A stretch of DNA of 64,000 nucleotides, taken from the NCBI RefSeq assembly GCF_000473065.1, contig NZ_AXAZ01000045.1, positions 1 through 64,000 on the forward strand. Reading direction: 5' to 3'. The translations under genes and the position numbers were made by a program. Positions 1 to 64,000 of this stretch are shown one piece after another. Source of the stretch: Bradyrhizobium sp. WSM1743. GTDB lineage: Bacteria > Pseudomonadota > Alphaproteobacteria > Rhizobiales > Xanthobacteraceae. The first letter of the stretch is position 1; each line of letters opens with the position of its first letter. Below the pieces are notes generated by a model. It did not search any database and had not been told where the DNA came from. It saw nothing but the letters and a program-made list of their open reading frames with translations.

Positions 1-105
1 CTTGCCGGCGAGCTGAACCAGCTCGTGCTTCATGTTGATGATCTGGTCCAGCCTGGCCCGGAACAGATCGCCCGATCCCGTCGCTTTGGGCTTCTTCGGT
101 CGCAT
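1..105 (-). CDS. IS5-like family transposase, N-terminal fragment (cut by window edge)
   Basis: Reading leftward from an ATG at 103-105, 35 codons stay open to the window edge and give a basic N-terminus beginning MRPKKPKATGSGDLFRARLD. I recognise this as the usual start of an IS5-type DDE transposase common in Bradyrhizobium. The catalytic DDE residues lie outside the window, so intactness cannot be judged. The 17-nt hairpin arms just upstream (168-206) probably belong to the end of the same element. Family assignment is from memory of similar proteins; that it is a transposase is fairly secure. Confidence 0.7.
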   Translation of the reverse strand, partial: MRPKKPKATGSGDLFRARLDQIINMKHELVQLAGK

Positions 106-167
106 CGCCACCTCCGATGCGAGGACGGAATCATGACTGGCGATTCGATGGAATCCTCAAAACGAAA

Positions 168-206
168 TTGCAGGGTTCCGATGCCCGAAGCATCAAAACC
201 CTGCAA
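168..206. repeat. Long hairpin at the probable IS boundary
   Basis: Arms 168-184 and 190-206 are inverted copies (outer part TTGCAGGGTT / AACCCTGCAA, inner part GATGC / GCATC) with a 2-nt mismatch and a 5-nt loop. It sits 60 bp upstream of the transposase start. It may be the IS terminal region or a hairpin blocking read-through into the transposase. No target duplication can be checked because the other IS end is outside the window. Confidence 0.6.
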
Positions 207-284
207 TCCCAAAACAGGCCACAACGAACAATGCGATCCCAGCTCAATCGCTTAGCCGCTCTTCACGGACGACTATGGAGAAGC

Positions 285-326
285 TGCGGCGTACTGGATG
301 CCCCGGTCAAGCCGGGGCATGACAGC
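285..326. repeat. Family A palindromic repeat, half copy
   Basis: A GCCCCGG-TCAA-CCGGGGC hairpin preceded by GCGGCGTACTGGAT and followed by GACAG. The same block recurs at 8187, 12250, 56007 and 58463. Here only one of the two hairpins found in full copies is present. Confidence 0.8.
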
Positions 327-362
327 GGAGATTTGCGGCGCGGGGTGTGCTCTCCTGACGTC

Positions 363-1862
363 TCAAATCTTCTGATTGTACTCGCCGACTTCGGGATGCG
401 TGCGCAGCACGCTGTTCACCATCTCGAACATGTCGTGCATGCGCTGCTCGGAGACCGGGCTCTCGACCACGACGACGAGCTCGGGCTTGTTGGAGGAGGC
501 GCGCACCAGGCCCCAGCTGCCGTCCTCGACGGTGACACGCACGCCATTGACGGTGACGAGATCGCGGATCGCCTGGCCGCCGATCTTCGCATCCTTCGCC
601 TGCAAGCCCTCGAAGTGCTTCACCACCTTGTCGATGACGCCGTATTTGACCTCGTCGGCGCAGTGCGGCGACATCGTCGGCGACGACCAGGTTTTTGGCA
701 GCGCGTTCTTCAGGTCGGCCATCGACTTGCCCGGCGCGCGGTCGAGCATGTCGCAGATCGCGATCGCCGACACCAGCCCGTCGTCATAGCCGCGGCCGAA
801 CGGCTTGTTGAAGAAGAAGTGGCCGGACTTTTCGAACCCCGCGAGAGCGGCCATCTCGTTGGTGCGGCGCTTCATGTAGGAGTGGCCGGTCTTCCAATAG
901 GCTACCTTGGCGCCCTGCTTCTGCAGCACAGGATCGGTGACGAACAGGCCGGTGGACTTCACGTCAACGACGAACTGCGCGTCCTTGTGGATCGCCGACA
1001 TGTCACGCGCCAGCATCACGCCGACCTTGTCGGCGAAGATCTCCTCGCCGGTGTTGTCGACGACGCCGCAGCGGTCGCCGTCACCGTCGAAGCCGAGGCC
1101 GACATCGGCCTCGTGATGCAGCACGGCGTCGCGGATCGCGTGCAGCATCTCCATGTCTTCCGGGTTCGGATTGTATTTCGGGAAGGTGTGGTCGAGCTCG
1201 GTGTCGAGCGGGATCACCTCGCAGCCGATCGCCTCCAGCACCTGCGGCGCGAAGGCGCCGGCTGTGCCGTTGCCGCAGGCCGCGACGACCTTGAGCTTGC
1301 GCTTAAGCTTCGGACGGGAGGTGAGATCGGCGATGTAGCGCGCCGGGTAATTTTCGTGGAATTGGTAGGAGCCACCCGCCTTGTTCTTGAACTCGGCATT
1401 GAGCACGATCTGCTTCAGCCGCGTCATCTCGTCGGGGCCGAAGGTCAACGGACGGTTGGCGCCCATCTTCACGCCGGTCCAGCCATTGTCGTTGTGCGAG
1501 GCCGTGACCATGGCGACGCAGGGCACATCTAAATCGAACTGCGCGAAATAGGCCATCGGCGTCACCGCAAGGCCGATGTCGTGCACCTTGCAACCCGCCG
1601 CCATCAGACCGGAGATCAGCGCATATTTGATCGAGGCCGAATAGCCGCGAAAATCATGACCGGTGACGATCTCTTGGCGGACACCGAGCTCGGCGATCAG
1701 CGCGCCCAACCCCATGCCGAGCGCCTGCACACCCATCAGGTTGATTTCCTTCTGGAACAACCAGCGCGCGTCGTATTCGCGAAAGCCCGTCGGCTTCACC
1801 ATCGGCTCGGATTCGAAGGCGTAGGTGTTGGGCAACAATACGGATTTCGGCTTCGGGAACAT
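363..1862 (-). CDS. Phosphomannomutase/phosphoglucomutase
   Basis: A 499-residue alpha-D-phosphohexomutase that interconverts hexose 6- and 1-phosphates, feeding nucleotide-sugar synthesis in the cytoplasm. The active-site serine loop is visible as TASHNDNG near residue 150, the metal-binding loop as GFDGDGDR near residue 260, and a late sugar-phosphate-binding region follows. Length fits the ManB/AlgC class. The ATG at 1862 lacks a strong ribosome site, but the N-terminal segment before residue 21 looks like part of the protein. It is transcribed alone. With ugd and the acyltransferase nearby it suits surface polysaccharide supply. Whether mannose or glucose phosphate is preferred cannot be told. 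Confidence 0.92.
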   Translation of the reverse strand: MFPKPKSVLLPNTYAFESEPMVKPTGFREYDARWLFQKEINLMGVQALGMGLGALIAELGVRQEIVTGHDFRGYSASIKYALISGLMAAGCKVHDIGLAVTPMAYFAQFDLDVPCVAMVTASHNDNGWTGVKMGANRPLTFGPDEMTRLKQIVLNAEFKNKAGGSYQFHENYPARYIADLTSRPKLKRKLKVVAACGNGTAGAFAPQVLEAIGCEVIPLDTELDHTFPKYNPNPEDMEMLHAIRDAVLHHEADVGLGFDGDGDRCGVVDNTGEEIFADKVGVMLARDMSAIHKDAQFVVDVKSTGLFVTDPVLQKQGAKVAYWKTGHSYMKRRTNEMAALAGFEKSGHFFFNKPFGRGYDDGLVSAIAICDMLDRAPGKSMADLKNALPKTWSSPTMSPHCADEVKYGVIDKVVKHFEGLQAKDAKIGGQAIRDLVTVNGVRVTVEDGSWGLVRASSNKPELVVVVESPVSEQRMHDMFEMVNSVLRTHPEVGEYNQKI

Positions 1863-1968
1863 TGAGACGGTCTCGTGAAAAGGGGGCAGGATTGCTGCAG
1901 CCTTAGCGAATGCCGGGCCGCAACGAAAGGCGGGAATGAAGGCTTATGGCCGATAATTGCGGCAGTTT

Positions 1969-1988
1969 GGTAACGAAGAAACGTTACC
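1969..1988. repeat. GGTAACG-N6-CGTTACC inverted repeat
   Basis: Perfect 7-bp arms at 1969-1975 and 1982-1988 with a 6-nt spacer, in the gap upstream of the phosphohexomutase and downstream of the protease gene. No T-run follows on either strand, so an operator is as likely as a transcript end. Confidence 0.5.
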
Positions 1989-2049
1989 GCGAGGGCGGCA
2001 GAGCAAACATATCTTTTTGAAACTGACCGCGCGATCGCGCGGGGCGCCT

Positions 2050-2562
2050 CTACTCCTCAAGCACCAGCTGACCGTTGGAATATTCGAACCGCTTCAGGCG
2101 CGACAGGAAGGAAAGGCCGAGCAGGTTCTCGGACAGCGCCTCGTCCGGCAGCACCATGGCATCGACATCGCGCACGATAAGACCGCCGACCTCGAGCATG
2201 GCGATGCGCGTGCGCGCGGCCTTGATGGTGCCGTTGGCGGTGGAGACGGTGGCGTTGTACTCGCCGCGCGACGGACGCAGGCCGAAGCGTGCGGCCGAGG
2301 TCTCGTTCAACGCCACGACGGAGGCGCCGGTATCGATCATGAAGGCGACGCGCTGACCGTCGATCCGGCCCTCGGTCTGGAAATGACCACGGCCGTCGCG
2401 GGAGATGGCGAAGCTGCGGCCGCCGGCCGAAGCTGTGGCCGCAATCGCGACTGTCGTGCGCGGCGCCGATGTAGCGGAGGCCGAGCTCATCTTGTCCGCC
2501 ATCTGCGCCATGAAGGTGCCGAGGCCGATCATGACGACCGCGATGATCATAATGTTACGCAT
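2050..2562 (-). CDS. Membrane-anchored retropepsin-like aspartic protease (TIGR02281 type)
   Basis: About 170 residues. An N-terminal hydrophobic helix (IMIIAVVMIGLGTFMAQ) anchors it, leaving the rest on the periplasmic side. The single catalytic motif is FMIDTGASVVALNE, the DTGA signature of clan AA aspartic peptidases, which act as homodimers; a later hydrophobic stretch and LLGLSFLSRL match the family C-terminus. I chose the ATG at 2562, just before the helix; in-frame GTG 2598 and ATG 2595 would add 12 residues and neither has a better ribosome site. The substrate is unknown for this family. The gene stands alone. Confidence 0.85.
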   Translation of the reverse strand: MRNIMIIAVVMIGLGTFMAQMADKMSSASATSAPRTTVAIAATASAGGRSFAISRDGRGHFQTEGRIDGQRVAFMIDTGASVVALNETSAARFGLRPSRGEYNATVSTANGTIKAARTRIAMLEVGGLIVRDVDAMVLPDEALSENLLGLSFLSRLKRFEYSNGQLVLEE

Positions 2563-2687
2563 CACACCATTTCCGAGCCGAAAGCTCGATTTCATCACGC
2601 GGCACGCCCGCCCGCGAGCAACGCCGCGGTCAGCACGATGCTATTTTGACGAAAAGGATGAGCGGACGGTTAATACGCCAGTTTAAA

Positions 2688-2825
2688 CCTCTCCCCGCTT
2701 GCGGGGAGACGTCGGATTGCGAAGCAATCCGGGTGAGGGGGTACAGGTCTATCGATGGAGAAGCGCCTGAAGAGAGAGCCCCTCACCCCGACCCTCTCCC
2801 CGCAAGAGCGGGGCGACGGAGAGGA
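2688..2825. repeat. Family B repeat: paired CTCTCCCC / GGGGAGAGG hairpins
   Basis: CTCTCCCCGCTTGCGGGGAG at 2690-2709 and its counterpart CCCTCTCCCCGCAAGAGCGGGG near 2793-2814 flank about 80 bp carrying GGTGAGGGG and GCCCCTCACC. Two further paired copies sit at 37682-37810 and 58211-58350. It lies after hrpB and before the protease gene on the minus strand. Confidence 0.8.
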
Positions 2826-2829
2826 CGTC

Positions 2830-5304
2830 TCATGTCCCGCGCGGCTTCGCCCGCCTTGTCGGCACTGCGCTCGCGGGATCATCGGGCCAGGGATGGCGCG
2901 GGTAGCGGCCGCGCAGGTCGGAGCGCACGGCCGCGTAGCTGCCGCGCCAGAAGCCGGGCAGATCGCGCGTCACCTGCACCGGACGCTGCGCCGGCGACAG
3001 CAATTCCAGCACCAAGGGGACCTTGCCGGCCGCGATCGAGGGATGGGTGTTGAGGCCGAACAATTCCTGCAGCCGCACCGCGATCGTCGGCCCCTGCTCG
3101 GCCTCGTAGTCGATCGCAAGCGCGCTTCCGGTCGGCGCCTCGAAATGCGTCGGCGCCTCGCGGTCGAGCCGTGCGCGCATCTCCCACGGCAGCAGCGCCA
3201 TCAGCGCGTCGGAGAGATCGCCCGCGGAGATATCCTTGAGCGCGACCTTGTCGTAGAGCGCCGGCACCAGCCAATCGTCACGTCGTGCGACCAACCCGTC
3301 GTCGGACAGATCGGGCCAGCTGTCGCCCTCGGCCTTGCGCAGGAACATCACACGGTCACGCCACTGCTTGGCGGCCTTCGACCAGGGCAGCCGGTCGAGG
3401 CCGGCGGCGATCAATCCATCGGCGAGAATGCGCGCGGTTTCCTCGGAAGGCGACAGTGCGAGGGTGGCTTCGGACAGCGTGATCGCGTGCAGCACGCGCT
3501 TGCGCCGCGCGCGTAGCGCCATCGCGCCGCGGTCGAAGGAGATCTCGTCGGCGGTCTCGATGTGCTCGGCGAAATGCCGTTCGATCTCGTCCTGGGTGAT
3601 TTGCGCCGCGAGCAGGATGCGTCCGCTCGCCGCCGTCCCCGTCATCTCGCCGATCGCGATGTAGGGCGCGCGGGCGAGCGAGGCGGTCTGCTCGACGGCA
3701 GCGCCACGGCCGTTGGCCAGTACGAAGCTGCCATTGCCGCGGTTGCGCGCGACGCGATCCGGAAACGCATAGGCGAGCATCAGGCCGGTCGAAATATCCT
3801 CCTGCTGCCCTGCTTTCTCCGACGCCGCGACTTGCGAGGCCCAGCGGCGCGCCAGATCGCGCGCGCTCGCTGCGCGCGGCGAGCGGTCTCGGCGGAACTG
3901 GTCGCGCCGGTGCTCGAGATCGACGCTGTCGCCCCCTAACCCGCGCTCGGTGATGATGGCGGCGATCTCGGCGGCGGCCTCGCCGCTGCCTGCACGGTGC
4001 GAATCCACGATCATGCGCGCCAGCCGCGGTGGCAGTGCCAGCGCACGCAGGCTCTTGCCCTCTGCGGTAATGCGGCCGTCGCCATCGAGCGCGTTCAGCT
4101 CGGTCAGCAAGCTCTTCGCTTCCTTCCAGGCCGGCTGCGGCGGCGGGTCGAGGAACGACAGCGTGGCGGGATCGCTGACACCCCATTGCGCGAGATCGAG
4201 CACCAGCGAAGACAGATCGGCGCTGAGGATTTCCGGCTGGGTGTAGGGCGCGAGCGAGGCGGTCTGCGGCTCGTCCCAGAGCCGGTAGCAGACACCGGGC
4301 TCGGTGCGGCCGGCGCGGCCGCGGCGCTGGTCCACCGCCGCGCGCGAGGCGCGCACCGTTTCGAGCCGGGTCAGGCCGATGTCGGGCTCATAGCGCGGCA
4401 CGCGGGCAAGACCGCAATCGACGACGATGCGCACGCCTTCGATGGTGAGCGAGGTCTCGGCGATCGATGTCGCCAGCACGACCTTGCGCATGCCCTTCGG
4501 CGCCGGCGCGATGGCGCGGTCCTGCACGGCGGCATCGAGCGCGCCGAACAGCGGCACGATCTCGATGGAGGCGTCCTGCACGCGCTCTGAGAGAAAATTC
4601 TGGGTGCGGCGGATTTCGGCGGCGCCCGGCAGGAACGCCAGCACCGAGCCGCTGTCGGCGCGCAGCGCGGACGCAATCGCATCCGCCATCTGCCGCTCGA
4701 TCGGCGCATCCGCCTTGCGGCCGAGATAGCGCGTCTCGACCGGAAAGGCGCGGCCCTCGCTTTCGACGACCGGGGCATCGCCGAGCAGTTTTGCCACGCG
4801 CGCACCGTCGAGCGTGGCCGACATCACCAGGATGCGCAGATCCTCGCGCAGGCCGGTTTGCGCATCACGCGCCAGAGCGAGGCCGAGATCGGCGTCGAGC
4901 GAGCGCTCGTGGAATTCGTCGAACAGGATGGCGGCGACACCGGAGAGTTCGGGATCGTCGAGGATCTGGCGGGTGAAGATTCCCTCCGTCACCACCTCGA
5001 TGCGCGTCGCGCGCGAGATCTTCGAGCCAAAGCGGACGCGGTAGCCGACAGTTTCGCCAGTGCGCTCGCCAAGCGATTTGGCCATGCGGTCAGCGCTGGC
5101 GCGCGCGGCGATGCGGCGCGGCTCCAATACGATGATCTTCTTATCCTTCGCCCAGGGTGCGTCGAGCAGCGCCAGCGGCACCCGCGTGGTCTTGCCGGCG
5201 CCCGGCGGCGCCACCAGCACGGCGGCGTTGTTGGCCTCCAGCGTGCGCGACAAATCGTCGAGCACGGCATCGATCGGGAGGGGCGTGTCGAAGCTGCGGG
5301 GCAA
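2830..5304 (-). CDS. hrpB: ATP-dependent RNA helicase HrpB
   Basis: An 824-residue DEAH-box helicase. Walker A is APPGAGKTTR (residues 32-41), motif II is DEFHERS (129-135), motif III is MSATLDG, and the helicase C-terminal half contains QRRGRAGRTEPG (motif VI). After these come the HA2/OB region and the HrpB-specific C-terminal domain ending in a PAWRG-like segment (FWRGSYAAVRSDLRGRYPRH). Length is normal for HrpB. The only upstream in-frame start is TTG at 5304; the next candidate is a GTG 12 codons later. Its cellular role is poorly known in alphaproteobacteria. It is flanked by repeat blocks on both sides, so it is probably a single-gene unit. Confidence 0.94.
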   Translation of the reverse strand: MPRSFDTPLPIDAVLDDLSRTLEANNAAVLVAPPGAGKTTRVPLALLDAPWAKDKKIIVLEPRRIAARASADRMAKSLGERTGETVGYRVRFGSKISRATRIEVVTEGIFTRQILDDPELSGVAAILFDEFHERSLDADLGLALARDAQTGLREDLRILVMSATLDGARVAKLLGDAPVVESEGRAFPVETRYLGRKADAPIERQMADAIASALRADSGSVLAFLPGAAEIRRTQNFLSERVQDASIEIVPLFGALDAAVQDRAIAPAPKGMRKVVLATSIAETSLTIEGVRIVVDCGLARVPRYEPDIGLTRLETVRASRAAVDQRRGRAGRTEPGVCYRLWDEPQTASLAPYTQPEILSADLSSLVLDLAQWGVSDPATLSFLDPPPQPAWKEAKSLLTELNALDGDGRITAEGKSLRALALPPRLARMIVDSHRAGSGEAAAEIAAIITERGLGGDSVDLEHRRDQFRRDRSPRAASARDLARRWASQVAASEKAGQQEDISTGLMLAYAFPDRVARNRGNGSFVLANGRGAAVEQTASLARAPYIAIGEMTGTAASGRILLAAQITQDEIERHFAEHIETADEISFDRGAMALRARRKRVLHAITLSEATLALSPSEETARILADGLIAAGLDRLPWSKAAKQWRDRVMFLRKAEGDSWPDLSDDGLVARRDDWLVPALYDKVALKDISAGDLSDALMALLPWEMRARLDREAPTHFEAPTGSALAIDYEAEQGPTIAVRLQELFGLNTHPSIAAGKVPLVLELLSPAQRPVQVTRDLPGFWRGSYAAVRSDLRGRYPRHPWPDDPASAVPTRRAKPRGT

Positions 5305-5316
5305 GGAAGCATCCGG

Positions 5317-5449
5317 TCGTCATGCCCGGCCTTGTCCCGCCTGCGCGACCGAAGCCGCTTCGGCGGGGCGAAGGCCCGGGCATCCACGTTCTTTCAGGCG
5401 AGAGTGAACAAGACGTGGATGGCCGGGACAAGCCCGGCCGTGACGGTTT
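5317..5449. repeat. Family C paired palindrome with an inserted small palindrome
   Basis: Two hairpins of the GTCATGCCCGGgCTTGTCCCGGGCATCCACGT type face each other. The right one (about 5415-5445) is intact. The left one is split after CTTGTCCC (5338): 36 bp (5339-5374), with its own CCGAAG-CCG-CTTCGG core, sit in the loop before CCCGGGCATCCACG resumes. An uninterrupted copy is at 28512-28603. Confidence 0.75.
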
Positions 5450-5469
5450 CGTTCAACAAGGATGTGCGA

Positions 5470-6786
5470 TCAGCCCTGCACAGCGGGCCGGCCGACGCTC
5501 TCATAGGTGAAGCCGGCGGCCTCCATCTCCTCGGGCCGGTAGATGTTGCGGAGGTCGACGACGACCGGCTGCGCCATGGTCGCCCTCAACCGGTCGAGAT
5601 CGAGCGCGCGGAACTGCACCCATTCGGTGACGATGACGAGCGCATCGGCGCCTTGCGCGCAGGAATAAGCGTCCTCGCAATAGGTGATATCGGGCAATTC
5701 GCCCTTGGCCTGCTCCATGCCGACGGGATCGAACGCCTTGACCTTCGCGCCCATGTCGATCAGGCCGGTGACCAGCGGGATCGACGGAGCATCGCGCATG
5801 TCGTCGGTGTCGGGCTTGAAGGTGAGGCCGAGCACGGCGATGGTCTTGCCGCGCAAGGAGCCGCCGAGCGCCTGGCTCACTTTCCGCGCCATCGCGCGCT
5901 TGCGGTTCTCGTTGACCGCCAGCACGGATTCGACGATGCGCAGGTTCACGTCGTAGTCCTGCGCGATCTTGATCAAGGCTTTGGTGTCCTTCGGGAAGCA
6001 CGAGCCGCCGAAGCCGGGACCGGCATGGAGGAACTTGGTGCCGATGCGGTTGTCGAGGCCAATGCCGCGCGCGACCTCCTGGACATTGGCGCCGGCCTTT
6101 TCGGACAGATCGGCGATCTCGTTGATGAAGGTGATCTTGGTCGCCAGGAACGCGTTGGCGGCGTATTTGATCATCTCCGCGGTGCGGCGCTCCGTGAACA
6201 TCAGCGGCGCCTGGTTCAACGACAGCGGGCGGTAGATGTCGCCCATCACCTTGCGGCCGCGCTCGTCGGAGGTGCCGACCACGATGCGGTCGGGGAATTT
6301 GAAATCGCGGATCGCCGCGCCCTCGCGCAGGAATTCGGGATTGGAGGCGACCACCACATCGGCCGCAGGGTTGGCTTCGCGGATGATGCGCTCGACCTCG
6401 TCGCCGGTGCCGACCGGCACGGTCGATTTCGTCACCACCACGGTGAAGCCTTGAAGCGACTGCGCGATCTCGCGGGCGGCGGCGTAGACATAGGAGAGGT
6501 CAGCGTGCCCATCGCCGCGGCGGGAAGGGGTGCCGACCGCGATGAACACGGCATCGGCATCGGCAACCGGCTTGGTCAGGTCGGTGGTAAAATCGAGCCG
6601 CTTGGCTTTCACGTTGTTCGCGACCAGCTCGTCGAGCCCAGGCTCGTAGATCGGGATCTCGCCGCGATGGAGTGCCGCGATCTTCTTCTCGTCCTTGTCG
6701 ACGCAGGTGACGTCGTGGCCGAAATCCGCAAAGCAGGCGCCGGACACCAATCCCACATAGCCCGTGCCGATCATCGCAATTCGCAT
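5470..6786 (-). CDS. ugd: UDP-glucose 6-dehydrogenase
   Basis: Oxidises UDP-glucose to UDP-glucuronate with two NAD+, in the cytoplasm, for acidic exopolysaccharide, capsule or LPS. The 438-residue protein begins with the Rossmann motif GTGYVGL (residues 7-13). The catalytic cysteine lies in GPGFGGSCFPKDTKAL near residue 258-273, and the C-terminal UDP-binding domain contains GLTFKPDTDDMRDAPS. Length is standard. The ATG at 6786 is the natural start right before the beta-alpha-beta fold. It is divergent from the acyltransferase at 6979, and both fit surface-glycan synthesis. rkpK is a synonym used in rhizobia. Confidence 0.95.
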   Translation of the reverse strand: MRIAMIGTGYVGLVSGACFADFGHDVTCVDKDEKKIAALHRGEIPIYEPGLDELVANNVKAKRLDFTTDLTKPVADADAVFIAVGTPSRRGDGHADLSYVYAAAREIAQSLQGFTVVVTKSTVPVGTGDEVERIIREANPAADVVVASNPEFLREGAAIRDFKFPDRIVVGTSDERGRKVMGDIYRPLSLNQAPLMFTERRTAEMIKYAANAFLATKITFINEIADLSEKAGANVQEVARGIGLDNRIGTKFLHAGPGFGGSCFPKDTKALIKIAQDYDVNLRIVESVLAVNENRKRAMARKVSQALGGSLRGKTIAVLGLTFKPDTDDMRDAPSIPLVTGLIDMGAKVKAFDPVGMEQAKGELPDITYCEDAYSCAQGADALVIVTEWVQFRALDLDRLRATMAQPVVVDLRNIYRPEEMEAAGFTYESVGRPAVQG

Positions 6787-6978
6787 GAAAAATCCTGTTC
6801 CAGCTTGGTTAACGGAAGCCCAATTCGGGGCGGTTTAGCATTTTCCAGAGGTCATGGAACAGTCCGCATGCAAAAACCGGCCCGCGATTTGAACCGGTAA
6901 AGAAGTCGGAAACCACTGCGCTCCAAACTGCCCCACACCCGCACAGGGGCGGGCGGAAGCGCCTCGAAAAGGGACATC

Positions 6979-8046
6979 ATGGCACGATCGGGCACAATCG
7001 CGGCGGCCGGGCTTTCCAAGGTCCCTTCGGCCGCGCGCATCGACTGGGTCGACTACGCCAAGGGCATCTGCATCATCATGGTCGTGATGATGCATTCGGT
7101 GCTGGGGGTCGAGCTCGCCGCCGGCCAGACCGGTTTCATGCATGTCGCCGTGGCCTTCGCAAAGCCGTTCCGGATGCCGGATTTCTTCCTGATCTCGGGC
7201 TTGTTCCTGTCTCTGGTGATTGATCGGGACTGGCGAACCTATCTCGACCGCAAGGTGGTGCATTTCGCCTATTTTTATGTCGTCTGGGTGACAATCCAGT
7301 TCGGCTTCAAGGCGCCGGCCTTTGCCGCAGAGACCGGCTGGCGCGCGGTCGGCCTGCTGTACCTCGAGTCCTTCATCGAGCCGTTCGGCACGCTGTGGTT
7401 CATCTATCTGTTGCCGATCTTCTTCGTCGTCACGAAACTGACACGCAAAGTCCCGCCGCTCGCGATCTGGCTCGTCGCCGCCGCGCTGGAGACGGCACGG
7501 ATCACGACCGGCTGGACCGTCATCGACGAGTTCTGCGCGCGCTTCGTCTATTTCTATTCGGGCTACCTGTTCGCGCCTTACGTGTTCGCCCTGTCGGATC
7601 GCGCGCGGACACGTCCCGTGCTTGCGCTCGCGGCGCTCGCGACCTGGGCGCTGGTCAATGCCGGCCTGGTCGCATGGGGCGCCAGTGAATGGGCGCTCGT
7701 CTCGCTCGTGCTCGGCTTTGCCGGCGCCTGCGCCATCATTACGACGGGCACGCTGCTCGCGCGCGCGCAGTGGCTCAATTTCCTTCGCTTCTGCGGCGAG
7801 CATTCGATCGTGATCTACCTCGCCTTCTTCCTGCCGATGGCGGCGACGCGGACGCTGCTGCTCCGCACGGGCATCATAGCCGACATCGGCACGGTATCGC
7901 TGCTCGTCACCATCGCCGGCGTGCTCGGAGCGCTGGCGATCTGGCAGGTGGCGCTGCGCCTCAATGCGCGCTTCCTGTTCGAGCGGCCCGATGCGTTCTG
8001 GATCGCGCCGAGGAAGGCGGGAGCGGTGTTGCAGGCGGCGGAGTAG
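6979..8046 (+). CDS. Acyltransferase family 3 membrane protein
   Basis: 355 residues with about ten hydrophobic segments, starting RIDWVDYAKGICIIMVVMMH, the classic first helix of acyltransferase family 3, with the His near residue 36 expected in the active site. RMPDFFLISGLFLSLV matches the conserved phenylalanine/serine-rich second block. Family members transfer acetyl or succinyl groups to carbohydrates from the membrane. AAGGGA sits 4 nt before the ATG. The gene is divergent from ugd and followed by repeats, so it is monocistronic. The acceptor is probably an exported glycan, but that is inference. Confidence 0.88.
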   Translation: MARSGTIAAAGLSKVPSAARIDWVDYAKGICIIMVVMMHSVLGVELAAGQTGFMHVAVAFAKPFRMPDFFLISGLFLSLVIDRDWRTYLDRKVVHFAYFYVVWVTIQFGFKAPAFAAETGWRAVGLLYLESFIEPFGTLWFIYLLPIFFVVTKLTRKVPPLAIWLVAAALETARITTGWTVIDEFCARFVYFYSGYLFAPYVFALSDRARTRPVLALAALATWALVNAGLVAWGASEWALVSLVLGFAGACAIITTGTLLARAQWLNFLRFCGEHSIVIYLAFFLPMAATRTLLLRTGIIADIGTVSLLVTIAGVLGALAIWQVALRLNARFLFERPDAFWIAPRKAGAVLQAAE

Positions 8047-8057
8047 CTGTATTCTCG

Positions 8058-8232
8058 CTGTCGTCGCCCGGCTTGCCGTCTTCGCTAAAGCTTCGCCGGC
8101 CCAACACCGAAGAGCCCGACGAAGCCTTCGCGTAGCCGGGACCGGGCGACCCAGTATTCCAGAGACAGCGATTGTTGATCGATAAGCCGCGGCGTACTGG
8201 ATTCCCCGGTCAAGCCGGGGAATGACAGTGGG
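8058..8232. repeat. Family A paired palindrome with an inserted 65-bp palindrome
   Basis: The right hairpin (8187-8228, GCGGCGTACTGGATTCCCCGG...) is intact. The left hairpin begins CTGTCGTCGCCCGGCTTG and ends ACCGGGCGACCCAGTATTCC as in copy 12250-12357, but 8076-8140 lies between the arms. The insert is itself an imperfect palindrome (GCTAAAGCTTCGCCGG against CCGACGAAGCCTTCGC). Confidence 0.8.
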
Positions 8233-8306
8233 GATAGCGGCGGCAGCAAGCCAAAAATCCGCCTCCCAAGGCTGTCAAAGCCCGCAAAAATTCATACATT
8301 GCAGCC

Positions 8307-11300
8307 ATGCCCAAGACATCGCCGAAGACCACCGCCAAAGCTGACACCAAGGCCGCGCCAAAAGCTGCCGAGACCAAGCCCGCTGCTGCGACAGCTGCTG
8401 CCAAACCGGTCGCGGCAAAGGCGGCCGGCAAGGGCGACCACATCTTCCTGGTCGACGGTTCCTCCTACATCTTCCGCGCCTATCACGCGCTGCCGCCGCT
8501 GAACCGCAAGTCCGATGGGCTCCAGGTCAATGCCGTGCTCGGCTTCTGCAACATGCTGTGGAAGCTCTTGCGCGAGATGCCGGAAGACAACCGGCCGACG
8601 CATCTGGCCATCGTCTTCGACAAGTCGGAGATCACCTTCCGCAACAAGATCTATCCGGACTACAAGGCGCACCGGCCGCCGGCCCCTGACGATCTGATTC
8701 CGCAATTCGCGCTGATCCGCGAGGCCGTCCGCGCTTTCGACCTGCCCTGCCTGGAACAGACCGGCTTCGAGGCCGACGATCTCATCGCGACCTATGTGCG
8801 GCAGGCTTGCGAGCGCGGCGCCAGCGCCACCATCGTGTCGTCCGACAAGGACCTGATGCAGCTCGTCACCGATTGCGTCACCATGTACGACACCATGAAG
8901 GACCGCCGCATCGGCATCCCCGAGGTGATCGAGAAGTTCGGCGTGCCGCCGCACAAGGTGGTCGAGGTGCAGGCTTTGGCCGGCGATTCCACCGACAACG
9001 TGCCCGGCGTCCCCGGCATCGGCGTCAAGACCGCGGCGCAGCTGATCACCGAATATGGCGATCTCGACCAGTTGTTGTTCCGCGCCGGCGAGATCAAGCA
9101 GCCCAAGCGGCGCGAGGCGCTGCTCGAGAACGCGGAGAAGGCGCGGATCTCGCGGCAGCTCGTGCTGCTCGACGACAAGGTCGATCTCGAGGTGCCGCTG
9201 GACGACCTCGCCGTCCACGAGCCCGACGCGCGCAAGCTGATCGCCTTCCTGAAGGCGATGGAGTTCACGACGCTGACGCGACGTGTCGCCGAATATTCGC
9301 AGATCGATCCTGCCAACGTCGATGCCGATCCCGGCTACGCAAAGGGTGCGAGCGTATTCTCGCCGCTGCCGCCCTCGGACGTCGTGCCCGCACCAGGGAC
9401 CGGCACACCGGCGCAGACCGCGCCGATCGAGCGCAACAAGTCGGCGGGCAAGGAGGACAAGGCTGCGAGCCCGAAGGGTGCGCCGATCTCGCTCGCCGCC
9501 GCGCGCGAAGAGGCGCTGCGCAAGCTTCCGGTCGATCGCAGCAAATACCAGACCATCAAGACGCTCAACGAGCTCGAGGCCTTCATCGCGCGCATCCATG
9601 ATGCCGGCCATGTCGCGATCGAGATGAGAGCCAACTCGATCGATCCGATGCAGGCCGATCTTTGCGGCATCGCGCTGGCACTGGCGCCGAACGAGGCCTG
9701 CTACGTGCCGCTGGCGCACAAGCAGTCCGGCGGCGGCGCCGGCCTGTTCGATGCCGGCCTCGCGCCGGACCAGGTCAAGCATGACGACGCGCTGCAAGCG
9801 CTGCGGGCGGTGCTGGAATCAGCCGGCATTCTCAAGATCGGCTTCGACGTCAAGTTCACCGCTGTGATGCTGGCGCAGCACGGCATCACGCTGCGCAACA
9901 TCGACGATGCGCTCCTGATCTCCTACGTGCTCGATGCCGGCCGCGGCTCGCATGCGCTGGAATCGCTGTCCGAGCGCTGGTTCGGCCATGCCATGCTGAA
10001 GGAAAACGAGCTGCTCGGCAGCGGCAAGGGCAAGATCACCTTCGACCAGGTGCCGATCGACAAGGCCGCACCGCTGTCGGCGGAAGCCGCCGACGTCGCC
10101 CTGCGCGTCTGGCGCGTGCTGAAGCCGCGCCTCGTCGCCGAGCACATGAGCGCGGTCTATGAGACCCTGGAACGGCCGCTGGTGTCGGTGCTCGCCCGCA
10201 TGGAGCGGCGCGGCATTTCGATCGACCGCCAGGTGCTGTCGCGCCTCTCCGGCGACTTTGCCCAGACCGCAGCGCGGGTCGAGGCCGAGATCCAGGAGAT
10301 CGCGGGCGAGCCGGTCAATGTCGGCAGCCCCAAGCAGATCGGCGACATCCTGTTCGGCAAGATGGGACTATCAGGCGGCACCAAGACCAAGACCGGCGCA
10401 TGGTCGACCACCGCCCAGGTACTGGACGAGCTCGCCGAGCAAGGCCACGCCTTCCCGAAGAAGATTTTGGAGTGGCGCCAGGTCTCCAAGCTGAAATCGA
10501 CCTACACCGACGCGTTGCCGACCTATGTCAATCCGCAGACCCATCGCGTGCACACCACCTACGCGCTGGCCGCGACCACGACGGGCCGGCTGTCGTCCAA
10601 CGAGCCGAACCTTCAGAACATTCCGGTGCGCACCGAGGATGGCCGCAAGATCCGCCGCGCCTTCGTCGCGACACCCGGGCACAAGCTGGTGTCAGCCGAT
10701 TATTCACAGATCGAGCTGCGGCTGCTCGCCGAGATCGCCGACATCCCCGTGCTGAAGCAGGCGTTCCGCGACGGGCTCGACATTCACGCCATGACCGCGT
10801 CGGAAATGTTCGGCGTGCCGATCAAGGGCATGCCGAGCGAGATCCGCCGCCGCGCCAAAGCGATCAATTTCGGCATCATCTACGGCATCTCGGCGTTCGG
10901 CCTCGCCAATCAGCTCGGCATCGCGCGCGAGGAGGCCTCCGCTTACATCAAGAAATATTTCGAGCGCTTCCCCGGCATCCGCGCCTACATGGACGAGACG
11001 CGCGACTTCTGCCGCAACCACGGCTACGTCACCACGCTGTTCGGCCGCAAGTGCCACTACCCCGACATCAAGGCCTCCAACGCCTCGGTGCGCGCCTTCA
11101 ACGAGCGCGCCGCGATCAACGCCCGGCTGCAGGGCACCGCCGCCGATATCATCCGCCGCGCCATGACGCGCGTGGAGGATGCGCTGGCCGCGAAGAAGCT
11201 GTCGGCGCAGATGCTGCTCCAGGTGCATGACGAACTGATCTTCGAGGTGCCGGACGACGAGGTCGAGGCGACGCTCCCCGTCGTGCAGCACGTGATGCAG

Positions 11301-11384
11301 GACGCGCCGTTCCCGGCCGTGCTGCTGTCAGTGCCGCTGCATGTCGATGCGCGCGCCGCGACCAATTGGGACGAGGCGCATTGA
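8307..11384 (+). CDS. polA: DNA polymerase I with degenerate proofreading domain
   Basis: A 1025-residue family A polymerase for Okazaki fragment maturation and repair. Residues 1-43 form an Ala/Lys/Pro-rich extension. The 5'-3' exonuclease domain follows (FLVDGSSYIFRAYHA, then SSDKDLMQLV and GDSTDNVPGVPGIG). The polymerase domain keeps motif A (VSADYSQIELRLLA), motif B (RRRAKAINFGIIYG) and motif C (QVHDELIFEV), so synthesis should be normal. The middle 3'-5' exonuclease domain keeps its fold but has lost its metal ligands: the positions of E. coli D355, E357, D424 and D501 are E439, R441, T518 and A594. The ATG at 8307 follows a repeat block. It is larger than the E. coli enzyme because of the N-terminal tail and an insert near residues 340-400. 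Confidence 0.96.
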   Translation: MPKTSPKTTAKADTKAAPKAAETKPAAATAAAKPVAAKAAGKGDHIFLVDGSSYIFRAYHALPPLNRKSDGLQVNAVLGFCNMLWKLLREMPEDNRPTHLAIVFDKSEITFRNKIYPDYKAHRPPAPDDLIPQFALIREAVRAFDLPCLEQTGFEADDLIATYVRQACERGASATIVSSDKDLMQLVTDCVTMYDTMKDRRIGIPEVIEKFGVPPHKVVEVQALAGDSTDNVPGVPGIGVKTAAQLITEYGDLDQLLFRAGEIKQPKRREALLENAEKARISRQLVLLDDKVDLEVPLDDLAVHEPDARKLIAFLKAMEFTTLTRRVAEYSQIDPANVDADPGYAKGASVFSPLPPSDVVPAPGTGTPAQTAPIERNKSAGKEDKAASPKGAPISLAAAREEALRKLPVDRSKYQTIKTLNELEAFIARIHDAGHVAIEMRANSIDPMQADLCGIALALAPNEACYVPLAHKQSGGGAGLFDAGLAPDQVKHDDALQALRAVLESAGILKIGFDVKFTAVMLAQHGITLRNIDDALLISYVLDAGRGSHALESLSERWFGHAMLKENELLGSGKGKITFDQVPIDKAAPLSAEAADVALRVWRVLKPRLVAEHMSAVYETLERPLVSVLARMERRGISIDRQVLSRLSGDFAQTAARVEAEIQEIAGEPVNVGSPKQIGDILFGKMGLSGGTKTKTGAWSTTAQVLDELAEQGHAFPKKILEWRQVSKLKSTYTDALPTYVNPQTHRVHTTYALAATTTGRLSSNEPNLQNIPVRTEDGRKIRRAFVATPGHKLVSADYSQIELRLLAEIADIPVLKQAFRDGLDIHAMTASEMFGVPIKGMPSEIRRRAKAINFGIIYGISAFGLANQLGIAREEASAYIKKYFERFPGIRAYMDETRDFCRNHGYVTTLFGRKCHYPDIKASNASVRAFNERAAINARLQGTAADIIRRAMTRVEDALAAKKLSAQMLLQVHDELIFEVPDDEVEATLPVVQHVMQDAPFPAVLLSVPLHVDARAATNWDEAH

Positions 11385-11391
11385 GGCTGCT

Positions 11392-11521
11392 TTCCCCGGA
11401 TGCTGCGCAACGCGCCGCCCTTCGCGGCGTGGTGCGCTGCTGATCCGGGCTCCACGCCGCACCAGCTGGGTCCCGGCTCTGCGGCGCACCGTTTCACGCT
11501 GCGCCGCGTCCGGGACACAGG
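11392..11521. repeat. Family F repeat (GGGACC...GCTCTGCGGCGCA type)
   Basis: GC-rich block with recurrent GGGTCCCGGCTCTGCGGCGCA, CTGCGCCGCGTCCGGGACAC and GGTGCGCTGCTGA-like segments. Two related blocks lie at 13738-13868 and 34868-35000. It fills the gap between polA and the LysE gene; I see no coding potential. Confidence 0.65.
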
Positions 11522-11607
11522 ATCTGAATTGTCCTCCGAGCAATTGCGCAATGGCTCGGTGAGGCAGCGCATATTAGAACCGTGCCGTCTCCCGCACCGG
11601 TTCACCT

Positions 11608-12243
11608 ATGCCCCACACCTCCGCCCTGCTCGGCTTTGCCCTCGTCTGCCTCGGTCTCGTGCTCACGCCGGGACCGAACATGATCTATCTGATCTCGCGC
11701 TCGATCACGCAGGGCGCTGCGGCCGGCATCGTCTCGCTCGGGGGCGTCGCGCTCGGTTTCGTGTTCTACATGCTGTGTGCAGCGTTCGGCATCACGGCGC
11801 TGCTGCTCGCCATTCCCTTCGCTTATGACGCGCTGCGCTTTGCCGGCGCCGGATACTTGCTGTGGCTCGCCTGGCAGGCGGTGAAGCCGGGCGGGCGTTC
11901 GCCGTTCCAGGTGAGAAAGCTCGCGATCGACAGCCCGCGCAAATTGTTCGCGATGGGCTTCGTCACCAACCTGCTCAACCCGAAGATCGCGATGCTGTAT
12001 CTGGCATTGCTGCCGCAGTTCATCGATCCCGCCGCCGGCAGCGTGCTGGCGCAGTCGGTGGTGCTCGGGTCGATCCAGATCGCGATCAGCGTCAGCGTCA
12101 ATGCGATGATCGCGCTCGCGGCCGGCTCGATCGCGCTGTTTCTGGCGAACCGGCCGAGTTGGATGCTGGTGCAGCGCTGGCTGATGGGGACGGTGCTGGC
12201 CGGGCTCGCGGTGCGGATGGCGGTGGAAGCGAAGAAGGTGTGA
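11608..12243 (+). CDS. LysE family translocator
   Basis: 211 residues, about six hydrophobic helices, typical of RhtB/LysE amino-acid exporters in the inner membrane. The family signature is at the N-terminus (LTPGPNMIYLISRSITQGAAAG, residues ~16-37), followed by the loop FAMGFVTNLLNPKIAMLYLALLPQF near residues 115-139 with the conserved NPK. The ATG at 11608 places the first helix correctly. Substrate cannot be inferred; amino acids or homoserine-type compounds are usual. It stands between repeat blocks with no partner gene and no adjacent LysG-like regulator. Confidence 0.92.
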   Translation: MPHTSALLGFALVCLGLVLTPGPNMIYLISRSITQGAAAGIVSLGGVALGFVFYMLCAAFGITALLLAIPFAYDALRFAGAGYLLWLAWQAVKPGGRSPFQVRKLAIDSPRKLFAMGFVTNLLNPKIAMLYLALLPQFIDPAAGSVLAQSVVLGSIQIAISVSVNAMIALAAGSIALFLANRPSWMLVQRWLMGTVLAGLAVRMAVEAKKV

Positions 12244-12249
12244 GGCACA

Positions 12250-12357
12250 CTGTCATGCCCCGGCTTGACCGGGGCATCCAGTACGCCGCGGCCTCTCGGC
12301 TCAATCACTGCCGTCTCTGGAATACTGGGTCGCCCGGTCGAGCCGGGCGACGACAGC
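12250..12357. repeat. Family A paired palindrome, full copy
   Basis: Left hairpin TGTCATGCCCCGGCTTGACC..., spacer of about 45 bp with CTCAATCACTG and CTCTGGAATACTGG, and right hairpin GTCGCCCGGTCGAGCCGGGC.... Between the convergent LysE and GST genes, so it may also end both transcripts. Confidence 0.85.
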
Positions 12358-12363
12358 GTCTAG

Positions 12364-12990
12364 CTAATCCAGCTTCGCCTCCATCCCGCGCTTCACCGCC
12401 GGACGGGCCATCAGGGTCTCGTACCAGCGCTTGACGTTGGGAAAGTCGGCCAGATCAACCTTGTGGCGAGGATGACGCCAGGCCCAGCCCAGGATGGCAA
12501 AATCGGCAACCGAGAGCTCGCCGGCGACGAAGTCGCGCCCCTCCAGGCGGCGATCCAGCACGCCGTAAAGCCGGCGCGTCTCAGCCATGAAGCGCTTCAG
12601 GCCGTAGGCCCGGTCCTGCTCGTTCTCGAGTGCGATGAAATGGTGCACCTGGCCGGGCATCGGCCCGAAGCCGCCCATCTGCCACATCAGCCATTCGTAG
12701 ACCGGGATGCGCTGGCTAAGCGATTTCGGCAGGAATTTGCCGGTCTTTTCGCCGAGATAGAGCAGGATCGCACCGGATTCGAAGATGCTGACCGGCTTGC
12801 CGTCGGGCCCCTCGGGGTCGACGATCGCGGGGATCTTGTTATTCGGAGAGAGCTTGAGGAACTCGGGCGCCATCTGCTCGCCCTTGGTGATGTTCACCGG
12901 GATCACCTTGTAGCGCAGCCCCATCTCCTCCAGCGCGACCGAGATCTTGCGTCCGTTCGGCGTGTTCCAGGTGTAGAGCTCGATCGTCAT
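12364..12990 (-). CDS. Glutathione S-transferase family protein (YfcG/Ure2p-like)
   Basis: 208 residues. The thioredoxin-like N-terminal domain starts [23 protein letters not shown], where TPNGRK replaces the catalytic Tyr/Ser as in Nu-class (YfcG, YghU) enzymes with disulfide reductase activity. The glutathione-binding segment [26 protein letters not shown] includes the cis-Pro and the ES pair. The C-terminal helical domain contains the N-capping region [12 protein letters not shown]. The ATG at 12990 gives the normal first beta strand. It is divergent from pyrE. The natural substrate is unknown. Confidence 0.92.
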
Positions 12991-13162
12991 TCCGGTTTCC
13001 TTCCCAAGGGGCTTGCCCCCTCAACTACTCCAGAAGGTTGCGCCCTCACAACCGGCGGACCGGGATGGCCGATCCCTGTTGACGGGAGACGCCCCCTCTG
13101 GAATGTCGCGGCCGTCGCGGATAAATTCCGCCTCCACCAAAAACGCTGTTCGAGGGACCGCC

Positions 13163-13726
13163 GTGTCGAAATCTGCCTCCCGCGCCCGCCTGTTCGAAAT
13201 CATCCGCCGGCGCTCATTCGGCCGCGGCGAGGTGACGCTCGCGTCGGGCCGCAAGAGCGATTTCTACTTCAACCTCAAGCCGACCATGCTCGACCCCGAG
13301 GGCGCGACGCTGCTCGCCGAGCTGACTTACGAGGCGCTCAAGGACGACCAGCTCGATTTCATCGGCGGGCTCGAGATGGGCGCGGTGCCGCTCGCCGGCG
13401 CGCTGGCGCAGATCTCCTGGATCAAGGGCCATCCGATTGCAGCGTTCTTCGTGCGCAAGAAGCCGAAGGAGCACGGCGCCAAGCTCGCGATCGAAGGCCT
13501 GCCCAAGGGCGAGACGCTGGCGGGCAAGCGCGTCGTGATCGTCGAGGACGTCACCACCACGGGCGGCTCGGCGATGAAGGCGGTGGAATCGGTGCGCGAG
13601 ACCGGCGCCAATGTGGTGCTGGTGCTGACCATGGTCGACCGCGAGGAAGGCGCCACCGACACGTTCGGTGCGGCCGGCCTGCCGTTCCGCTCGCTGTACA
13701 AAGCGTCGGAGTTTTTGAAGGCCTAA
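13163..13726 (+). CDS. pyrE: Orotate phosphoribosyltransferase
   Basis: Converts orotate and PRPP to OMP in pyrimidine synthesis. The PRPP-binding signature is [20 protein letters not shown] near residues 113-132, and the N-terminal region [14 protein letters not shown] is the usual phosphate/orotate loop. I chose GTG at 13163: GAGGGA lies 7 nt upstream and the resulting 187 residues match the family, whereas the frame extends open another 50 codons upstream without protein-like sequence. A second pyrimidine gene, pyrD, is 20 kb away, so the pathway is scattered as usual in this group. Confidence 0.94.
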
Positions 13727-13737
13727 CGGCTTTGGTG

Positions 13738-13868
13738 TCCCGGGCGCGGCGCAACGCGTAGCGATGCGACGCTGAACCGGGACCCACCTTTTTCGCTATC
13801 GACATGGGCCCCGGCTCTGCAGCGCATCACGCCGCGAAGGGCGGCGCGCAGCGCTGCGTCCGGGGCAT
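13738..13868. repeat. Family F repeat
   Basis: GC-rich block with CCGGGCGCGGCGCAACGCG, GGGCCCCGGCTCTGCAGCGCA and GCTGCGTCCGGGGCATG. Related to 11392-11521 and 34868-35000. It follows pyrE; no gene is visible to 13987. Confidence 0.65.
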
Positions 13869-13987
13869 GAGAAGCCGCGGAAATCGCCTCCGTTCAACCG
13901 CTCATTTACCATCCGGTCTTATGGTGAATCATGTGCTGAGACCCGAAGGGTTCCAGCCGGTTCAGTAGCGTCGGGTGGAGTAGGCGT

Positions 13988-14812
13988 TTGCGTACAATCT
14001 CGTCCCATGCGCGCCGGCGGCGTCGCGCGATGCTTGTGGCCGCCATGCTTGCAGCCCCGTTGCTTGCGGCCCCGGCCCCGGTTTCGGCCGAAGGCCTGTT
14101 CGATTTTCTCTTCGGCGGCATGCAGCAGCAGCGGCCGCAGCGGGAGGTGCCGCAGCAGGCGAGCTCCTACGCCGATCCCTTCACCGGGCAGCAGAATGCG
14201 GCAACCCCGCAATATGTGCCGCCGACCCGCTCGGCGGCAGCCGGCGGTTCGGGCCCGGCCTTCTGCGTGCGCAGTTGCGACGGGAAGTACTTTCCGCTGA
14301 TGCGCGGCGTCGCCTCGCCCGCACAGATGTGTCAGGCGTTCTGTCCTGCCAGCGCGACCAAGGTCTATTTCGGCTCGTCGATCGACGGCGCCTATTCGCA
14401 GACCGGCGAGCGCTACGCCGACAGCGAGAACGCGTTCGCCTATCGCAAGGCGCTGCGCGCCGACTGCACCTGCAATGGCCGTGAGCCGGCTGGTCTTGCT
14501 CCGGTCGATCTCGCGCTGGATTCCTCGCTGAAAGCCGGCGACGTGATCGCCACCACCGACGGCCTTGTCGCCTATACCGGCATCCGCGTCGGCAACGACC
14601 AGGCTGCGGAATTCACCCCGGTTGCCTCCTATCCCGGCCTCACCGCCCAGGTCCGCGCGCGGCTTGGCGAGATGAAGGTGGCGCCGGTGCGGGCCGAGAC
14701 GGTGTCGGCAGATGCCCCGGCGTCAACAGAGATCGTGCGTGAGGCGCTGCCGGATGTTTCAGTGCCGAAGGCGACGGCGCAGAAGCCGGCGAAGCGGGCG
14801 GGATTGGATTAG
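13988..14812 (+). CDS. DUF2865 domain-containing secreted protein
   Basis: 274 residues. A basic N-terminus (RRRRRA) and a hydrophobic stretch ending APVSAEG form a signal peptide, so it is periplasmic or outer-envelope. A Gln/Pro-rich region precedes the DUF2865 core, which has paired cysteines (FCVRSCDGKYFPL, MCQAFCPAS, CTCNG) likely to form disulfides. The start is a TTG at 13988 with GGAG 9 nt upstream; the ATG at 14030 would shorten the signal peptide. The tail is Ala/Lys-rich. No function is known for DUF2865. It stands alone between repeats. Confidence 0.85.
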   Translation: MRTISSHARRRRRAMLVAAMLAAPLLAAPAPVSAEGLFDFLFGGMQQQRPQREVPQQASSYADPFTGQQNAATPQYVPPTRSAAAGGSGPAFCVRSCDGKYFPLMRGVASPAQMCQAFCPASATKVYFGSSIDGAYSQTGERYADSENAFAYRKALRADCTCNGREPAGLAPVDLALDSSLKAGDVIATTDGLVAYTGIRVGNDQAAEFTPVASYPGLTAQVRARLGEMKVAPVRAETVSADAPASTEIVREALPDVSVPKATAQKPAKRAGLD

Positions 14813-14821
14813 GAGAATGAG

Positions 14822-14904
14822 GCGTCATTCCGGGGCGATGCGTCAGCATCGAACCCGGAATTTCGAGATTCCGGGTTCATCGCTCCGCGATGCCCCGGAA
14901 TGAC
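14822..14904. repeat. Family G palindrome (GTCATTCCGGGGC...)
   Basis: Long imperfect hairpin: GCGTCATTCCGGGGCGATGCG on the left and CGCGATGCCCCGGAATGACCGCG on the right, with an inner AACCCGGAATTTCGAGATTCCGGGTT hairpin split across 14856-14878. It lies between convergent genes and could terminate both. Confidence 0.75.
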
Positions 14905-14917
14905 CGCGTGTAAGGCG

Positions 14918-15349
14918 TTACCTCCCGATGATCACCCCGATCACGTTCGGCGCTGCCAGATATTTCTCCTCGATCGCTGCGCGTGCAGCGGCGCGGTTTT
15001 CCGGCGTCAGGAGGCCGCGCTTCTCGGCCAAGATCATCCAGCAAAAGCCCCACCAGTCGGTGAGCATGCCCTGATCGCCAACGAGGTCATAACCCTGCTC
15101 GGCCGCGAAGATGCGCGCATGCGCCTCGTCCAGCGTGTCGAGAAACAGATGGTCCTCGGTCGAGAACAGATCGTCGCTGACGTCGTCGATGGTGTAGCCC
15201 CAGATCGACTGGCACACCGCGTTGAACTCGCGATCGAACTGGTCGTCATCGACGGCATAGCGCCGTGCCGCCTGATGCAGTCGTGACAGCGAGCGCGCGA
15301 AATCGGCGATCCGGGTGAGGGCAAACTGGTCGAAGGCAATGGTGGACAT
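14918..15349 (-). CDS. Conserved hypothetical protein
   Basis: 143 residues, acidic and helix-rich, beginning MSTIAFDQFALTRIADFARSLSRL. It carries no signal peptide or membrane helix, so it is probably cytoplasmic. Aromatic/acidic clusters (TDWWGFCWMI, WGYTIDDVSDD) stand out. Codon use and the third-position GC bias match the neighbours, and the reverse strand has no competing protein, so I consider it a real gene. I do not recognise the family; it does not resemble a toxin or antitoxin that I know. The region upstream (15350-15467) contains an AT-rich stretch that may hold its promoter. Confidence 0.75.
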   Translation of the reverse strand: MSTIAFDQFALTRIADFARSLSRLHQAARRYAVDDDQFDREFNAVCQSIWGYTIDDVSDDLFSTEDHLFLDTLDEAHARIFAAEQGYDLVGDQGMLTDWWGFCWMILAEKRGLLTPENRAAARAAIEEKYLAAPNVIGVIIGR

Positions 15350-15467
15350 GTAGTCCTCGCAAAGTCGGACAGACGCTAGATATTGTGTCGGCGATGCGCC
15401 GAATCACAATGATATATCAAAGACTTGCTAAAGTGTTCTTAATTTGTTCCAAGCCGCAGCCCATGCC

Positions 15468-16178
15468 TCAATAGCAGCGCGAGGCCGCAATGGCGTGGAC
15501 GCGGCGGTCGCCGAGGAGATGGGCGACAAAGCCGTTCTTCGGAAAGATCTTGGCGAAGGCAGCGTCACGGATGCTGAGGCCGCCGGCATAGGCGCCGAAG
15601 GCCGGCATCACGGCACGCATCCCGTCACTGGCGAAGCAGCGGCGCTCCATCGAGCGGCCGCGCGCGGAGACGCGCGCCTTGGGATGCAGATGGCCGGCGA
15701 TCTCGCCGCGCGCGCCGGTCGGCTCGTGGCGGAAGGTGATCGGGCCAATCGCGACTTCGTCCGCGATGGTGCCGCCGAGATCGCGCGGCAGCATGGGATC
15801 ATGATTGCCGGAGATCCAGATCCAGTCGCGGCCGGTCTGGAGCGCGGCCACAGCGTCGCGGTCCTCGGCCGACAGGCGCTCATGCGCGGTGCGATCGTGA
15901 AAGCTATCGCCGAGGGCGATGACAATTCGCGGATCATGGCGGGAGATAACAGCAGCGAGCCGGCCGAGCGTCGCGATGGTATCGTAAGGCGGCAACAGCA
16001 CGCCGCGCGTGGCGAAGCTGGACCCCTTTTCCAGATGCAGGTCCGAGACGACCAGCAGGCGCTGCTCTTCCCAGAACAGCGCGCCGGAGAGATCAGCCGC
16101 GAAGGTCACGTCGCTGATGGTGACTGTGGAAACGCGCATGTCCTCGCCATCCCCTGAAACCAGCGCGCCTGCCGTCAC
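15468..16178 (-). CDS. pdeM: Ligase-associated DNA damage response endonuclease PdeM (metallophosphoesterase)
   Basis: 236-residue calcineurin-like phosphoesterase. Metal-binding motifs appear in order: VSDLHLEKG (near residue 45), GDSFHD (near 93), GNHDP (near 127) and GHLHPKA (near 160). The family is a Mn-dependent DNA nuclease found next to an Lhr-type helicase, an MBL exonuclease and an ATP-dependent DNA ligase. It starts 3 bp after the helicase stop codon, at GTG 16178, so the two are co-translated; ATG 16139, with GAGG close upstream, is an alternative giving 223 residues. The exonuclease and ligase partners are not adjacent but lie at 37.8-40.5 kb. Confidence 0.93.
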   Translation of the reverse strand: MTAGALVSGDGEDMRVSTVTISDVTFAADLSGALFWEEQRLLVVSDLHLEKGSSFATRGVLLPPYDTIATLGRLAAVISRHDPRIVIALGDSFHDRTAHERLSAEDRDAVAALQTGRDWIWISGNHDPMLPRDLGGTIADEVAIGPITFRHEPTGARGEIAGHLHPKARVSARGRSMERRCFASDGMRAVMPAFGAYAGGLSIRDAAFAKIFPKNGFVAHLLGDRRVHAIAASRCY

Positions 16179-16181
16179 GTC

Positions 16182-18767
16182 CTACCCGCTTCTATCCATC
16201 GCCTCTTTGACCAGCTCGTCGGCGGCTTCCGCCAACAGCTCGTCTGCAGCTTCGCCATAAACTGACTCGCGGCCGATTTCCAGCATCACGGGCACCGCGA
16301 GCGGGGAGACGCGGTCGAGTTCCCGGTGGGTGATGCGGCCTTTGATACGAATCAGCATGTCGCCGAGGCGGCGCAGGTCGAGCAGGCCGGTGGCGGCATC
16401 GGCGCGCGCGGCGCGGAGCAGGATGTGATCGGCCTGGTGCTTGCGCAGGACGTCGTAGACGAGGTCGGTCGAGAACAGCACCTGGCGGCGGCTCTTCTCC
16501 TCCCCGGTGTGGCGGCGCGCGATCAGGCCGGAGATGATCGCGCAGTTGCGGAAGGTGCGCTTCATCAGCGCGGATTCGGCGAGCCAGGCTTCGAGATCAT
16601 CGCCGAGCATGTCTGGATCGAACAGCGCATTGAGGTCGATCCGACCGTCGCGGATCATGAAGGAGAGGTCGCCGAGCCCCCAGATTGCCACCGCATATTC
16701 ATTGGCGACGAAGCCGAGCGGCCGCGCGCGGGCGCGCTCGAGGCGGCGCGTCAGCAGCATGCCGAGGGTCTGATGTGCGAGACGTCCCTCGAAGGGATAG
16801 CAGACGAGATAATGCTTATTGGCACGCGGAAAGCTCTCAACGAGAAGCTCGCGGACCGCCGGCACGCGCGAGACGTCCTTTTGCAACGACAGCCAGTCGC
16901 GCACCTGCTCCGGCAAGCCGCCCCAGGCGCGCCCGTCGTCGAGCAGCCGGCGCACGCGCTCGGCGAGATAGGTCGAGAGCGGAAACTTGCCGCCCATATA
17001 GGACGGCACCTTCGGGTCCCTGTCATGCGCGCGCGAGACATAGACCTGATCCTCGACCAGGGTTTCGTAGCGCACCACCTCACCTGAGAACACGAACGTG
17101 TCGCCTGGGCTGAGGCCTTCGATGAAGGCTTCCTCGATCTCGCCGAGCAAGCGGCCGCCCCGCGCGATCACTCCGGTCGAGCCCGTACCGCCGCCGCGCG
17201 ATCGCACCAGGCGCACCTTGAGCATGTCGTCCTCGACGATGGTGCCGACATTCAGCCGATAGCTCTGCCGCACCTTGGGATTGGCGACGCGCCAGCGGCC
17301 TTCCTTGTCCTGCTTGATGCGGGCGAAGCGCTCATAGGTTTTCAGCGCGTAGCCGCCGGAGGCGACGAAATCGACGACGTCGTCGAAATCCTGCCGCGAC
17401 AGGTTTGCATAGGGCGCGGCGGTGCGGACTTCGCCATAGAGCTCGTCCGAGAAGAAGGGTTCGGCGCAGGCGCAGCCGAGCATGTGCTGGGCCAGCACGT
17501 CGAGCGCACCGAGGCGCAAGGGCGGCGTGTCCTGCGCATTCTCGGCGATCGCATCGATGGCGACGCGGCACTCCAGCACCTCGAAGCGGTTGGCCGGCAC
17601 CAGCACCGCGCGCGAGGCCTCGTCGAGACGGTGGTTGGCGCGGCCGATGCGCTGCATCAGGCGCGAGGAGCCCTTGGGCGCGCCGATATTGACGACGAGA
17701 TCGACGTCGCCCCAGTCGACGCCGAGGTCGAGCGAGGAGGTGCAGACCACGCCGCGCAGTCTGCCCGCCGACATCGCGTCCTCGACCTTGCGGCGCTGGG
17801 CGACGTCGAGCGAACCGTGATGCAGCGCGATGGCAAGGCCGTCGTCGTTCATGCTCCACAGATTCTGGAACAGCATCTCGGCCTGGCTGCGGGTGTTGAC
17901 GAAGACCAGCGTGGTCTTGTTGGCCTTGATTAGCTCGTAGATCTCGGGGAGCGCGTGGCGCGCGCTGTGGCCGGCCCAGGGCAGCTGCTCGCGCGTATCG
18001 AGCATCTCGACCACGGGCGGCGCGGCACCGCCGGCGACGACGATGTCGGCAGCCGCTTCCCTGCCGTCGGGCTGCGGCACCAGGAAGCGCGCGAGCTGAT
18101 CCGGCTCGGCTACGGTCGCCGACAGGCCGATCGCACGCATCTGCGGCGCGAGGCGCCAGAGCCGCGCCAGCCCGAGCGAGAGCAGATCGCCGCGCTTGGA
18201 CGTCACCAGCGCATGCAGCTCGTCGAGCACGATGCGCTTCAGGGAGGAAAACAGGAACGGTGCGTCGTCGGAGGAGAGCAGCAGCGCGAGCTGCTCGGGC
18301 GTCGTCAGCAACACGTCGGGCGGATAGCGCCGCTGCCGCTGGCGCCGCGACACCGGCGTGTCACCGGTGCGGGTCTCGACCTTGATCGGCAGCGCCATCT
18401 CCGCGATCGGCCGCTCCAGATTGCGCGCGATGTCGACGGCGAGCGCCTTGAGCGGCGAGATGTAGAGGGTGTGCAGGCCGCCGCTGCGTTGCACGCTGCG
18501 GCCGGTGGAGACGAGGTTCTTCTTCGCGCGCGCGTCTCGTATGAGCGACGGCGCCGAAAGCTCCACCAGCGTCGGCAGAAATCCCGCGAGCGTCTTGCCG
18601 GCGCCGGTCGGCGCGATCAAGAGCGCGCTAGCGTCCTCGCGGGCCTTCTCCAGCAGCGCCAATTGATGCGCGCGCGGCGACCAGCCGCGGGCTGCGAACC
18701 AGGCCTGGAAGCGATCCGGCAGCAGCGCGGCAGGCTCGGCCGATGTTTGGAGGATACGGGGCGGCAC
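16182..18767 (-). CDS. lhr: Ligase-associated DNA helicase, Lhr-core type
   Basis: A superfamily 2 DEXH-box helicase translocating 3'-5' on single-stranded DNA. With a start at GTG 18767 it has 861 residues: Walker A APTGAGKTLAG (52-62), DELHALVTSKRGD (motif II), GLSATVAEP (motif III), then the second RecA domain with CTSSLDLGVDWGDVDLVV and QRIGRANHR (motif VI), and the winged-helix/Lhr-core C-terminal part. It lacks the long C-terminal extension of full-length Lhr. The frame is open to an ATG at 18842, but the first 25 residues would derive from a repeat. Co-transcribed with pdeM. Confidence 0.93.
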   Translation of the reverse strand: MPPRILQTSAEPAALLPDRFQAWFAARGWSPRAHQLALLEKAREDASALLIAPTGAGKTLAGFLPTLVELSAPSLIRDARAKKNLVSTGRSVQRSGGLHTLYISPLKALAVDIARNLERPIAEMALPIKVETRTGDTPVSRRQRQRRYPPDVLLTTPEQLALLLSSDDAPFLFSSLKRIVLDELHALVTSKRGDLLSLGLARLWRLAPQMRAIGLSATVAEPDQLARFLVPQPDGREAAADIVVAGGAAPPVVEMLDTREQLPWAGHSARHALPEIYELIKANKTTLVFVNTRSQAEMLFQNLWSMNDDGLAIALHHGSLDVAQRRKVEDAMSAGRLRGVVCTSSLDLGVDWGDVDLVVNIGAPKGSSRLMQRIGRANHRLDEASRAVLVPANRFEVLECRVAIDAIAENAQDTPPLRLGALDVLAQHMLGCACAEPFFSDELYGEVRTAAPYANLSRQDFDDVVDFVASGGYALKTYERFARIKQDKEGRWRVANPKVRQSYRLNVGTIVEDDMLKVRLVRSRGGGTGSTGVIARGGRLLGEIEEAFIEGLSPGDTFVFSGEVVRYETLVEDQVYVSRAHDRDPKVPSYMGGKFPLSTYLAERVRRLLDDGRAWGGLPEQVRDWLSLQKDVSRVPAVRELLVESFPRANKHYLVCYPFEGRLAHQTLGMLLTRRLERARARPLGFVANEYAVAIWGLGDLSFMIRDGRIDLNALFDPDMLGDDLEAWLAESALMKRTFRNCAIISGLIARRHTGEEKSRRQVLFSTDLVYDVLRKHQADHILLRAARADAATGLLDLRRLGDMLIRIKGRITHRELDRVSPLAVPVMLEIGRESVYGEAADELLAEAADELVKEAMDRSG

Positions 18768-18871
18768 GGCATGACAGGTAAGCCGTGAGGGCGGCTTCGT
18801 CGAGGGGTGGCCCTCCCCGCCTGCGGCGAGAAGGGCTATCACTTAGGCATTTTGCACGACCTGAGCGCGCG

Positions 18872-19006
18872 CCTCGTGCTTCGAGACGACCGCTTCGCGG
18901 TCTCCTCAGGATGAGGCTAAGCAGCATCGCGCTCGCTGAAACTGCTGCCACGCATTCCGCCCTCATCCTGAGGGCCCGCCAATGGCGGGCGTCTCGAAGG
19001 ATGGCC
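18872..19006. repeat. Family H long imperfect palindrome
   Basis: TGCTTCGAGACG...CTCCTCAGGATGAGG on the left and CCCTCATCCTGAGG...GCGTCTCGAAGGATGG on the right, about 40 bp apart. It fills the gap between lhr and the SnoaL-like gene. A short GGCCCTCCCCGCCTGCGGCGAGAAGGGC-like stretch (18808-18836) precedes it. Confidence 0.75.
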
Positions 19007-19044
19007 ACAGCGGAGGTCCCTCCCACAGACGACGGCCAGCGCTC

Positions 19045-19410
19045 TCACGCCCCGGCCGGCACCTGATCGAGAAACCCGGTCACGCTTCTGATCCGGCCGT
19101 CCTTTAGCACGGCGAAATCCGTGCCCTTGATCGGGCTGTCGGCGCCGTCAGGACCAAGTCCCCACGAAAAGCGGATGTGATCGCCGTAGCCATTGGGCTC
19201 GCCGATCAGCTTGAATTTGAAATCGGGAAAGCGCTGCTGCACGCCGGCGATCAGCGCCTCGATGCCGTCCTGCCCGTCGCCCTTCATCACGGGATCGACA
19301 TAGCTCGCATCCGTCGTCCAGCTTTCGCTGAGCAGCTCGCGGCGCCGCTCGGCCGTGCGCTCGTTCCAGAGCTCGATGTAGCGGCGGGCGATGGTGACGG
19401 GATCGGTCAT
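19045..19410 (-). CDS. SnoaL-like / NTF2-fold protein
   Basis: 121 residues with the cone-shaped NTF2-like pattern: helix IARRYIELWNERTAERRRELL, strand DASYVDPV, helix DGIEALIAGVQQRFPDFKF, then the curved sheet (HIRFSWGLGPDGADSPIKGTDFAVLKDGRI). The SnoaL group includes cyclases and isomerases as well as many proteins without known substrate. The ATG at 19410 has GGAGAA in the expected place (7 nt upstream). A 15-bp inverted repeat lies upstream between it and ridA. No pathway partner is evident. Confidence 0.85.
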   Translation of the reverse strand: MTDPVTIARRYIELWNERTAERRRELLSESWTTDASYVDPVMKGDGQDGIEALIAGVQQRFPDFKFKLIGEPNGYGDHIRFSWGLGPDGADSPIKGTDFAVLKDGRIRSVTGFLDQVPAGA

Positions 19411-19462
19411 GATGTTCTCCTTCGATGGCGCCGTGTGGTCCGGCTGACCTGACTATCGAAGG

Positions 19463-19509
19463 TTCACGCGCGTTGATCGATTACCTCGAAGGTCATCAAC
19501 GCGCGTGAA
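19463..19509. repeat. Perfect 15-bp inverted repeat
   Basis: TTCACGCGCGTTGAT (19463-19477) and ATCAACGCGCGTGAA (19495-19509) with a 17-bp spacer. It lies 12 bp after the end of the RidA gene and about 50 bp upstream of the SnoaL-like gene, both on the minus strand. It could end the ridA transcript or serve as a two-half-site operator. Confidence 0.7.
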
Positions 19510-19521
19510 GTTCTCGCGAAA

Positions 19522-19872
19522 TTACTTCGCCGCCGTCACCATGATCTCGACGGTATATTGCGGGGCCGCCAGCTTGGCTTCGACGGTGGCGCGCGCCGGG
19601 GTGTTGCCGGGCGAGACCCAGGCGTCCCACACTGCATTCATCTCGCCGAAAGTCTTCATGTCGGTGATGTAGATCGTGGCCGAGAGCAGCTTCGACTTGT
19701 CGGTGCCGGCCTTGGCGAGGTGGCCGTCGATGGTCGCCAGGATGTCCTGGGTCTGCTTCGTCACGCTTTCGCCGGCAGCCTTGTTCGCAACGACGCCGGC
19801 GAGATAGACGGTGTTGCCGTGCACGACGACCTGGCTCATGCGCGGGCCGGTTTCAAAACGCTGGATGCTCAT
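19522..19872 (-). CDS. RidA family protein (reactive intermediate deaminase)
   Basis: 116 residues. Members of the YjgF/YER057c/UK114 family trim in the cytoplasm and hydrolyse reactive enamine/imine intermediates. The start MSIQRFETGPRMSQVVVHGNTVYLAG and the end ARATVEAKLAAPQYTVEIMVTAAK match the family, with Arg before ATVEA at the expected active-site position. I chose ATG 19872, which has AGGAGA 7 nt upstream; the frame is open for another 83 codons but that part is not protein-like and includes the 18-bp tandem repeats. This subgroup (COG0251-like) differs from canonical RidA, so the substrate is uncertain. Confidence 0.9.
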   Translation of the reverse strand: MSIQRFETGPRMSQVVVHGNTVYLAGVVANKAAGESVTKQTQDILATIDGHLAKAGTDKSKLLSATIYITDMKTFGEMNAVWDAWVSPGNTPARATVEAKLAAPQYTVEIMVTAAK

Positions 19873-19932
19873 CTGGGATCTCCTGGTGGAATGGCGGCCC
19901 TGTCTAGCCCAGCGATTTGCGGTGTGCCACCC

Positions 19933-19986
19933 CTGGCACGCATGCGTTGCCTGGCACGCATGCGTTGCCCAGCAATGCATGCGTTG
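19933..19986. repeat. 18-bp tandem repeat, two exact copies plus a decayed third
   Basis: CTGGCACGCATGCGTTGC at 19933-19950 and again at 19951-19968; a third unit at 19969-19986 keeps only GCATGCGTTG. Each unit contains the palindromic core GCATGC. It lies in the gap between the esterase (ending 19988) and ridA. Confidence 0.85.
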
Positions 19987-19987
19987 T

Positions 19988-20932
19988 TCACTCAAACTGA
20001 CTGAAAAACGTCCAGATCGTTTCGGCGCCGTCGATGTCGCCGTTTTGCGATCCAAGCATGCTCCTGGCAACCTTCGGGAAGCGGGCATCCGGAGCGAAGC
20101 CGGGCATGCGGTGGCCGCCATGGTTGATGCGATAGAGCACGACGTCGTGCCCAGTCGGACAGCGCGAGCTGATCCGTGTCACTGTGGACTGGTCTGCGGG
20201 CGCCCTGTCGGGCATGTCGGTCACCCCGGCGTCATCGGTCTCGCAGCCATTGAGCCTGCGCCAGAACGCCAGCGTCTCGTCGGTCGACCAGAATCCGTCT
20301 GCGGCGAAATAGCTCGATCCGCGCCCGCCCTCGTAGGGGACCAGCGGGTCGGCGGTACCGTTCATGAGCAGCATCGGCACCGGCCGCGATGGATGACAGG
20401 TGACGGCGGCCTCGTCGGTGAGATTCATGATCACGCTCGCACCGGCGGCAAACAGATCGGCGCGGGCGCAGAGGAGTGTCATCGCCATGGCGCCGCCATT
20501 GGAGATCCCGGCGACATAGACGCGGCGAGGGTCGGCCGTGCCGTTCGCCACCAGTTTCTCGACCAGCTTGCCGATGAAGGCGACGTCGTCGGTGCCCGGC
20601 GGCGGGCCTCGCAGCGCGGGTCCCGCCTTGGTCCTCGCATCGGCCCAGGCGTGGTTGAGGCCATCAGGAAAGACAACGGCCAGACCCTCGCGCCTGGCAA
20701 GCTGCGGCCACGCCGTCCGCGCGACCATGTCGGCGCCACGTTGCGTCTTGCCATGCAGCACGATCACCAGCGGTGCGGGCTTTTTCGCCGGCAATTGCGC
20801 GATGTAGGAGCGCTTCACGCCGTTAACATCGACAGTGTCGGCCCATGCAGGAGAGAAGCAGCAGATCACCGCCAACCAGAACAGGGCAACGTGCAAGGCG
20901 GGTCGCATCATCCAGGCCATGATCGGTATCAT
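19988..20932 (-). CDS. Secreted PHB depolymerase/feruloyl-esterase family hydrolase (LpqC type)
   Basis: 314 residues. An N-terminal signal peptide (ALHVALFWLAVICCFSPAWA) directs export. The alpha/beta-hydrolase core shows the oxyanion segment PLVIVLHGKTQRG, nucleophile elbow GISNGG (Ser near residue 145), Asp in NGTADPLVPYEG, and the catalytic His in INHGGHRMPG. This is the LpqC/esterase-PHB family, whose real substrates are often plant phenolic esters or short polyesters. ATG 20932, with in-frame ATGs at 20920 and 20911 as alternatives. It is upstream of ridA on the same strand, with tandem repeats between. Confidence 0.88.
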   Translation of the reverse strand: MIPIMAWMMRPALHVALFWLAVICCFSPAWADTVDVNGVKRSYIAQLPAKKPAPLVIVLHGKTQRGADMVARTAWPQLARREGLAVVFPDGLNHAWADARTKAGPALRGPPPGTDDVAFIGKLVEKLVANGTADPRRVYVAGISNGGAMAMTLLCARADLFAAGASVIMNLTDEAAVTCHPSRPVPMLLMNGTADPLVPYEGGRGSSYFAADGFWSTDETLAFWRRLNGCETDDAGVTDMPDRAPADQSTVTRISSRCPTGHDVVLYRINHGGHRMPGFAPDARFPKVARSMLGSQNGDIDGAETIWTFFSQFE

Positions 20933-21101
20933 CGATGGCGTTTAGCCGGGTTCGACGCACGTAACCAAGTTCAAGATCTCGGCGCGACCTTCGACCGCAT
21001 GTATATACCGTCTGATGGCACAAATATTCTGCAGCAATCGAGCGAAGTGAGATAGACTGCAATTAATAGTTGAGACCTAATTTTCACGACGGGGGGCTGA
21101 A

Positions 21102-22106
21102 TTGCGCCACCTGGAAAACTACCTCGACCCTTCGGAGATACTTCGTCTTTTTGAAGAAAAATTTGGGGCGGGCGTCTGGCGCTGCGATGCTGAAGGCCGG
21201 ATGCAGTGGTCGCGTGGCTTCTACGGCCTGCTGGGCCTCGATCCCAATGCCGTCGCGCCCAGCTATGCGGAAATCGAGAGACGAATTCATCCGGAGGATC
21301 GCCGCCCGCAGCGCGATCCACGCGGATTCGCGTTCGACCGGTCTTTGCTCGACGGCGAGTTTCGCATCATCCGGCCGAACCGTGCACTGCGCTGGCTCCG
21401 TATCCAGTCCGAGACTTTTCTGAACTCCGCCGGCGAGCCGGAATGCGTGGTCGGCGTCGTCGTCGACATCACCGAACAACGCAGATCGCTGCAGCCTCTC
21501 AAGACAGATGCGGGTCGCTACGCGGCGCTCACGCAAGTCGCAGGCGGACTGCTGTGGGTCGGCAGCCAGGACGGCCGGATTACCTCGCTCTTGAACGCGG
21601 AGAACAAGCCGGACGCGCACCGGTTCTTCGGCAAAGGCTGGCTCGATCTGCTTCCCGAAGAGGAGCGCGAAACGGCCTTGCGGATCTGGGCGGCTGCCGC
21701 CGAAACGGGACAGCCCTACGATGTCGAGCATCGACTGCGCCAGTCCGACGGCTCCTACCGCTGGTACCATTGCAGGGCTGTGCCGGTCCCGGACGCGGAT
21801 GGCAGTATTCGGGAGTGGTTGGGAATCTCCACGGACGTGCACGAGGAGCGGCTCTCGACCGAACAGGTCTCGACGTCGAGGTTGACGGGCGCGCAATTGC
21901 GCGCGGCCCGCGGCATGCTGAACTGGTCGGTGAAACAGCTCGCCGCACGCACCGGGATTTCTGCTGCCGTGATTCGCCGGCTTGAGGAGCAGAATGGTCT
22001 CCTGCGCCTGCCCGACGAGACATTGAGGACTCTTTGCGCCACACTCTCGTCTGCGGGCATCGAGTTCATCTTCGGAGCCGGAAAACCCGGCGTGAGGCCA
22101 AGATAA
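21102..22106 (+). CDS. PAS-PAS protein with C-terminal XRE-type helix-turn-helix
   Basis: 334 residues. A first PAS domain spans roughly 20-125 (GVWRCDAEGRMQWSRGFYGLLGLDP ... VVGVVVDITEQRR) and a second 145-250 (GRITSLLNAEN ... YRWYHCRAVPVPDADGSIREWLGISTDVHEER). The C-terminus, 262-320, is LTGAQLRAARGMLNWSVKQLAARTGIS, an XRE-type DNA-binding domain. There is no kinase or cyclase domain, so it looks like a one-component sensor-regulator responding to a ligand or redox cue in the cytoplasm. The start is TTG 21102 with a G-rich ribosome site; no earlier ATG is possible. No obvious target gene, though a chemoreceptor lies 0.5 kb downstream. Confidence 0.85.
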   Translation: MRHLENYLDPSEILRLFEEKFGAGVWRCDAEGRMQWSRGFYGLLGLDPNAVAPSYAEIERRIHPEDRRPQRDPRGFAFDRSLLDGEFRIIRPNRALRWLRIQSETFLNSAGEPECVVGVVVDITEQRRSLQPLKTDAGRYAALTQVAGGLLWVGSQDGRITSLLNAENKPDAHRFFGKGWLDLLPEEERETALRIWAAAAETGQPYDVEHRLRQSDGSYRWYHCRAVPVPDADGSIREWLGISTDVHEERLSTEQVSTSRLTGAQLRAARGMLNWSVKQLAARTGISAAVIRRLEEQNGLLRLPDETLRTLCATLSSAGIEFIFGAGKPGVRPR

Positions 22107-22620
22107 TCGTCAAGCAGCAAATCGCGACCGCCATCGATTTTTGCGGAGATCGAGGTGAGATCGAGCCCGCTTTTCACCAGTTTTGGTGTTGGCGCAGCGC
22201 TCTGCCGATTGAGAGACAAAAAATCGTGACAGGCGTCGCCTCTGATTCCGGCAGCACCAAGCAGCGCTCAATTTTTGCGCGTTGAGCGACCCTCGCGAAC
22301 AAATTTTTCTTAATGTCGCGATAAGCAATTTTGGTCACCTTGACCGCACACGTCAAAGTCAGGGTCGGAGGGACGTAAAACTGGCGGTAGTAGCAGGGTA
22401 CGGGCGCTGCATCGTCCTCGGGATTGCTCAAACGGCTCACGCCTCGATCTGTCTGGGATCATTTGCCAGCCGGGTGCGCCAATGCTGCCGCGATCGGAAT
22501 AGTGGGGTATCGCCCGATCTGGTCATGTCAAACGATCGTATCGGTCTGCGGCATCGTCCACGCGGGGATTTTCATGCGACGTCTTAGGCCAAAGCGGCCA
22601 TAGCTGCGGAGTATTTGCCA
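22107..22620. other. 514-bp gap without a convincing gene
   Basis: The stretch is more AT-rich than its surroundings, especially 22295-22345. Short open frames exist on both strands (for example minus 22174-22440) but show no protein-like composition or ribosome site that I trust. It contains GGTCA-CCT-TGACC at 22335-22347. It should hold the promoter of the chemoreceptor gene. Confidence 0.6.
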
Positions 22621-24729
22621 ATGTCTTCCTATTTCAATTTTCGTATCGGTGGCCGGTTGATCGCAGGATTTGCTGCAGTTTGCGCCATCATCGCGCTTTC
22701 CGTCGGGTACACGATGCTCGAGGTCGGGCGCATTTCAACGACGGTCAATCGCATGACGAACCTGCGCACGCCAGTCGCGCTGGCGAGCACCGAGCTGATC
22801 GGTAATCTCTATTCCACGCTCGCCACCTTACGCGGCTATTTGCTGAGTGGGAATCCGCAAGGCAAGCTCGATCGCGCGTCGATGTGGAAGGAGATGGATA
22901 GGACAGTAGCCGCATTCGACGAGCAAGCGGCGCAGTTCACCAATCCCGAGAACAGGCAGAAGTGGGAGCAAGCCAAGCTGTTGCTCGCCGAATTTCGCGC
23001 GGCGCAGGACAAGGCCGAAGCGATCGCTTTCACTCCTGATGCCTACCCCGCGACCAAGCTCATGGTCAGCGAGGCCGGCCCGCGCGCAGACGTGATCTTC
23101 TCCGAGATCACGAAGATGATCGATCAGGAGGAGGCACAGGAAGCGACGCCGGAACGGAAGAAATTGCTCAAGGCTATGGCCGATACGCGGGGCAATTTTG
23201 CCGCTGCCACGGCCCAGCTCCGGATGTATCTGCTCTCGGGCGAAAAGACCGACAAGGAAAAATTCGTGAGGCCATGGGAGGCCTTTGAGAAAGGCTATGC
23301 CGGAGTCAATGCACGAAAGGACCTGCTCATTGCCTCGCAACAGGCGTCCTTCGATAAGATCGCGAAGGCAAAAAGCGAGTTCGCGCCCCTCTATGAAAGG
23401 ATCTTCGCGCTTCGCGAGTCCCCGGACTGGAACGCGCCGGTTCATCTGCTGGTGACCGAAGCCGCCCCGCGCGCCGCAAGGATTCTCGACCTGCTCGACG
23501 GACCCAAGGGCGTCGACGGCACCCGCTCGGGAGGCATCAAGTCCAATCAGAAGCGGATGCTCGCCATGGAGACGCTGGGCGTGCAGGAGAGCATCTCGCT
23601 GCTGAAGCTCATCTTGTGGACGCTGTTGGCAGCGGGAGTCGGCCTTGGCGGGACAATCGCATTGTTCACGTCCCGCTCGATCGCCGCGCCGATCCGGGGG
23701 ATGACCCTTGCCATGGGCAAGCTCGCCGGCGGCGACACCTCCACGAACGTTCCCTGCGTGGGCCGCACCGACGAGGTCGGCGAGATGGCCAATGCGGTCC
23801 AGGTGTTCAAGGACAACATGATCGAGGCCGACCGTCTGCGTGCCGAGCAGGCACAAATGGAGGCTCGCGCGGCCGCTCAGCGCAAGGCCGACATGCACAG
23901 GCTCGCGGGTCAGTTCGAGGACGCGGTCGGCGACATCGTGAAGACGCTGTCGTCCTCGGCGACGGAGCTCGAAGCGGCGGCCCGGACCCTGAGCAAGACA
24001 GCGGAAAACACCCAGGAGCTGTCGAGCGTCGTCTCTGCCGCTTCCGAGGAAGCCTCGACCAACGTTCAATCGGTTGCCTCCGCCACCGAAGAGATGAGCT
24101 CGTCAGTGACCGAAATCAGCCGCCAGGTGCAGGACGCCGCCAGAATTGCCGGCGCCGCGGTGGAGCAGGCGCAGAGGACCAATGATCGGGTCAACAAGCT
24201 GTCGCAGGCGGCCACCCGCATCGGCGACGTCGTCGAACTCATCAACACGATCGCGGGGCAGACCAATCTGCTCGCTCTGAACGCCACGATCGAAGCGGCG
24301 CGAGCCGGCGAAGCGGGGCGCGGCTTTGCTGTGGTTGCATCGGAGGTCAAGGCGCTGGCCGAACAGACAGCGAAGGCGACCGGAGAGATCGGCCATCAGA
24401 TCGCCGACATTCAAGCCGCCACCCAGGAGTCGGTGGTCGCGATCAAGGAGATCAGCGGAACAATCGGCAGGATCTCCGAGATTTCTTCGGCCATCGCATC
24501 GGCAGTCGAAGAGCAGGGAGCGGCGACGCAGGAGATTGCCCGCAATATCCAGCAGGCGGCGCAAGGCACCGACCAGGTCGCAGCCAACATCAGCGATGTG
24601 AAGCACGGGGCAGCGGAGACTGGTTCGGCTTCGACCCAGGTGCTTGCCTCTGCGCAAATGCTGTCGAGGGACAGCGCGCGATTGCACTCCGAGGTCGAGC
24701 AGTTCCTGACCACGGTTCGCGCCGCCTGA
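22621..24729 (+). CDS. Methyl-accepting chemotaxis protein
   Basis: 702-residue inner-membrane chemoreceptor. TM1 is at about 12-32 ([21 protein letters not shown]), a helical periplasmic sensor domain runs to about 325, TM2 is [20 protein letters not shown], a HAMP domain follows ([20 protein letters not shown]...), then the cytoplasmic signalling coiled coil with the hairpin tip [20 protein letters not shown]. There is no C-terminal CheR-binding pentapeptide (ends LTTVRAA). I chose ATG 22621 because GGAG lies 9 nt upstream. No che genes are in the window, so it feeds a pathway encoded elsewhere. Confidence 0.95.
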
Positions 24730-24772
24730 CCCGAAGAGACGAGTACCCTGCCATGATGCATGAGGGAACGCG

Positions 24773-25078
24773 ATGGCCGATCGAAACACGCAAGAAGCGC
24801 TAGCGGGCGCGCTCGATAACGTCATCGCGTTGCCGCTTCGCCAAACCAGCCTGGTCGCCAGCACCATGAGAGACTGCGACTCGCTGCGGCAAGGCATCGT
24901 GACGATGCAGCAATGTCTCAGGGCGCTCGGCGACCTTTTCCGAAATCTCGATGACAGACCGGTCGAGGCCGAGCGACTTCGAGCCCACATGGCCGAGCTG
25001 AACGAGCTCTTGTCTCTGCGGCTCGATCAGCTCTCGCTGACCGAACGCCTGTTGCAGGAGATGCTTCGCCGCGGCTGA
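24773..25078 (+). CDS. Small helical protein downstream of the chemoreceptor
   Basis: 101 residues, almost entirely predicted helix, with heptad-like leucines in the second half (LRAHMAELNELLSLRLDQLSLTERLLQEML). No signal peptide or membrane segment. GAGGGA lies about 7 nt before the ATG and the gene begins 43 bp after the chemoreceptor stop on the same strand, so the two are probably co-transcribed. I do not recognise the family. A coiled-coil partner that docks on the receptor bundle is possible but is inference only. Confidence 0.7.
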   Translation: MADRNTQEALAGALDNVIALPLRQTSLVASTMRDCDSLRQGIVTMQQCLRALGDLFRNLDDRPVEAERLRAHMAELNELLSLRLDQLSLTERLLQEMLRRG

Positions 25079-25114
25079 GGCCGGTGCGCGCCGTGCACCG
25101 ACCAGCCTCGTCGG

Positions 25115-26773
25115 TCACCCCACCGCCTTCGCTGCGGAGCGGCCGGCATTGCGCCCGGAGAACAGGCAGCCGCCAAGAAAGGTGCCCTCCAGCGAGCGAT
25201 AGCCATGCACGCCGCCGCCACCAAAGCCGGCCGCTTCGCCGACGGCGTAGAGACCAGGAATGACGCTGCCCTCTTCCCCAAACACGCGGGAGTCGAGATC
25301 GGTCTCGAAGCCGCCCAGCGTCTTGCGGGTGAGGATGTTGAGCTTCACCGCGATCAGCGGCCCATGCGCGGGATCCAGGATGCGGTGCGGAGAGGCAGTG
25401 CGGATCAGTCTGTCGCCGATGTAGCGGCGCGCATTGTGGATGTTCATGACCTGCGCATCCTTGACGTAAGGATTGGCGATCTCGCGGTCGCGCGCCTCGA
25501 TCTGCATTTTGATGTGCTCGAGCTTGAGCAGATCGCTGCCGGCGAGCTTGTTCATGGCCGCAACAAGGTCCTCGAGCTTGTCCCGTACGATGAAGTCGAC
25601 ACCATGGCTTTTGAACGCCTCCACCGGCGCTGGCGCGCCCTTGTTGGTGGCGCGGCGCAAGGTCATGCGCCAGCTCTTGCCGGTCAGGTCGGGGTTCTGC
25701 TCCGAGCCCGACAGCGCAAATTCCTTCTTGATGATGCTCTGGGTCAGGATGAACCAGGAATAATCATAGCCCGTCGACATGATGTATTTGAGCTGGCCGA
25801 GCGTGTCGGAGCCCGGGAACAGCGGCGCCGGCAATCTTGTACCGGTCGCGTCGAACCACATCGACGAGGGACCCGGCAGGATGCGGATGCCGTGGAGCGG
25901 CCAGATCGGCGACCAGTTCTGAATGCCTTCGACATAATGCCACATGCGGTCGCGGTTGATCAGCCGCGCGCCCGTCTTTTCAGTGATGCCGATCATGCGG
26001 CCGTCGACGTGCTCGGGCACGCCCGAGATCATGAATTTCGGCGGCTCACCTAACCGCTCCGGCCAGTTCTGCCGCACCAGCTCGTGGTTGCCGCCGATAC
26101 CGCCGGAGGCGACGATCACGGCCTGCGCCTTCAGCGCGAACTCGCCGACGACGTTGCGCGAGGAACTCTTGCCGCGCTCGATCGTGTCAGGGGCGAGGAT
26201 CGCGCCGCTGACGCCATCCACGGAGCCATTGGTCACGGAGAGCGCATCGACGCGATGGCGGAACTTGAAGATCAATCGGCCAGTCTTCATCGCCTCGCGC
26301 GCGCGGCGCTCGAACGGCTCGACGATGCCCGGCCCGGTTCCCCAGGTGACGTGAAAGCGCGGTACCGAATTGCCGTGGCCCATCGCGTCGTAGCCGCCGC
26401 GCTCGGCCCAGCCGACCACCGGGAAGATGCGGTGGCCCATCGCGCGCAGCCAGCCACGCTTCTCGCCCGCCGCGAACGCCACATAGGCCTCGGCCCATTG
26501 GCGCGGCCAGAAATCCTCGTCGCGGTCGAAGCCGGCGGTGCCGAGCCAGTCCTGCATCGCGAGCTCGTGGGAGTCCTTGATGCCGAGCCGGCGCTGCTCC
26601 GGCGAATCGACCAGGAACAATCCGCCGAACGACCAGAACGCCTGGCCGCCGAGCGACTGCTCGCCTTCCTGGTCCACGACGATCACGCGCTTGCCCGCGT
26701 CGGCGATCTCGGTGGCGGCAACAAGGCCCGAGAGTCCCGCGCCGACCACAATGACGTCCGTTTCTTCAGCCAT
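25115..26773 (-). CDS. FAD-binding dehydrogenase (fumarate reductase/KsdD-like flavoprotein)
   Basis: 552 residues. The dinucleotide-binding start is DVIVVGAGLSGLVAATEIADAG (residues 6-27), followed by GGQAFWSFGGLF; the FAD C-terminal clamp is GLYAVGEAAGFGGGGVHGYRSLEGTFLGGCLFSGRNAG. This belongs to the FAD_binding_2 family near 3-ketosteroid dehydrogenases; many bacterial members are simply called FAD-binding dehydrogenase and lack a proven substrate. No signal peptide. ATG 26773. It is convergent with the small helical gene and divergent from the secreted protein at 27039. No steroid genes are nearby, so that role is not supported. Confidence 0.9.
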   Translation of the reverse strand: MAEETDVIVVGAGLSGLVAATEIADAGKRVIVVDQEGEQSLGGQAFWSFGGLFLVDSPEQRRLGIKDSHELAMQDWLGTAGFDRDEDFWPRQWAEAYVAFAAGEKRGWLRAMGHRIFPVVGWAERGGYDAMGHGNSVPRFHVTWGTGPGIVEPFERRAREAMKTGRLIFKFRHRVDALSVTNGSVDGVSGAILAPDTIERGKSSSRNVVGEFALKAQAVIVASGGIGGNHELVRQNWPERLGEPPKFMISGVPEHVDGRMIGITEKTGARLINRDRMWHYVEGIQNWSPIWPLHGIRILPGPSSMWFDATGTRLPAPLFPGSDTLGQLKYIMSTGYDYSWFILTQSIIKKEFALSGSEQNPDLTGKSWRMTLRRATNKGAPAPVEAFKSHGVDFIVRDKLEDLVAAMNKLAGSDLLKLEHIKMQIEARDREIANPYVKDAQVMNIHNARRYIGDRLIRTASPHRILDPAHGPLIAVKLNILTRKTLGGFETDLDSRVFGEEGSVIPGLYAVGEAAGFGGGGVHGYRSLEGTFLGGCLFSGRNAGRSAAKAVG

Positions 26774-27038
26774 GCGTCTCCCCCTCCATGAGTTCCCCCC
26801 TGTAATTGCCCGGATTGAAGCCAGCGGTTGTAACTGAGATCAAGGGTATGGGGCGTAAGACCTCATTAACTTGTTCCACTTTGAGATAGAGACAGGCGGA
26901 GTGCAGCGCGGACGCAACACTGGACTTGATTTTGTTTCGTGCCAGCCGGTCTGCCTAGACAAAACCTTGGTTACGACAGACGCTAGTCGCGCATCACCAC
27001 CTGACACGCAGATTCGAATTCGACTGGGGCGGGGGACA

Positions 27039-27560
27039 ATGAAGTTTCTGACGGGGTTGCTTGCGGCGGTTCTCTTGATCGCGGGCATGGGGGCTTCTCA
27101 CGCGGTGGTTCGGATCGCCGATGACCGCGGCGGCCGGATTGGAACCTACGTCGACAGATACCAGGACCTCAGGCAATCGGGCGAGACCGTCATCATCGAC
27201 GGCCTTTGTGCCTCGGCCTGCACCATCGTCCTCGGCGCCATCCCACACGATCGGATCTGCGTGACCTCGCATGCGACGCTCGGCTTCCACGCCGCCTGGG
27301 ATTTCGGCGCCAACGGCCGCGCCGTCACCAATCCTGAAGCAACCCAGATGCTCTATGCGATGTATCCCTCGCAGGTGAGGCGCTGGATCGGCCAGCGGGG
27401 CGGGCTTACCCCGCGCATGCTCTTCCTGAGGGGCAAGCAGCTCGAGGCCATGTACAAGCCCTGCTACCTGGACGCGCAGGCCTCGACGGCCAGGCCGTCG
27501 CGCCGATCGCTCCCGCAAGCGGAGCAACTCGAATCCGCTCGGGGCCAGCTTCTCCACTGA
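27039..27560 (+). CDS. Secreted ClpP/crotonase-like hypothetical protein
   Basis: 173 residues. The signal peptide is MKFLTGLLAAVLLIAGMGASHA. The mature part has the pattern of periplasmic ClpP-like proteins: GETVIIDGLCASACTIVLGAI, where Ser59 between two cysteines matches the nucleophile position, and a downstream His (His84 in LGFHAAWD) that may be catalytic. No Asp position can be assigned with confidence. I chose ATG 27039 (GGGGGA 3-8 nt upstream); the frame is open 56 codons further but not protein-like. Function is unknown; envelope protease or non-enzymatic binding protein are both possible. Confidence 0.8.
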   Translation: MKFLTGLLAAVLLIAGMGASHAVVRIADDRGGRIGTYVDRYQDLRQSGETVIIDGLCASACTIVLGAIPHDRICVTSHATLGFHAAWDFGANGRAVTNPEATQMLYAMYPSQVRRWIGQRGGLTPRMLFLRGKQLEAMYKPCYLDAQASTARPSRRSLPQAEQLESARGQLLH

Positions 27561-27584
27561 TATTCTCAGCCCTGACGGCGTCTT

Positions 27585-27622
27585 TTGCGCCGCCGGCGGC
27601 GTCTTGCCCGCAGGCGGCGCAA
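27585..27622. terminator. Strong hairpin after the secreted ClpP-like gene
   Basis: TTGCGCCGCC (27585-27594) pairs with GGCGGCGCAA (27613-27622) 25 bp after the stop codon. No clear T-run follows, so it may act as a 3' stabiliser or a factor-dependent end. Confidence 0.5.
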
Positions 27623-27670
27623 GGCCTATCTGAGAGTCAGGGAACCGGGGCCTTCGTCCCGGTCGTTGTC

Positions 27671-27865
27671 ATGGCTCAACCACTGCATCCAGCGCATCGG
27701 CTATCGGACAATTCGCCCACTGCCGGCCGGATGTCATCCGTGCTGCTCTGGGCTGGCGCGACAACCGCCAGTCTCGTCGTGATCGGCGCGCTGGCGCTCT
27801 GGTTCCACTATGGCAGCCAGGTGTTCTTCGAAATGATCAGGACCGGCTTTGCCGCCTGCTTCTGA
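27671..27865 (+). CDS. Small single-pass membrane protein upstream of SCO
   Basis: 64 residues with one hydrophobic helix (VLLWAGATTASLVVIGALALWF) and a short amphipathic tail FFEMIRTGFAACF. It ends 23 bp before the SCO-family gene on the same strand, which supports co-expression. Ribosome sites are weak for both ATG 27671 and ATG 27731; the latter would give a 44-residue protein starting just before the helix. I do not recognise it. Context suggests a role near cytochrome oxidase or copper handling, but that is inference. Confidence 0.55.
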   Translation: MAQPLHPAHRLSDNSPTAGRMSSVLLWAGATTASLVVIGALALWFHYGSQVFFEMIRTGFAACF

Positions 27866-27888
27866 TCTGCGACAGGAAGTTTCCGCCC

Positions 27889-28479
27889 ATGAGCCCCGCC
27901 GCCCGTCCGCTGGTGATCGCGACTGCCTTCGCTGCAAGCCTCATTGTCGGGCTCCTGATCATGTTCTGGGCCATGGGTGGGGTCAGCAAGGTGGCGCAGC
28001 CGGCCGCGATCGGCGGCCCGTTCCAGCTGACCGACCAGAACGGCAAAGCCGTCACGGACAAGAGCCTCAAGGGCAAGCCGACCCTGATATTCTTCGGCTA
28101 CACCCATTGCCCCGACGTCTGCCCAACCTCGCTGTTCGAGATCTCGGAAGTGCTGCGCGCGATGGGCAAGGATGCCGACAGGGTCAATGCCGTCTTCATC
28201 TCGGTCGATCCCGAGCGCGATACGCCGGCAGCGATGAAGGACTACCTGTCGAGCTTCGATCCGCACCTCGAAGGCCTGTCCGGCGATCCTGCCGAGACCG
28301 CCAAGGTCATCACCTCCTACCGGGTCTATGCCAAGAAGGTCCCGACGAAGGACGGCGACTACACCATGGACCACACCGCGCTGGTCTATCTGATGGATCG
28401 CGAGGGAAGATTCGTCTCGCCGTTCAACCTGAAGCGCACGCCTGAAGAGGCGGCGGCTGAGCTGAAGCGGTATCTCTGA
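27889..28479 (+). CDS. SCO1/SenC family protein
   Basis: 196-residue membrane-tethered thioredoxin-fold protein that binds copper and assists CuA-site assembly of cytochrome c oxidase, or acts as a thiol reductase. An N-terminal anchor (ATAFAASLIVGLLIMFWAM) precedes the domain. The CxxxC motif is FGYTHCPDVCPTSL (near residues 70-80), and the third ligand His is in MDHTALVYLMD (near 163). ATG 27889. Downstream are only repeats. Rhizobia have several SCO paralogues, so this one cannot be equated with a named gene. Confidence 0.94.
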   Translation: MSPAARPLVIATAFAASLIVGLLIMFWAMGGVSKVAQPAAIGGPFQLTDQNGKAVTDKSLKGKPTLIFFGYTHCPDVCPTSLFEISEVLRAMGKDADRVNAVFISVDPERDTPAAMKDYLSSFDPHLEGLSGDPAETAKVITSYRVYAKKVPTKDGDYTMDHTALVYLMDREGRFVSPFNLKRTPEEAAAELKRYL

Positions 28480-28511
28480 GGTCTCGATTCTCGGGCGCAC
28501 TGCATACCACA

Positions 28512-28603
28512 CCGTCATGGCCGGGCTTGTCCCGGCCATCTACGTTCTTAGGCTGGGCGAGAAAGTCCGTGGATGCCCGGGACAAGCCCGGGCATGACGA
28601 CCG
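28512..28603. repeat. Family C paired palindrome, uninterrupted copy
   Basis: CGTCATGGCCGGGCTTGTCCCGGCCATCTACGT faces GTGGATGCCCGGGACAAGCCCGGGCATGACG across about 25 bp. Related to 5317-5449. It lies 33 bp after the SCO gene and may serve as its terminator. Confidence 0.8.
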
Positions 28604-28687
28604 TGAGCCCACATTCCGCGCTCGCGTTCCCGGCCGGATGGTCTATAACGCCGTCCGATCCCAACGAAATTCATTCATTTCCGGCCG

Positions 28688-29620
28688 ATGGCTTCATCGC
28701 AACAGGCGAAATCGTTCAAATCTGCCCGTGGCTTGCTGATGGGGTTGGCCGCGGCCGCGTACCTGCTCGCGAGCCCCTCCGCCGAGGCCCAGACGCCCGC
28801 CAAGCGGCCTCCGGCAGCGCCACAGACCACGCCTCAGGCCGCACCCCAGGCCGCCCCGCAAGCCGTGCCCGGCTTCTGGGACCCGCGCCGGCGACCGGAG
28901 CGGCCGGACCTGTCGCGCCTGACCGTGATCCGCTTCCTGACCGAGACCGACTATCCGCCGTTCAACTTCACCGGCGCGGACGGCAATCCGGCCGGCTTCA
29001 ACGTCGATCTTGCACGCAGCCTGTGCGAGGAGATCAAGGTCACCTGCACGGTGCAGATGCGCCGCTTCGAGACGCTGGTCGACGCGCTCACCTCCAACCG
29101 GGGCGATGCCATCATCGCCTCGATGGCGGTGAGCCCGCAGCTGCGCGCCCGCGTCGATTTCACCGATCCCTATTACCGGGTGCCGGCGCGTTTCGTCTCG
29201 CGCAAGGATGCAGTGATGCCGGAGATCCGGCCCGAATATCTCGAGGGCAAGAAGGTCGGCGTCATCGCCGGCTCCGCGCATGAGGCCTATCTCAAGGCGA
29301 TGTTCACCGACGCCGAGCTGCATGCCTATCCCAGTGACGATGCGATGCGCGCAGCTTTGCGCAGGGGCGAGGTCGACTTCATCTTCGGCGACGCCATCTC
29401 GCTGGCGTTCTGGATCAACGGCACTGATTCCGGCGATTGCTGCGCTTTCTCCGGCGGTCCCTTCGTCGAGAGCCGCTTCTTCGGCGAAGGCATCGGCATC
29501 GCCGTGCGCAAGGGCAACGACGTGCTGCGCCAGGCCCTGAACTGGGCAATGTTCCGCGTCTGGGAGAAAGGCCGCTATACCGATCTGTGGCTGCGGTATT
29601 TCTCGGTGAGTCCGTTTTAG
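28688..29620 (+). CDS. Amino-acid-type ABC transporter substrate-binding protein
   Basis: 310 residues. Signal sequence LLMGLAAAAYLLASPSAEA, then a proline/alanine/glutamine-rich linker (residues ~37-62) unusual in length, then a periplasmic binding fold of the GlnH type: VIRFLTETDYPPFNFTGADGNPAGFNVDLARSLC, DAIIASMAVSPQLRARVDFTDPYY (the R/D pair that binds an alpha-amino acid), and VGVIAGSAHEAYL. No permease or ATPase gene lies nearby, so it is an orphan binding protein or serves a distant transporter. ATG 28688 precedes the basic N-region. Confidence 0.9.
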   Translation: MASSQQAKSFKSARGLLMGLAAAAYLLASPSAEAQTPAKRPPAAPQTTPQAAPQAAPQAVPGFWDPRRRPERPDLSRLTVIRFLTETDYPPFNFTGADGNPAGFNVDLARSLCEEIKVTCTVQMRRFETLVDALTSNRGDAIIASMAVSPQLRARVDFTDPYYRVPARFVSRKDAVMPEIRPEYLEGKKVGVIAGSAHEAYLKAMFTDAELHAYPSDDAMRAALRRGEVDFIFGDAISLAFWINGTDSGDCCAFSGGPFVESRFFGEGIGIAVRKGNDVLRQALNWAMFRVWEKGRYTDLWLRYFSVSPF

Positions 29621-29640
29621 TTTCTTCGCAGATCTCTCCG

Positions 29641-29729
29641 CCGTCATTGCGAGGAGCCCTTGCGACGAAGCAATCCAGACTGTTTCCGCGGAAAGATTCT
29701 GGATTGCTTCGCTCCGCTCGCAATGACGG
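29641..29729. repeat. Family D palindrome (GTCATTGCGAGGAGC...)
   Basis: CCGTCATTGCGAGGAGC and GCTCCGCTCGCAATGACGG frame an inner pair of GAAGCAATCCAGA and TCTGGATTGCTTC, giving a long interrupted hairpin. It lies between the binding-protein gene and lysS. Related repeats are common in Bradyrhizobium, from memory; it is the only copy in this window. Confidence 0.8.
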
Positions 29730-29803
29730 TGCGAGAGGCTACACCGCCCACAAAATTGCATTCTGCCCGGAAATCGCTATTTTCCGCGGCCCGGAGGCCC
29801 CTG

Positions 29804-31447
29804 ATGTCCGTTATCGATCTTGCCGCGAACCCGAGCGACCTGCGTGCGCTCGCCGAACAATCCAACGCCTGGCCGTTCGAGCAGGCGAAGGCCATTGTCG
29901 CGCGGCTGAAGAAAAGCCCGAAGGACGAGGTGCTGTTCGAGACCGGGTACGGGCCGTCAGGCCTGCCGCATATCGGCACGTTCGGCGAGGTCGCGCGCAC
30001 CTCGATGGTGCGCCATGCCTTCCGCGTGCTGACCGAGGACAAGATCAAGACGCGCCTGCTCGCTTTCTCCGATGACATGGACGGGTTTCGGAAAGTGCCC
30101 GATAACGTCCCCAACAAGGAGATGCTGGCGGAGCATCTCGGCAAGCCGCTGACGCGGGTGCCGGATCCGTTCTCCAACGAGTACCCGTCGTTCGGCCACC
30201 ACAACAATGCGCGGCTGCGCGCCTTTCTCGATCATTTCGGCTTCGACTACGAGTTCGCGAGCTCGACCGACTACTACACGTCCGGCCGCTTCGATGCGAC
30301 GCTGCTCAAGATGCTCGCCGCCTACGACAAGATCATGGCGATCATCCTGCCGACGCTCGGCCCCGATCGTCGCGCCACCTACTCGCCGTTCCTCCCTATC
30401 AGCAAGACCACGGGTGTCGTGCTGCAGGTGCCGATGATCCGCCGCGATGTCGCTGCGGGCACGGTGACCTATGTCGATCCCGATACCAACCAGGAAGTCG
30501 AGACATCAGTCACCGGCGGGAACGTCAAGTGCCAGTGGAAGGCCGATTGGGCGATGCGCTGGGTCGCGCTCGGCGTCGATTACGAGATGGCTGGCAAGGA
30601 TCTGATCGATTCGGTGAAGCTCTCCGGCGCCATCGCGAAGGCGCTCGGCGGCACGCCGCCCGAGGGCTTCAATTACGAGCTCTTCCTCGACGAGAAGGGC
30701 CAGAAGATTTCGAAGTCGAAGGGCAACGGCCTGACCATCGACGAATGGCTGCGCTACGCCTCGCCGGAATCGCTGTCGCTGTTCATGTATCGCGAGCCGA
30801 AGGCGGCGAAGCGGCTGTATTTCGACGTCATCCCGCGCAACGTCGACGACTACCAGCAATTCATCGATGGCTTTCCGAAGCAGGATGGCAAGCAGCAGCT
30901 CGGCAATCCGGTCTGGCACATCCACAACGGCAAGCCGCCGCAGGGCGACATGCCGGTCACGTTCCAGCTGCTGCTGACGCTGGTGTCGTCGTCGAACGCG
31001 GAAAACGCCGAGACGCTGTGGGGTTTCATCGGCCGCTATCGCCCCGGCGTGAGCCCGCAGACGCATCCGAAGCTGGATGCGATGGTCGGCTACGCCATCA
31101 ACTACTACCGCGACTTCGTCGCGCCGACGAAGCAGTTCCGCGTGCCGACAGACAGCGAGCGTGCGGCGCTCCAGGATCTGCGCGATGCGCTGTCGCAGCT
31201 TCCGCAGGACGCCTCGGCCGAGGACATCCAGAACGTCGTCTACGAGATCGGCCGCCGCGAGCCGTTCCTCGACCAGGTCAAGAAGGGCAAGGACGGCCGC
31301 CCCGGCGTGACGCTGGACTGGTTCAACATGCTCTACCAGGTCCTGCTCGGCCAGGAGAAGGGCCCGCGCTTCGGCTCCTTCGTCGCGGTCTACGGCGTGC
31401 AGAACGCGGTCAACATGATCGACGGCGCGCTGGCGCGATCAGCGTAA
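29804..31447 (+). CDS. lysS: Class I lysyl-tRNA synthetase
   Basis: 547 residues; charges tRNA-Lys. This is the class I (archaeal-type) enzyme, which replaces class II LysRS in many alphaproteobacteria. The HIGH-like signature is [10 protein letters not shown] (residues 53-62) and the KMSKS-like loop is [10 protein letters not shown] near residue 302. ATG 29804 has GGAGG 8 nt upstream; the frame is open another 48 codons through the family D repeat but this is not protein-like. It stands alone; lysK is another name in use. Full length and apparently intact. Confidence 0.95.
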
Positions 31448-31462
31448 CCCCGCAAAGACATA

Positions 31463-31549
31463 TAGCCCGGATGGAGCGGAAGCGAAATCCGGGGTCTTCG
31501 CGAGAGGCACGACCGGTCCCGGATTACGCTTCGCTCCATCCGGGCTACG
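31463..31549. repeat. Family E palindrome (TAGCCCGGATGGAGCG)
   Basis: TAGCCCGGATGGAGCGGAAG and CGCTTCGCTCCATCCGGGCTA frame an inner AATCCGGGG / CCCGGATTA pair. A second copy is at 35018-35102. It lies between convergent lysS and the carbonic anhydrase gene and may end both transcripts. Confidence 0.85.
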
Positions 31550-31564
31550 ATCGTTTGCTCCCGC

Positions 31565-32317
31565 TCAGATCGACCGCAGCACGTAACGCCTGTTGTCCTT
31601 CTGCACCGGGCGCGCGTTCATCGGATAGAGCTTTGCGAACGCGGCGATATCGGTGGCCGACACCTGGATCGGGGTGGTGAGCAGCAGCCATTCGACCGTT
31701 TCCGAGCAGGGCGGCGTCGTCAGCGAGCCGGGGTAGCGGTAATAGCTGAGCTTCGTTGGCAGCATGGCGAGCGGATCGATGCTCGGATCGGCCTTCACCG
31801 CGGGGCCTTCCGCTGCCGGCATGGTCTTGACGATCTTGCCGAAGGCCGCGTTCGGCCTGCCCTCGGTCATCAGCACGCCGACCACGGCGAGCCCGCCGGC
31901 CTCGTTGCGATGGACGAAATGCGCCTCCATCGGAAAATTCTTGCCGCCGATCATGTGCTCGCTCGGCCGATGGAAATGCACCTGAAGCAGCTTGTACTTG
32001 ACGTCGCCGAGCGTGAGCGTGCTGCCTTCGGCAAAGTTGAGCTGGATCGTATGCCCGTTGTTGACGATGGTGTCGGCGCTCTTGCCCCAGTTCAGCTTCA
32101 GAACCGGCAATTGCGACTTGATCGTCGCCTCGATGTCGATCGGCGATTGTTGCAGGCCGACCGTGCAGGCCCTGTTGGCCGCGTCGAGATCGCCCCATTT
32201 GGCCGGGCCGCCGGCGCCCTCGTAACTCCAATGCGTGCCTTCGGCGGCGAAGGCCGGCTTGCAGAGCGGACAAAGCGCGAGACCCGCGAGGGCCTTCAAT
32301 GCGTGACGGCGATTCAT
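31565..32317 (-). CDS. Alpha-class carbonic anhydrase, exported
   Basis: 250 residues; reversibly hydrates CO2 in the periplasm. The N-terminus MNRRHALKALAGLALCPLC has the twin-arginine look, which suits export of a folded zinc protein. The three zinc-binding histidines are H114 and H116 in QVHFHRPSEH and H133 in EAHFVHRNE; QQSPIDI and PCSETVEWLL are further alpha-class signatures. Length is typical. It lies 154 bp downstream of the S24-like regulator on the same strand, so that regulator could influence it, though this is only positional. The ATG at 32317 follows a plain gap. Confidence 0.95.
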   Translation of the reverse strand: MNRRHALKALAGLALCPLCKPAFAAEGTHWSYEGAGGPAKWGDLDAANRACTVGLQQSPIDIEATIKSQLPVLKLNWGKSADTIVNNGHTIQLNFAEGSTLTLGDVKYKLLQVHFHRPSEHMIGGKNFPMEAHFVHRNEAGGLAVVGVLMTEGRPNAAFGKIVKTMPAAEGPAVKADPSIDPLAMLPTKLSYYRYPGSLTTPPCSETVEWLLLTTPIQVSATDIAAFAKLYPMNARPVQKDNRRYVLRSI

Positions 32318-32471
32318 CGTATTCCCCTAAGATAAAGCTGGACCGGGAGTATCGGCCGCAACCTATGTGAGAGGGGCGGTGAGTCGCAATGGCGATCGGA
32401 ATGAAAGACGGCCCGCAGGAATGCGGCCTCGCCAAATCACGACATCCAGTCGCAAGGTCGGTCGGGGGCGG

Positions 32472-33101
32472 TCACTGACTCGTCCACACGATCCGCGCAA
32501 TCCACGCCACCTCACCTGCCGCCATCATGTGCCCGGCCTGCGATGCATCGAGCGACTGCAGCTCCAGTGCCTTCGCAGTACGGCGCTTCAGTGTTGCGAC
32601 CGTCATCTCGCCCGCTTTGCTCCTGACCACCACGCGATCGCCCTTGCGGATCGGCGCGCCGGGTGAGACCAGGACGATGTCGCCGTCACGATAGATAGGC
32701 GCAAGCGCGTCGCCGGAAATCTCCAGCGCAAACGTGTGGCGGTCCTCAGAGGTGGGAAGCGCGATTTCGGTCCAGCCCCTGCCGGATGGAAGGCCGGCCT
32801 CGTCGAAAGCGCCGCTCGTTCCGGCCTGCGCGAAGCCGAGCAGCGGCACCGAACGGCCGTCGCGCACGCCGTCGTCGTCAATCAACTTCGCAAAGCTGTC
32901 GATCGAGGTGTCGGCCGCGGCCAGCGCCTTTGCGATCGATTCGGTCGAGGGCCAGCGCTCGCGGCCGTCGGCGGTGACGCGCTTGGACCTGTTGAAGGTG
33001 GTGGGATCGAGCCCGGCACGCTTGGCGAGGCCGGATGGCGACAATCCGGCGCGCGCCGCCAGCCGATCCAGCGCGGCCCAGATCTGGCAGTGAGTCAGCA
33101 T
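32472..33101 (-). CDS. HTH-S24 (LexA/CI-like) regulator without the catalytic serine
   Basis: 209 residues from ATG 33101 (upstream ATGs at 33128 and 33149 are possible). N-terminal helix-turn-helix (LSPSGLAKRAGLDPTTFNRSKR, residues 20-41), linker with an Ala-Gly that looks like a cleavage site (FAQAGTSGAF, ~90-99), then an S24 fold: FALEISGDALAPIYRDGDIVLV. The nucleophile Ser of GDSM is Ala132 here; the Lys general base is probably Lys172 (TLKRR). So it should bind DNA but not cleave itself. Its inducer may be a small molecule or partner instead of RecA. Divergent from DUF952-pyrD and upstream of the carbonic anhydrase. Confidence 0.88.
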   Translation of the reverse strand: MLTHCQIWAALDRLAARAGLSPSGLAKRAGLDPTTFNRSKRVTADGRERWPSTESIAKALAAADTSIDSFAKLIDDDGVRDGRSVPLLGFAQAGTSGAFDEAGLPSGRGWTEIALPTSEDRHTFALEISGDALAPIYRDGDIVLVSPGAPIRKGDRVVVRSKAGEMTVATLKRRTAKALELQSLDASQAGHMMAAGEVAWIARIVWTSQ

Positions 33102-33422
33102 CCTCTGCGCTTTGGCCTGTCTGACCATGGAAGGTCCAGCCCGTCGCAACTCAGGAAAACTGTCCTCAAATCAACCGGTTTTCCGTTTTTTGCGCAAGGG
33201 GCGGCGGCGCAAAGCGTTTTCAAGCGAAGTGAGTATCGGTTCGCGGTCAGAAAACGCGTCAAAACAGGAATCTGGAGCCTCGTTCCGATTTCATCGGAAC
33301 GGAAAAGGCTCTAGGTCTTGAGTTCGGAAGGGACGGCCTTTACGGTCGCGCCCGGGTTTTGAGGACCCGCGAGAGACGAAAAAACCCAAAAGACTCAAAG
33401 AACAAACAAGGCTGCGTAAGCG
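33102..33422. other. 321-bp divergent promoter region with one hairpin
   Basis: No gene seen. At 33274-33312 an imperfect stem GAGCCT...GTTCCGAT-TTC-ATCGGAAC...AGGCTC sits at the centre; the GTTCCGATTTCATCGGAAC core is a repeat type I associate with Bradyrhizobium. AT-rich runs near 33175-33195 and 33378-33400 are candidate promoter positions for the regulator and for DUF952-pyrD. Confidence 0.6.
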
Positions 33423-33767
33423 GTGGTCAAGATCTACAAAATCTGTCCGGCCTCGGCCTGGCGCGAGGCGGAACGGCAGGGTGTCTACCGCGGCAGCGCG
33501 GACGATGCGCGCGACGGTTTCATCCATTTCTCGACCGCCGCCCAGGTTCCCGAGACCTTGCGCAAGCACTATGTCGGGCAGCGGGCGCTATTCCTGGTCG
33601 AGGTCGATGGCGACGTGCTCGGCAGCGAATTGCGCTGGGAACGCTCGCGCAATGACGAGCTGTTTCCGCATCTCTACGGCGAGCTCGATCTCGGCGCGGT
33701 GATCGCGGTGATCAACCTCAACATGCGCGCCGACGGTAGTCACGAGGTTCCGGAGCTGTTGCCGTGA
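33423..33767 (+). CDS. DUF952 domain-containing protein
   Basis: 114 residues, cytoplasmic. The motif DGFIHFSTAAQVPETL (about residues 31-46) with its FIHxS core, and RWERSRNDELFPHLYGEL near 77-94, mark the DUF952 family, which is thought to have an ADP-ribosyltransferase-like fold; its reaction is not established. GTG start at 33423. Its stop overlaps the start of pyrD by 4 bp, so the two are translationally coupled. The pairing DUF952-pyrD is frequent in rhizobia as far as I recall. Confidence 0.9.
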   Translation: MVKIYKICPASAWREAERQGVYRGSADDARDGFIHFSTAAQVPETLRKHYVGQRALFLVEVDGDVLGSELRWERSRNDELFPHLYGELDLGAVIAVINLNMRADGSHEVPELLP

Positions 33768-34861
33768 TCCGCGCGTTCGACACCTTTTCGCTGCCGGTGC
33801 TGCGCTGGCTCGATCCCGAAGACGCGCATCGCCTCGCGATCCAGGGCCTGCGCTTCCTGCCGCCGGTCAAGCCGCGTGCCGATGATCCCAAGCTCGCGGT
33901 GCGCGCCTTCGGGCTGAACTTTCCCAATCCGATCGGCATGGCCGCAGGCTTCGACAAGAGCGCCGAGGTGCCGGACGCGCTGCTGCGGCTCGGATTCGGC
34001 TTTGTCGAGATCGGCTCGGTGACGCCGAAGCCGCAAGAAGGCAATCCGCGGCCGCGATTGTTCCGGCTCGAGCGCGACGAGGCCATCATCAACCGCATGG
34101 GCTTCAACAATGACGGCGCGGAGGCAGCTCTGCGCCGGCTTGCCGCGCGCGCGCAGCACGGCGGCATCGTCGGGGTCAATGTCGGCGCCAACAAGGATTC
34201 GCCGGACCGCGTCGCCGACTACGTCAAGCTGATCGAGACCTTTGCGCCTGTGGCGAGCTATTTCACTGTCAACGTCTCCTCGCCGAACACGCCGGGCCTG
34301 CGCAATTTGCAGGAAGGCGCGCTGCTCGACGATCTCCTCGCACGCGTGATCGACGCCCGCGAGCGGATGCGTCAGAAGGCCGGCGACACGCCGGTGCTGC
34401 TCAAGATCGCGCCGGATTTGAGCCTCGCCCAGCTCGACGACGTCGTGCAGGTCGCGCGCTCGCGCCGCGTCGACGGCATGATCGTGTCGAACACCACGAT
34501 CGCGCGGCCGAGCACGTTGCGTGAGCAGATGCGGGCGAAGGAGCAAGGTGGCCTGTCCGGCCGGCCGCTGTTCCGTCTGTCGACGCGCATGGTCGCGGAA
34601 ACCTATGTGCGCGTCGAGGGTGCGTTCCCGCTGATCGGCGTCGGCGGCGTCGACTCGGGCGGCGCCGCACTGACGAAGATCCGCGCCGGCGCCAGCCTGA
34701 TCCAGCTCTATTCGTCGCTGGTGTACAAGGGTCTCGGCCTCGTCGACGAGATCAAGCGCGACCTCACCTCGACGCTGCTGCGAACGGGCCGGGATTCGCT
34801 GTCCGAGATCGTCGGCGCGGATGCGGCGGCGCTCACGGCGGAAGACTGGCCCGGGATGTAG
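33764..34861 (+). CDS. pyrD: Dihydroorotate dehydrogenase (quinone), class 2
   Basis: 365 residues. Oxidises dihydroorotate to orotate, passing electrons to ubiquinone at the inner membrane. The N-terminal amphipathic region (VLRWLDPEDAHRLAIQGL) is the quinone tunnel of class 2 enzymes. FMN-binding segments follow: AAGFDKSAEVPDALLRLGFG, GFNNDG, YFTVNVSSPNTPGLRNLQ with the catalytic Ser, ILLKIAPDL-like LLKIAPDLSL, and GVGGVDSGGAALTKIRAGAS. GTG at 33764 starts inside the stop of the DUF952 gene. Product and length are standard. Confidence 0.96.
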   Translation: MIRAFDTFSLPVLRWLDPEDAHRLAIQGLRFLPPVKPRADDPKLAVRAFGLNFPNPIGMAAGFDKSAEVPDALLRLGFGFVEIGSVTPKPQEGNPRPRLFRLERDEAIINRMGFNNDGAEAALRRLAARAQHGGIVGVNVGANKDSPDRVADYVKLIETFAPVASYFTVNVSSPNTPGLRNLQEGALLDDLLARVIDARERMRQKAGDTPVLLKIAPDLSLAQLDDVVQVARSRRVDGMIVSNTTIARPSTLREQMRAKEQGGLSGRPLFRLSTRMVAETYVRVEGAFPLIGVGGVDSGGAALTKIRAGASLIQLYSSLVYKGLGLVDEIKRDLTSTLLRTGRDSLSEIVGADAAALTAEDWPGM

Positions 34862-34867
34862 CTAAGT

Positions 34868-35000
34868 CTCGTGCCCCGGGCGCAGCGCGGCGCGCCACTT
34901 CGGCGTGATGCGCTGCTGAACCGGGGCCCGTGCGCCTGCTGCTGGGTCCCGGCTCTGCGTCGCATCACTGCCGTGCTGCGCCGCGTCCGGGACACGTTCG
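34868..35000. repeat. Family F repeat
   Basis: CCCCGGGCGCAGCGCGGCGCG, GGGTCCCGGCTCTGCGTCGCA and TGCGCCGCGTCCGGGACACG recur here as in 11392-11521. Abuts the family E copy at 35018. Confidence 0.65.
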
Positions 35001-35017
35001 TCATTGGAGAGACTTCG

Positions 35018-35102
35018 TAGCCCGGATGGAGCGCGGCGCAATCCGGGAAACTATCGGCGTGCACGAAGGCCCCGGATTACGCTGCGCTCCATCCGGGCTA
35101 CG
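35018..35102. repeat. Family E palindrome
   Basis: TAGCCCGGATGGAGCGCGGC and CTGCGCTCCATCCGGGCTA frame inner AATCCGGG / CCCGGATT. Second copy after 31463-31549. Here it lies between convergent pyrD and a MATE gene. Confidence 0.85.
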
Positions 35103-35108
35103 GTTCGT

Positions 35109-36434
35109 CTACGGTTTCGAAAACGTCGTCCGGTACAGCGCCGGATACCTTGCCCCCTGCAAGCCGCCGCGCGCCAGGTAGAACGCGATCAGCGCGCACC
35201 ACAGTCCGGCATTGCCGAACGATTGCAGCCCCAGCCAAATGCCGAAAAAGATTGCCAGCGATAACAGCATCAGATTGCGCATCTCGCGCGCCCAGGTCGC
35301 ACCGACATAGATGCCGTCGAAGCCGAAGGCGAACACGCCGGGGATCGGCGCGAGCACGATGAACGGCAGGAAGTCGCGCGCGGCGCGGCGAACGTCCTCA
35401 CTGGCCGTCATGACATTGATCAGGTTGGGGCCGAACAGCGCGAACAGCACGGCGACGACCAGCGCGAAGCCGAGACCCCAGAGCAGCACCAGCTTGGTCG
35501 AATCCGCAAATCCCTTGGCGTCGCGTGCGCCAAAGGTGCGGCCGCAGAGCTGCTGGGCCGCGTTGGCGAGGCCGTCGAGGAAGAAAGCGCTGACCAGGAG
35601 GAAATTGTTGAGCACGGAGTTCGCCGCCAGTGTGACGTCGCCGGCGCGCGCCCCCTTGGCGGTGAAGAACAGGAACACGGCGATCAGCGCCGCGGTACGG
35701 ATCATGATGTCGGAATTCACCGCCAAGAGCCGCATCAGCTTGGCGCGATCGAACAGCGTCGCGCGGGGCACCTTGAAGCCGCCGGCCGCATAGCGGCGGC
35801 AGACGATCACGCCCAGCACGAAGCCTGTCACCTCCGACAGCAGCGCGGCGATGGCCGCGCCGGCGATGCCGGTGTCGTAGACCAGCACCAGCAGGATCGT
35901 TGCCACCATGTTGATGAGGTTGATGACAACCTGGAGCGCGAGCGCCGGATTGGCGCGGGCCTGCCCGACCAGCCAGCCGAGCACGACGTAATTGGCGAAG
36001 GCGAATGGCGATGACCAGATCCGGATCATGAAGTAAGCCTTCGCCGCACGCGTCACGCCTTCGCTGCCGCCCATCAGATCGAACAGCACGCCAGTCAGCG
36101 GCAGTTGTAGCGCGATCAGCGCGGTGCCGATCAAGCCGGCAACGATGAAGCCGCGCACCAGGATCGCGGTCTGCTCGCGCGTCTCGCCGGCGCCTAGCGC
36201 CTGTGCGGTGAAGGCGAGCGTGCTCATGCGCAGGAAACCGAACAGCCAGAACAGGCAGTCGAAGATGACGGAGGCCATCGCGACGCCGCCGAGCAGCGCG
36301 GCATCGTCGAGCCGTCCGATCGCGGTGGTCGAGACCACGCCGATCAGCGGCGTGGTCAGATTCGCGACCATCGCCGGTCCCGCGATGGCGAACACCTGGC
36401 GGGAGCCGATCCTGGGATGAACCGGTGCGTGCAT
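35109..36434 (-). CDS. MATE family efflux transporter
   Basis: 441 residues, about twelve hydrophobic helices in two related halves, typical of DinF/NorM-type cation-coupled drug antiporters in the inner membrane. Family features include the start GSRQVFAIAGPAMVANLTTPLIGVVSTTAIG, the repeated QALGAGETREQ and the corresponding QQLCGRTFGARDAKGF of the second half. I chose ATG 36434, one base after the upstream MBL-fold gene's stop, so the pair is an operon. This subgroup resembles DinF more than NorM. The substrate is unknown. A second, distinct MATE gene is at 56589. Confidence 0.92.
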   Translation of the reverse strand: MHAPVHPRIGSRQVFAIAGPAMVANLTTPLIGVVSTTAIGRLDDAALLGGVAMASVIFDCLFWLFGFLRMSTLAFTAQALGAGETREQTAILVRGFIVAGLIGTALIALQLPLTGVLFDLMGGSEGVTRAAKAYFMIRIWSSPFAFANYVVLGWLVGQARANPALALQVVINLINMVATILLVLVYDTGIAGAAIAALLSEVTGFVLGVIVCRRYAAGGFKVPRATLFDRAKLMRLLAVNSDIMIRTAALIAVFLFFTAKGARAGDVTLAANSVLNNFLLVSAFFLDGLANAAQQLCGRTFGARDAKGFADSTKLVLLWGLGFALVVAVLFALFGPNLINVMTASEDVRRAARDFLPFIVLAPIPGVFAFGFDGIYVGATWAREMRNLMLLSLAIFFGIWLGLQSFGNAGLWCALIAFYLARGGLQGARYPALYRTTFSKP

Positions 36435-36435
36435 G

Positions 36436-37170
36436 TCAGAATACGAGCACCATGCCGTCTTCGGCGGCGAGGTGCTCGATGTCATCCAGACGCGACAGCA
36501 TGTCATCGCTCATATGGGTGAGGACGAGCCGCTTGGCGCCGATCGCGGGCAAATGCTGTTCCAAGGTCTTCAGGCTGAGATGGTTCTTGACCAGCTTCTC
36601 GTACATATAAGCTTCCGCGATGAAAAGGTCCGCGCCATGCGCCAGCGGAATGAGCGTCTCCGTCCATTCGGTGTCGGCGCTGTAGGCGAGCGTGCGGCCC
36701 TCGGCCTCGACGCGATAGGCCAGGAAAGGCCCGCCGGATTCGCCGTGCACGACAGGGTAAGATGTCACCGTCACGGCGCCGAAGCTTTGGCTTTGCTCGG
36801 GTGCGAGTTCGACCACGTTCAGTTCGAAGCGCTGTTCGGTCTTCGAGGAGTGCTCGAACAGGGCCTCCATCACTTGGGCAAGCCGCGCCGCGATGCCTTT
36901 CGGACCCGCGATCGTCAGCGGCCGCGTCCGCCGTGAGAATTGCGAGTCGAGCACGACAAACGGCAGCCCGGCAAAATGATCGCCGTGGAAATGCGTGATC
37001 AGGATCAGGTCGATGTCGTTGCGCTCGATCTCGAGCCGCTTCAGCGCCGGCAGCGCCGACGCGCCGCAATCGATCAGGAAGTTGGCTTTACGCCCCGAGA
37101 CATGGAAGCAGGTGTTGAGCCTGCCGCCGGAGCCGAAGGCGTCACCGCAGCCGACGAAACGCAGTTGCAT
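36436..37170 (-). CDS. MBL-fold metallohydrolase (RNase Z-like)
   Basis: 244 residues. The zinc motif THFHGDHFAGLP (near residues 60-71) with later His (PVVHGESGG), Asp (YSADTEWTE) and His (LTHMSDDML) completes a beta-lactamase-fold dinuclear site. The start MQLRFVGCGDAFGSGGRLNTC matches the RNase Z/arylsulfatase-like branch, but the protein lacks the long exosite arm of tRNase Z, so a tRNA role is unlikely. Probably cytoplasmic. Co-transcribed with the MATE gene one base downstream. Confidence 0.88.
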   Translation of the reverse strand: MQLRFVGCGDAFGSGGRLNTCFHVSGRKANFLIDCGASALPALKRLEIERNDIDLILITHFHGDHFAGLPFVVLDSQFSRRTRPLTIAGPKGIAARLAQVMEALFEHSSKTEQRFELNVVELAPEQSQSFGAVTVTSYPVVHGESGGPFLAYRVEAEGRTLAYSADTEWTETLIPLAHGADLFIAEAYMYEKLVKNHLSLKTLEQHLPAIGAKRLVLTHMSDDMLSRLDDIEHLAAEDGMVLVF

Positions 37171-37186
37171 CGGCTGCGCACTCCCC

Positions 37187-37237
37187 TAGAGCATGATCCG
37201 GAAAAGTGTGAAGCGGTTTTCCGACAAGATCATGCTC
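37187..37237. repeat. Family I palindrome (GAGCATGATC...GATCATGCTC)
   Basis: GAGCATGATCcGGAAAAgtg...ggttTTCCgacaaGATCATGCTC forms a long interrupted stem, followed by six A residues. A related reversed copy is at 54667-54706. Widely dispersed in Rhizobiales, from memory. Confidence 0.75.
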
Positions 37238-37251
37238 AAAAAAATAACGTC

Positions 37252-37557
37252 TCACCGGCCGCGCGGCGCGCCGAAGACGCGCGAGAGCAGCCAGATCGGG
37301 ATCACGATCACAGCACCGAGCAGGAAGTAGCGCCACAGCCAGTTCACGGCATCGAAGCCGAGATCCCACAGCCGCTGGAACAGGAGGCGAATGCTGTGGA
37401 TGATATTCCAGGGGTCGAAGCCGATCGCGGCGAGCACGACGCCGACAAGGATCGAGAGCAGGACCAGCCGGAACGCGACCGCCAGCGGGGAGCCGCCGAG
37501 AAAGCGGTGCAGACCGTCGCTGCGGCCGGCCGGCAAATCTCTGACGTCTTGGACCAT
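37252..37557 (-). CDS. DUF6460 small membrane protein
   Basis: 101 residues with two hydrophobic helices (LAVAFRLVLLSILVGVVLAAIGF and WLWRYFLLGAVIVIPIWLLSRVF) and a short conserved middle segment (DPWNIIHSIRLLFQRLWDLGFDAVNW). I chose ATG 37557 because GAGGAG lies 6 nt upstream; the frame is open another 35 codons with no support. Function unknown; the DUF number is from recognition and should be checked. It stands alone between the MBL gene and a repeat. Confidence 0.8.
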   Translation of the reverse strand: MVQDVRDLPAGRSDGLHRFLGGSPLAVAFRLVLLSILVGVVLAAIGFDPWNIIHSIRLLFQRLWDLGFDAVNWLWRYFLLGAVIVIPIWLLSRVFGAPRGR

Positions 37558-37681
37558 CGCAAACTCCTCGGGGGATTCGTCCCCATTATAGGCACGGCGA
37601 GGCACATGGGGAACCCGCGACGGAGCGTCAATCGGGTTACCGGAGTTTAATTCAGCGAGCACACGCCGCGGGCTGGCTGCA

Positions 37682-37810
37682 ACCTCTCCCGCTTGCGGGA
37701 GAGGTCGGCGCGCAGCGCCGGGTGAGGGCTTTCTCCTCTAGGGGATTCTCTTGATAATCCCACTGCGGAGACACCCTCTCCCCAACCCTCTCCCGCAAGC
37801 GGGAGAGGGG
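37682..37810. repeat. Family B paired hairpins
   Basis: CCTCTCCCGCTTGCGGGAGAGG (37683-37704) and CCCTCTCCCGCAAGCGGGAGAGGG (37787-37809) lie 80 bp apart with GGTGAGGGC and CACCCTCTCC between. It follows the ligase gene and probably ends its transcript. Copies at 2688 and 58211. Confidence 0.85.
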
Positions 37811-37839
37811 GCGCGCCGTCTTCTTGGCGGCATCAAGCC

Positions 37840-39501
37840 TCACACTTCAATCTCCGCCGCCTCCGCCTTCAGCATCTTCTCCAGCGTCTCCAGCCGGTCG
37901 GCCTCCCGCGGCGGCTTGTCCCAGCGCAGGCGGCTGATGCGGGGAAAGCGCATGGCGACGCCGGATTTGTGCCGCGGCGAGCGCTGCAGGCCCTCGAACG
38001 CCACTTCCAGCACCAGCCCCTTGTCGCTCTCGTGCACGACATGACGCACGGGGCCGAATTTTTCGGTGGTGTTACGGCGGACGAAGCGATCGATCTGCAG
38101 CAATTCCTCGTCGGTGAAGCCAAAATAGGCTTTGCCGACCGGCACCAGCTCGTCGCCCGTCTCACCCTCGGTCCAGACGCCAAACGTGTAGTCGGAGTAA
38201 TAGGACGAGCGCTTGCCATGACCGCGCTGCGCATACATCAACACGGCATCGATGATGTGCGGATCGCGCTTCCACTTCCACCATTGGCCCTTCGGCCGCC
38301 CCGGCAGATAAAGCGCATCGCGCCGCTTCAGCATGACTCCCTCGACGGCATCCGCGTCGTCGCCAGCGCCGGCACTCGCAGGGTCAGCGCGCGCGGCAGT
38401 CAGCGCCTCCCAGCTTGTGAAGGGGACGGTGGGCGACAGATCGATGCGGGAATCGTCGAGCTTCTTGACAAATGTTTCCAGCCGTTCGCGCCGCTCGGCA
38501 AAAGGCAGCTCACGCAGATCGTTCTCGTCGTCGCCGAGCAGATCATAGGCGCGCAAGTGAATCGGAAATTCCTTGATCAGTTTTGGCGAGACGACCTTGC
38601 GGTTGAGCCGCTGCTGCAAAACGTTGAAGCTCTGCACGCGGCCTTCGCGCAGGATCAGCAGCTCGCCATCGATGGCGCCGGGCAGGCGTAGCGACGGCAT
38701 GAGATCCGGAAAGCTGCCGGTGATGTCCTCGCCGGTGCGCGAGTAGAGCCGCGCCGTGATGTGGCCGCGATCGTCGCGGCCAGCCACCGCCTGCACGCGG
38801 ATGCCGTCCCATTTCCATTCGGCGATGTAGTCGGAGGGATCGAGCGCGGCGAAATCGCTGTCCTCGATCGCATGTGCCAGCATCACCGGCCGGAACGGTG
38901 CGGGATCGCGATTAACAGGTTTCTCGCCGCGACCTTCCAGCCAGGCGAACAGGTCGAGATAGGGCGGCGCCAGGCCCGGCCAGATCAGCTCGACCTCGTG
39001 CGGGTCCTTGTCGCCGAGCGCCGCAGCCGCTGTCTTGGCGAGGCGCGCGGAGATGCCGATGCGAAGCGCGCCGGTGACGAGTTTCAGGAGGGCCCAGCGG
39101 CCGGTCTCGTCCAGCTCGTCGAGCCAGCGCTCGAGCTGCTTTGGCAGCTCGGTCTTGCCGAGCGTGCGTAGCGTGGTGACGACCTCGGTAAGGGATGGGG
39201 GCGGCGGGTTGTTGTGGGCGGCCATCGCTGCCTTCGGCCACATCAGCGCCACCGTCTCCGAGAGATCGCCGACATAGTCGTAGCTCAACCCGAACAGCAC
39301 CTCATCCGTGCGCGCCGCGATGAGTTCGCGGACCAGCGCGGGCTTGGCATGCTTGAAGCTCAGTGCGCCGGTCAGCGCCGCCAGCGCGTAGCCGCGGTCG
39401 GGATCGCCGACCTCGCGAAAATAGCCGGTGATCAGTCGCAGCTTGTTATTGCGGCCGGGCTCGTAGGCGAGGCGGTCGAGCAGTTCGGCGAAGCGGTTCA
39501 T
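37840..39501 (-). CDS. Ligase-associated ATP-dependent DNA ligase
   Basis: 553 residues. An N-terminal DNA-binding domain (MNRFAELLDRLAYEPGRNNKLRLI...) is followed by the nucleotidyltransferase core: motif I is AEWKWDGIR with the AMP-accepting Lys230, then YSRTGEDI, DGELL, EGVMLKRRDALYLPGRPKGQWWKWKRDP (motifs IV-V) and an OB-fold tail. It seals 3'-OH/5'-phosphate nicks. ATG 39501 overlaps the stop of the upstream exonuclease by ATGA, so they are coupled. This is the ligase of the four-protein Lhr/MPE/Exo/ligase cluster; the other two genes are at 15.5-18.8 kb. Not the essential NAD-dependent LigA. Confidence 0.94.
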   Translation of the reverse strand: MNRFAELLDRLAYEPGRNNKLRLITGYFREVGDPDRGYALAALTGALSFKHAKPALVRELIAARTDEVLFGLSYDYVGDLSETVALMWPKAAMAAHNNPPPPSLTEVVTTLRTLGKTELPKQLERWLDELDETGRWALLKLVTGALRIGISARLAKTAAAALGDKDPHEVELIWPGLAPPYLDLFAWLEGRGEKPVNRDPAPFRPVMLAHAIEDSDFAALDPSDYIAEWKWDGIRVQAVAGRDDRGHITARLYSRTGEDITGSFPDLMPSLRLPGAIDGELLILREGRVQSFNVLQQRLNRKVVSPKLIKEFPIHLRAYDLLGDDENDLRELPFAERRERLETFVKKLDDSRIDLSPTVPFTSWEALTAARADPASAGAGDDADAVEGVMLKRRDALYLPGRPKGQWWKWKRDPHIIDAVLMYAQRGHGKRSSYYSDYTFGVWTEGETGDELVPVGKAYFGFTDEELLQIDRFVRRNTTEKFGPVRHVVHESDKGLVLEVAFEGLQRSPRHKSGVAMRFPRISRLRWDKPPREADRLETLEKMLKAEAAEIEV

Positions 39502-40535
39502 GCCTCGGCCTCGTCTTGAATGGGCGTCTCGCTCTCCTCCTCGTCGCCATAGCCGACGAGGTCGAGCGGCTGCGCTTTCAGGCCTTTGCTCCGGCACCAA
39601 TGCACCAGCGCATCTTCCTGGCCGTGCGTGACCCAGATCTCGCCGGCGCCGGTTGCGTCGATGGTGGCAGTGAGGCCGTCCCAATCGGCGTGGTCGGAGA
39701 TCACCAGCGGCAGCTCGACGCCGCGCTGCCGCGCCCGGGCGCGCACCCGCATCCAGCCCGAGGCGAAGGCGGTGACGGGATCAGGAAAGCGTCGCGTCCA
39801 CAGATCAGATGTTGCCGACGGCGGCGCCAGCGTGATGGTGCCGGCGAGCGCCGCCTTCTTCACGCCTTTCGCGGGCCTGAGCTCGCCAAGTTCGATGCCG
39901 CGGCTCTGATAGTAATGCGTGATCGTCTCCATCGCGCCATGAAGGTAGATCGCCGCGTCATAGCCGGCCGCACGGAGCAGCGCGATCACCCGCTGGGCCT
40001 TGCCGAGCGAATAGGCGCCGACGAGATGCGCGCGTTCCGGAAACAATGCGACCGAGGAGAGCAGCTTCTTCACCTCGTCGCTCGCATCGCCATGCCGGAA
40101 TACCGGCAGCCCAAAGGTGGCCTCGGTGATGAAGACGTCGCATGGCACCAGCTCGAACGGCGCGCAGGTCGGATCGGGCGCGTCCTTGTAGTCGCCGGAG
40201 GCGACGATGCAGGTGTCCTTGCAGCTCACTGCGATCTGTGCGGAGCCCAGCACATGGCCGGCCGGGTGAAACTTGACGGTGACGTCGCCGAGCCGGATCT
40301 CCTCGCCATAGCGGATGGCTTGCGTCGATCCGGCAAAATTCTCGCCGTAGCGCAGCCGCATCATGTCGAGCGTTTCCTGCGTCGCCAGTACCGCGCCATG
40401 GCCGGCGCGGGCATGGTCGGAATGCCCGTGGGTGATCACGGCCCGCTCCACCGGGCGGACAGGGTCGATATGGAAGCCGCCGGGCTTGCAGCACAGGCCG
40501 GCAGCAGTTGGCAACAGGATGTCTTGCGGACGCAT
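39498..40535 (-). CDS. Ligase-associated DNA exonuclease (MBL fold, beta-CASP)
   Basis: 345 residues from ATG 40535. Motif 2 of the metallo-beta-lactamase fold is THGHSDHARAG (H36, H38, D40, H41); PAGHVLGSAQ, ASGDYKD and the beta-CASP motifs (ITEATFGLPVF, GAYSLGKAQRV, VISDHADWDGL, WVTHGQED) follow. The family is annotated as putative mRNA 3'-end processing factor, but Exo in this gene cluster is a DNA exonuclease. An ATG at 40580, 15 codons upstream and after a good AGGAG, is an alternative start. Coupled to the ligase by a 4-bp overlap; divergent from the methyltransferase, 63 bp away. Confidence 0.92.
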   Translation of the reverse strand: MRPQDILLPTAAGLCCKPGGFHIDPVRPVERAVITHGHSDHARAGHGAVLATQETLDMMRLRYGENFAGSTQAIRYGEEIRLGDVTVKFHPAGHVLGSAQIAVSCKDTCIVASGDYKDAPDPTCAPFELVPCDVFITEATFGLPVFRHGDASDEVKKLLSSVALFPERAHLVGAYSLGKAQRVIALLRAAGYDAAIYLHGAMETITHYYQSRGIELGELRPAKGVKKAALAGTITLAPPSATSDLWTRRFPDPVTAFASGWMRVRARARQRGVELPLVISDHADWDGLTATIDATGAGEIWVTHGQEDALVHWCRSKGLKAQPLDLVGYGDEEESETPIQDEAEA

Positions 40536-40598
40536 GCCTGATATATAAGCCCTGCCACCGCATCTTCGAGTCACCCGCATTTCGCTCCTGGTTCCTCA

Positions 40599-41525
40599 AT
40601 GCCCCTGCGCCTGTTCCTGACCTCCGGCGATCTCATGGCCGACCGCCGTTTCGAGTTCGCGCGCGACCTGCAGCTCAAGGGCGACCTGCCCGCCGCCGCT
40701 GACCTCCTGGAGCAGGCGATCGAGCTTGCGCCTGATTTCACCTCGGCCTGGTTCACGCTTGGCGAAATCCATCAGCAGCTCGGCGAGCGCGACAAGGCCA
40801 TCGCGGCGTTCCGTGAGGCGCGCCGAATCGATCCCGAAGACCAGCACGGCGCCGGCCTGCATCTGGTGCGGCTCGGCGACGCAGAGATGGCGGAGATGCC
40901 CAAGGCCTATGTGCAGGCGCTGTTCGATCAATACGCGCCGCGGTTCGAGCACGCGCTGATCAACGATCTCGGCTATCGCGCCCCCGCGCTGATCTTCAAG
41001 GCGGTGCTGGCCGCGCGGGTCGCCGCCAAGAAACCCGCCTACTTCAAGCGCACCATCGATCTCGGTTGCGGCACTGGTCTTGCCGCCGCCGCGTTCGTCA
41101 AGCAGGTCGATCATTTCATCGGCATCGACCTTTCTCCCGGAATGATCAAGGAGGCGCGCGCCACCGGGCTTTATGCCGAGCTCGAAGTTGCCGACATGAT
41201 CGAGGGCCTGCGTACGAAGAGTGACGCGAGCGCGAACCTCGTGGTGGCCGCGGATGCGTTCGTCTATCTCTCCGATCTCGCACCGGTGCTGAGCGAAGCC
41301 AGGCGCGTGCTCGTATCAGGCGGCGTGCTCGCCTTCACGCTGGAGACGCATGACGGCAGTGGCATCGTGCTCGGCGACGGCCTGCGCTATGCCCATTCCG
41401 CGGAATATGTCCGTGGCGCGATCGCCAAGGCGGGCCTCAAGCTGCTGACATTGGAGCCGGCTTTCCCGCGCAACGAGAACAACGAGCCGGTGCGCGGCCT
41501 CGTCATCGTCGCCGAGAAAACTTGA
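40599..41525 (+). CDS. TPR-containing SAM-dependent methyltransferase
   Basis: 308 residues. The N-terminal third holds two tetratricopeptide repeats (FEFARDLQLKGDLPAAADLLEQAIELAPDF and SAWFTLGEIHQQLGERDKAIAAFREARRIDPED); the rest is a class I methyltransferase: motif I IDLGCGTGLAA, FIGIDLSPGMIKEA, and ADAFVYLSDLAPVLSEARRVLVSGGVLAFTLE. Cytoplasmic. The TPR part probably binds a protein or polyketide-like partner, but the substrate is unknown. Divergent from the exonuclease gene. The ATG at 40599 gives a first residue run MPLRLFLTSGD that leads straight into TPR1. Confidence 0.9.
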   Translation: MPLRLFLTSGDLMADRRFEFARDLQLKGDLPAAADLLEQAIELAPDFTSAWFTLGEIHQQLGERDKAIAAFREARRIDPEDQHGAGLHLVRLGDAEMAEMPKAYVQALFDQYAPRFEHALINDLGYRAPALIFKAVLAARVAAKKPAYFKRTIDLGCGTGLAAAAFVKQVDHFIGIDLSPGMIKEARATGLYAELEVADMIEGLRTKSDASANLVVAADAFVYLSDLAPVLSEARRVLVSGGVLAFTLETHDGSGIVLGDGLRYAHSAEYVRGAIAKAGLKLLTLEPAFPRNENNEPVRGLVIVAEKT

Positions 41526-41641
41526 GTCTAGGCGCTAACGCCCCCGCGATTTGAGCGTCATTGCGTCGCAAAGCTGCGACTTCCCACTTGCGAGCCGAGC
41601 TGCGTTCCCACCACAATGCGCGCATTAGGGAGAAAACAACA

Positions 41642-42871
41642 ATGACCAAGAATCCATCGCGGCGCGATTTCAGCGCCGGCGCGCTCGCCACCATCGCGGC
41701 ATCCACTTTGCCCGCGCCTTACGTCTGGGCGGCGGAGAAGAAATACGATGCGGGCGCCAGCGACACCGAGATCAAGATCGGGCAGACCGTGCCGCATTCC
41801 GGCCCCGGCTCGCTCTACGGCGTGCTCGGCCGCATCGGCGAAGCCTATTTCCAGATGCTGAACGAGAAGGGCGGCATCAACGGACGCAAGATCAAATTCC
41901 TCACCATGGACGATGCCTACAGCGCGCCGAAATGCGTCGAGGCGACGCGGCGGCTGGTCGAGCAGGAAGAAGTGCTGGCGCTCTACGGCTCGCTCGGCAC
42001 CGCACCGCAGACCGCTGTGCACAAGTACCTGAACTCCAAGGGCGTGCCGCAGCTTCTGCTCAACACCGGCGCATCGAAGTGGAACAACCCGAAAGAGTTC
42101 AAATGGACAATGGCGGGCCTGCCGCTCTATCCGACCGAGGCGCGCATCCTGGCCCGGCACGTCGTTGCCGTGAAGCCCAACGCCAAGATCGGCATCCTCT
42201 ACCAGAACGATGACTTCGGCCGCGACTTCTTAGGGCCGTTCAAGAAGGTGCTGGCGGATGCCGGCGGCACCGCGCAGGTGATCATGGAGCAGACCTACGA
42301 TCTCACCGAGCCGACCGTCGATTCCCAGCTCATCAACCTCTCCAAGTCGGGCGCCGACGTCTTCTACAACATCTCGACCGGCAAGGCGTCGTCGCAGTCG
42401 ATCCGCAAAGTCGCCGAGCTCGGCTGGAAGCCGCTGCAGCTCTTGTCCGCAGGCTCCACGGGCCGCTCGATCCTCAATGCCGCAGGCCTCGAGAACGCCA
42501 CCGGCATCGTCGCGATCCGCTACAACAAGGAGGTCGGCCTGCCCAAATGGGAGAAGGATCCCGACGTGATGGCGTTCGAGGAACTGCGCAAGAAGTACAC
42601 ACCGGCCATCGACCCCGACAACACCATCGCCTTCGCCGGCTACGGTCAGGCCGTCACCATGGGCGAGATCCTGCGCCGCTGTGGCGACGACCTCACCCGC
42701 GCCAACGTGCTGAAGCAGGCGTCGACGCTGGCGGGCTTCCACTCGCCCTATTTCCTCGACGGCGTCACCTACAGCTACACGCCCGAGAACTACACGCCGA
42801 TGAAGACGCTGTTCATCTCCACCTTCTCCGGCAAGGACTGGGACATCTCCGACAAGCCGATGTCGGAGTAG
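41642..42871 (+). CDS. Branched-chain amino acid-type ABC transporter substrate-binding protein
   Basis: 409 residues. The export signal MTKNPSRRDFSAGALATIAAS has a twin-arginine-like SRRDFS. The Leu/Ile/Val-binding fold follows: IKIGQTVPHSGPGSLYGVLGRIGEAYFQMLNEKGGINGRKI, RRLVEQEEVLALYGSLG, and TLAGFHSPYFLDGVTYSY. ATG 41642 has AGGGAG 9 nt upstream; the 27-codon extension is not protein-like. Rhizobial genomes hold many such proteins for amino acids, amides or aromatic acids. No permease genes are adjacent, so it is an orphan. Convergent with the amidohydrolase. Confidence 0.92.
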   Translation: MTKNPSRRDFSAGALATIAASTLPAPYVWAAEKKYDAGASDTEIKIGQTVPHSGPGSLYGVLGRIGEAYFQMLNEKGGINGRKIKFLTMDDAYSAPKCVEATRRLVEQEEVLALYGSLGTAPQTAVHKYLNSKGVPQLLLNTGASKWNNPKEFKWTMAGLPLYPTEARILARHVVAVKPNAKIGILYQNDDFGRDFLGPFKKVLADAGGTAQVIMEQTYDLTEPTVDSQLINLSKSGADVFYNISTGKASSQSIRKVAELGWKPLQLLSAGSTGRSILNAAGLENATGIVAIRYNKEVGLPKWEKDPDVMAFEELRKKYTPAIDPDNTIAFAGYGQAVTMGEILRRCGDDLTRANVLKQASTLAGFHSPYFLDGVTYSYTPENYTPMKTLFISTFSGKDWDISDKPMSE

Positions 42872-42890
42872 GGCTCCGCCGTTGCTTCCC

Positions 42891-42912
42891 CTCTCCTGCT
42901 CTGCCAGGAGAG
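42891..42912. terminator. Bidirectional hairpin between convergent genes
   Basis: CTCTCCTG (42891-42898) and CAGGAGAG (42905-42912) with a 6-nt loop, 20 bp after the binding-protein gene and 25 bp before the end of the amidohydrolase gene. No long T-run, so strength is uncertain. Confidence 0.5.
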
Positions 42913-42936
42913 GCAGGAGTATGCCGGCGCTTCGCG

Positions 42937-43788
42937 CTAACCTGCGATAGCCAGCCGATACGCCCGCGCCGCATTCACACCAAAAGCCTTGTCCCGCACC
43001 TGCGGGCCAAGCCTCGCCAGGCAGGCTTCCAGCGCGCGCTTGATCTCGCCGTAGCTTCCCGCAAGCAGGCACACTGGCCAGTCCGAGCCGAAGATCAGCC
43101 TGTCCTCGCCGAAACAGCTTGCGGCATGCGCGACGAACGGAAACAGCCGTTCCGCATCCCAGTCATTCCAGACCGCCTCGGTCGCGACCCCTGAGATCTT
43201 GCACCAGACATTGCCGCAAGCAGCTAGTGCGGCGATGCGGTCAGCCCATTCGTCGCTTCCACCGGCGGCGATTGGCGGCTTGGCGGCGTGGTCGAGCACG
43301 AAGCGCGCTTGCGGAAAGGCCTGCGCGGTTGCGATCGCCGCCGGCAGCTCGCGGGCACGAACAAGCAAATCGTAAGCGAGCTCGCGGGCGAATACAGCCG
43401 TGAGGCCGCGCTGGACGTCCTCGCGCAGCAGCCAATCGGGATCGGCCTCGTCGTGGACCTGGTGGCGGATGCCGACCAGCTTGCCGCCGCCCGGCAAGGC
43501 GCGCAGCCGATCGAGTGTTTCGCCGAGGTCGCCGTCGGTCAGATCGGCCCAGCCGACGACGCCAATCACCGAGGGCGTCGCATGCGCGATGCGCAAGAAT
43601 TCCTCTGTCTCCTCCAGCGCGGAGCGGCACTGCACCACGATGCTGGCATCGACGCCGTTTGCTTTCAGCAATGGCGCGAGATCGGCAGGACCGAAGGCGC
43701 GACGGATCGGCGCGAGCTCGTCCGCCGCCATCCAGGGATAATCGGCGCGCGCCGGATCCCAGAAATGCTGGTGGCTGTCGATGATCAT
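42937..43788 (-). CDS. Amidohydrolase-family lactonase-like enzyme, last gene of the sugar operon
   Basis: 283 residues, TIM-barrel amidohydrolase of the COG3618 type that includes L-fuconolactonase and 2-pyrone-4,6-dicarboxylate lactonase. Metal ligands: HQH in MIIDSHQHFWDPARADYPW, a central GIRHQVHDE, VLDHAAKPPI and the terminal Asp in IFGSDWPVCLL. ATG 43788 lies 4 bp after the aldo/keto reductase stop codon; AAGGGC between the two serves as ribosome site. Context suggests hydrolysis of an aldonolactone made by that reductase. Which sugar is not shown. Confidence 0.88.
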   Translation of the reverse strand: MIIDSHQHFWDPARADYPWMAADELAPIRRAFGPADLAPLLKANGVDASIVVQCRSALEETEEFLRIAHATPSVIGVVGWADLTDGDLGETLDRLRALPGGGKLVGIRHQVHDEADPDWLLREDVQRGLTAVFARELAYDLLVRARELPAAIATAQAFPQARFVLDHAAKPPIAAGGSDEWADRIAALAACGNVWCKISGVATEAVWNDWDAERLFPFVAHAASCFGEDRLIFGSDWPVCLLAGSYGEIKRALEACLARLGPQVRDKAFGVNAARAYRLAIAG

Positions 43789-43792
43789 GCCC

Positions 43793-44770
43793 TTACGCTC
43801 CGCCGGGAAGTGGCGCCCGCGCATCGACGAGCTTTCGTGCACGCAACTCCTGCCAGAACGCGGCGGGCACCGCCTTCTCCGACATCGCGATGTTGTCGGC
43901 GACTTCCGCGGCATTGCGCGCCCCAAGCACGGCGACCGTCACCGCCGGATGCGCCATGCAGAACTGCAGCGCGGCGGCTTTCAGCTCCGTGTCGTGGCTG
44001 CGGCAGAGTTCATCGAGCTCCAGCGCACGCGCAACGAGCGCCGCATCGGCATCCTGATAGTTGAATTTTGCCCCAGTTCGCGGATTGGCCAGGATGCCGC
44101 TATTGTAGATGCCGCCGAGCAGGATGCCGATGTTCCTGGCCTGGCAGAGTGGAAACAGCACCTCCAGCGCGCCCTGGTCGAGCAGCGTGTAGCGCCCGGC
44201 GAGCAGGAAGCCGTCGACCGGCACGGCTTCGGCAAAGCGAACCATCATCTCCGATTGGTTCATGCCGGCGCCGATTGCCTTGACCGTGCCGCCCTCACGC
44301 AACCGCTGGAGCGCGCGGAAGGCGCCGGCGACGGCATCGTCATAATGGTCATCGGGATCATGCACGAGCAGGACGTCGACGCGGTCGAGCCCAAGGCGCT
44401 CCAGGCTCTCCTCGACCGATCGCATCACGCCGTCATAGCTGAAATCGAACACCGGCCGCTCGCGCGGTGTGCCCTTGTAGTGCTCATCCTCGGCAGCAGC
44501 GCCGTCCGGTGCGCGCAGCAGACGGCCGACCTTGGTCGAGATGGCGTAGGAGTCCCGCTTCTGTTGCCGCAGGAATGCACCAACCCGCCGCTCCGCGAGG
44601 CCAAAGCCGTAGAGCGGCGCGGTATCGAAGAAGCGGATTCCGGCCGACCAGGCACGTGCGAGCGTCGCTTCTGCATCGGCATCGCTGACGGGGGTGAACA
44701 ATCCGCCGAGTGGAGCGGAGCCGAGGCCGATTGAGGTGACGTCGAGAGGGCCGAGCCGCGAGCGTTTCAT
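43793..44770 (-). CDS. Aldo/keto reductase, probable aldose 1-dehydrogenase
   Basis: 325 residues, NAD(P)-dependent (beta/alpha)8 barrel. GSAPLGGLFTPVSDADAEATLARAWSAGIRFFDTAPLYGFGLAERRVG includes the catalytic Asp-Tyr pair, and ISTKVGRLL has the catalytic Lys. The sequence is of the D-threo-aldose/L-fucose dehydrogenase branch, which oxidises sugars at C1 to lactones. I chose ATG 44770 (TAAGG 8 nt upstream); ATG 44776 is two codons earlier. It precedes the lactonase-like gene directly, giving an oxidation-hydrolysis pair. Separated from the binding-protein gene by a strong hairpin. Confidence 0.88.
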   Translation of the reverse strand: MKRSRLGPLDVTSIGLGSAPLGGLFTPVSDADAEATLARAWSAGIRFFDTAPLYGFGLAERRVGAFLRQQKRDSYAISTKVGRLLRAPDGAAAEDEHYKGTPRERPVFDFSYDGVMRSVEESLERLGLDRVDVLLVHDPDDHYDDAVAGAFRALQRLREGGTVKAIGAGMNQSEMMVRFAEAVPVDGFLLAGRYTLLDQGALEVLFPLCQARNIGILLGGIYNSGILANPRTGAKFNYQDADAALVARALELDELCRSHDTELKAAALQFCMAHPAVTVAVLGARNAAEVADNIAMSEKAVPAAFWQELRARKLVDARAPLPGGA

Positions 44771-44816
44771 TCCCATTGCCTTACAACATTCTTCATTCCG
44801 ACAGTCCAAAGATCAT

Positions 44817-44849
44817 CTCCCCCGCTCGCGGAAACCGCAAGCGGGGGAG
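44817..44849 (-). terminator. Intercistronic hairpin after the sugar-binding protein gene
   Basis: CTCCCCCGCT-c-GCGG-aaa-CCGC-a-AGCGGGGGAG: a 14-bp stem with a 3-nt loop, 31 bp after the binding-protein stop on the minus strand. No T-run, so it may partly terminate or protect the upstream mRNA. Confidence 0.7.
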
Positions 44850-44879
44850 GCACGCAGGAGCACGGGGCTGGCGGCGCTC

Positions 44880-45812
44880 CTACTTCAGCATCTGCGCGAC
44901 GTTGTCCTTGGTGACGAGATCGAGGCCGGTGTAGACGATCTCCGGAACCTTCTCGCCCTTCTTGATGGCGAGCAGCGTATCCATCGCCTTCTCACCCATC
45001 TCGAACGGACGCTGGCCGACCAGCGCATTGGCATAGCCGTCACGCAGCAATTCCAGCTGCATCTTCAGCGTATCGGCGACAACCAGCGTGAACTTTCCGG
45101 AATCGATGTCCTTCTTGTTCCTGCTCGCGAAGGCCTTGAAGCCTTCCGGCGCGAACATTGGCCAGCCGCCGATGGGAACGATGGCGGCGAGGTCGGGCGT
45201 TGCCGTGCGCATGTCCGTCATCTGCTGGACCGCCAGCGCAGGATCGTCGTTGCAGAACGTCGGCGAGCCCGCGACCTCGGTCCATTTCGAGCCTTTCAGC
45301 GCCTCGCGCACGCCGTCGACGCGCTCGGCGAGGTTCTTGGCACCGGGGCCGCCCGAAACCATCGCGTATTTGCCGCCGTCGGGCCGCATTTTCAGCAATT
45401 GCTTGCCGAGGGCCAGGCCGAACTCCTTGTTGTTGGTGCCGATATAGGCGATGCGCTTGGAGCCCGGGGCATCGGCATCGAAGGTGATGACGGGGATGCC
45501 GGCCGCGGTTGCCGCCTCGATCGACTTGGTCATGGCCGCGACGTCGGCGACCGAGATCGCGAGGCCGTCGACCTTCTGGGTGATGAAGTCCTGGATGATC
45601 TGGGCCTGCGTCGCCGGCTCATGCTCCACCGGTCCCTTGTAGATGCACTCGATGTTGCCGAGCTCCTTGGCGCGCTTCTGGCAGCCGTCGCGCGCGAAGT
45701 CGAAGAACGGATTGTTCATCGCCTTGGGCACGATGACGAAGCGGTAGTTCGCCGCGAACGCCGGTGTCGCCATCATTGCGACGGCTAGACCGGCAAGAAG
45801 AAGTTTCCTCAT
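44880..45812 (-). CDS. Sugar ABC transporter periplasmic substrate-binding protein
   Basis: 310 residues. The signal peptide is MRKLLLAGLAVAMMATPAFAA, preceded by a strong GGAGGAG ribosome site for ATG 45812. The ribose/xylose-type type I binding fold follows: YRFVIVPKAMNNPFFDFARDGCQKRA, IIQDFITQKVDGLAISVAD, GIPVITFDADAPGSKRIAYIGTNN. It delivers a pentose or related sugar to the permease encoded just upstream. The order ATPase-permease-binding protein, all after xylAB, makes D-xylose a reasonable substrate; binding specificity cannot be read directly. Confidence 0.92.
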   Translation of the reverse strand: MRKLLLAGLAVAMMATPAFAANYRFVIVPKAMNNPFFDFARDGCQKRAKELGNIECIYKGPVEHEPATQAQIIQDFITQKVDGLAISVADVAAMTKSIEAATAAGIPVITFDADAPGSKRIAYIGTNNKEFGLALGKQLLKMRPDGGKYAMVSGGPGAKNLAERVDGVREALKGSKWTEVAGSPTFCNDDPALAVQQMTDMRTATPDLAAIVPIGGWPMFAPEGFKAFASRNKKDIDSGKFTLVVADTLKMQLELLRDGYANALVGQRPFEMGEKAMDTLLAIKKGEKVPEIVYTGLDLVTKDNVAQMLK

Positions 45813-45908
45813 TGTCTCCTCCACCTTCTCTTGCGCCTATCCTCTCTGAGATTGGTCCGGGAAGCGGACAGGCGGCATGTTCGTTGCCTTCCCGAAAACG
45901 ACGTCACG

Positions 45909-46991
45909 TCAGGTCATCCGCGAGCGGATGCGATCGACCAGCACGGCCAGGATGATGATCACGCCCACCAGCGTCTGCTGCCAGTAGGAGGAGACCTGCG
46001 CCAGCACGAGACCGTTGCGGATCACCTCAAGCAGCACGCAGCCGACGATGGCGCCTAACGGGCCGCCGATGCCGCCGGCGAGATTGGCACCGCCGATCAC
46101 GGCCGCTGCGATCACGTTGAGCTCGTAGGACGTCGCCATGTTCGCCGGCGCCGATCCCAGCCAGCCGGAGATGATGATGCCCTGCAAGCCCGCGGCGAGC
46201 GCGCAGATCACATAGACCTCGATCTTCACCCGCACCACAGGAATGCCGGTCAGCTCCGCCGCCTTCTCGTTGCCGCCGAGCGCGAAGACATGACGGCCGA
46301 AGGACGTGTGGTGCAGCACCACCGCCATCGTCAATGCAAGGATCATGAGATAGATGAACGGCACGGGCACGCCCAGCACGTCGCCCGAGGTGAGCGCATA
46401 GAAATAATCGGCATCCGGGCCGCCCGGAAAACTGCCGCGACCATTGGAGACGACATAGCCGAGCCCGCGCACGATCGAGAGCATGCCGAGCGTGGTGACG
46501 AAGGGGGACAGGCCGAGCACGGCGATGCAGAAGCCGTTGACGAGGCCGGCGATCAGCGCGACGCCGAGGCCGGCGAGGATCGAGACCAGCAGGATCAGGC
46601 CGGGCACATTGGCCAGCACCGTCTTGCCGTCGGCGGCCATATGCACGAACAACGAGGCGCCGAGCCCGCCCGGCGTCGACAGCTCGGTCATAACCATCGA
46701 GGTGATCATGGCGGAGAAGCACATCATCGAGCCGACCGAGAGGTCGATGCCGCCGGTGATGATGACGAAAGTGACGCCGAGCGTGGCGATGGCGATGAAG
46801 GAGAAATTCTTCGCCACGTTCTGCATGTTGCCTTCGGTGAAGAAGTACGGGCTGGCGAAATGCATGATCACCAGCAGCACCGCCAGCGCCAGCAGGACGT
46901 AGCCGGTCTGCGAGGCGAAGATGCCGCGCTGCCACCATCTGATCTTGCCGACGTTGGAGAACGTGATCGGGGATTCCATGGGCATAGCCAT
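45909..46991 (-). CDS. Sugar ABC transporter permease (RbsC/XylH type)
   Basis: 360 residues, about ten membrane helices. Typical segments: FSFIAIATLGVTFVIITGGIDLSVGSMM, GLVNGFCIAVLGLSPFVTTLGMLSIVRGLGYV, and GGNEKAAELTGIPVVRVKIEVYVICALAAGLQGII, the coupling loop that meets the ATPase. Its ATG at 46991 shares one base with the stop of the ATPase gene (TGATG), so translation is coupled. It forms a homodimeric pore for the binding protein encoded downstream. Confidence 0.93.
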   Translation of the reverse strand: MAMPMESPITFSNVGKIRWWQRGIFASQTGYVLLALAVLLVIMHFASPYFFTEGNMQNVAKNFSFIAIATLGVTFVIITGGIDLSVGSMMCFSAMITSMVMTELSTPGGLGASLFVHMAADGKTVLANVPGLILLVSILAGLGVALIAGLVNGFCIAVLGLSPFVTTLGMLSIVRGLGYVVSNGRGSFPGGPDADYFYALTSGDVLGVPVPFIYLMILALTMAVVLHHTSFGRHVFALGGNEKAAELTGIPVVRVKIEVYVICALAAGLQGIIISGWLGSAPANMATSYELNVIAAAVIGGANLAGGIGGPLGAIVGCVLLEVIRNGLVLAQVSSYWQQTLVGVIIILAVLVDRIRSRMT

Positions 46992-47749
46992 CACGCCGCC
47001 TCCTTCGCGCCGGTGATGAGGGCGGTGACTTCCTCCGGCGAGGTCTCGTGGATCGGCTTGTCGGCCCGCTTCTCGCCGCGCCGCATGACGACGACGCGGT
47101 CGCACACCGCGAACACGTCCGGCATGCGGTGCGAGATCAGCATGACCGCGACGCCCTGCTCCTTCAGCCGGTGGATCAAACCGAGCACCTGCTCGACCTG
47201 GCGCACCGAGATCGCCGCGGTCGGCTCGTCCATCATCACCAGCCGCGCATTGGAGAGCCGGGTCCGCGCGATCGCGACCGCCTGTCGCTGGCCGCCCGAC
47301 ATCTGCTTGACGAGATCGTCGGGGCGCGTCTCCGAACGCAGCTCGCCGAACAGCTCCAGCGCACGCGCCGCCATCGATTTGTGGTCGAGCAATGCGATGG
47401 GTCCAAACCTGCGCTTCAGCTCGCGGCCAAGGAAGACGTTGGCGGCCGCCGTCAGATTGTCCGATAGCGCGAGGTCCTGGTAGACGACCTCGATGCCGAC
47501 GGCGCGGGCATCGACCGGGCGGTTGAAGTGGACCGCGCTGCCGGCAAAGCGGATCTCGCCATGGCTGGGGCGAAAATTGCCGGCGATGATCTTGACCAGC
47601 GTCGACTTGCCCGCGCCGTTGTCGCCCATCAGGCCGACCACCTCGCCAGGGAAGACCTGCAAGTCGACGTCATGCAGCGCACGGATCGCGCCGAACTCCT
47701 TGCCGATCCCGGTGAGCTCGAGGACCGGTGTCGCGTCAGCCTTTGTCAT
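46991..47749 (-). CDS. Sugar ABC transporter ATP-binding protein, single domain
   Basis: 252 residues with one nucleotide-binding domain: Walker A GDNGAGKST (near 43-51), signature MSGGQRQ, Walker B RLVMMDEPTAA, and switch His in LISHRM. Sugar importers of the RbsA/XylG class usually have two fused domains, so this is the shorter FrcA-like form that dimerises. ATG 47749 starts 12 bp after xylA ends. Powers import through the permease overlapped by one base downstream. Confidence 0.93.
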   Translation of the reverse strand: MTKADATPVLELTGIGKEFGAIRALHDVDLQVFPGEVVGLMGDNGAGKSTLVKIIAGNFRPSHGEIRFAGSAVHFNRPVDARAVGIEVVYQDLALSDNLTAAANVFLGRELKRRFGPIALLDHKSMAARALELFGELRSETRPDDLVKQMSGGQRQAVAIARTRLSNARLVMMDEPTAAISVRQVEQVLGLIHRLKEQGVAVMLISHRMPDVFAVCDRVVVMRRGEKRADKPIHETSPEEVTALITGAKEAA

Positions 47750-47761
47750 CAGCGCGCTTCC

Positions 47762-49084
47762 TCAGACATAGCGGTTGACCAGGGATTCCAGATATTCCTG
47801 CCGGCCCGAGCGCGGCTGCGGGTCGAAGCCGGGGGCAAGCGCACGGTCGGCGAGATCGGCGAGCGAACGCTGGCCGGCGAGAATAGCCCTGCCCTCAGGC
47901 CCGGCCCAGCCCTCGTAACGCTTGGTAAGCGGTGTGGTGAGCACGCCGGCGTCGAGCATGTCGGCGGCGGCGAGGAAGGCACGCGCGCAGGCATCCATCG
48001 AGCCGACATGGGCGTGGATGAGATCATCGGGGTCGATCGACTGGCGGCGGATCTTGGCATCGAAATTGAGCCCGCCCGTGGTGAAGCCGCCGCGGTTCAG
48101 GATCTCGTGGAACACCAAGGCGAGTTCCGGCACATTCATCGCGAACTGGTCGGTGTCCCAGCCAAGCAGATCGTCGCCGCGGTTGATGTCGAGCGAGCCG
48201 AAGACACCGAGCGCCTCAGCCAGCGCGACCTCGTGATGGAAGGAGTGGCCGGCGAGGATGGCGTGGTTCTGCTCGATGTTGAGCTTGACGTCGTTGAGGA
48301 GATCGTAGCGCTTGAGGAAGCCGTAGCAGGTGGCTACGTCGAAATCATATTGATGCTTGGTCGGCTCCTTCGGCTTGGGCTCGATCAGGATCGGGCCCTT
48401 GAAACCGATCTTGTGCTTGTGCTCGACGACGAGCGAGACAAAGCGGCCGACCTGGTCGAGCTCGCGCTTGAGATCGGTGTTGAGCAGCGTCTCGTAGCCC
48501 TCGCGGCCGCCCCATAGCACATAGTTCTGGCCGCCGAGCCGGTGCGTCACCTCCAGCGCGGCGCGGACCTGGCCGGCAGCATAGGTGAAGATGTCGGGGT
48601 CCGGATTGGTCGCCGCGCCCGCCATGTAGCGGCGATGCGTGAACAGGTTCGCGGTGCCCCAGAGCAGGCGGACCTTTGCCGAGGCCATCTTCGCTTCGAA
48701 GACATCGGCGATCGCGTTGAGGTTGGCGACAGACTCGCTGAGCGAATCCCCTTCCGGCGCCGCATCGACGTCGTGGAAGGTGAAGAAGGGCACGTCCAGC
48801 AGGCGAAACAGCTCGAAGGCGACATCGGCCTTGGCCCGCGCCATCGCCATCGCGTCAGTGCCGTGGTGCCACGGCCGCAAAAAGGTCTCACCGCCGAAGG
48901 GATCGCCGCCGGGCCAGCAGAACGAATGCCAATAGCACACCGCAAAGCGCAGATGCTCCTCGAGCCGGCGGCCATGCACGAGGCGGTCCTTGTCGTACCA
49001 GCGAAAAGCGGGCGCGTTTTCCGCGTCCTTGCCAGCGAAGGCTATGGGTGCGCTTGCATAGAAGAATTTGGCTGACACGTTCAC
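47762..49084 (-). CDS. xylA: Xylose isomerase
   Basis: 440 residues, group II xylose isomerase converting D-xylose to D-xylulose. Signature segments: [35 protein letters not shown] with the catalytic His, [44 protein letters not shown] (metal Glu, Lys and neighbours), [19 protein letters not shown] and [22 protein letters not shown]. The GTG at 49084 follows directly on the xylB stop (TAG then GTG) with AAGGAG 9 nt upstream. GTG 49078 is a second in-frame option. Full length. Confidence 0.96.
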
Positions 49085-50539
49085 CTAAACAGACTCCTTC
49101 AATGCTGGATAAAGCGCGCGCCATCGCCGATAGGCCTCGTCATAGGCCGAAGCGACGGACGGGCGGGGTGTGAAACTGGCGAGCCGCCGCGGGCGCGTGC
49201 AGACATCCGCGGGATCTTCGCCGGTCGCGGCGAGCCGGCCGAGACGCGCAGCGCCGAGCGCGGCGCCCACCTCGCCTTCCTCGACGCGGTGGACGGGCAT
49301 GCCGAGCACGTCGGCGCAGATCTGCGCCCACAGCGGCGATCGCGAGCCGCCGCCGACGAGAGCGACCTCGGCAATCGGCCCACTCGCTACGCTCAGCGCC
49401 GCCAGATTGTCGCGCGCGGCAAAGGCGACGCCTTCGAGCACGGCCTGCACGATCTCGCCGCGCCCGGTCGCACCGCGCAGGTCGACGAAGGCGCCGCTCG
49501 CGGCCGCATCGTTGTGCGGCGTGCGCTCGCCGTCGAGGTAGGGCAGGAATTTGACCGGGCTTGGTCCATCGACGCGCTCGCCAAGCGGCGTCAAGAGCGC
49601 TGCGGCTGGCGTCTCCATCACGCCAGACAGCCAGGCCAGTGAGGCCGCGGCCGACAGCATCACACCCATCTGGTGCCAGAGGCCGGGCAGCGCGTGACAG
49701 AAGGCATGCACGGCTGATGCGGGCGCGGGGGCGAAGCGATCGGTGACGCGGAACAGGACACCCGAGGTTCCCAGCGACAGGAAGGCATCGCCCGGCGCGA
49801 TGGCGCCGAGCCCGATTGCGCTGGCCGCATTGTCGCCGGCGCCGCCCGCGACCACGACATCTTTCGCCATGCCCCAGCGCTGCGCGTAATCAGGCGCGAG
49901 CACCGCGCTCACCGCACTGCCCTCGACGAGGCGCGGCATGTGGTGCAGATCGAGCCCGGTGGCATGCAGTAGCAGGGCCGACCAGCGACGCAGACCGACA
50001 TCCAGCCACATCGTGCCGGCCGCGTCCGACATGTCCTCGACCATCTCGCCGGTGAGACGATAGCGGACATAGGCTTTCGGCAGCAGCACCTTTGCCACGC
50101 GGTCGAAGTTCTTTGGCTCATGCCGCGCCACCCAGAGCAGCTTCGGCGCGGTGAAGCCGGGCATCGCGAGATTGCCGGCGATCGCGTGCAGCGAGGGACA
50201 GCGCCGCTCCAGCGCTGCGCATTCGGACTGCGAGCGACCGTCATTCCAGAGGATGGCCGGACGCAGCGGCCGGCCGTCCTCGCCGAGCAGCGTCGCGCCA
50301 TGCATCTGACCTGACAGCCCGATGCCACGCACCTGCGCGACTTCGCGCGGATGACGGGCGGCGAGATCGTCGATTGCGCCGATCGTCGCATCGACCCAGG
50401 CATCGGGGTCCTGCTCGGACCACAGCGGCGCGGGATGCGACAGCGCAAGCTCGCGCGCCGCGGTCGCGACGACCGCGCCGGCTTCGCTCACGAGCACCGC
50501 TTTCACACCGGATGTGCCGATGTCGATTCCGAGATACAC
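49085..50539 (-). CDS. xylB: Xylulokinase
   Basis: 484 residues of the FGGY carbohydrate kinase family; phosphorylates D-xylulose to xylulose 5-phosphate for the pentose phosphate pathway. Phosphate-1 region MYLGIDIGTSGVKAVLV, substrate segment GLSGQMHGATLL, then LWNDGRSQSE, and in the second domain GGAGDNAASAIGLGAI, SLGTSGVLFRVTD and ALVGGGSRSPLWAQICADVLGMPV. ATG 50539. It is the first enzyme gene after the LacI-type regulator, 82 bp downstream, and its stop abuts xylA. Confidence 0.96.
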   Translation of the reverse strand: MYLGIDIGTSGVKAVLVSEAGAVVATAARELALSHPAPLWSEQDPDAWVDATIGAIDDLAARHPREVAQVRGIGLSGQMHGATLLGEDGRPLRPAILWNDGRSQSECAALERRCPSLHAIAGNLAMPGFTAPKLLWVARHEPKNFDRVAKVLLPKAYVRYRLTGEMVEDMSDAAGTMWLDVGLRRWSALLLHATGLDLHHMPRLVEGSAVSAVLAPDYAQRWGMAKDVVVAGGAGDNAASAIGLGAIAPGDAFLSLGTSGVLFRVTDRFAPAPASAVHAFCHALPGLWHQMGVMLSAAASLAWLSGVMETPAAALLTPLGERVDGPSPVKFLPYLDGERTPHNDAAASGAFVDLRGATGRGEIVQAVLEGVAFAARDNLAALSVASGPIAEVALVGGGSRSPLWAQICADVLGMPVHRVEEGEVGAALGAARLGRLAATGEDPADVCTRPRRLASFTPRPSVASAYDEAYRRWRALYPALKESV

Positions 50540-50621
50540 GTCACCCTCCCTTTTGCCTGCTGCAGTGCGCGATCTTGCGTCGCCTTGCCCCGCAGCGGGC
50601 CTTTTCGAAATCCACCTGCCG

Positions 50622-51677
50622 CTAAGGCAGATTGTCCCGCATCACGATGTCGATCCTGATCTTCTCCTGTTCGCGCAGGATCGGCTCGCCGCGGGCGAGC
50701 GCCAGCAGCACGCGCACGGCGGCGCGCGCTTCATGTCCGGGGTTCTGCGAGATCGCGGCGTCCATCACGCCCTGCAGCAGCAATCGGCGCGTCAAAGCGG
50801 TGACGTCGTGCCCGACGAACACCAGCTTGTCGCGGCCAGTCTCGTTCAACGCCCTGTCATTCAGCGCTTTGGCAACGCCCTGCGTGCCGGCGCCGACGTT
50901 ATAAAGGCCGACGATGTCGGCATGCCTGCCGAGCAGCTGTGCCAGCAGCTGTTCCGAGCGGTCGTCCTCGTCGCGCCCTTCCAGCACCGGCAGCACGTTG
51001 AGGTCAGGGAATTCAGACGCCATCACCTGGTTGAAGCCGAAGATGCGCTCAGCATGGTCGCGCAGGCCCTGCGAGCCCGCGACGATCGCGACCTTGCCGG
51101 ACCGCCCGCCGACCAGGCGCCCGATCAGCGCGCCGGCGGTGCGGCCCGCAGCGATGTTGTCGATCCCGACATAATGGTGGCGGCGCGAGGACGGCACGTC
51201 GGAAACCAGCGTCACCACCTTGGCACCGGCATCGACGAGGTCGTTGATCGCGGCGCGGACACCGGGATGGTCCAGCGCCACCACGGCAACGCCGTCATAT
51301 GCGTCCGACAGCGCCTCCAGCGAAGCGGCGAGCACGGAAGGATCGAACACGTCGGTCGGGACCATCTCGACGCTAAGACGGCGGGCCGAGAGCCAAGCAG
51401 CCATCTCGCCGAGATAGGCCTCGATCTGCTGCATGAACGGGTTCGGCCCGGACGGCATCACGAAGGCGAAACGGCGGGCGCGGCCGCGGGCGAGCTCGGC
51501 GGCGGCCACATGCGGCTGGAACGAATTGCGCTCGATGGCTGCCTTGACGCGGCGGACCGTGTCCGGGCGTACCCCCGGCCTGTTGTGCAGGACGCGGTCA
51601 ACCGTCGCGAGGCTGACGCCGGCCTCGCGGGCGATGTCCTTCAGCGTCAGTGCAGTCGGGGTGAGCGTCTCGGTCAT
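50622..51677 (-). CDS. LacI-family regulator of the sugar operon
   Basis: 351 residues. N-terminal LacI-type HTH with hinge: LTLKDIAREAGVSLATVDRVLHNRPGVRPDTVRRVKAAI (about residues 10-48). The C-terminal part is a periplasmic-binding-protein-like effector domain (FAFVMPSGPNPFMQQIEAYLGEMAAWL ... VAVVALDHPGVRAAINDLVDAGAKVVTLVSDVPSS). The frame is open 108 codons upstream but ATG 51677 is the right start because the HTH begins there. First gene of the operon with xylB, xylA and the transporter; it probably represses the whole unit, including itself, from the palindrome at 51703-51718, with xylose or a derivative as inducer. Confidence 0.93.
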   Translation of the reverse strand: MTETLTPTALTLKDIAREAGVSLATVDRVLHNRPGVRPDTVRRVKAAIERNSFQPHVAAAELARGRARRFAFVMPSGPNPFMQQIEAYLGEMAAWLSARRLSVEMVPTDVFDPSVLAASLEALSDAYDGVAVVALDHPGVRAAINDLVDAGAKVVTLVSDVPSSRRHHYVGIDNIAAGRTAGALIGRLVGGRSGKVAIVAGSQGLRDHAERIFGFNQVMASEFPDLNVLPVLEGRDEDDRSEQLLAQLLGRHADIVGLYNVGAGTQGVAKALNDRALNETGRDKLVFVGHDVTALTRRLLLQGVMDAAISQNPGHEARAAVRVLLALARGEPILREQEKIRIDIVMRDNLP

Positions 51678-51702
51678 TGGCTGAAGGCTAGCAGAGGTGT
51701 TT

Positions 51703-51718
51703 TGAGGTGCGCAACTCA
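51703..51718. promoter_or_regulatory. Candidate LacI-type operator
   Basis: TGAGGTGCGCAACTCA is symmetric at 14 of 16 positions with a central GC/CG, the usual layout of a LacI-family half-site pair. It lies 26 bp upstream of the regulator's ATG, in the 111-bp gap shared with the divergent DUF1003 gene. I see no second copy in the xylB or binding-protein upstream gaps. Confidence 0.65.
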
Positions 51719-51788
51719 TTTTGAGGGAGCGGCAGCGATTTGCCCGCCTCCGGAAGGAACGGCCCTTCCACTCGCCCGTTGCCGCCGG

Positions 51789-52316
51789 ATGCGTAACGAC
51801 ATCACCCATGATCCGGGCGAGGGGCTGAGCCCGACGCTCGAGCGCAACATCCGGGCGCTGGTCGAGCGCCGTCAGCACGAGCAGCGGACGGCGACGACCC
51901 AGGAAAAGCTCGCCGACGCGATCACGGCCTTCACCGGCAGCATGACGTTCGTCTACCTGCACCTCGCCGTGTTCGGGTTCTGGATCATTGCCAACCTGCA
52001 TTGGCTGCCGGGGATTCCGGCCTGGGATGACAGCTTCGTCGTGCTGGCGATGGTTGCCTCCGTGGAAGCGATCTTCCTCTCCACGTTCGTCCTGATCTCA
52101 CAGAACCGCATGACCGCGGCAGCCGACAAGCGCGCCGACCTCGACCTCCAGATCAGCCTGCTCGCCGAGCACGAGCTAACCAAGGTTGCCCGCCTGCTCA
52201 CCCAGGTCGCGGAGCGGCTCGACGTCAAGCCCGACTCCGAGCGCGATCTTGAGGAAGCGGCCCGGGACATCGCCCCCGAACGCGTGCTCGACAAGATCGA
52301 GGAGACGCGCTCCTGA
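51789..52316 (+). CDS. DUF1003 membrane protein
   Basis: 175 residues. Two transmembrane helices in the middle (TFVYLHLAVFGFWIIANLHWLPG and FVVLAMVASVEAIFLSTFVLIS) are the DUF1003 core, followed by QNRMTAAADKRADLDLQISLLAEHELTKVARLL, the conserved cytoplasmic tail, and a C-terminal charged region. The ATG at 51789 comes right after the gap that holds the candidate LacI operator, so the regulator might affect this gene too. A large upstream open frame overlaps the regulator antisense and is not real. Function unknown. Confidence 0.9.
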   Translation: MRNDITHDPGEGLSPTLERNIRALVERRQHEQRTATTQEKLADAITAFTGSMTFVYLHLAVFGFWIIANLHWLPGIPAWDDSFVVLAMVASVEAIFLSTFVLISQNRMTAAADKRADLDLQISLLAEHELTKVARLLTQVAERLDVKPDSERDLEEAARDIAPERVLDKIEETRS

Positions 52317-52317
52317 G

Positions 52318-52797
52318 CTACCGGCGCGCCGGAGTCGACAGGTCGAGCGTCAGGAACAGGCTGTTGGGATCCTCGACATAGCCTTCGAACGGGCTGCAAG
52401 CGACGAAACCGTGCGCCTGATAGAGCGCGTGCGCCGGCTTGAAATAGTCCCAAGAGCCGGTCTCGAGGCTGAGACGCATCATGCCGCGTGCACGAGCCTC
52501 AGTAATGATGTGGCGGAGCATCTGGCCGCCGAAGCCGCGCCGCCGCGTGGTCTGAAGCGTGTGCATCGACTTCACCTCGCCGTGGTCAGCCGAGTGCGTC
52601 TTCAACGCACCGGTGGCGACCAGCATCTCGCCATCCCAGCCGGTCCAGAACGCGACATCGCTGGCGCGCAGGCCCGACAGATCGAGCGCATGGGCGCTGC
52701 CCAGCGCGGTATGCGCCCGCGCGACTGCGACGTGATGATCGAGCAGCGCGATGACGCGGGGATCGTAGGTGTCGCCGGTGCGGATCTGCATCGTCAT
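52318..52797 (-). CDS. GNAT family N-acetyltransferase
   Basis: 159 residues. The acetyl-CoA-binding motif A is MHTLQTTRRRGFGGQMLRHIITEARARG (R/QxxGxG/A pattern) and motif B is LSLETGSWDYFKPAHALYQAHGFVAC. The full pattern matches the PhnO/YjaB-like branch that often acetylates small amines. I chose ATG 52797, whose first base overlaps the upstream stop (ATGA); ATG 52791 is nearly equal and has GGAG 9 nt upstream. It is paired with the XRE-cupin regulator, which likely controls it. Confidence 0.9.
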   Translation of the reverse strand: MTMQIRTGDTYDPRVIALLDHHVAVARAHTALGSAHALDLSGLRASDVAFWTGWDGEMLVATGALKTHSADHGEVKSMHTLQTTRRRGFGGQMLRHIITEARARGMMRLSLETGSWDYFKPAHALYQAHGFVACSPFEGYVEDPNSLFLTLDLSTPARR

Positions 52798-53396
52798 GGT
52801 CTCCATGGTCTCACATCTTGCCGTAGGAGGCGCCGCGTGATGATGATGTAGCGCGCGTCCTGCTTCGTTTCGTTCTCGAAGATCACGGCGCGCATCACGT
52901 CGAAATCCAGGCAATCGCCCTCGCGCAGCCGCACCGCCTTGGCATCGATATGCACCGCGATCGCGCCCTCCAGCATCAGCAGCTGCTGGGTGAAGGCGTT
53001 GCGGCCCCAGGGGCTGTACGGCACCCGCGCGCCAGCCGGCAGGTCGACGACGATGATCTCGATGCCGCTCGCCGCATCGGTCGGCGAGGCATGTCGCCTG
53101 CGATAACCGCTCTCGGGATCGCGCCAGTGCGGCTGGTCGACAAGCCGCACCAGCCGCTCCGGCGGCTTCTCGGCGAGCGCGACGACATCGCTCAACGACA
53201 CGTCGAGCGCGGCGCAGAGCTTTCCGAGCAGCGCCGCCGTCGCACTGCTCTGCGCCCGCTCCACCCGCCCGATCATGGCCCGACTGACACCGGAGCGGCC
53301 TGCAAGCTCGTTCAACGTCATCCCCGCCTGCGTCCGCAGCGTCTTCAGGCGCCGGCCGATCGCGCGGTCGAGTTTCTGCTGGTCCATGGGTTTCAT
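52794..53396 (-). CDS. XRE-cupin transcriptional regulator
   Basis: 200 residues. N-terminal Cro/CI HTH (IGRRLKTLRTQAGMTLNELAGRSGVSRAMIGRVERAQSSA, residues ~12-51) then a cupin domain (VPYSPWGRNAFTQQLLMLEGAIAVHIDAKAVRLREGDCLDFD) for a small ligand. This HTH-cupin class often regulates adjacent amine or amino-acid genes. ATG 53396 (or 53387) follows poor ribosome sites. Its stop overlaps the GNAT gene start, so one transcript encodes both. It probably responds to the substrate of that acetyltransferase. Confidence 0.9.
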   Translation of the reverse strand: MKPMDQQKLDRAIGRRLKTLRTQAGMTLNELAGRSGVSRAMIGRVERAQSSATAALLGKLCAALDVSLSDVVALAEKPPERLVRLVDQPHWRDPESGYRRRHASPTDAASGIEIIVVDLPAGARVPYSPWGRNAFTQQLLMLEGAIAVHIDAKAVRLREGDCLDFDVMRAVIFENETKQDARYIIITRRLLRQDVRPWRP

Positions 53397-53542
53397 CAAA
53401 ATATTGCCCGGCGCAAGTACGCCATCCACCAGGCGACGGTGAGCTTAGGGTCGACGAGGCAGACGTGCCGAGAACCAGAGGCTAACATATTAGAATCTTT
53501 GCCGGCAGTCGCACCTCTTCCGGCGGCTAAATGACCGGAAGC

Positions 53543-53758
53543 CTATGCTTCATGTCGTGAGTTCTTTTCGCGAAGAAACTCTTCCATGTTCAGAGCCCCG
53601 CCCTTGCCTGCATCGAGCGAATGGATGCCGCGGTCTATTTCAGACCGAAGGGCGCTGAGCTTTTCGACATGCGAGAGCAATTTCCGGCCAATCTCTTCCT
53701 GATCGGCGACCGGCAGTCTGGAGATTTGCGCAATGGCTTGTTCGAGCGTCCTGACCAC
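53543..53758 (-). CDS. Small antitoxin-like protein without a toxin partner
   Basis: 71 residues: MVRTLEQAIAQISRLPVADQEEIGRKLLSHVEKLSAL, a helical part, then EIDRGIHSLDAGKGGALNMEEFLREK, which resembles the C-terminal toxin-binding tails of ParD/RHH-type antitoxins (RGIxSLDAGKG...xMEEF). GTG at 53758. I find no ParE/RelE-like toxin within reach: the XRE-cupin gene is 147 bp downstream and the tRNA is 44 bp upstream. Antitoxin assignment is inference from the tail motif. Confidence 0.65.
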   Translation of the reverse strand: MVRTLEQAIAQISRLPVADQEEIGRKLLSHVEKLSALRSEIDRGIHSLDAGKGGALNMEEFLREKNSRHEA

Positions 53759-53802
53759 GGCTTCAGCCTACCACATTCCGCATAGCGGCCGGGTCGAAAA
53801 CT

Positions 53803-53876
53803 TGGAGCGGGCGAAGGGAATCGAACCCTCGTATGCAGCTTGGGAAGCTGCCGTTCTACCATTGAACTACGCCCGC
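53803..53876 (-). tRNA. tRNA-Gly (CCC)
   Basis: Folds into a complete cloverleaf read leftward: acceptor GCGGGCG with CGCCCGC, D-arm with TAGTTCAATGGTAGAA, anticodon stem GCAGC/GCTGC and loop TTCCCAA, giving anticodon CCC, T-arm GAGGGTTCGATTCCCTTC. Discriminator U and CCA are encoded (74 nt). Decodes GGG codons. Confidence 0.95.
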
Positions 53877-54003
53877 GGATGCGCAGCTTACGCCCCTCCT
53901 GATTAGCCGAGACGGCGCCGCGCGCCAAGCGGTTTGGCGCGCCCGGCCGGACGGTTGTTAACGTCTTGATAAGATTCCAGGTGCGCCGGATTGTGGCGGT
54001 GTT

Positions 54004-54630
54004 ATGATTGATCTGTCGGGGGAGAAAACGTGCACTGAGTGGGGCGTGTGCATGGTGGGGCGCGCGTACGCGATATTCGACACGGCGCTGGGGCGCTGCG
54101 GCATCATCTGGAGCAGCACCGGCGTGGTTGCCGTGCAATTGCCGGAGGCGCGGGAGATCGACACCCGCCGCCGGATTTTCCAGGTCCATCCCGAGGCACG
54201 CGAGCAGCGCCCGTCCGAGAACGCCGAGCTTGCCATCGAGGGCATCAAAGGCCTGCTGCAAGGCAGTGATCCTGATTTCTCCGACGTCAGCCTCGACGCC
54301 GGCGGGGTGCCCGGCTTCAACCGGCGCGTCTACGAGTTCGCCTGCACCATTCCACGCGGAGAGACGCGTACCTATCACGAGGTAGCCAAGGCGCTGGGCG
54401 CCTCCGGCGCGGCGTATTCGGTGGCGCAGGCGATCGCGAAAAATCCCTTCATGTTGATCGTGCCTTGCCACCGGGTGCTGGAGGCCGGCAATGACACCGG
54501 CCGGCTCTCGCCCTATGGCGGCGTGATCTCCAAGCGACGGCTGCTGGCGCTCGAAGGCGCCCATCCCGTCGCCAGCAAGACGCTGTTCGAGGTGCTGCTG
54601 CCGGTTGCCCCGCCGCGCGCTCCTAGCTGA
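54004..54630 (+). CDS. ogt: Methylated-DNA-protein cysteine methyltransferase (Ogt type)
   Basis: 208 residues. Removes O6-methyl from guanine by suicidal transfer to a Cys. The active site is IVPCHRVLEAGNDTG with Cys155; the DNA-binding helix-turn-helix is GETRTYHEVAKALGASGAAYSVAQAIAKNP with the arginine finger replaced by a Tyr/Ser context (AAYSVAQAI; usually ARAVG). The N-terminal half is the small alpha/beta domain. ATG 54004. It is a single gene after the tRNA. Symbol is my best match; ada-type C-terminal domains are related. Confidence 0.92.
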   Translation: MIDLSGEKTCTEWGVCMVGRAYAIFDTALGRCGIIWSSTGVVAVQLPEAREIDTRRRIFQVHPEAREQRPSENAELAIEGIKGLLQGSDPDFSDVSLDAGGVPGFNRRVYEFACTIPRGETRTYHEVAKALGASGAAYSVAQAIAKNPFMLIVPCHRVLEAGNDTGRLSPYGGVISKRRLLALEGAHPVASKTLFEVLLPVAPPRAPS

Positions 54631-54666
54631 GGCGCGAACTTGATCGCACCTCAGCTTTGTTTTTTG

Positions 54667-54706
54667 GCATGATCTCGTCGGAAAACCGCTAACACTTTTC
54701 CGGATC
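54667..54706. repeat. Family I palindrome, reversed copy
   Basis: CATGATCtcgtCGGAAAACCGCtaacacTTTTCCGGATC. Same block as 37187-37237 in opposite orientation, here shorter on the outer arm. Lies just upstream of the AraC-type gene. Confidence 0.7.
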
Positions 54707-54723
54707 CTACCTAGATAGGCGGC

Positions 54724-55563
54724 ATGGACGCGATCACGCTGCTAACGACGCCATCGATGACAGTTTCCGAGTTTCGCTGCGATGCGGGGCCGGATGACAC
54801 GCCGTTTGCGGAATGCCGCACCGGCCATTCCATCGCCTATGTCCGCTCTGGCAGCTTCGGCTGCCATTGCCGCGCCGGCTTCTTCGAGCTGGTGGCGGGC
54901 TCGATGCTGATCGGCGCGCCCGGCGAGGAATACACCTGCACGCATGAGCATGTCAGCGGCGACGTCTGCCTCGGCTTCTTCTTCAGCGAGAATCTGGTCG
55001 AGGCCCTCGGGGGACGGCGCGAGATCTGGCAGGTCGGCGCGACGCCGCCGCTGCCCGAGCTGATGGTGCTGGGCGAGCTGGCCCAGACGGCAGCAGATGG
55101 CAACAGCGACATAGGTCTCGACGAGATCGGTCAAATCCTTGCGGGCCGTTTCATTGATGCGGTTTCGGGCAAGGCGCGCAAACCGGCGACGCCAACCGCG
55201 CGCGACCGCCGCCGTGCCGTCGAAGCCGCGCTGTGGATCGACGACAACTCGCATACCGAACTCGACCTCGAGCAGGCGGCAAAGCAGGCCGGCCTCAGCC
55301 CGTTTCATTTTTTGCGGCTGTTCTCAGCCGTGCTCGGCGTCACCCCGCATCAATATCTGGTGCGCTCGCGGCTGCGGCACGCTGCGCGCAAGCTTGCCGA
55401 CGACGACATCGCGGTGACCGACATCGCCTATGACGTCGGCTTCGGCGATCTCTCCAACTTCGTCCGCACCTTCCATCGCGCCGCCGGCGTGTCGCCGACC
55501 AAGTTCCGCCAGGCGTCGAAGGGGGAGCGCAAGATTCTCCAAGAGCAGCTTGCGCTCAACTGA
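54724..55563 (+). CDS. AraC family transcriptional regulator
   Basis: 279 residues. The N-terminal part (about 10-110) has a cupin-like ligand domain; the C-terminal AraC DNA-binding domain has two HTHs: [86 protein letters not shown]. The second half is the well-conserved signature. ATG 54724. It sits just ahead of a VOC-fold gene (57 bp) on the same strand, a common pairing. Confidence 0.95.
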
Positions 55564-55619
55564 CTAGGGTCGTCTCCGGCGCGTGCCATTTGCGGCACGC
55601 TTCTGCAATGGAGACGATC

Positions 55620-55979
55620 ATGTACGACCATATCGGATTGCGCGTTGCCGACCTCGACGCCGCCACGCGCTTCTACACCGCAGTGCTGGCGCCGCTCGGC
55701 TATAGCCTGTGCTCCAGTGGCGACGGCTATGCCGGCTTCGGGCCGAAGGGCGAGCCGGCGCTGTGGCTGCACCTGAACAAGGGCCGGAAGGCCGATGGTG
55801 CACATATCGCGTTTCGCGCCGGGGATCACGACGCGGTCAAGGCGTTTCACAGCGAAGGACTGAAGAGCGGCGGCCGCGACAATGGTGGCGCCGGGCCGCG
55901 GAGGGATTACAGCCCGACCTACTATGCGGCGTTTTTGATCGATCCCGATGGCAACAATGTCGAGGCGGTATGTGTGTGA
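55620..55979 (+). CDS. VOC family protein (glyoxalase/bleomycin-resistance fold)
   Basis: 119 residues, two beta-alpha-beta-beta-beta units: MYDHIGLRVADLDAATRFYTAVLAPLGYSLC and HIAFRAGDHDAVKAFHSEGLKSGG ... YYAAFLIDPDGNNVEAVC. The terminal DPDGNNVE is the usual metal-binding Glu segment; the first His is in YDHIGL. ATG 55620 has GGAG 6 nt upstream. It is probably co-transcribed with the AraC regulator. The reaction cannot be predicted from the fold. Confidence 0.9.
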   Translation: MYDHIGLRVADLDAATRFYTAVLAPLGYSLCSSGDGYAGFGPKGEPALWLHLNKGRKADGAHIAFRAGDHDAVKAFHSEGLKSGGRDNGGAGPRRDYSPTYYAAFLIDPDGNNVEAVCV

Positions 55980-56006
55980 GACGCCAAGGCGCTCACCACT
56001 CATTCG

Positions 56007-56112
56007 CTGTCATGCCCCGGCTTGACCGGGGCATCCAGTACGCTGCGGCCCCTCGATTCAATCACAGCGGCCTCTGGAATACTGGATCGCCCGATCAAGT
56101 CGGGCGATGACA
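56007..56112. repeat. Family A paired palindrome, full copy
   Basis: Left hairpin TGTCATGCCCCGGCTTGACC... and right hairpin GATCGCCCGATCAAGTCGGGC... around CTCGATTCAATCACAGCGGCC. Nearly the same layout as 12250-12357. Lies between the VOC and SRPBCC genes. Confidence 0.85.
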
Positions 56113-56162
56113 CCTGTGATGACGGCTCGACCACTCGCCTTTCCACATCGTAAGGATCGACC

Positions 56163-56564
56163 ATGGCCTCCATCCACAACGACATTCCCCTCCCCGTCCC
56201 CGCGCGCGTCGTCTGGGACGCGGTGCGCGATTTCGGCGCGCTGCATCAGCGGCTGGTGCCGGGCTTCGTCACGGCGTGCACGCTCGACGGCGATGCGCGC
56301 ATCGTCACCTTCGCCAATGGTTCGGTGGCGCGCGAGGTGCTGGTCGATTGCGACGATGCGCGACGGCGCCTCGTCTATGCGATCGACAACGAGCGGCTGA
56401 AGCATTACAGCGCCTCGGTGCAGGTCATTGCCGAGGGCGAGACGAGGTGTCGCCTCGTCTGGATCATCGACATGCTGCCGAACGAGCTCGCGCCTTACGT
56501 TGAGGGGCAAACCAAGGAGGCTGTGGCCGCCATGCACAAGGCGTTTCCAGCTGCGGCGGCCTAG
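56163..56564 (+). CDS. SRPBCC family protein
   Basis: 133 residues of the START/Bet v1-like ligand-binding fold: SIHNDIPLPVPARVVWDAVRDFGALHQRLVPGFVTACTL, then strands ARIVTFANGSVAREVLVDCDDARRRLVYAI, and a long C-terminal helix (ELAPYVEGQTKEAVAAMHKAF). This polyketide-cyclase-like group binds hydrophobic ligands. ATG 56163; it stands alone between a repeat and a convergent MATE gene. Ligand unknown. Confidence 0.9.
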   Translation: MASIHNDIPLPVPARVVWDAVRDFGALHQRLVPGFVTACTLDGDARIVTFANGSVAREVLVDCDDARRRLVYAIDNERLKHYSASVQVIAEGETRCRLVWIIDMLPNELAPYVEGQTKEAVAAMHKAFPAAAA

Positions 56565-56588
56565 CACCCATCGTCGCCACAAGCACCG

Positions 56589-58031
56589 CTAGTCGGCAGC
56601 CGAAAGCGCCGGCCTGATCGCAGCTTTCGTCTTGCGCGGCCCCCAGCGTGTCAGCACCACGCTGGAGCACGACAGCAGGCCGAGCACGACCATCGAGCTT
56701 GCGGCCAGCCAGAAGAAGCTCTGCGCGCTGGCGTCGTGGGTCGACAGCCACCAGCCGACGCCTGCGATGTAGATCAGCCGCGCGGTCTGTGCCAGCACCG
56801 GCCCGATCACCTTGGCCGCGCCTTGCGAGGAGAAGTACATCGTCGTGGCAAGGCCGAAAAAGGCGTAGAACGGTCCGACCGTGGAGAGGTACTGATGGCT
56901 CGCCGCGCGCACGGCCACGCTGTCGGTGAAGATGTTGACCCAGAGATCGGGGAAGATCGCAACGAGGCACGCTGGCGCGCCGACGGCGACGAAAGCGGCG
57001 GCACTGGCGGTCCAGGCGATGCGCCGGGCCCGCTTGATGCGGCCCGCCCCGATCGCCATTCCGACCATCGGCACGCAGGCGATGCCGAACGAGAACGCGA
57101 TCGAGGTCAGCAGGAATTCGAGCCGCGCGCCGATGCCATAGCCGGCGAGGATCGCGGTGCCGAACTTCGCCAGCATGTGGGTAAAGATCGAGATCGTCAG
57201 CACCGATTGCAGCGGCGAGAAACAGGCGATGGCGCCGACCTTCAGGATATCGAAGAACATCACCCATTGGATGCGCAGGCCCCGCAGCTTCGGTGCGATC
57301 CGCGCGCGGCCGGAGAACAGGTACCAGCCCATGATGCAGATGTTCACGGTGTAGGCGATCAGCGCGCCGGCCGCGACGCCGCGCATGCCGAGCTGCGGCA
57401 CCGGCCCGAGCCCGAGGCCGAGCGTGCCACCGAGCACGATCTGCCAGGCCGCGGAGTTGAGAATGAGGAACGACGGCAGCTTCATGTTGCCGGTGCCGCG
57501 CAACACGCCGGCCATGGTGTTGAGCAACCAGGGCAGCACGGCGCCACCGAAAAACACCTGCGTGTAGGCGATCGCATGTGCCAGCACATTGCCGCGGCCG
57601 CCAAGCGTTTCGAGCAGCCTGGGCCCGAAGATCAGCATGCCCAACATGAAGACGAGACCGAAGCTGATGCCGATCAGCATCGCGTGCACGGCGAGCGAGC
57701 CGGCACGCTCACGGTCGCCGGCGCCGAGCGCACGCGCGATGGCGGAGGCCACCGCGCCGCCCATGGCGCCGCCCGACATGGTCATGGTCAGGATCACGGT
57801 CGGAAACACCAGCGCCATCGCGGCGAGCGCCTCGACGCCGAGCCGGCCCACATAGGAGGTCTCGGCGATCACCACGCAGATGCCGGCCGACAAGCCGATC
57901 ACGTTCGGCCAGGCGAGGGAGAGCAGCGTGCGCAGGATCGGCCCGTCGGTCAGCGCGCTCCTGACGGGACGCGGCGGCGGCGGCAGCGGTCGCTCTTGTT
58001 CATCGACCGGGATTTCGGCGATGTCGGACAT
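56589..58031 (-). CDS. MATE family efflux transporter (second copy)
   Basis: 480 residues, twelve helices in two halves: GPILRTLLSLAWPNVIGLSAGICVVIAETSYVGRLGVEALAAMALVFP (first), and ACFSPLQSVLTISIFTHMLAKFGTAILAGYGIGARLEFLLTSIAFSFG (second). The N-terminal tail is Pro/acidic rich. ATG 58031 has GAGAGGAC at the right distance. Closer to NorM than the gene at 35109. Substrate unknown; a proton or sodium antiporter for cationic toxic compounds is likely. It stands alone on the minus strand. Confidence 0.93.
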   Translation of the reverse strand: MSDIAEIPVDEQERPLPPPPRPVRSALTDGPILRTLLSLAWPNVIGLSAGICVVIAETSYVGRLGVEALAAMALVFPTVILTMTMSGGAMGGAVASAIARALGAGDRERAGSLAVHAMLIGISFGLVFMLGMLIFGPRLLETLGGRGNVLAHAIAYTQVFFGGAVLPWLLNTMAGVLRGTGNMKLPSFLILNSAAWQIVLGGTLGLGLGPVPQLGMRGVAAGALIAYTVNICIMGWYLFSGRARIAPKLRGLRIQWVMFFDILKVGAIACFSPLQSVLTISIFTHMLAKFGTAILAGYGIGARLEFLLTSIAFSFGIACVPMVGMAIGAGRIKRARRIAWTASAAAFVAVGAPACLVAIFPDLWVNIFTDSVAVRAASHQYLSTVGPFYAFFGLATTMYFSSQGAAKVIGPVLAQTARLIYIAGVGWWLSTHDASAQSFFWLAASSMVVLGLLSCSSVVLTRWGPRKTKAAIRPALSAAD

Positions 58032-58210
58032 GTCCTCTCCCGGGCGCGAGCGCCATTTGCGGCGCGGCAATCACTTGGTGTGCCAATGACTTTGTTCGCG
58101 CGAAAGGCGCGGCAGGGGCTTGTTAGCACGGCGATTGCCGATTCCTCCTGCGCCTGATGCAGGCGTGCCCTGCGGCAGCGCATTTCGATGAATGGAATTC
58201 GGCTCTCGTC

Positions 58211-58350
58211 GCCCTCTCCCCGTTCTTACGGGGAGAGGGCGGGGTGCGGGGCTCTATCCGCGCAACCGGTAACAGCTGGGACTCGCGGAGCCTCCCCCTC
58301 ACCCGCCGCGCTACGCGCGTCGGCCTCTCCCCGCACGCGGGGAGGAGAGG
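58211..58350. repeat. Family B paired hairpins
   Basis: CCCTCTCCCCGTTCTTACGGGGAGAGGG (58212-58239) and GCCTCTCCCCGCACGCGGGGAGGAGAGG (58323-58350) with CCCCCTCACC between. Third window copy of this family; see 2688 and 37682. Part of a 490-bp gap (58032-58521) made of repeats with no visible gene. Confidence 0.85.
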
Positions 58351-58404
58351 CGATGGCGAGACCCTGCATATCGCTGGATTTTGCACATCCTGGCACACAT
58401 TCGG

Positions 58405-58508
58405 TGTCATCGCCCGACTTGATCGGGCGATCCAGTACTCCGAGACGGCAGTGATCAAATCGAGAAGCCGCGGCGTACTGGATGCCCCGGTCAAGCCGGG
58501 GCATGACA
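58405..58508. repeat. Family A paired palindrome, full copy in the reverse arm order
   Basis: Left hairpin GTCATCGCCCGACTTGATCGGGCGATCCAGTACTC, centre CAGTGATCAAATCGAGAAGCC, right hairpin CGTACTGGATGCCCCGGTCAAGCCGGGGCATGACA. It lies 14 bp past the end of the dCTP deaminase gene and may terminate it. Confidence 0.85.
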
Positions 58509-58521
58509 ATAGAGTGTGTAG

Positions 58522-59658
58522 CTACACCCGGAAATGCTTGCTCAGCTTCAGGCCCTGCGCCTGATAATTCGAGCCGATGCGCTGGCCGTACATCGCGTCG
58601 GGACGCGCCAGCATCTTCTCATAGACGAGGCGGCCGACGATCTGGCCGTGCTCGAGGATGAACGGCACCTCGCGCGAGCGCACCTCCAGCACGGCGCGCG
58701 CGCCTTGTCCGCCGGCACCGGCATAGCCAAAGCCGGGATCAAAGAATCCGGCATAGTGCACGCGGAATTCGCCGACCAGTGGATCGAACGGCACCATCTC
58801 CGCGGCGTAATCGGGCGGCACCTGCACGGCTTCCTTGGAGGCGAGGATGTAGAACTCGCCGGGATCGAGGATCAGGCTGCCGTCGGGGCGCGCCGAGATC
58901 GGCTCCCAGAAATCTTCCACGGCATAGCCGGAGCGGCGATCGACGTCGACGACGCCGGTGTGGCGCTTGGCGCGGTAGCCGACGAAGCCGCCGCCCTTCT
59001 CGCCGGAGAGATCGACAGAGACGGCGACGCCGCCGGAGAGATCGGCATCATCGATGTCGACGAGGCGCTCGGCGGCATGCAGCGCGTCGAGCTCGTCGGC
59101 GTTGAGGATGGCATCGCCGGTGCGGAAGCGCACTTGGCTCAGGCGCGAGCCCTCGCGCACCAGCACCGGAAACGTCTTCGGGCTGATCTCGGCATAGAGC
59201 GGCCCGTGATAGCCGGCACCGATCATGTCGAAGCGGCGGGTGCCGTCAGCGATGACGCGGGTGAAGACGTCGAGCCGGCCGGTCGAGCTCTTCGGATTTG
59301 CGGCTGCGACGATCTCCGGCGGCAGCGCCAGACTCTCGAGCAGCGGCACGATGTAGACGCAGTTGGTCTCCAGCACCGCGCCGTCGGCGAGGCTGAACTC
59401 GTGCAGCTTCAACTCGTCGATGCGCTCGGCGACCGTGGCGCCGGGACCGGGCAGGAAGCTGGCACGGACGCGATAGGCGATGTCGCCGAGGCGCAAATCG
59501 AGGCTTGCCGGCTGGATCTGGCTCTCGACGAAGTCGTATGCGGGCAGGATGAGGCCTTCTTCCGCCATCGCCGCGATCATGCGGTCGGGCAGGATACCAT
59601 TGGCGTCGGCGGCGACCGTGAACGTCAACCGGGGGTCCTCATCAGGGGTCAAACGCAT
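58522..59658 (-). CDS. dcd: Double-length dCTP deaminase (dUTPase-fold)
   Basis: 378 residues, about twice the usual 180-190. The first half has LPAYDFVESQIQPASLDLRLGDIAYRVRASFLPG and NPKSSTGRLDVFTRVIADG; the second half repeats the pattern with FYILASKEAVQVPPDYAAEMVPFDPLVGEFRVHYAGFFDPGFGYAGAGGQGARAVLEVRS. The SSTGR segment and the C-terminal QVRF-like part match the trimeric dCTP deaminase/dUTPase fold. It makes dUTP from dCTP and may also hydrolyse it, though bifunctionality is not readable. ATG 59658. It is divergent from the riboswitch-metZ unit. Confidence 0.92.
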   Translation of the reverse strand: MRLTPDEDPRLTFTVAADANGILPDRMIAAMAEEGLILPAYDFVESQIQPASLDLRLGDIAYRVRASFLPGPGATVAERIDELKLHEFSLADGAVLETNCVYIVPLLESLALPPEIVAAANPKSSTGRLDVFTRVIADGTRRFDMIGAGYHGPLYAEISPKTFPVLVREGSRLSQVRFRTGDAILNADELDALHAAERLVDIDDADLSGGVAVSVDLSGEKGGGFVGYRAKRHTGVVDVDRRSGYAVEDFWEPISARPDGSLILDPGEFYILASKEAVQVPPDYAAEMVPFDPLVGEFRVHYAGFFDPGFGYAGAGGQGARAVLEVRSREVPFILEHGQIVGRLVYEKMLARPDAMYGQRIGSNYQAQGLKLSKHFRV

Positions 59659-59744
59659 CCCGAAATGCGGGACATACCAGCCTTTTACGGCTAGCCGATG
59701 GACGCCTTGACGGAAAGGGGATTGCGGAATATGAGCATCACTTA

Positions 59745-59800
59745 TCCCGTGGTGATTTGAGCCGGCCGGCTTGCAGCCACGTTAAATAAGTCGCTAAACA
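59745..59800 (+). promoter_or_regulatory. SAM-II riboswitch aptamer upstream of metZ
   Basis: Matches the SAM-II class seen before methionine genes in alphaproteobacteria. P1 is CGTGG (59748-59752) with CCACG (59777-59781). The pseudoknot P2 pairs GGCTT (59768-59772) with AAGTC (59788-59792, one G-U). The consensus GTGATTTG and GTTAAATAAGTCGCTAAA are present. Binds S-adenosylmethionine; expected to lower metZ expression. Confidence 0.93.
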
Positions 59801-59826
59801 GGCCGGGGACCTCTGTGATCCCGGCC
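59801..59826 (+). promoter_or_regulatory. Antiterminator hairpin of the metZ leader
   Basis: GGCCGGG (59801-59807) pairs with CCCGGCC (59820-59826). It uses the same CCGGCC (59821-59826) needed by the terminator, so the two exclude each other. Confidence 0.75.
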
Positions 59827-59853
59827 AGTGGAGATATCCAGGCCGGTTTTTTT
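59821..59853 (+). terminator. Intrinsic terminator of the metZ leader
   Basis: CCGGCC (59821-59826) pairs with GGCCGG (59841-59846), with an inner TGG/CCA pairing, followed by seven T (59847-59853). Expected to form when SAM is bound. Confidence 0.8.
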
Positions 59854-59891
59854 GTGACCATTTTTGCCCGATGGTCATGTCGGAGGACCCT

Positions 59892-61079
59892 ATGTCGAAG
59901 TCGCCTGCCAACTACCGCCCCGAAACCCGCCTGGTCCATTCCGGCACCCTGCGCTCGCAATATGGCGAGACGTCGGAGGCGCTGTTCCTGACGCAAGGCT
60001 ATGTCTACGCGAGCGCGGAGGAGTGCGAGGCGCGGTTCAAGGGCGAGGACCCCGGCTTCATCTATTCGCGCTACTCCAACCCGACGATTGCGATGTTCGA
60101 GCGCCGCATGATCGAGCTCGAAGGCGCCGAGGCCGCGCGCTCGGCGGCGACCGGCATGGCGGCGGTGACGACCGCGATCCTGGCGCCGCTCAAAGCCGGC
60201 GATCATGTGGTCGCCTCCCGCGCCCTGTTCGGCTCGTGCCTCTACGTCATCCAGGACCTGTTGCCGCGCTACGGCATCGAGGCCACGCTGGTCGACGGGC
60301 TCGATCTCGACCAGTGGCAGCGGGCACTGAGACCCAACACCAAGACGTTCTTCCTGGAGAGCCCGACGAATCCGACGCTCGACGTGCTCGACATTCCCGG
60401 CATCGCCGAGATCGCACACAAGGGCGGCGCGCGGCTCGTCGTCGACAACGTGTTCGCAACGCCGATCTGGCAGAGCCCGCTGGCGCTGGGCGCCGACGTC
60501 GTCGTCTACTCCGCGACCAAGCATATCGACGGCCAGGGCCGATGCCTCGGCGGCATCATCCTGTCCTCGGAAGCCTTCATTGCCGAGCACATCCACAATT
60601 TCATGCGCCAGACCGGCCCGTCGATCTCGCCGTTCAACGCCTGGGTTCTGCTCAAGGGCCTGGAGACGCTCGGCGTGCGCGTGCGCGCGCAGACCGACAC
60701 CGCGGCGCGCATCGCCGAGGTGCTGGCGAGCCATCCGAAGATCTCGCGACTGGTCTATCCCGGCCGCGCCGATCATCCGCAGGCAGCACTGGTGAAGAAG
60801 CAGATGCGCGGCGGCTCGACGCTGGTCGGCTTCGAGGTCAAGGGCGGCAAGGCCGCGGCGTTCCGCGTGCTCAACGAGCTGAAGCTTGCGAAGATCTCCA
60901 ACAATCTCGGCGACGCCAAGAGCCTCGTCACGCATCCGGCGACCACGACGCATCAGCGTCTCAAGCCGGAAGACCGCGCCGCGCTCGGCATCAGCGAGGG
61001 TTTTATCCGCCTCTCGGCCGGACTCGAGCACGCGGATGATCTGATCGAGGATCTGACGGCCGCGCTGGAGAAGGCGTGA
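59892..61079 (+). CDS. metZ: O-succinylhomoserine sulfhydrylase
   Basis: 395 residues, PLP enzyme that makes homocysteine from O-succinylhomoserine and sulfide. The pyridoxal Lys is K210 in VVVYSATKHIDGQG; SRYSNPTIAMFERRM, SGTLRSQYGETSEALFLTQGYVY and the C-terminal SLVTHPATTTHQRL / RLSAGLEHADDLIEDL are typical of the Cys/Met metabolism PLP family. ATG 59892 has GGAGG 7 nt upstream; ATG 59877 would add five residues. Controlled by the SAM-II leader. Its 3' end is a clear hairpin at 61084. Similar enzymes can take O-acetylhomoserine, so the acyl group is the usual assignment. Confidence 0.94.
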   Translation: MSKSPANYRPETRLVHSGTLRSQYGETSEALFLTQGYVYASAEECEARFKGEDPGFIYSRYSNPTIAMFERRMIELEGAEAARSAATGMAAVTTAILAPLKAGDHVVASRALFGSCLYVIQDLLPRYGIEATLVDGLDLDQWQRALRPNTKTFFLESPTNPTLDVLDIPGIAEIAHKGGARLVVDNVFATPIWQSPLALGADVVVYSATKHIDGQGRCLGGIILSSEAFIAEHIHNFMRQTGPSISPFNAWVLLKGLETLGVRVRAQTDTAARIAEVLASHPKISRLVYPGRADHPQAALVKKQMRGGSTLVGFEVKGGKAAAFRVLNELKLAKISNNLGDAKSLVTHPATTTHQRLKPEDRAALGISEGFIRLSAGLEHADDLIEDLTAALEKA

Positions 61080-61083
61080 TCTT

Positions 61084-61112
61084 CTTACCCTCCCCCTCCA
61101 GGGGAGGGTAAG
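61084..61112. terminator. Bidirectional hairpin between metZ and the SGNH gene
   Basis: CTTACCCTCCCC (61084-61095) and GGGGAGGGTAAG (61101-61112) form a 12-bp perfect stem with a 5-nt loop, 4 bp after the metZ stop and 7 bp before the end of the convergent gene. Confidence 0.75.
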
Positions 61113-61119
61113 CGAAGCC

Positions 61120-62112
61120 TCACATCGGCCGATACGTTCTCACATCCGCCGGCACGTTCACACCGATCCTGATCTGGCCGACGGAGCGGATGATGTCGTC
61201 GCCGAGCAGCTGGGCGAAGCAGGCGTAGCCCCAATCGTTCATGTGCAGGCCGTCGGCGATCACGAAGCTCTCGACCGGGATCGATTGGTTCTCGTGCCAG
61301 TCGCGCATCACCTCGAAGCGCGGGAAAATGCCGACGTGGCGGAGCTCGGCGATCTTGCCGAGCAGCTTCACCATCTTGCCGGCACTCTCCTTGCGCTGGT
61401 TGACGGCCGGCGAATATTGCGGATCGACCAGCACGATGTCGGCGCCGCCAGCGGCCTGAATGCGGCTGATGCCGTCCTCGACCAGTTTGGCGGTGTCGGC
61501 GGGATCGAGATTGCGCAGCACCGCGTTGGTGCCGACCTGCCAGATCACGAGATCCGGATGCACGTCGATCACCTGCGTCTGCAGGCGCTTCATCATTTCG
61601 GGCGCATCCTCGCCGCCGACGCCGGCATTGACGACGGTGATGTCGGCCGTCGGATAATGCCGGCGCAGCTGCGCGGCGAGGCGATTGGGGTAATTGAATT
61701 CCGGCGAGCTCGCGCCGAATCCTGCGGTCGACGAGGAGCCGAACGCGACGATGACGACGGGCTGGCCGGCGACGAGCTTGCTTGCGACATGCGGCAGCGA
61801 ACCCATGGCCTTCGAGCTGCCCTTCGGCGGCAGGCAGGGCACGCGGCTGAAGATGTCGGCGGCGGACTTTGCGACCTCCTTCACCTTATCGACGGCGCGC
61901 GCCGCGACGCCGCGCTGCTCGGGCGACGTCGCGGCGACGGTGGTCTGGGAGGGCGAAGCGGACGCGGGATCAGCCGGCTGCGGGGGTGCGGGTGTCGCCT
62001 GTGCGGCTTGCGTCTGCGCATGCGATTGCGAGGCCGGCGTCAGCAACAACAGCACTGCGGCTGCAGGCGCGGCCAGCCATGACGTCAGGCAAAAAGGGCG
62101 GAGAGAACTCAT
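61120..62112 (-). CDS. Secreted SGNH/GDSL hydrolase, catalytically complete
   Basis: 330 residues. Signal peptide (LTSWLAAPAAAVLLLLTPASQSHAQ), a Pro/Ala-rich region to about residue 65, then the SGNH domain: block I AFGSSSTAG (nucleophile Ser127 in the GSSST form), block II VNAGVGGED (Gly), block III WQVGTNAV (Asn196), block V ADGLHMNDWG (Asp287, His290). It should be an active esterase in the periplasm, probably on a glycan acyl group. ATG 62112 follows the stop of the paralogue by 12 bp, so it is the last gene of the opgC operon. Confidence 0.9.
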   Translation of the reverse strand: MSSLRPFCLTSWLAAPAAAVLLLLTPASQSHAQTQAAQATPAPPQPADPASASPSQTTVAATSPEQRGVAARAVDKVKEVAKSAADIFSRVPCLPPKGSSKAMGSLPHVASKLVAGQPVVIVAFGSSSTAGFGASSPEFNYPNRLAAQLRRHYPTADITVVNAGVGGEDAPEMMKRLQTQVIDVHPDLVIWQVGTNAVLRNLDPADTAKLVEDGISRIQAAGGADIVLVDPQYSPAVNQRKESAGKMVKLLGKIAELRHVGIFPRFEVMRDWHENQSIPVESFVIADGLHMNDWGYACFAQLLGDDIIRSVGQIRIGVNVPADVRTYRPM

Positions 62113-62124
62113 TAACGCTAGACC

Positions 62125-62904
62125 TCAATTTTGCTGCTGGGCCGGCTCCAGATGAGCTGCGTCAATCACGAACTGTGCCAACGCGCGGCCAAGGCAATCA
62201 TGGACCTGCTTCGCCAGCTCAGGCCCGCGGGACGGGCTGAACAGGTCGAACTGGCCCTGATCATTCCACTGCCGCATGATCGCGAAACGATCGAATAGCG
62301 GGATGTCGTGCTCCTGCGCCACCACGCGCATATTGTCGAGAAAAGGCTGCGCCGAGATCATGGTTTCGGTGCGCGGGCTGTACTGTAGATTCATCAAGAC
62401 GACGTCAGCCCCTGCCTTTTGCAGCGCAACAACCCCGTCGGTCACCGCGCTGCGAAATTCGTCGGGATCGATGGATCGAATAGCATCCACGGTCCCGGTC
62501 TGCCAGATCACCAAAGTAGGCGTTTTTGCTTCCATCAGCTTAACGAAGGTGGAGGCGGCCTCCTCTGCCGTTTTCTTGCTCTGTATTTCTACGGAGACGT
62601 GCACCACCTCGGACGCTGGCAGCTTCTCCTTGAGGTTCGCCTCCATGCGCGCCGGATACGAGCTGCTCTCCGACGACGGTATCGTGGTCGAGCGACTGCC
62701 GACGACCAGGATATCGAGCGGTTTGCCGGCCTTGACCGCGTGAGCGACCTTGGGCAGCCGGCTTTCGCTGGTCAGCAGATAGGACGGCAATTCGCAGGCC
62801 GCGGGCGGAGGGGAAGCAGCAGGCGCAGCATCGCCCGCACGCGCCACAGGCGCGGCGAGGCCACCGCATAGCAGGATCAGGCTCAGGAGAACCTTCGCCT
62901 TCAT
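62125..62904 (-). CDS. Secreted SGNH-like pseudoenzyme
   Basis: 259 residues with a clear signal peptide (MKAKVLLSLILLCGGLAAPVARA). It aligns with the neighbouring SGNH hydrolase, but each catalytic block is changed: block I is VVGSRSTTI with Arg71 where the nucleophile stands, block II has no Gly (VHVSVEIQS), block III is WQTGTVDA with Val139 in place of Asn, and no DxxH follows near the end (QFDLFSPSRG). It is unlikely to hydrolyse esters. The start overlaps the opgC stop (TGATG), so it is coupled. It may hold the glycan or the active paralogue. Coding quality is normal, so it is not a decaying gene. Confidence 0.85.
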   Translation of the reverse strand: MKAKVLLSLILLCGGLAAPVARAGDAAPAASPPPAACELPSYLLTSESRLPKVAHAVKAGKPLDILVVGSRSTTIPSSESSSYPARMEANLKEKLPASEVVHVSVEIQSKKTAEEAASTFVKLMEAKTPTLVIWQTGTVDAIRSIDPDEFRSAVTDGVVALQKAGADVVLMNLQYSPRTETMISAQPFLDNMRVVAQEHDIPLFDRFAIMRQWNDQGQFDLFSPSRGPELAKQVHDCLGRALAQFVIDAAHLEPAQQQN

Positions 62905-64000
62905 CAGCCCCCTCCCGCCAGATCGGCGTTGCCGACGGCGTTTTTGGTTTTCGCACCGCTCTTGTCAGCCACGCGCTTGTACCACGAAATCACCCAGGCC
63001 ACGCCCCACATGATCAGGACCCCGGAGAGACTAATCAGCGCATGCATGGCTGCGCCGCCGGACACTTCAGCGAGAATGAAGTGGCCGGCAAAGGCCAGGA
63101 AGACGCCGAGACAAAAGATCTCGAGAGAATGCTGACCACATAGAATCAATGGTCGTAGCCAGCGCGATTTCAAGCCCGGCCAATCCCGGGAGAGGAAGCG
63201 CACGGTGAGCGCGGCCAGCGCCAGGAAATGCGTGAAGCGCAGCACGTCGAGGTCGGTCTTGTCGATCGGATACATCCATTGCTCGATCCGCTTCGGCATG
63301 AACTGCGAGAGCTGCGGCACGTACCAGGTCAGCGTGACGTAGAACGCCGCGGCAAGATAGGCGATCGCGATCCACATCGTCACCGGCGAGGCCAGAATGC
63401 GCGACATGCGGCGCGCACCCCCGAGCGCGCACCATGCACCGAACACGAAAAGCAATTGCCAGGCCAGGGGATTGAACGCCCAGAAGCCGTTCGGATAGGC
63501 GGAGAAATAGAGGTCGTATTCCCAAGTCACCGCGTAGAGCACGACCGACAGGCCAAGCGTGACGTCGGGCCGCCATTTCATCGACCACAGGATCAAGGGC
63601 AGCGCCAGCATCAGCACGATGTAGAGCGGCAGCACGTCCATGTTCACGGGGCGGAAGCGCAGCAGCAGCGCCTGCACGATGGTGATGTCGGGCTGCTTGA
63701 GGAAGTCCATGATACCCATCTCTTCGGTGTAGAGCGGGTTCTCGAACCTGGTCGCCACATAGGAGATCTCGGCGAGGAAGATCGTGAACAGGAAGACGTG
63801 GGCGACGTAGATCTGCCAGACCCGGCGCAGGATGCGCGCGGTGGCGATGACGACGCCGCTCTCCAGCATCGCCCGGCCATAGACGAAGGCGGCGGTGTAG
63901 CCGGAGATGAAGATGAAGATCTCGGTGGCGTCGCTGAATCCGTAATTGCGGATGGTGAACCAGGTCAGCAGGCTCGTCGGCAGATGGTCGATGAAGATCA
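62904..64000 (-). CDS. opgC: OpgC-like membrane acyltransferase (5' end beyond window)
   Basis: At least 365 residues inside the window with many helices; the N-terminus lies past position 64000. Visible: IFIDHLPTSLLTWFTIRNYGFSDATEIFIFISGYTAAFVYGRAML, the typical first part of OpgC with its FSDAxExFIFxSG motif, and later helices PNGFWAFNPLAWQLLFVFGAWCAL and LRPLILCGQHSLEIFCLGVFLAFAGHFI. OpgC adds succinyl or similar groups to periplasmic glucans; Bradyrhizobium makes cyclic beta-glucans, which would be an acceptor. First visible gene of an operon with two SGNH genes. The start codon cannot be given. Confidence 0.9.
   Translation of the reverse strand, partial: IFIDHLPTSLLTWFTIRNYGFSDATEIFIFISGYTAAFVYGRAMLESGVVIATARILRRVWQIYVAHVFLFTIFLAEISYVATRFENPLYTEEMGIMDFLKQPDITIVQALLLRFRPVNMDVLPLYIVLMLALPLILWSMKWRPDVTLGLSVVLYAVTWEYDLYFSAYPNGFWAFNPLAWQLLFVFGAWCALGGARRMSRILASPVTMWIAIAYLAAAFYVTLTWYVPQLSQFMPKRIEQWMYPIDKTDLDVLRFTHFLALAALTVRFLSRDWPGLKSRWLRPLILCGQHSLEIFCLGVFLAFAGHFILAEVSGGAAMHALISLSGVLIMWGVAWVISWYKRVADKSGAKTKNAVGNADLAGGG

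Follow-up and report, generated by a model that had tools for sequence, protein, structure and literature searches.

The polA gene in the window analysed here (the 64,000-nucleotide stretch at positions 1 to 64,000 of contig NZ_AXAZ01000045.1 of Bradyrhizobium sp. WSM1743) very probably encodes a normal three-domain orthologue of DNA polymerase I (Pol I) whose proofreading exonuclease would be catalytically dead, a loss that appears to be inherited, to be one of at least 20 separate losses and to stem, most likely, from weak selection in the order Hyphomicrobiales. Pol I enzymes with a dead proofreading site are already known, and the fine-grained, repeated loss within Hyphomicrobiales is the addition made here. 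In related work, polA of Rhizobium leguminosarum was reportedly described in 1999, and the family-A polymerases were reportedly reclassified in 2023. Among the best literature matches on Bradyrhizobium, Rhizobium, Mesorhizobium or independent losses, the same finding was not found; the search extended neither to most subscription journals nor to the supplement of PMC12926913, in which some of the species may appear. According to the passages of that survey of PolA1 that bear on the exonuclease site (Timinskas et al. 2026, PMC12926913), about half of the bacterial orthologues have a substituted site, in a largely phylum-specific manner, and Pol I proofreading "might often be dispensable". The window PolA resembles the inactivated-DEDDy orthologues described there in having the same kind of substituted site; however, while the section concerned names Firmicutes, Tenericutes, and Actinobacteria, the losses reported here are repeated and patchy within one alphaproteobacterial order.

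PolA (1025 aa; Table 1) is the single family-A polymerase match found in its own 8.34 Mb genome, and a second PolA is hence rejected. All three domains scored above the Pfam cut-offs in a single chain (DNA_pol_A_exo1 with an E-value of 7.5e-15), the protein scored 1170.5 against the NCBIfam model PRK05755 (cut-off 720), and its closest named loci are those of Bradyrhizobium vignae (97% identity) and of B. yuanmingense and B. japonicum (both 96%), which places the host in this genus or very near it. An AlphaFold2 model of the protein (mean pLDDT 88.4) has the Klenow fold; pLDDT values in the blocks of the exonuclease domain are mostly above 90, with the exception of one loop, and the best structural match of the whole model is Klenow (1KLN; Z 38.6, rmsd 3.5, 588 aligned residues). 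The model confidence and this match therefore argue for an exonuclease domain that is folded, as modelled, with its metal ligands absent. The Pol I large fragments of Bacillus and Taq, which carry a vestigial exonuclease domain, are also among the structural matches, but they rank below Klenow (Taq first in row 13, Bacillus named in row 19) and come from phyla distant from that of the host. By its domain set and its Klenow fold, the protein is a Pol I orthologue (PolA1). PolA2/APEX of Actinobacteria also has an inactive exonuclease domain, but is described in the relevant part of PMC12926913 as without a 5' nuclease and with a clamp motif in the exonuclease domain; this identity was rejected for the window PolA, in which the 5' nuclease is present and QxxLF is absent.

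Table 1. Positions, in the window, of polA, of the domains that it encodes and of the altered residues of the exonuclease site
Feature	Position	Strand	Basis
polA, DNA polymerase I, 1025 aa	8307-11384 (protein, 8307-11381)	+	Genome and profile searches
5'-3' nuclease (flap) domain, residues 46-308	8442-9230	+	Pfam PF02739 and PF01367
3'-5' exonuclease-like domain, residues 414-609, without its DEDDy site, fold retained (predicted)	9546-10133	+	Pfam PF01612, model
E439 (GAG), at Klenow metal ligand D355	9621-9623	+	Alignment, codon read
R441 (AGA), at Klenow metal ligand E357	9627-9629	+	Alignment, codon read
D514, at the N420 position	9846-9848	+	Alignment
T518 (ACC), at Klenow metal ligand D424	9858-9860	+	Alignment, codon read
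L590, at catalytic Y497	10074-10076	+	Alignment, codon read
A594 (GCC), at Klenow metal ligand D501	10086-10088	+	Alignment, codon read
Polymerase domain, residues 642-1023	10230-11375	+	Pfam PF00476, Klenow alignment

In a phmmer search, residues 413-1025 of the window PolA aligned to Klenow 1D9D (E 1.2e-163) with the three exonuclease motifs ungapped. E. coli PolA (locus L056) served as the reference for residue mapping; the metal-site comparison was thus made by sequence alignment, and the structure search yields no residue-by-residue pairs. Where an active DEDDy site has four carboxylates, the window PolA has E, R, T, and A; these substitutions and their coordinates, put forward in a preliminary description of this DNA, were confirmed by the alignment to Klenow and E. 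coli PolA and by direct reading of the codons. The catalytic tyrosine (Tyr 497), the loss of which that description did not include, is replaced as well, by L590. The same description had considered polymerase motifs A, B, and C and the 5'-3' nuclease to be intact, which is borne out by reading of the Klenow alignment and by the Pfam matches, such that the protein has what characterizes a proofreading-dead Pol I, i.e., a substituted DEDDy site in a retained domain together with the polymerase and the 5' nuclease. Klenow entries in the PDB alignments include the mutants 1KLN and 1D8Y, which carry a change at D355 alone or at D355 together with E357 and which we take to be exonuclease-deficient. 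A sequencing artefact was ruled out because the ligand changes are shared by genomes of the same genus; all six others are altered, five at all four ligands, while L008 (pattern DQNYI, in the order D355, E357, D424, Y497, D501) retains D355 only. When the 215 columns at 405-619 were ranked by the rise in variability from the 55 intact to the 72 broken members of the host's family, the top four were the four ligands, and chance is hence not at issue; other positions in and around the exonuclease motifs came next. The window PolA very probably lacks 3'-5' proofreading, and we strongly infer, from these alignments, that it has no exonuclease activity.

A retained, weak exonuclease would be conceivable if E439 and D514 rebuilt a metal site, as E439 is acidic and D514 adds a carboxylate to motif II. 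The two residues appear not to be conserved together, however: broken enzymes with E at 439 (n=42) have D at 514 in 13 cases and N in 23, and the equivalents of D424, D501, E357, and Y497 are all absent. We reject such a rebuilt site as extremely improbable. The preliminary description had also allowed for other acidic residues at the metal site; none seems to occupy it.

A close parallel is the Pol I of Helicobacter pylori (HP1470), which, according to the portions of PMC3121766 on this enzyme, lacks the equivalents of D355, D424, and D501, shows no 3'-5' exonuclease activity on mismatched primers and elongates such primers, with an active 5' nuclease and polymerase. The window PolA is likewise an orthologue that keeps the exonuclease domain and has lost these three ligands; E357 and Y497 are missing from it as well. 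While H. pylori is described in the same source as having no translesion polymerases, the genome of the window has three Y-family matches.

PolA was scored in E. coli and in 235 alphaproteobacterial genomes, comprising 127 from the host's family, 63 from the rest of the order (34 families) and 45 from the rest of the class (40 families). Under the strict rule used, a site counts as intact if the ligand positions hold D, E, D, and D, in that order, and as broken otherwise. Loci were picked by hand down listings of 147, 194, and 224 genomes with a match, with full-length matches favoured and family genomes with split or partial PolA matches mostly excluded, and the shares given here are non-random estimates. 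Rows dropped were L001 (a duplicate), second loci of one genome, L218 (a shortened frame with motif I missing) and a further four for which the tree column was already present or the title repeated. A broken PolA was found in 72 of the 127 genomes from the host's family, in 9 of the 63 from the rest of the order and in 1 of the 45 from the rest of the class. According to the preliminary description, the site is usually retained in close relatives among the alphaproteobacterial enzymes. This part of its interpretation was not supported, as the site is broken in all seven scored genomes of the host's genus and in every one of the 19 loci labelled Bradyrhizobium; of the 44 genera scored in the family, 24 are broken throughout, 16 are intact throughout and 4 are mixed. 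Its account of an inactive proofreading site in an otherwise intact enzyme was upheld. The site is retained in the wider class, being intact in 44 of 45 genomes outside the order and, within the order, in 54 of the 63 from families other than that of the host.

Named loci (n=80) were evenly divided, with 40 broken and 40 intact. Besides the loci labelled Bradyrhizobium, those of Rhodopseudomonas infernalis, of the Tardiphaga, and of 10 out of 11 Mesorhizobium are broken; intact loci include an Afipia MAG, all 9 Rhizobium, all 3 Agrobacterium, all 3 Brucella, the Bartonella, both Kaistia, and both Ancylobacter. Chelativorans and Pseudolabrys have one intact and one broken locus each. Two records carry titles that fit their PolA poorly. 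L260 (JAUEPE010000018.1), titled Frankia sp. RB7, has a PolA that is 88% identical to that of the window, has the same kind of broken site and nests within Bradyrhizobium in the tree, and the record looks mislabelled; L266 (WGNB01000051.1), a MAG titled Rhodopseudomonas sp. and perhaps mislabelled, has an intact site and 67% identity to the window PolA, unlike R. infernalis, in which PolA is broken and 79% identical. The extent of damage varies across the 119 broken enzymes, with one ligand changed in 16, two in 20, three in 38, and all four in 45; the 16 with a single changed ligand might retain some activity.

Mapping of ligand loss on a tree of PolA, as proposed in the preliminary description, was carried out with trees built without the exonuclease domain and gave 20 to 26 separate losses if loss is irreversible. 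For all 312 distinct PolA (193 intact, 119 broken), we obtained 23 changes by equal-cost parsimony, which cannot separate gain from loss, and 26 losses under irreversibility; for the family tree, the corresponding numbers were 13 and 16. Collapse of branches with support below 70 or below 90 left 22 or 20 losses, respectively, among all 312 PolA and 14 or 11 on the family tree. One of the 26 losses (L150) lies outside Hyphomicrobiales and all others lie inside. A single old loss spans 60 proteins, including all those labelled Bradyrhizobium, R. infernalis, and the Tardiphaga; the node uniting this Bradyrhizobium-Rhodopseudomonas loss has a support of 95 in the family tree and 73 in the larger tree, and on these trees the loss in the window would be older than the divergence between Bradyrhizobium and a set of genera with Rhodopseudomonas and Tardiphaga among them. 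L590 and A594 of the window PolA probably arose late, given that Y497 and D501 persist in several enzymes that are labelled Bradyrhizobium or are close to these (patterns EKNYD, EKGYD, and DKNYD). The Mesorhizobium loss is separate from that of Bradyrhizobium; within Mesorhizobium, the pattern DRDHD has no changed ligand in common with DEDYQ or DEDYH, and the genus was nevertheless counted as one loss.

Evolutionary rates, estimated by branch on a fixed family tree with the five catalytic columns excluded, changed with loss of the site. The ratio of exonuclease to polymerase rate was 1.27 on intact branches, 2.98 on loss branches and 2.22 after loss, i.e., relative to the polymerase domain, the exonuclease domain evolved 1.75 times faster after loss than in the intact state (permutation p 2e-4), while the 5' nuclease, used as a control on the same tree, showed no rise in rate after loss. 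The speed-up was 2.23-fold within 8 residues of a ligand and 1.6-fold at the 147 positions farther away. Pairwise comparisons agree, as the median exonuclease/polymerase ratio of dN was 3.37 in 17 broken genus groups and 2.03 in 20 intact ones (p 3e-6), and the shift had the same direction in the three mixed genera for which both intact and broken pairs were available. Exonuclease dN/dS, for which several groups consist of a single pair, ranged from 0.13 to 0.66 in broken groups (median 0.28) and was 0.20 in intact groups; with values below 1 in the broken groups, the domain is not a free pseudodomain. This pattern is the footprint of a site freed from selection within a structurally kept domain. 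Retained constraint of this kind would also be expected if the dead domain had acquired another function, e.g., in the holding of frayed primer ends or in contact with a partner, and the domain is indeed present in all 127 scored family members (rows without it were unscorable), N420D recurs, and the equivalents of K422, D362, and D503 are conserved in both states. Nevertheless, the drop in constraint extends to the 147 positions off the ligands, the listed conserved positions are shared with intact enzymes and thus reveal no newly conserved patch, and the window PolA is without a QxxLF clamp motif of the PolA2 kind; we give little credence to such a function.

Two observations fit relaxation less well and count against weak selection as the explanation. 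First, evolution was faster on loss branches than on branches after loss (exonuclease/polymerase, 2.98 vs 2.22, p 0.047; exonuclease/5' nuclease, p 0.011), a burst that exceeds the prediction of plain relaxation. Second, D at the N420 position occurs in 63 of 119 broken and in none of 193 intact enzymes. The tree holds 22 changes between N and D at this position, with one N420E and one N to S, although N to S is an A-to-G change as easy as N to D; drift alone does not explain this preference. N420D also accompanies lesions of a single ligand (e.g., DQDYD and KEDYD with D at 420) and could reflect either inactivation at an early stage or repacking of the emptied pocket. Together with the many convergent losses, the burst and N420D are in line with a selected loss, in which Pol I, by extending mismatched or damaged primer ends, provides a means of bypassing lesions or a useful degree of mutability, a proposal made for the Pol I of both H. 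pylori and B. subtilis; PMC3121766 describes such a bypass role for exo-minus Pol I, and PMC12926913 raises it. Against this, exonuclease dN/dS stays below 1, the ligand positions take many different residues afterwards, which fits a lost function better than a new one, and no link was found to Y-family copy number (Mann-Whitney p 0.12, with paired rows mostly equal) or to Ku, which occurs in 65 of the 72 broken and in 46 of the 55 intact genomes with no trend in paired tests, both comparisons having low power with 8 independent pairs on supported branches. We consider selection for loss possible, if unlikely, and it is doubtful that the losses in Hyphomicrobiales represent a repeatedly favoured switch with convergent routes sharing N420D and an exonuclease-domain burst on loss branches.

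With regard to the distribution of Ku (PF02735), the genome of the window has 11 matches, compared to at most 5 in every other family genome listed, and none of its listed matches is on the polA contig. In five of the six genomes of genus g20 (G019, G061, G083, G102, G119), the proofreading-dead polA is followed 0.2-1.1 kb downstream by a Ku gene on its own strand.

Proofreading could also be supplied to Pol I in trans by another 3'-5' exonuclease. Two further PF01612 proteins are present in the genome of the window, an RNase D-like protein of 382 aa and a 204-aa protein, in both of which the DEDDy residues appear intact on reading. However, the PF01612 count does not rise with loss; the number of matches is exactly three in 133 of the 149 genomes of the family, broken and intact alike, the identity of the three genes (PolA, RNase D-like, 204-aa) having been checked in the genome of the window only. 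Compensation by an extra PF01612 protein is rejected, as there is no gain with loss, and proofreading in trans in general seems improbable to us.

The likeliest cause of the losses would thus remain weak selection on Pol I proofreading in Hyphomicrobiales, where a first lesion at any ligand would be followed by decay of the rest of the site and the dead domain would be retained as a structural piece linking nuclease and polymerase. The 5'-flap nuclease and the polymerase would stay under strong selection and, as judged from knowledge of the family, carry out Okazaki-fragment processing and repair gap filling; a 3' mismatch would be extended, handed to another nuclease or left to mismatch repair. 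Crowding of the losses in one order also counts against this explanation, and a cause for it was not found. We attribute the loss to dispensability of Pol I proofreading with moderate confidence; a lower fidelity following from it is suggested more weakly, and more errors in repair or Okazaki filling are plausible.

Where losses are largely phylum-specific, it is hard to separate cause from effect in judging how far Pol I proofreading matters in the wild. With at least 20 separate losses, some of them within a genus and some affecting a single ligand, Hyphomicrobiales represent a natural experiment on the purpose of proofreading, and pairs of intact and broken enzymes such as those of Chelativorans multitrophicus and C. 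petroleitrophicus, or of Mesorhizobium composti and M. ciceri, allow direct tests of the consequences for mutation rate and strand bias.
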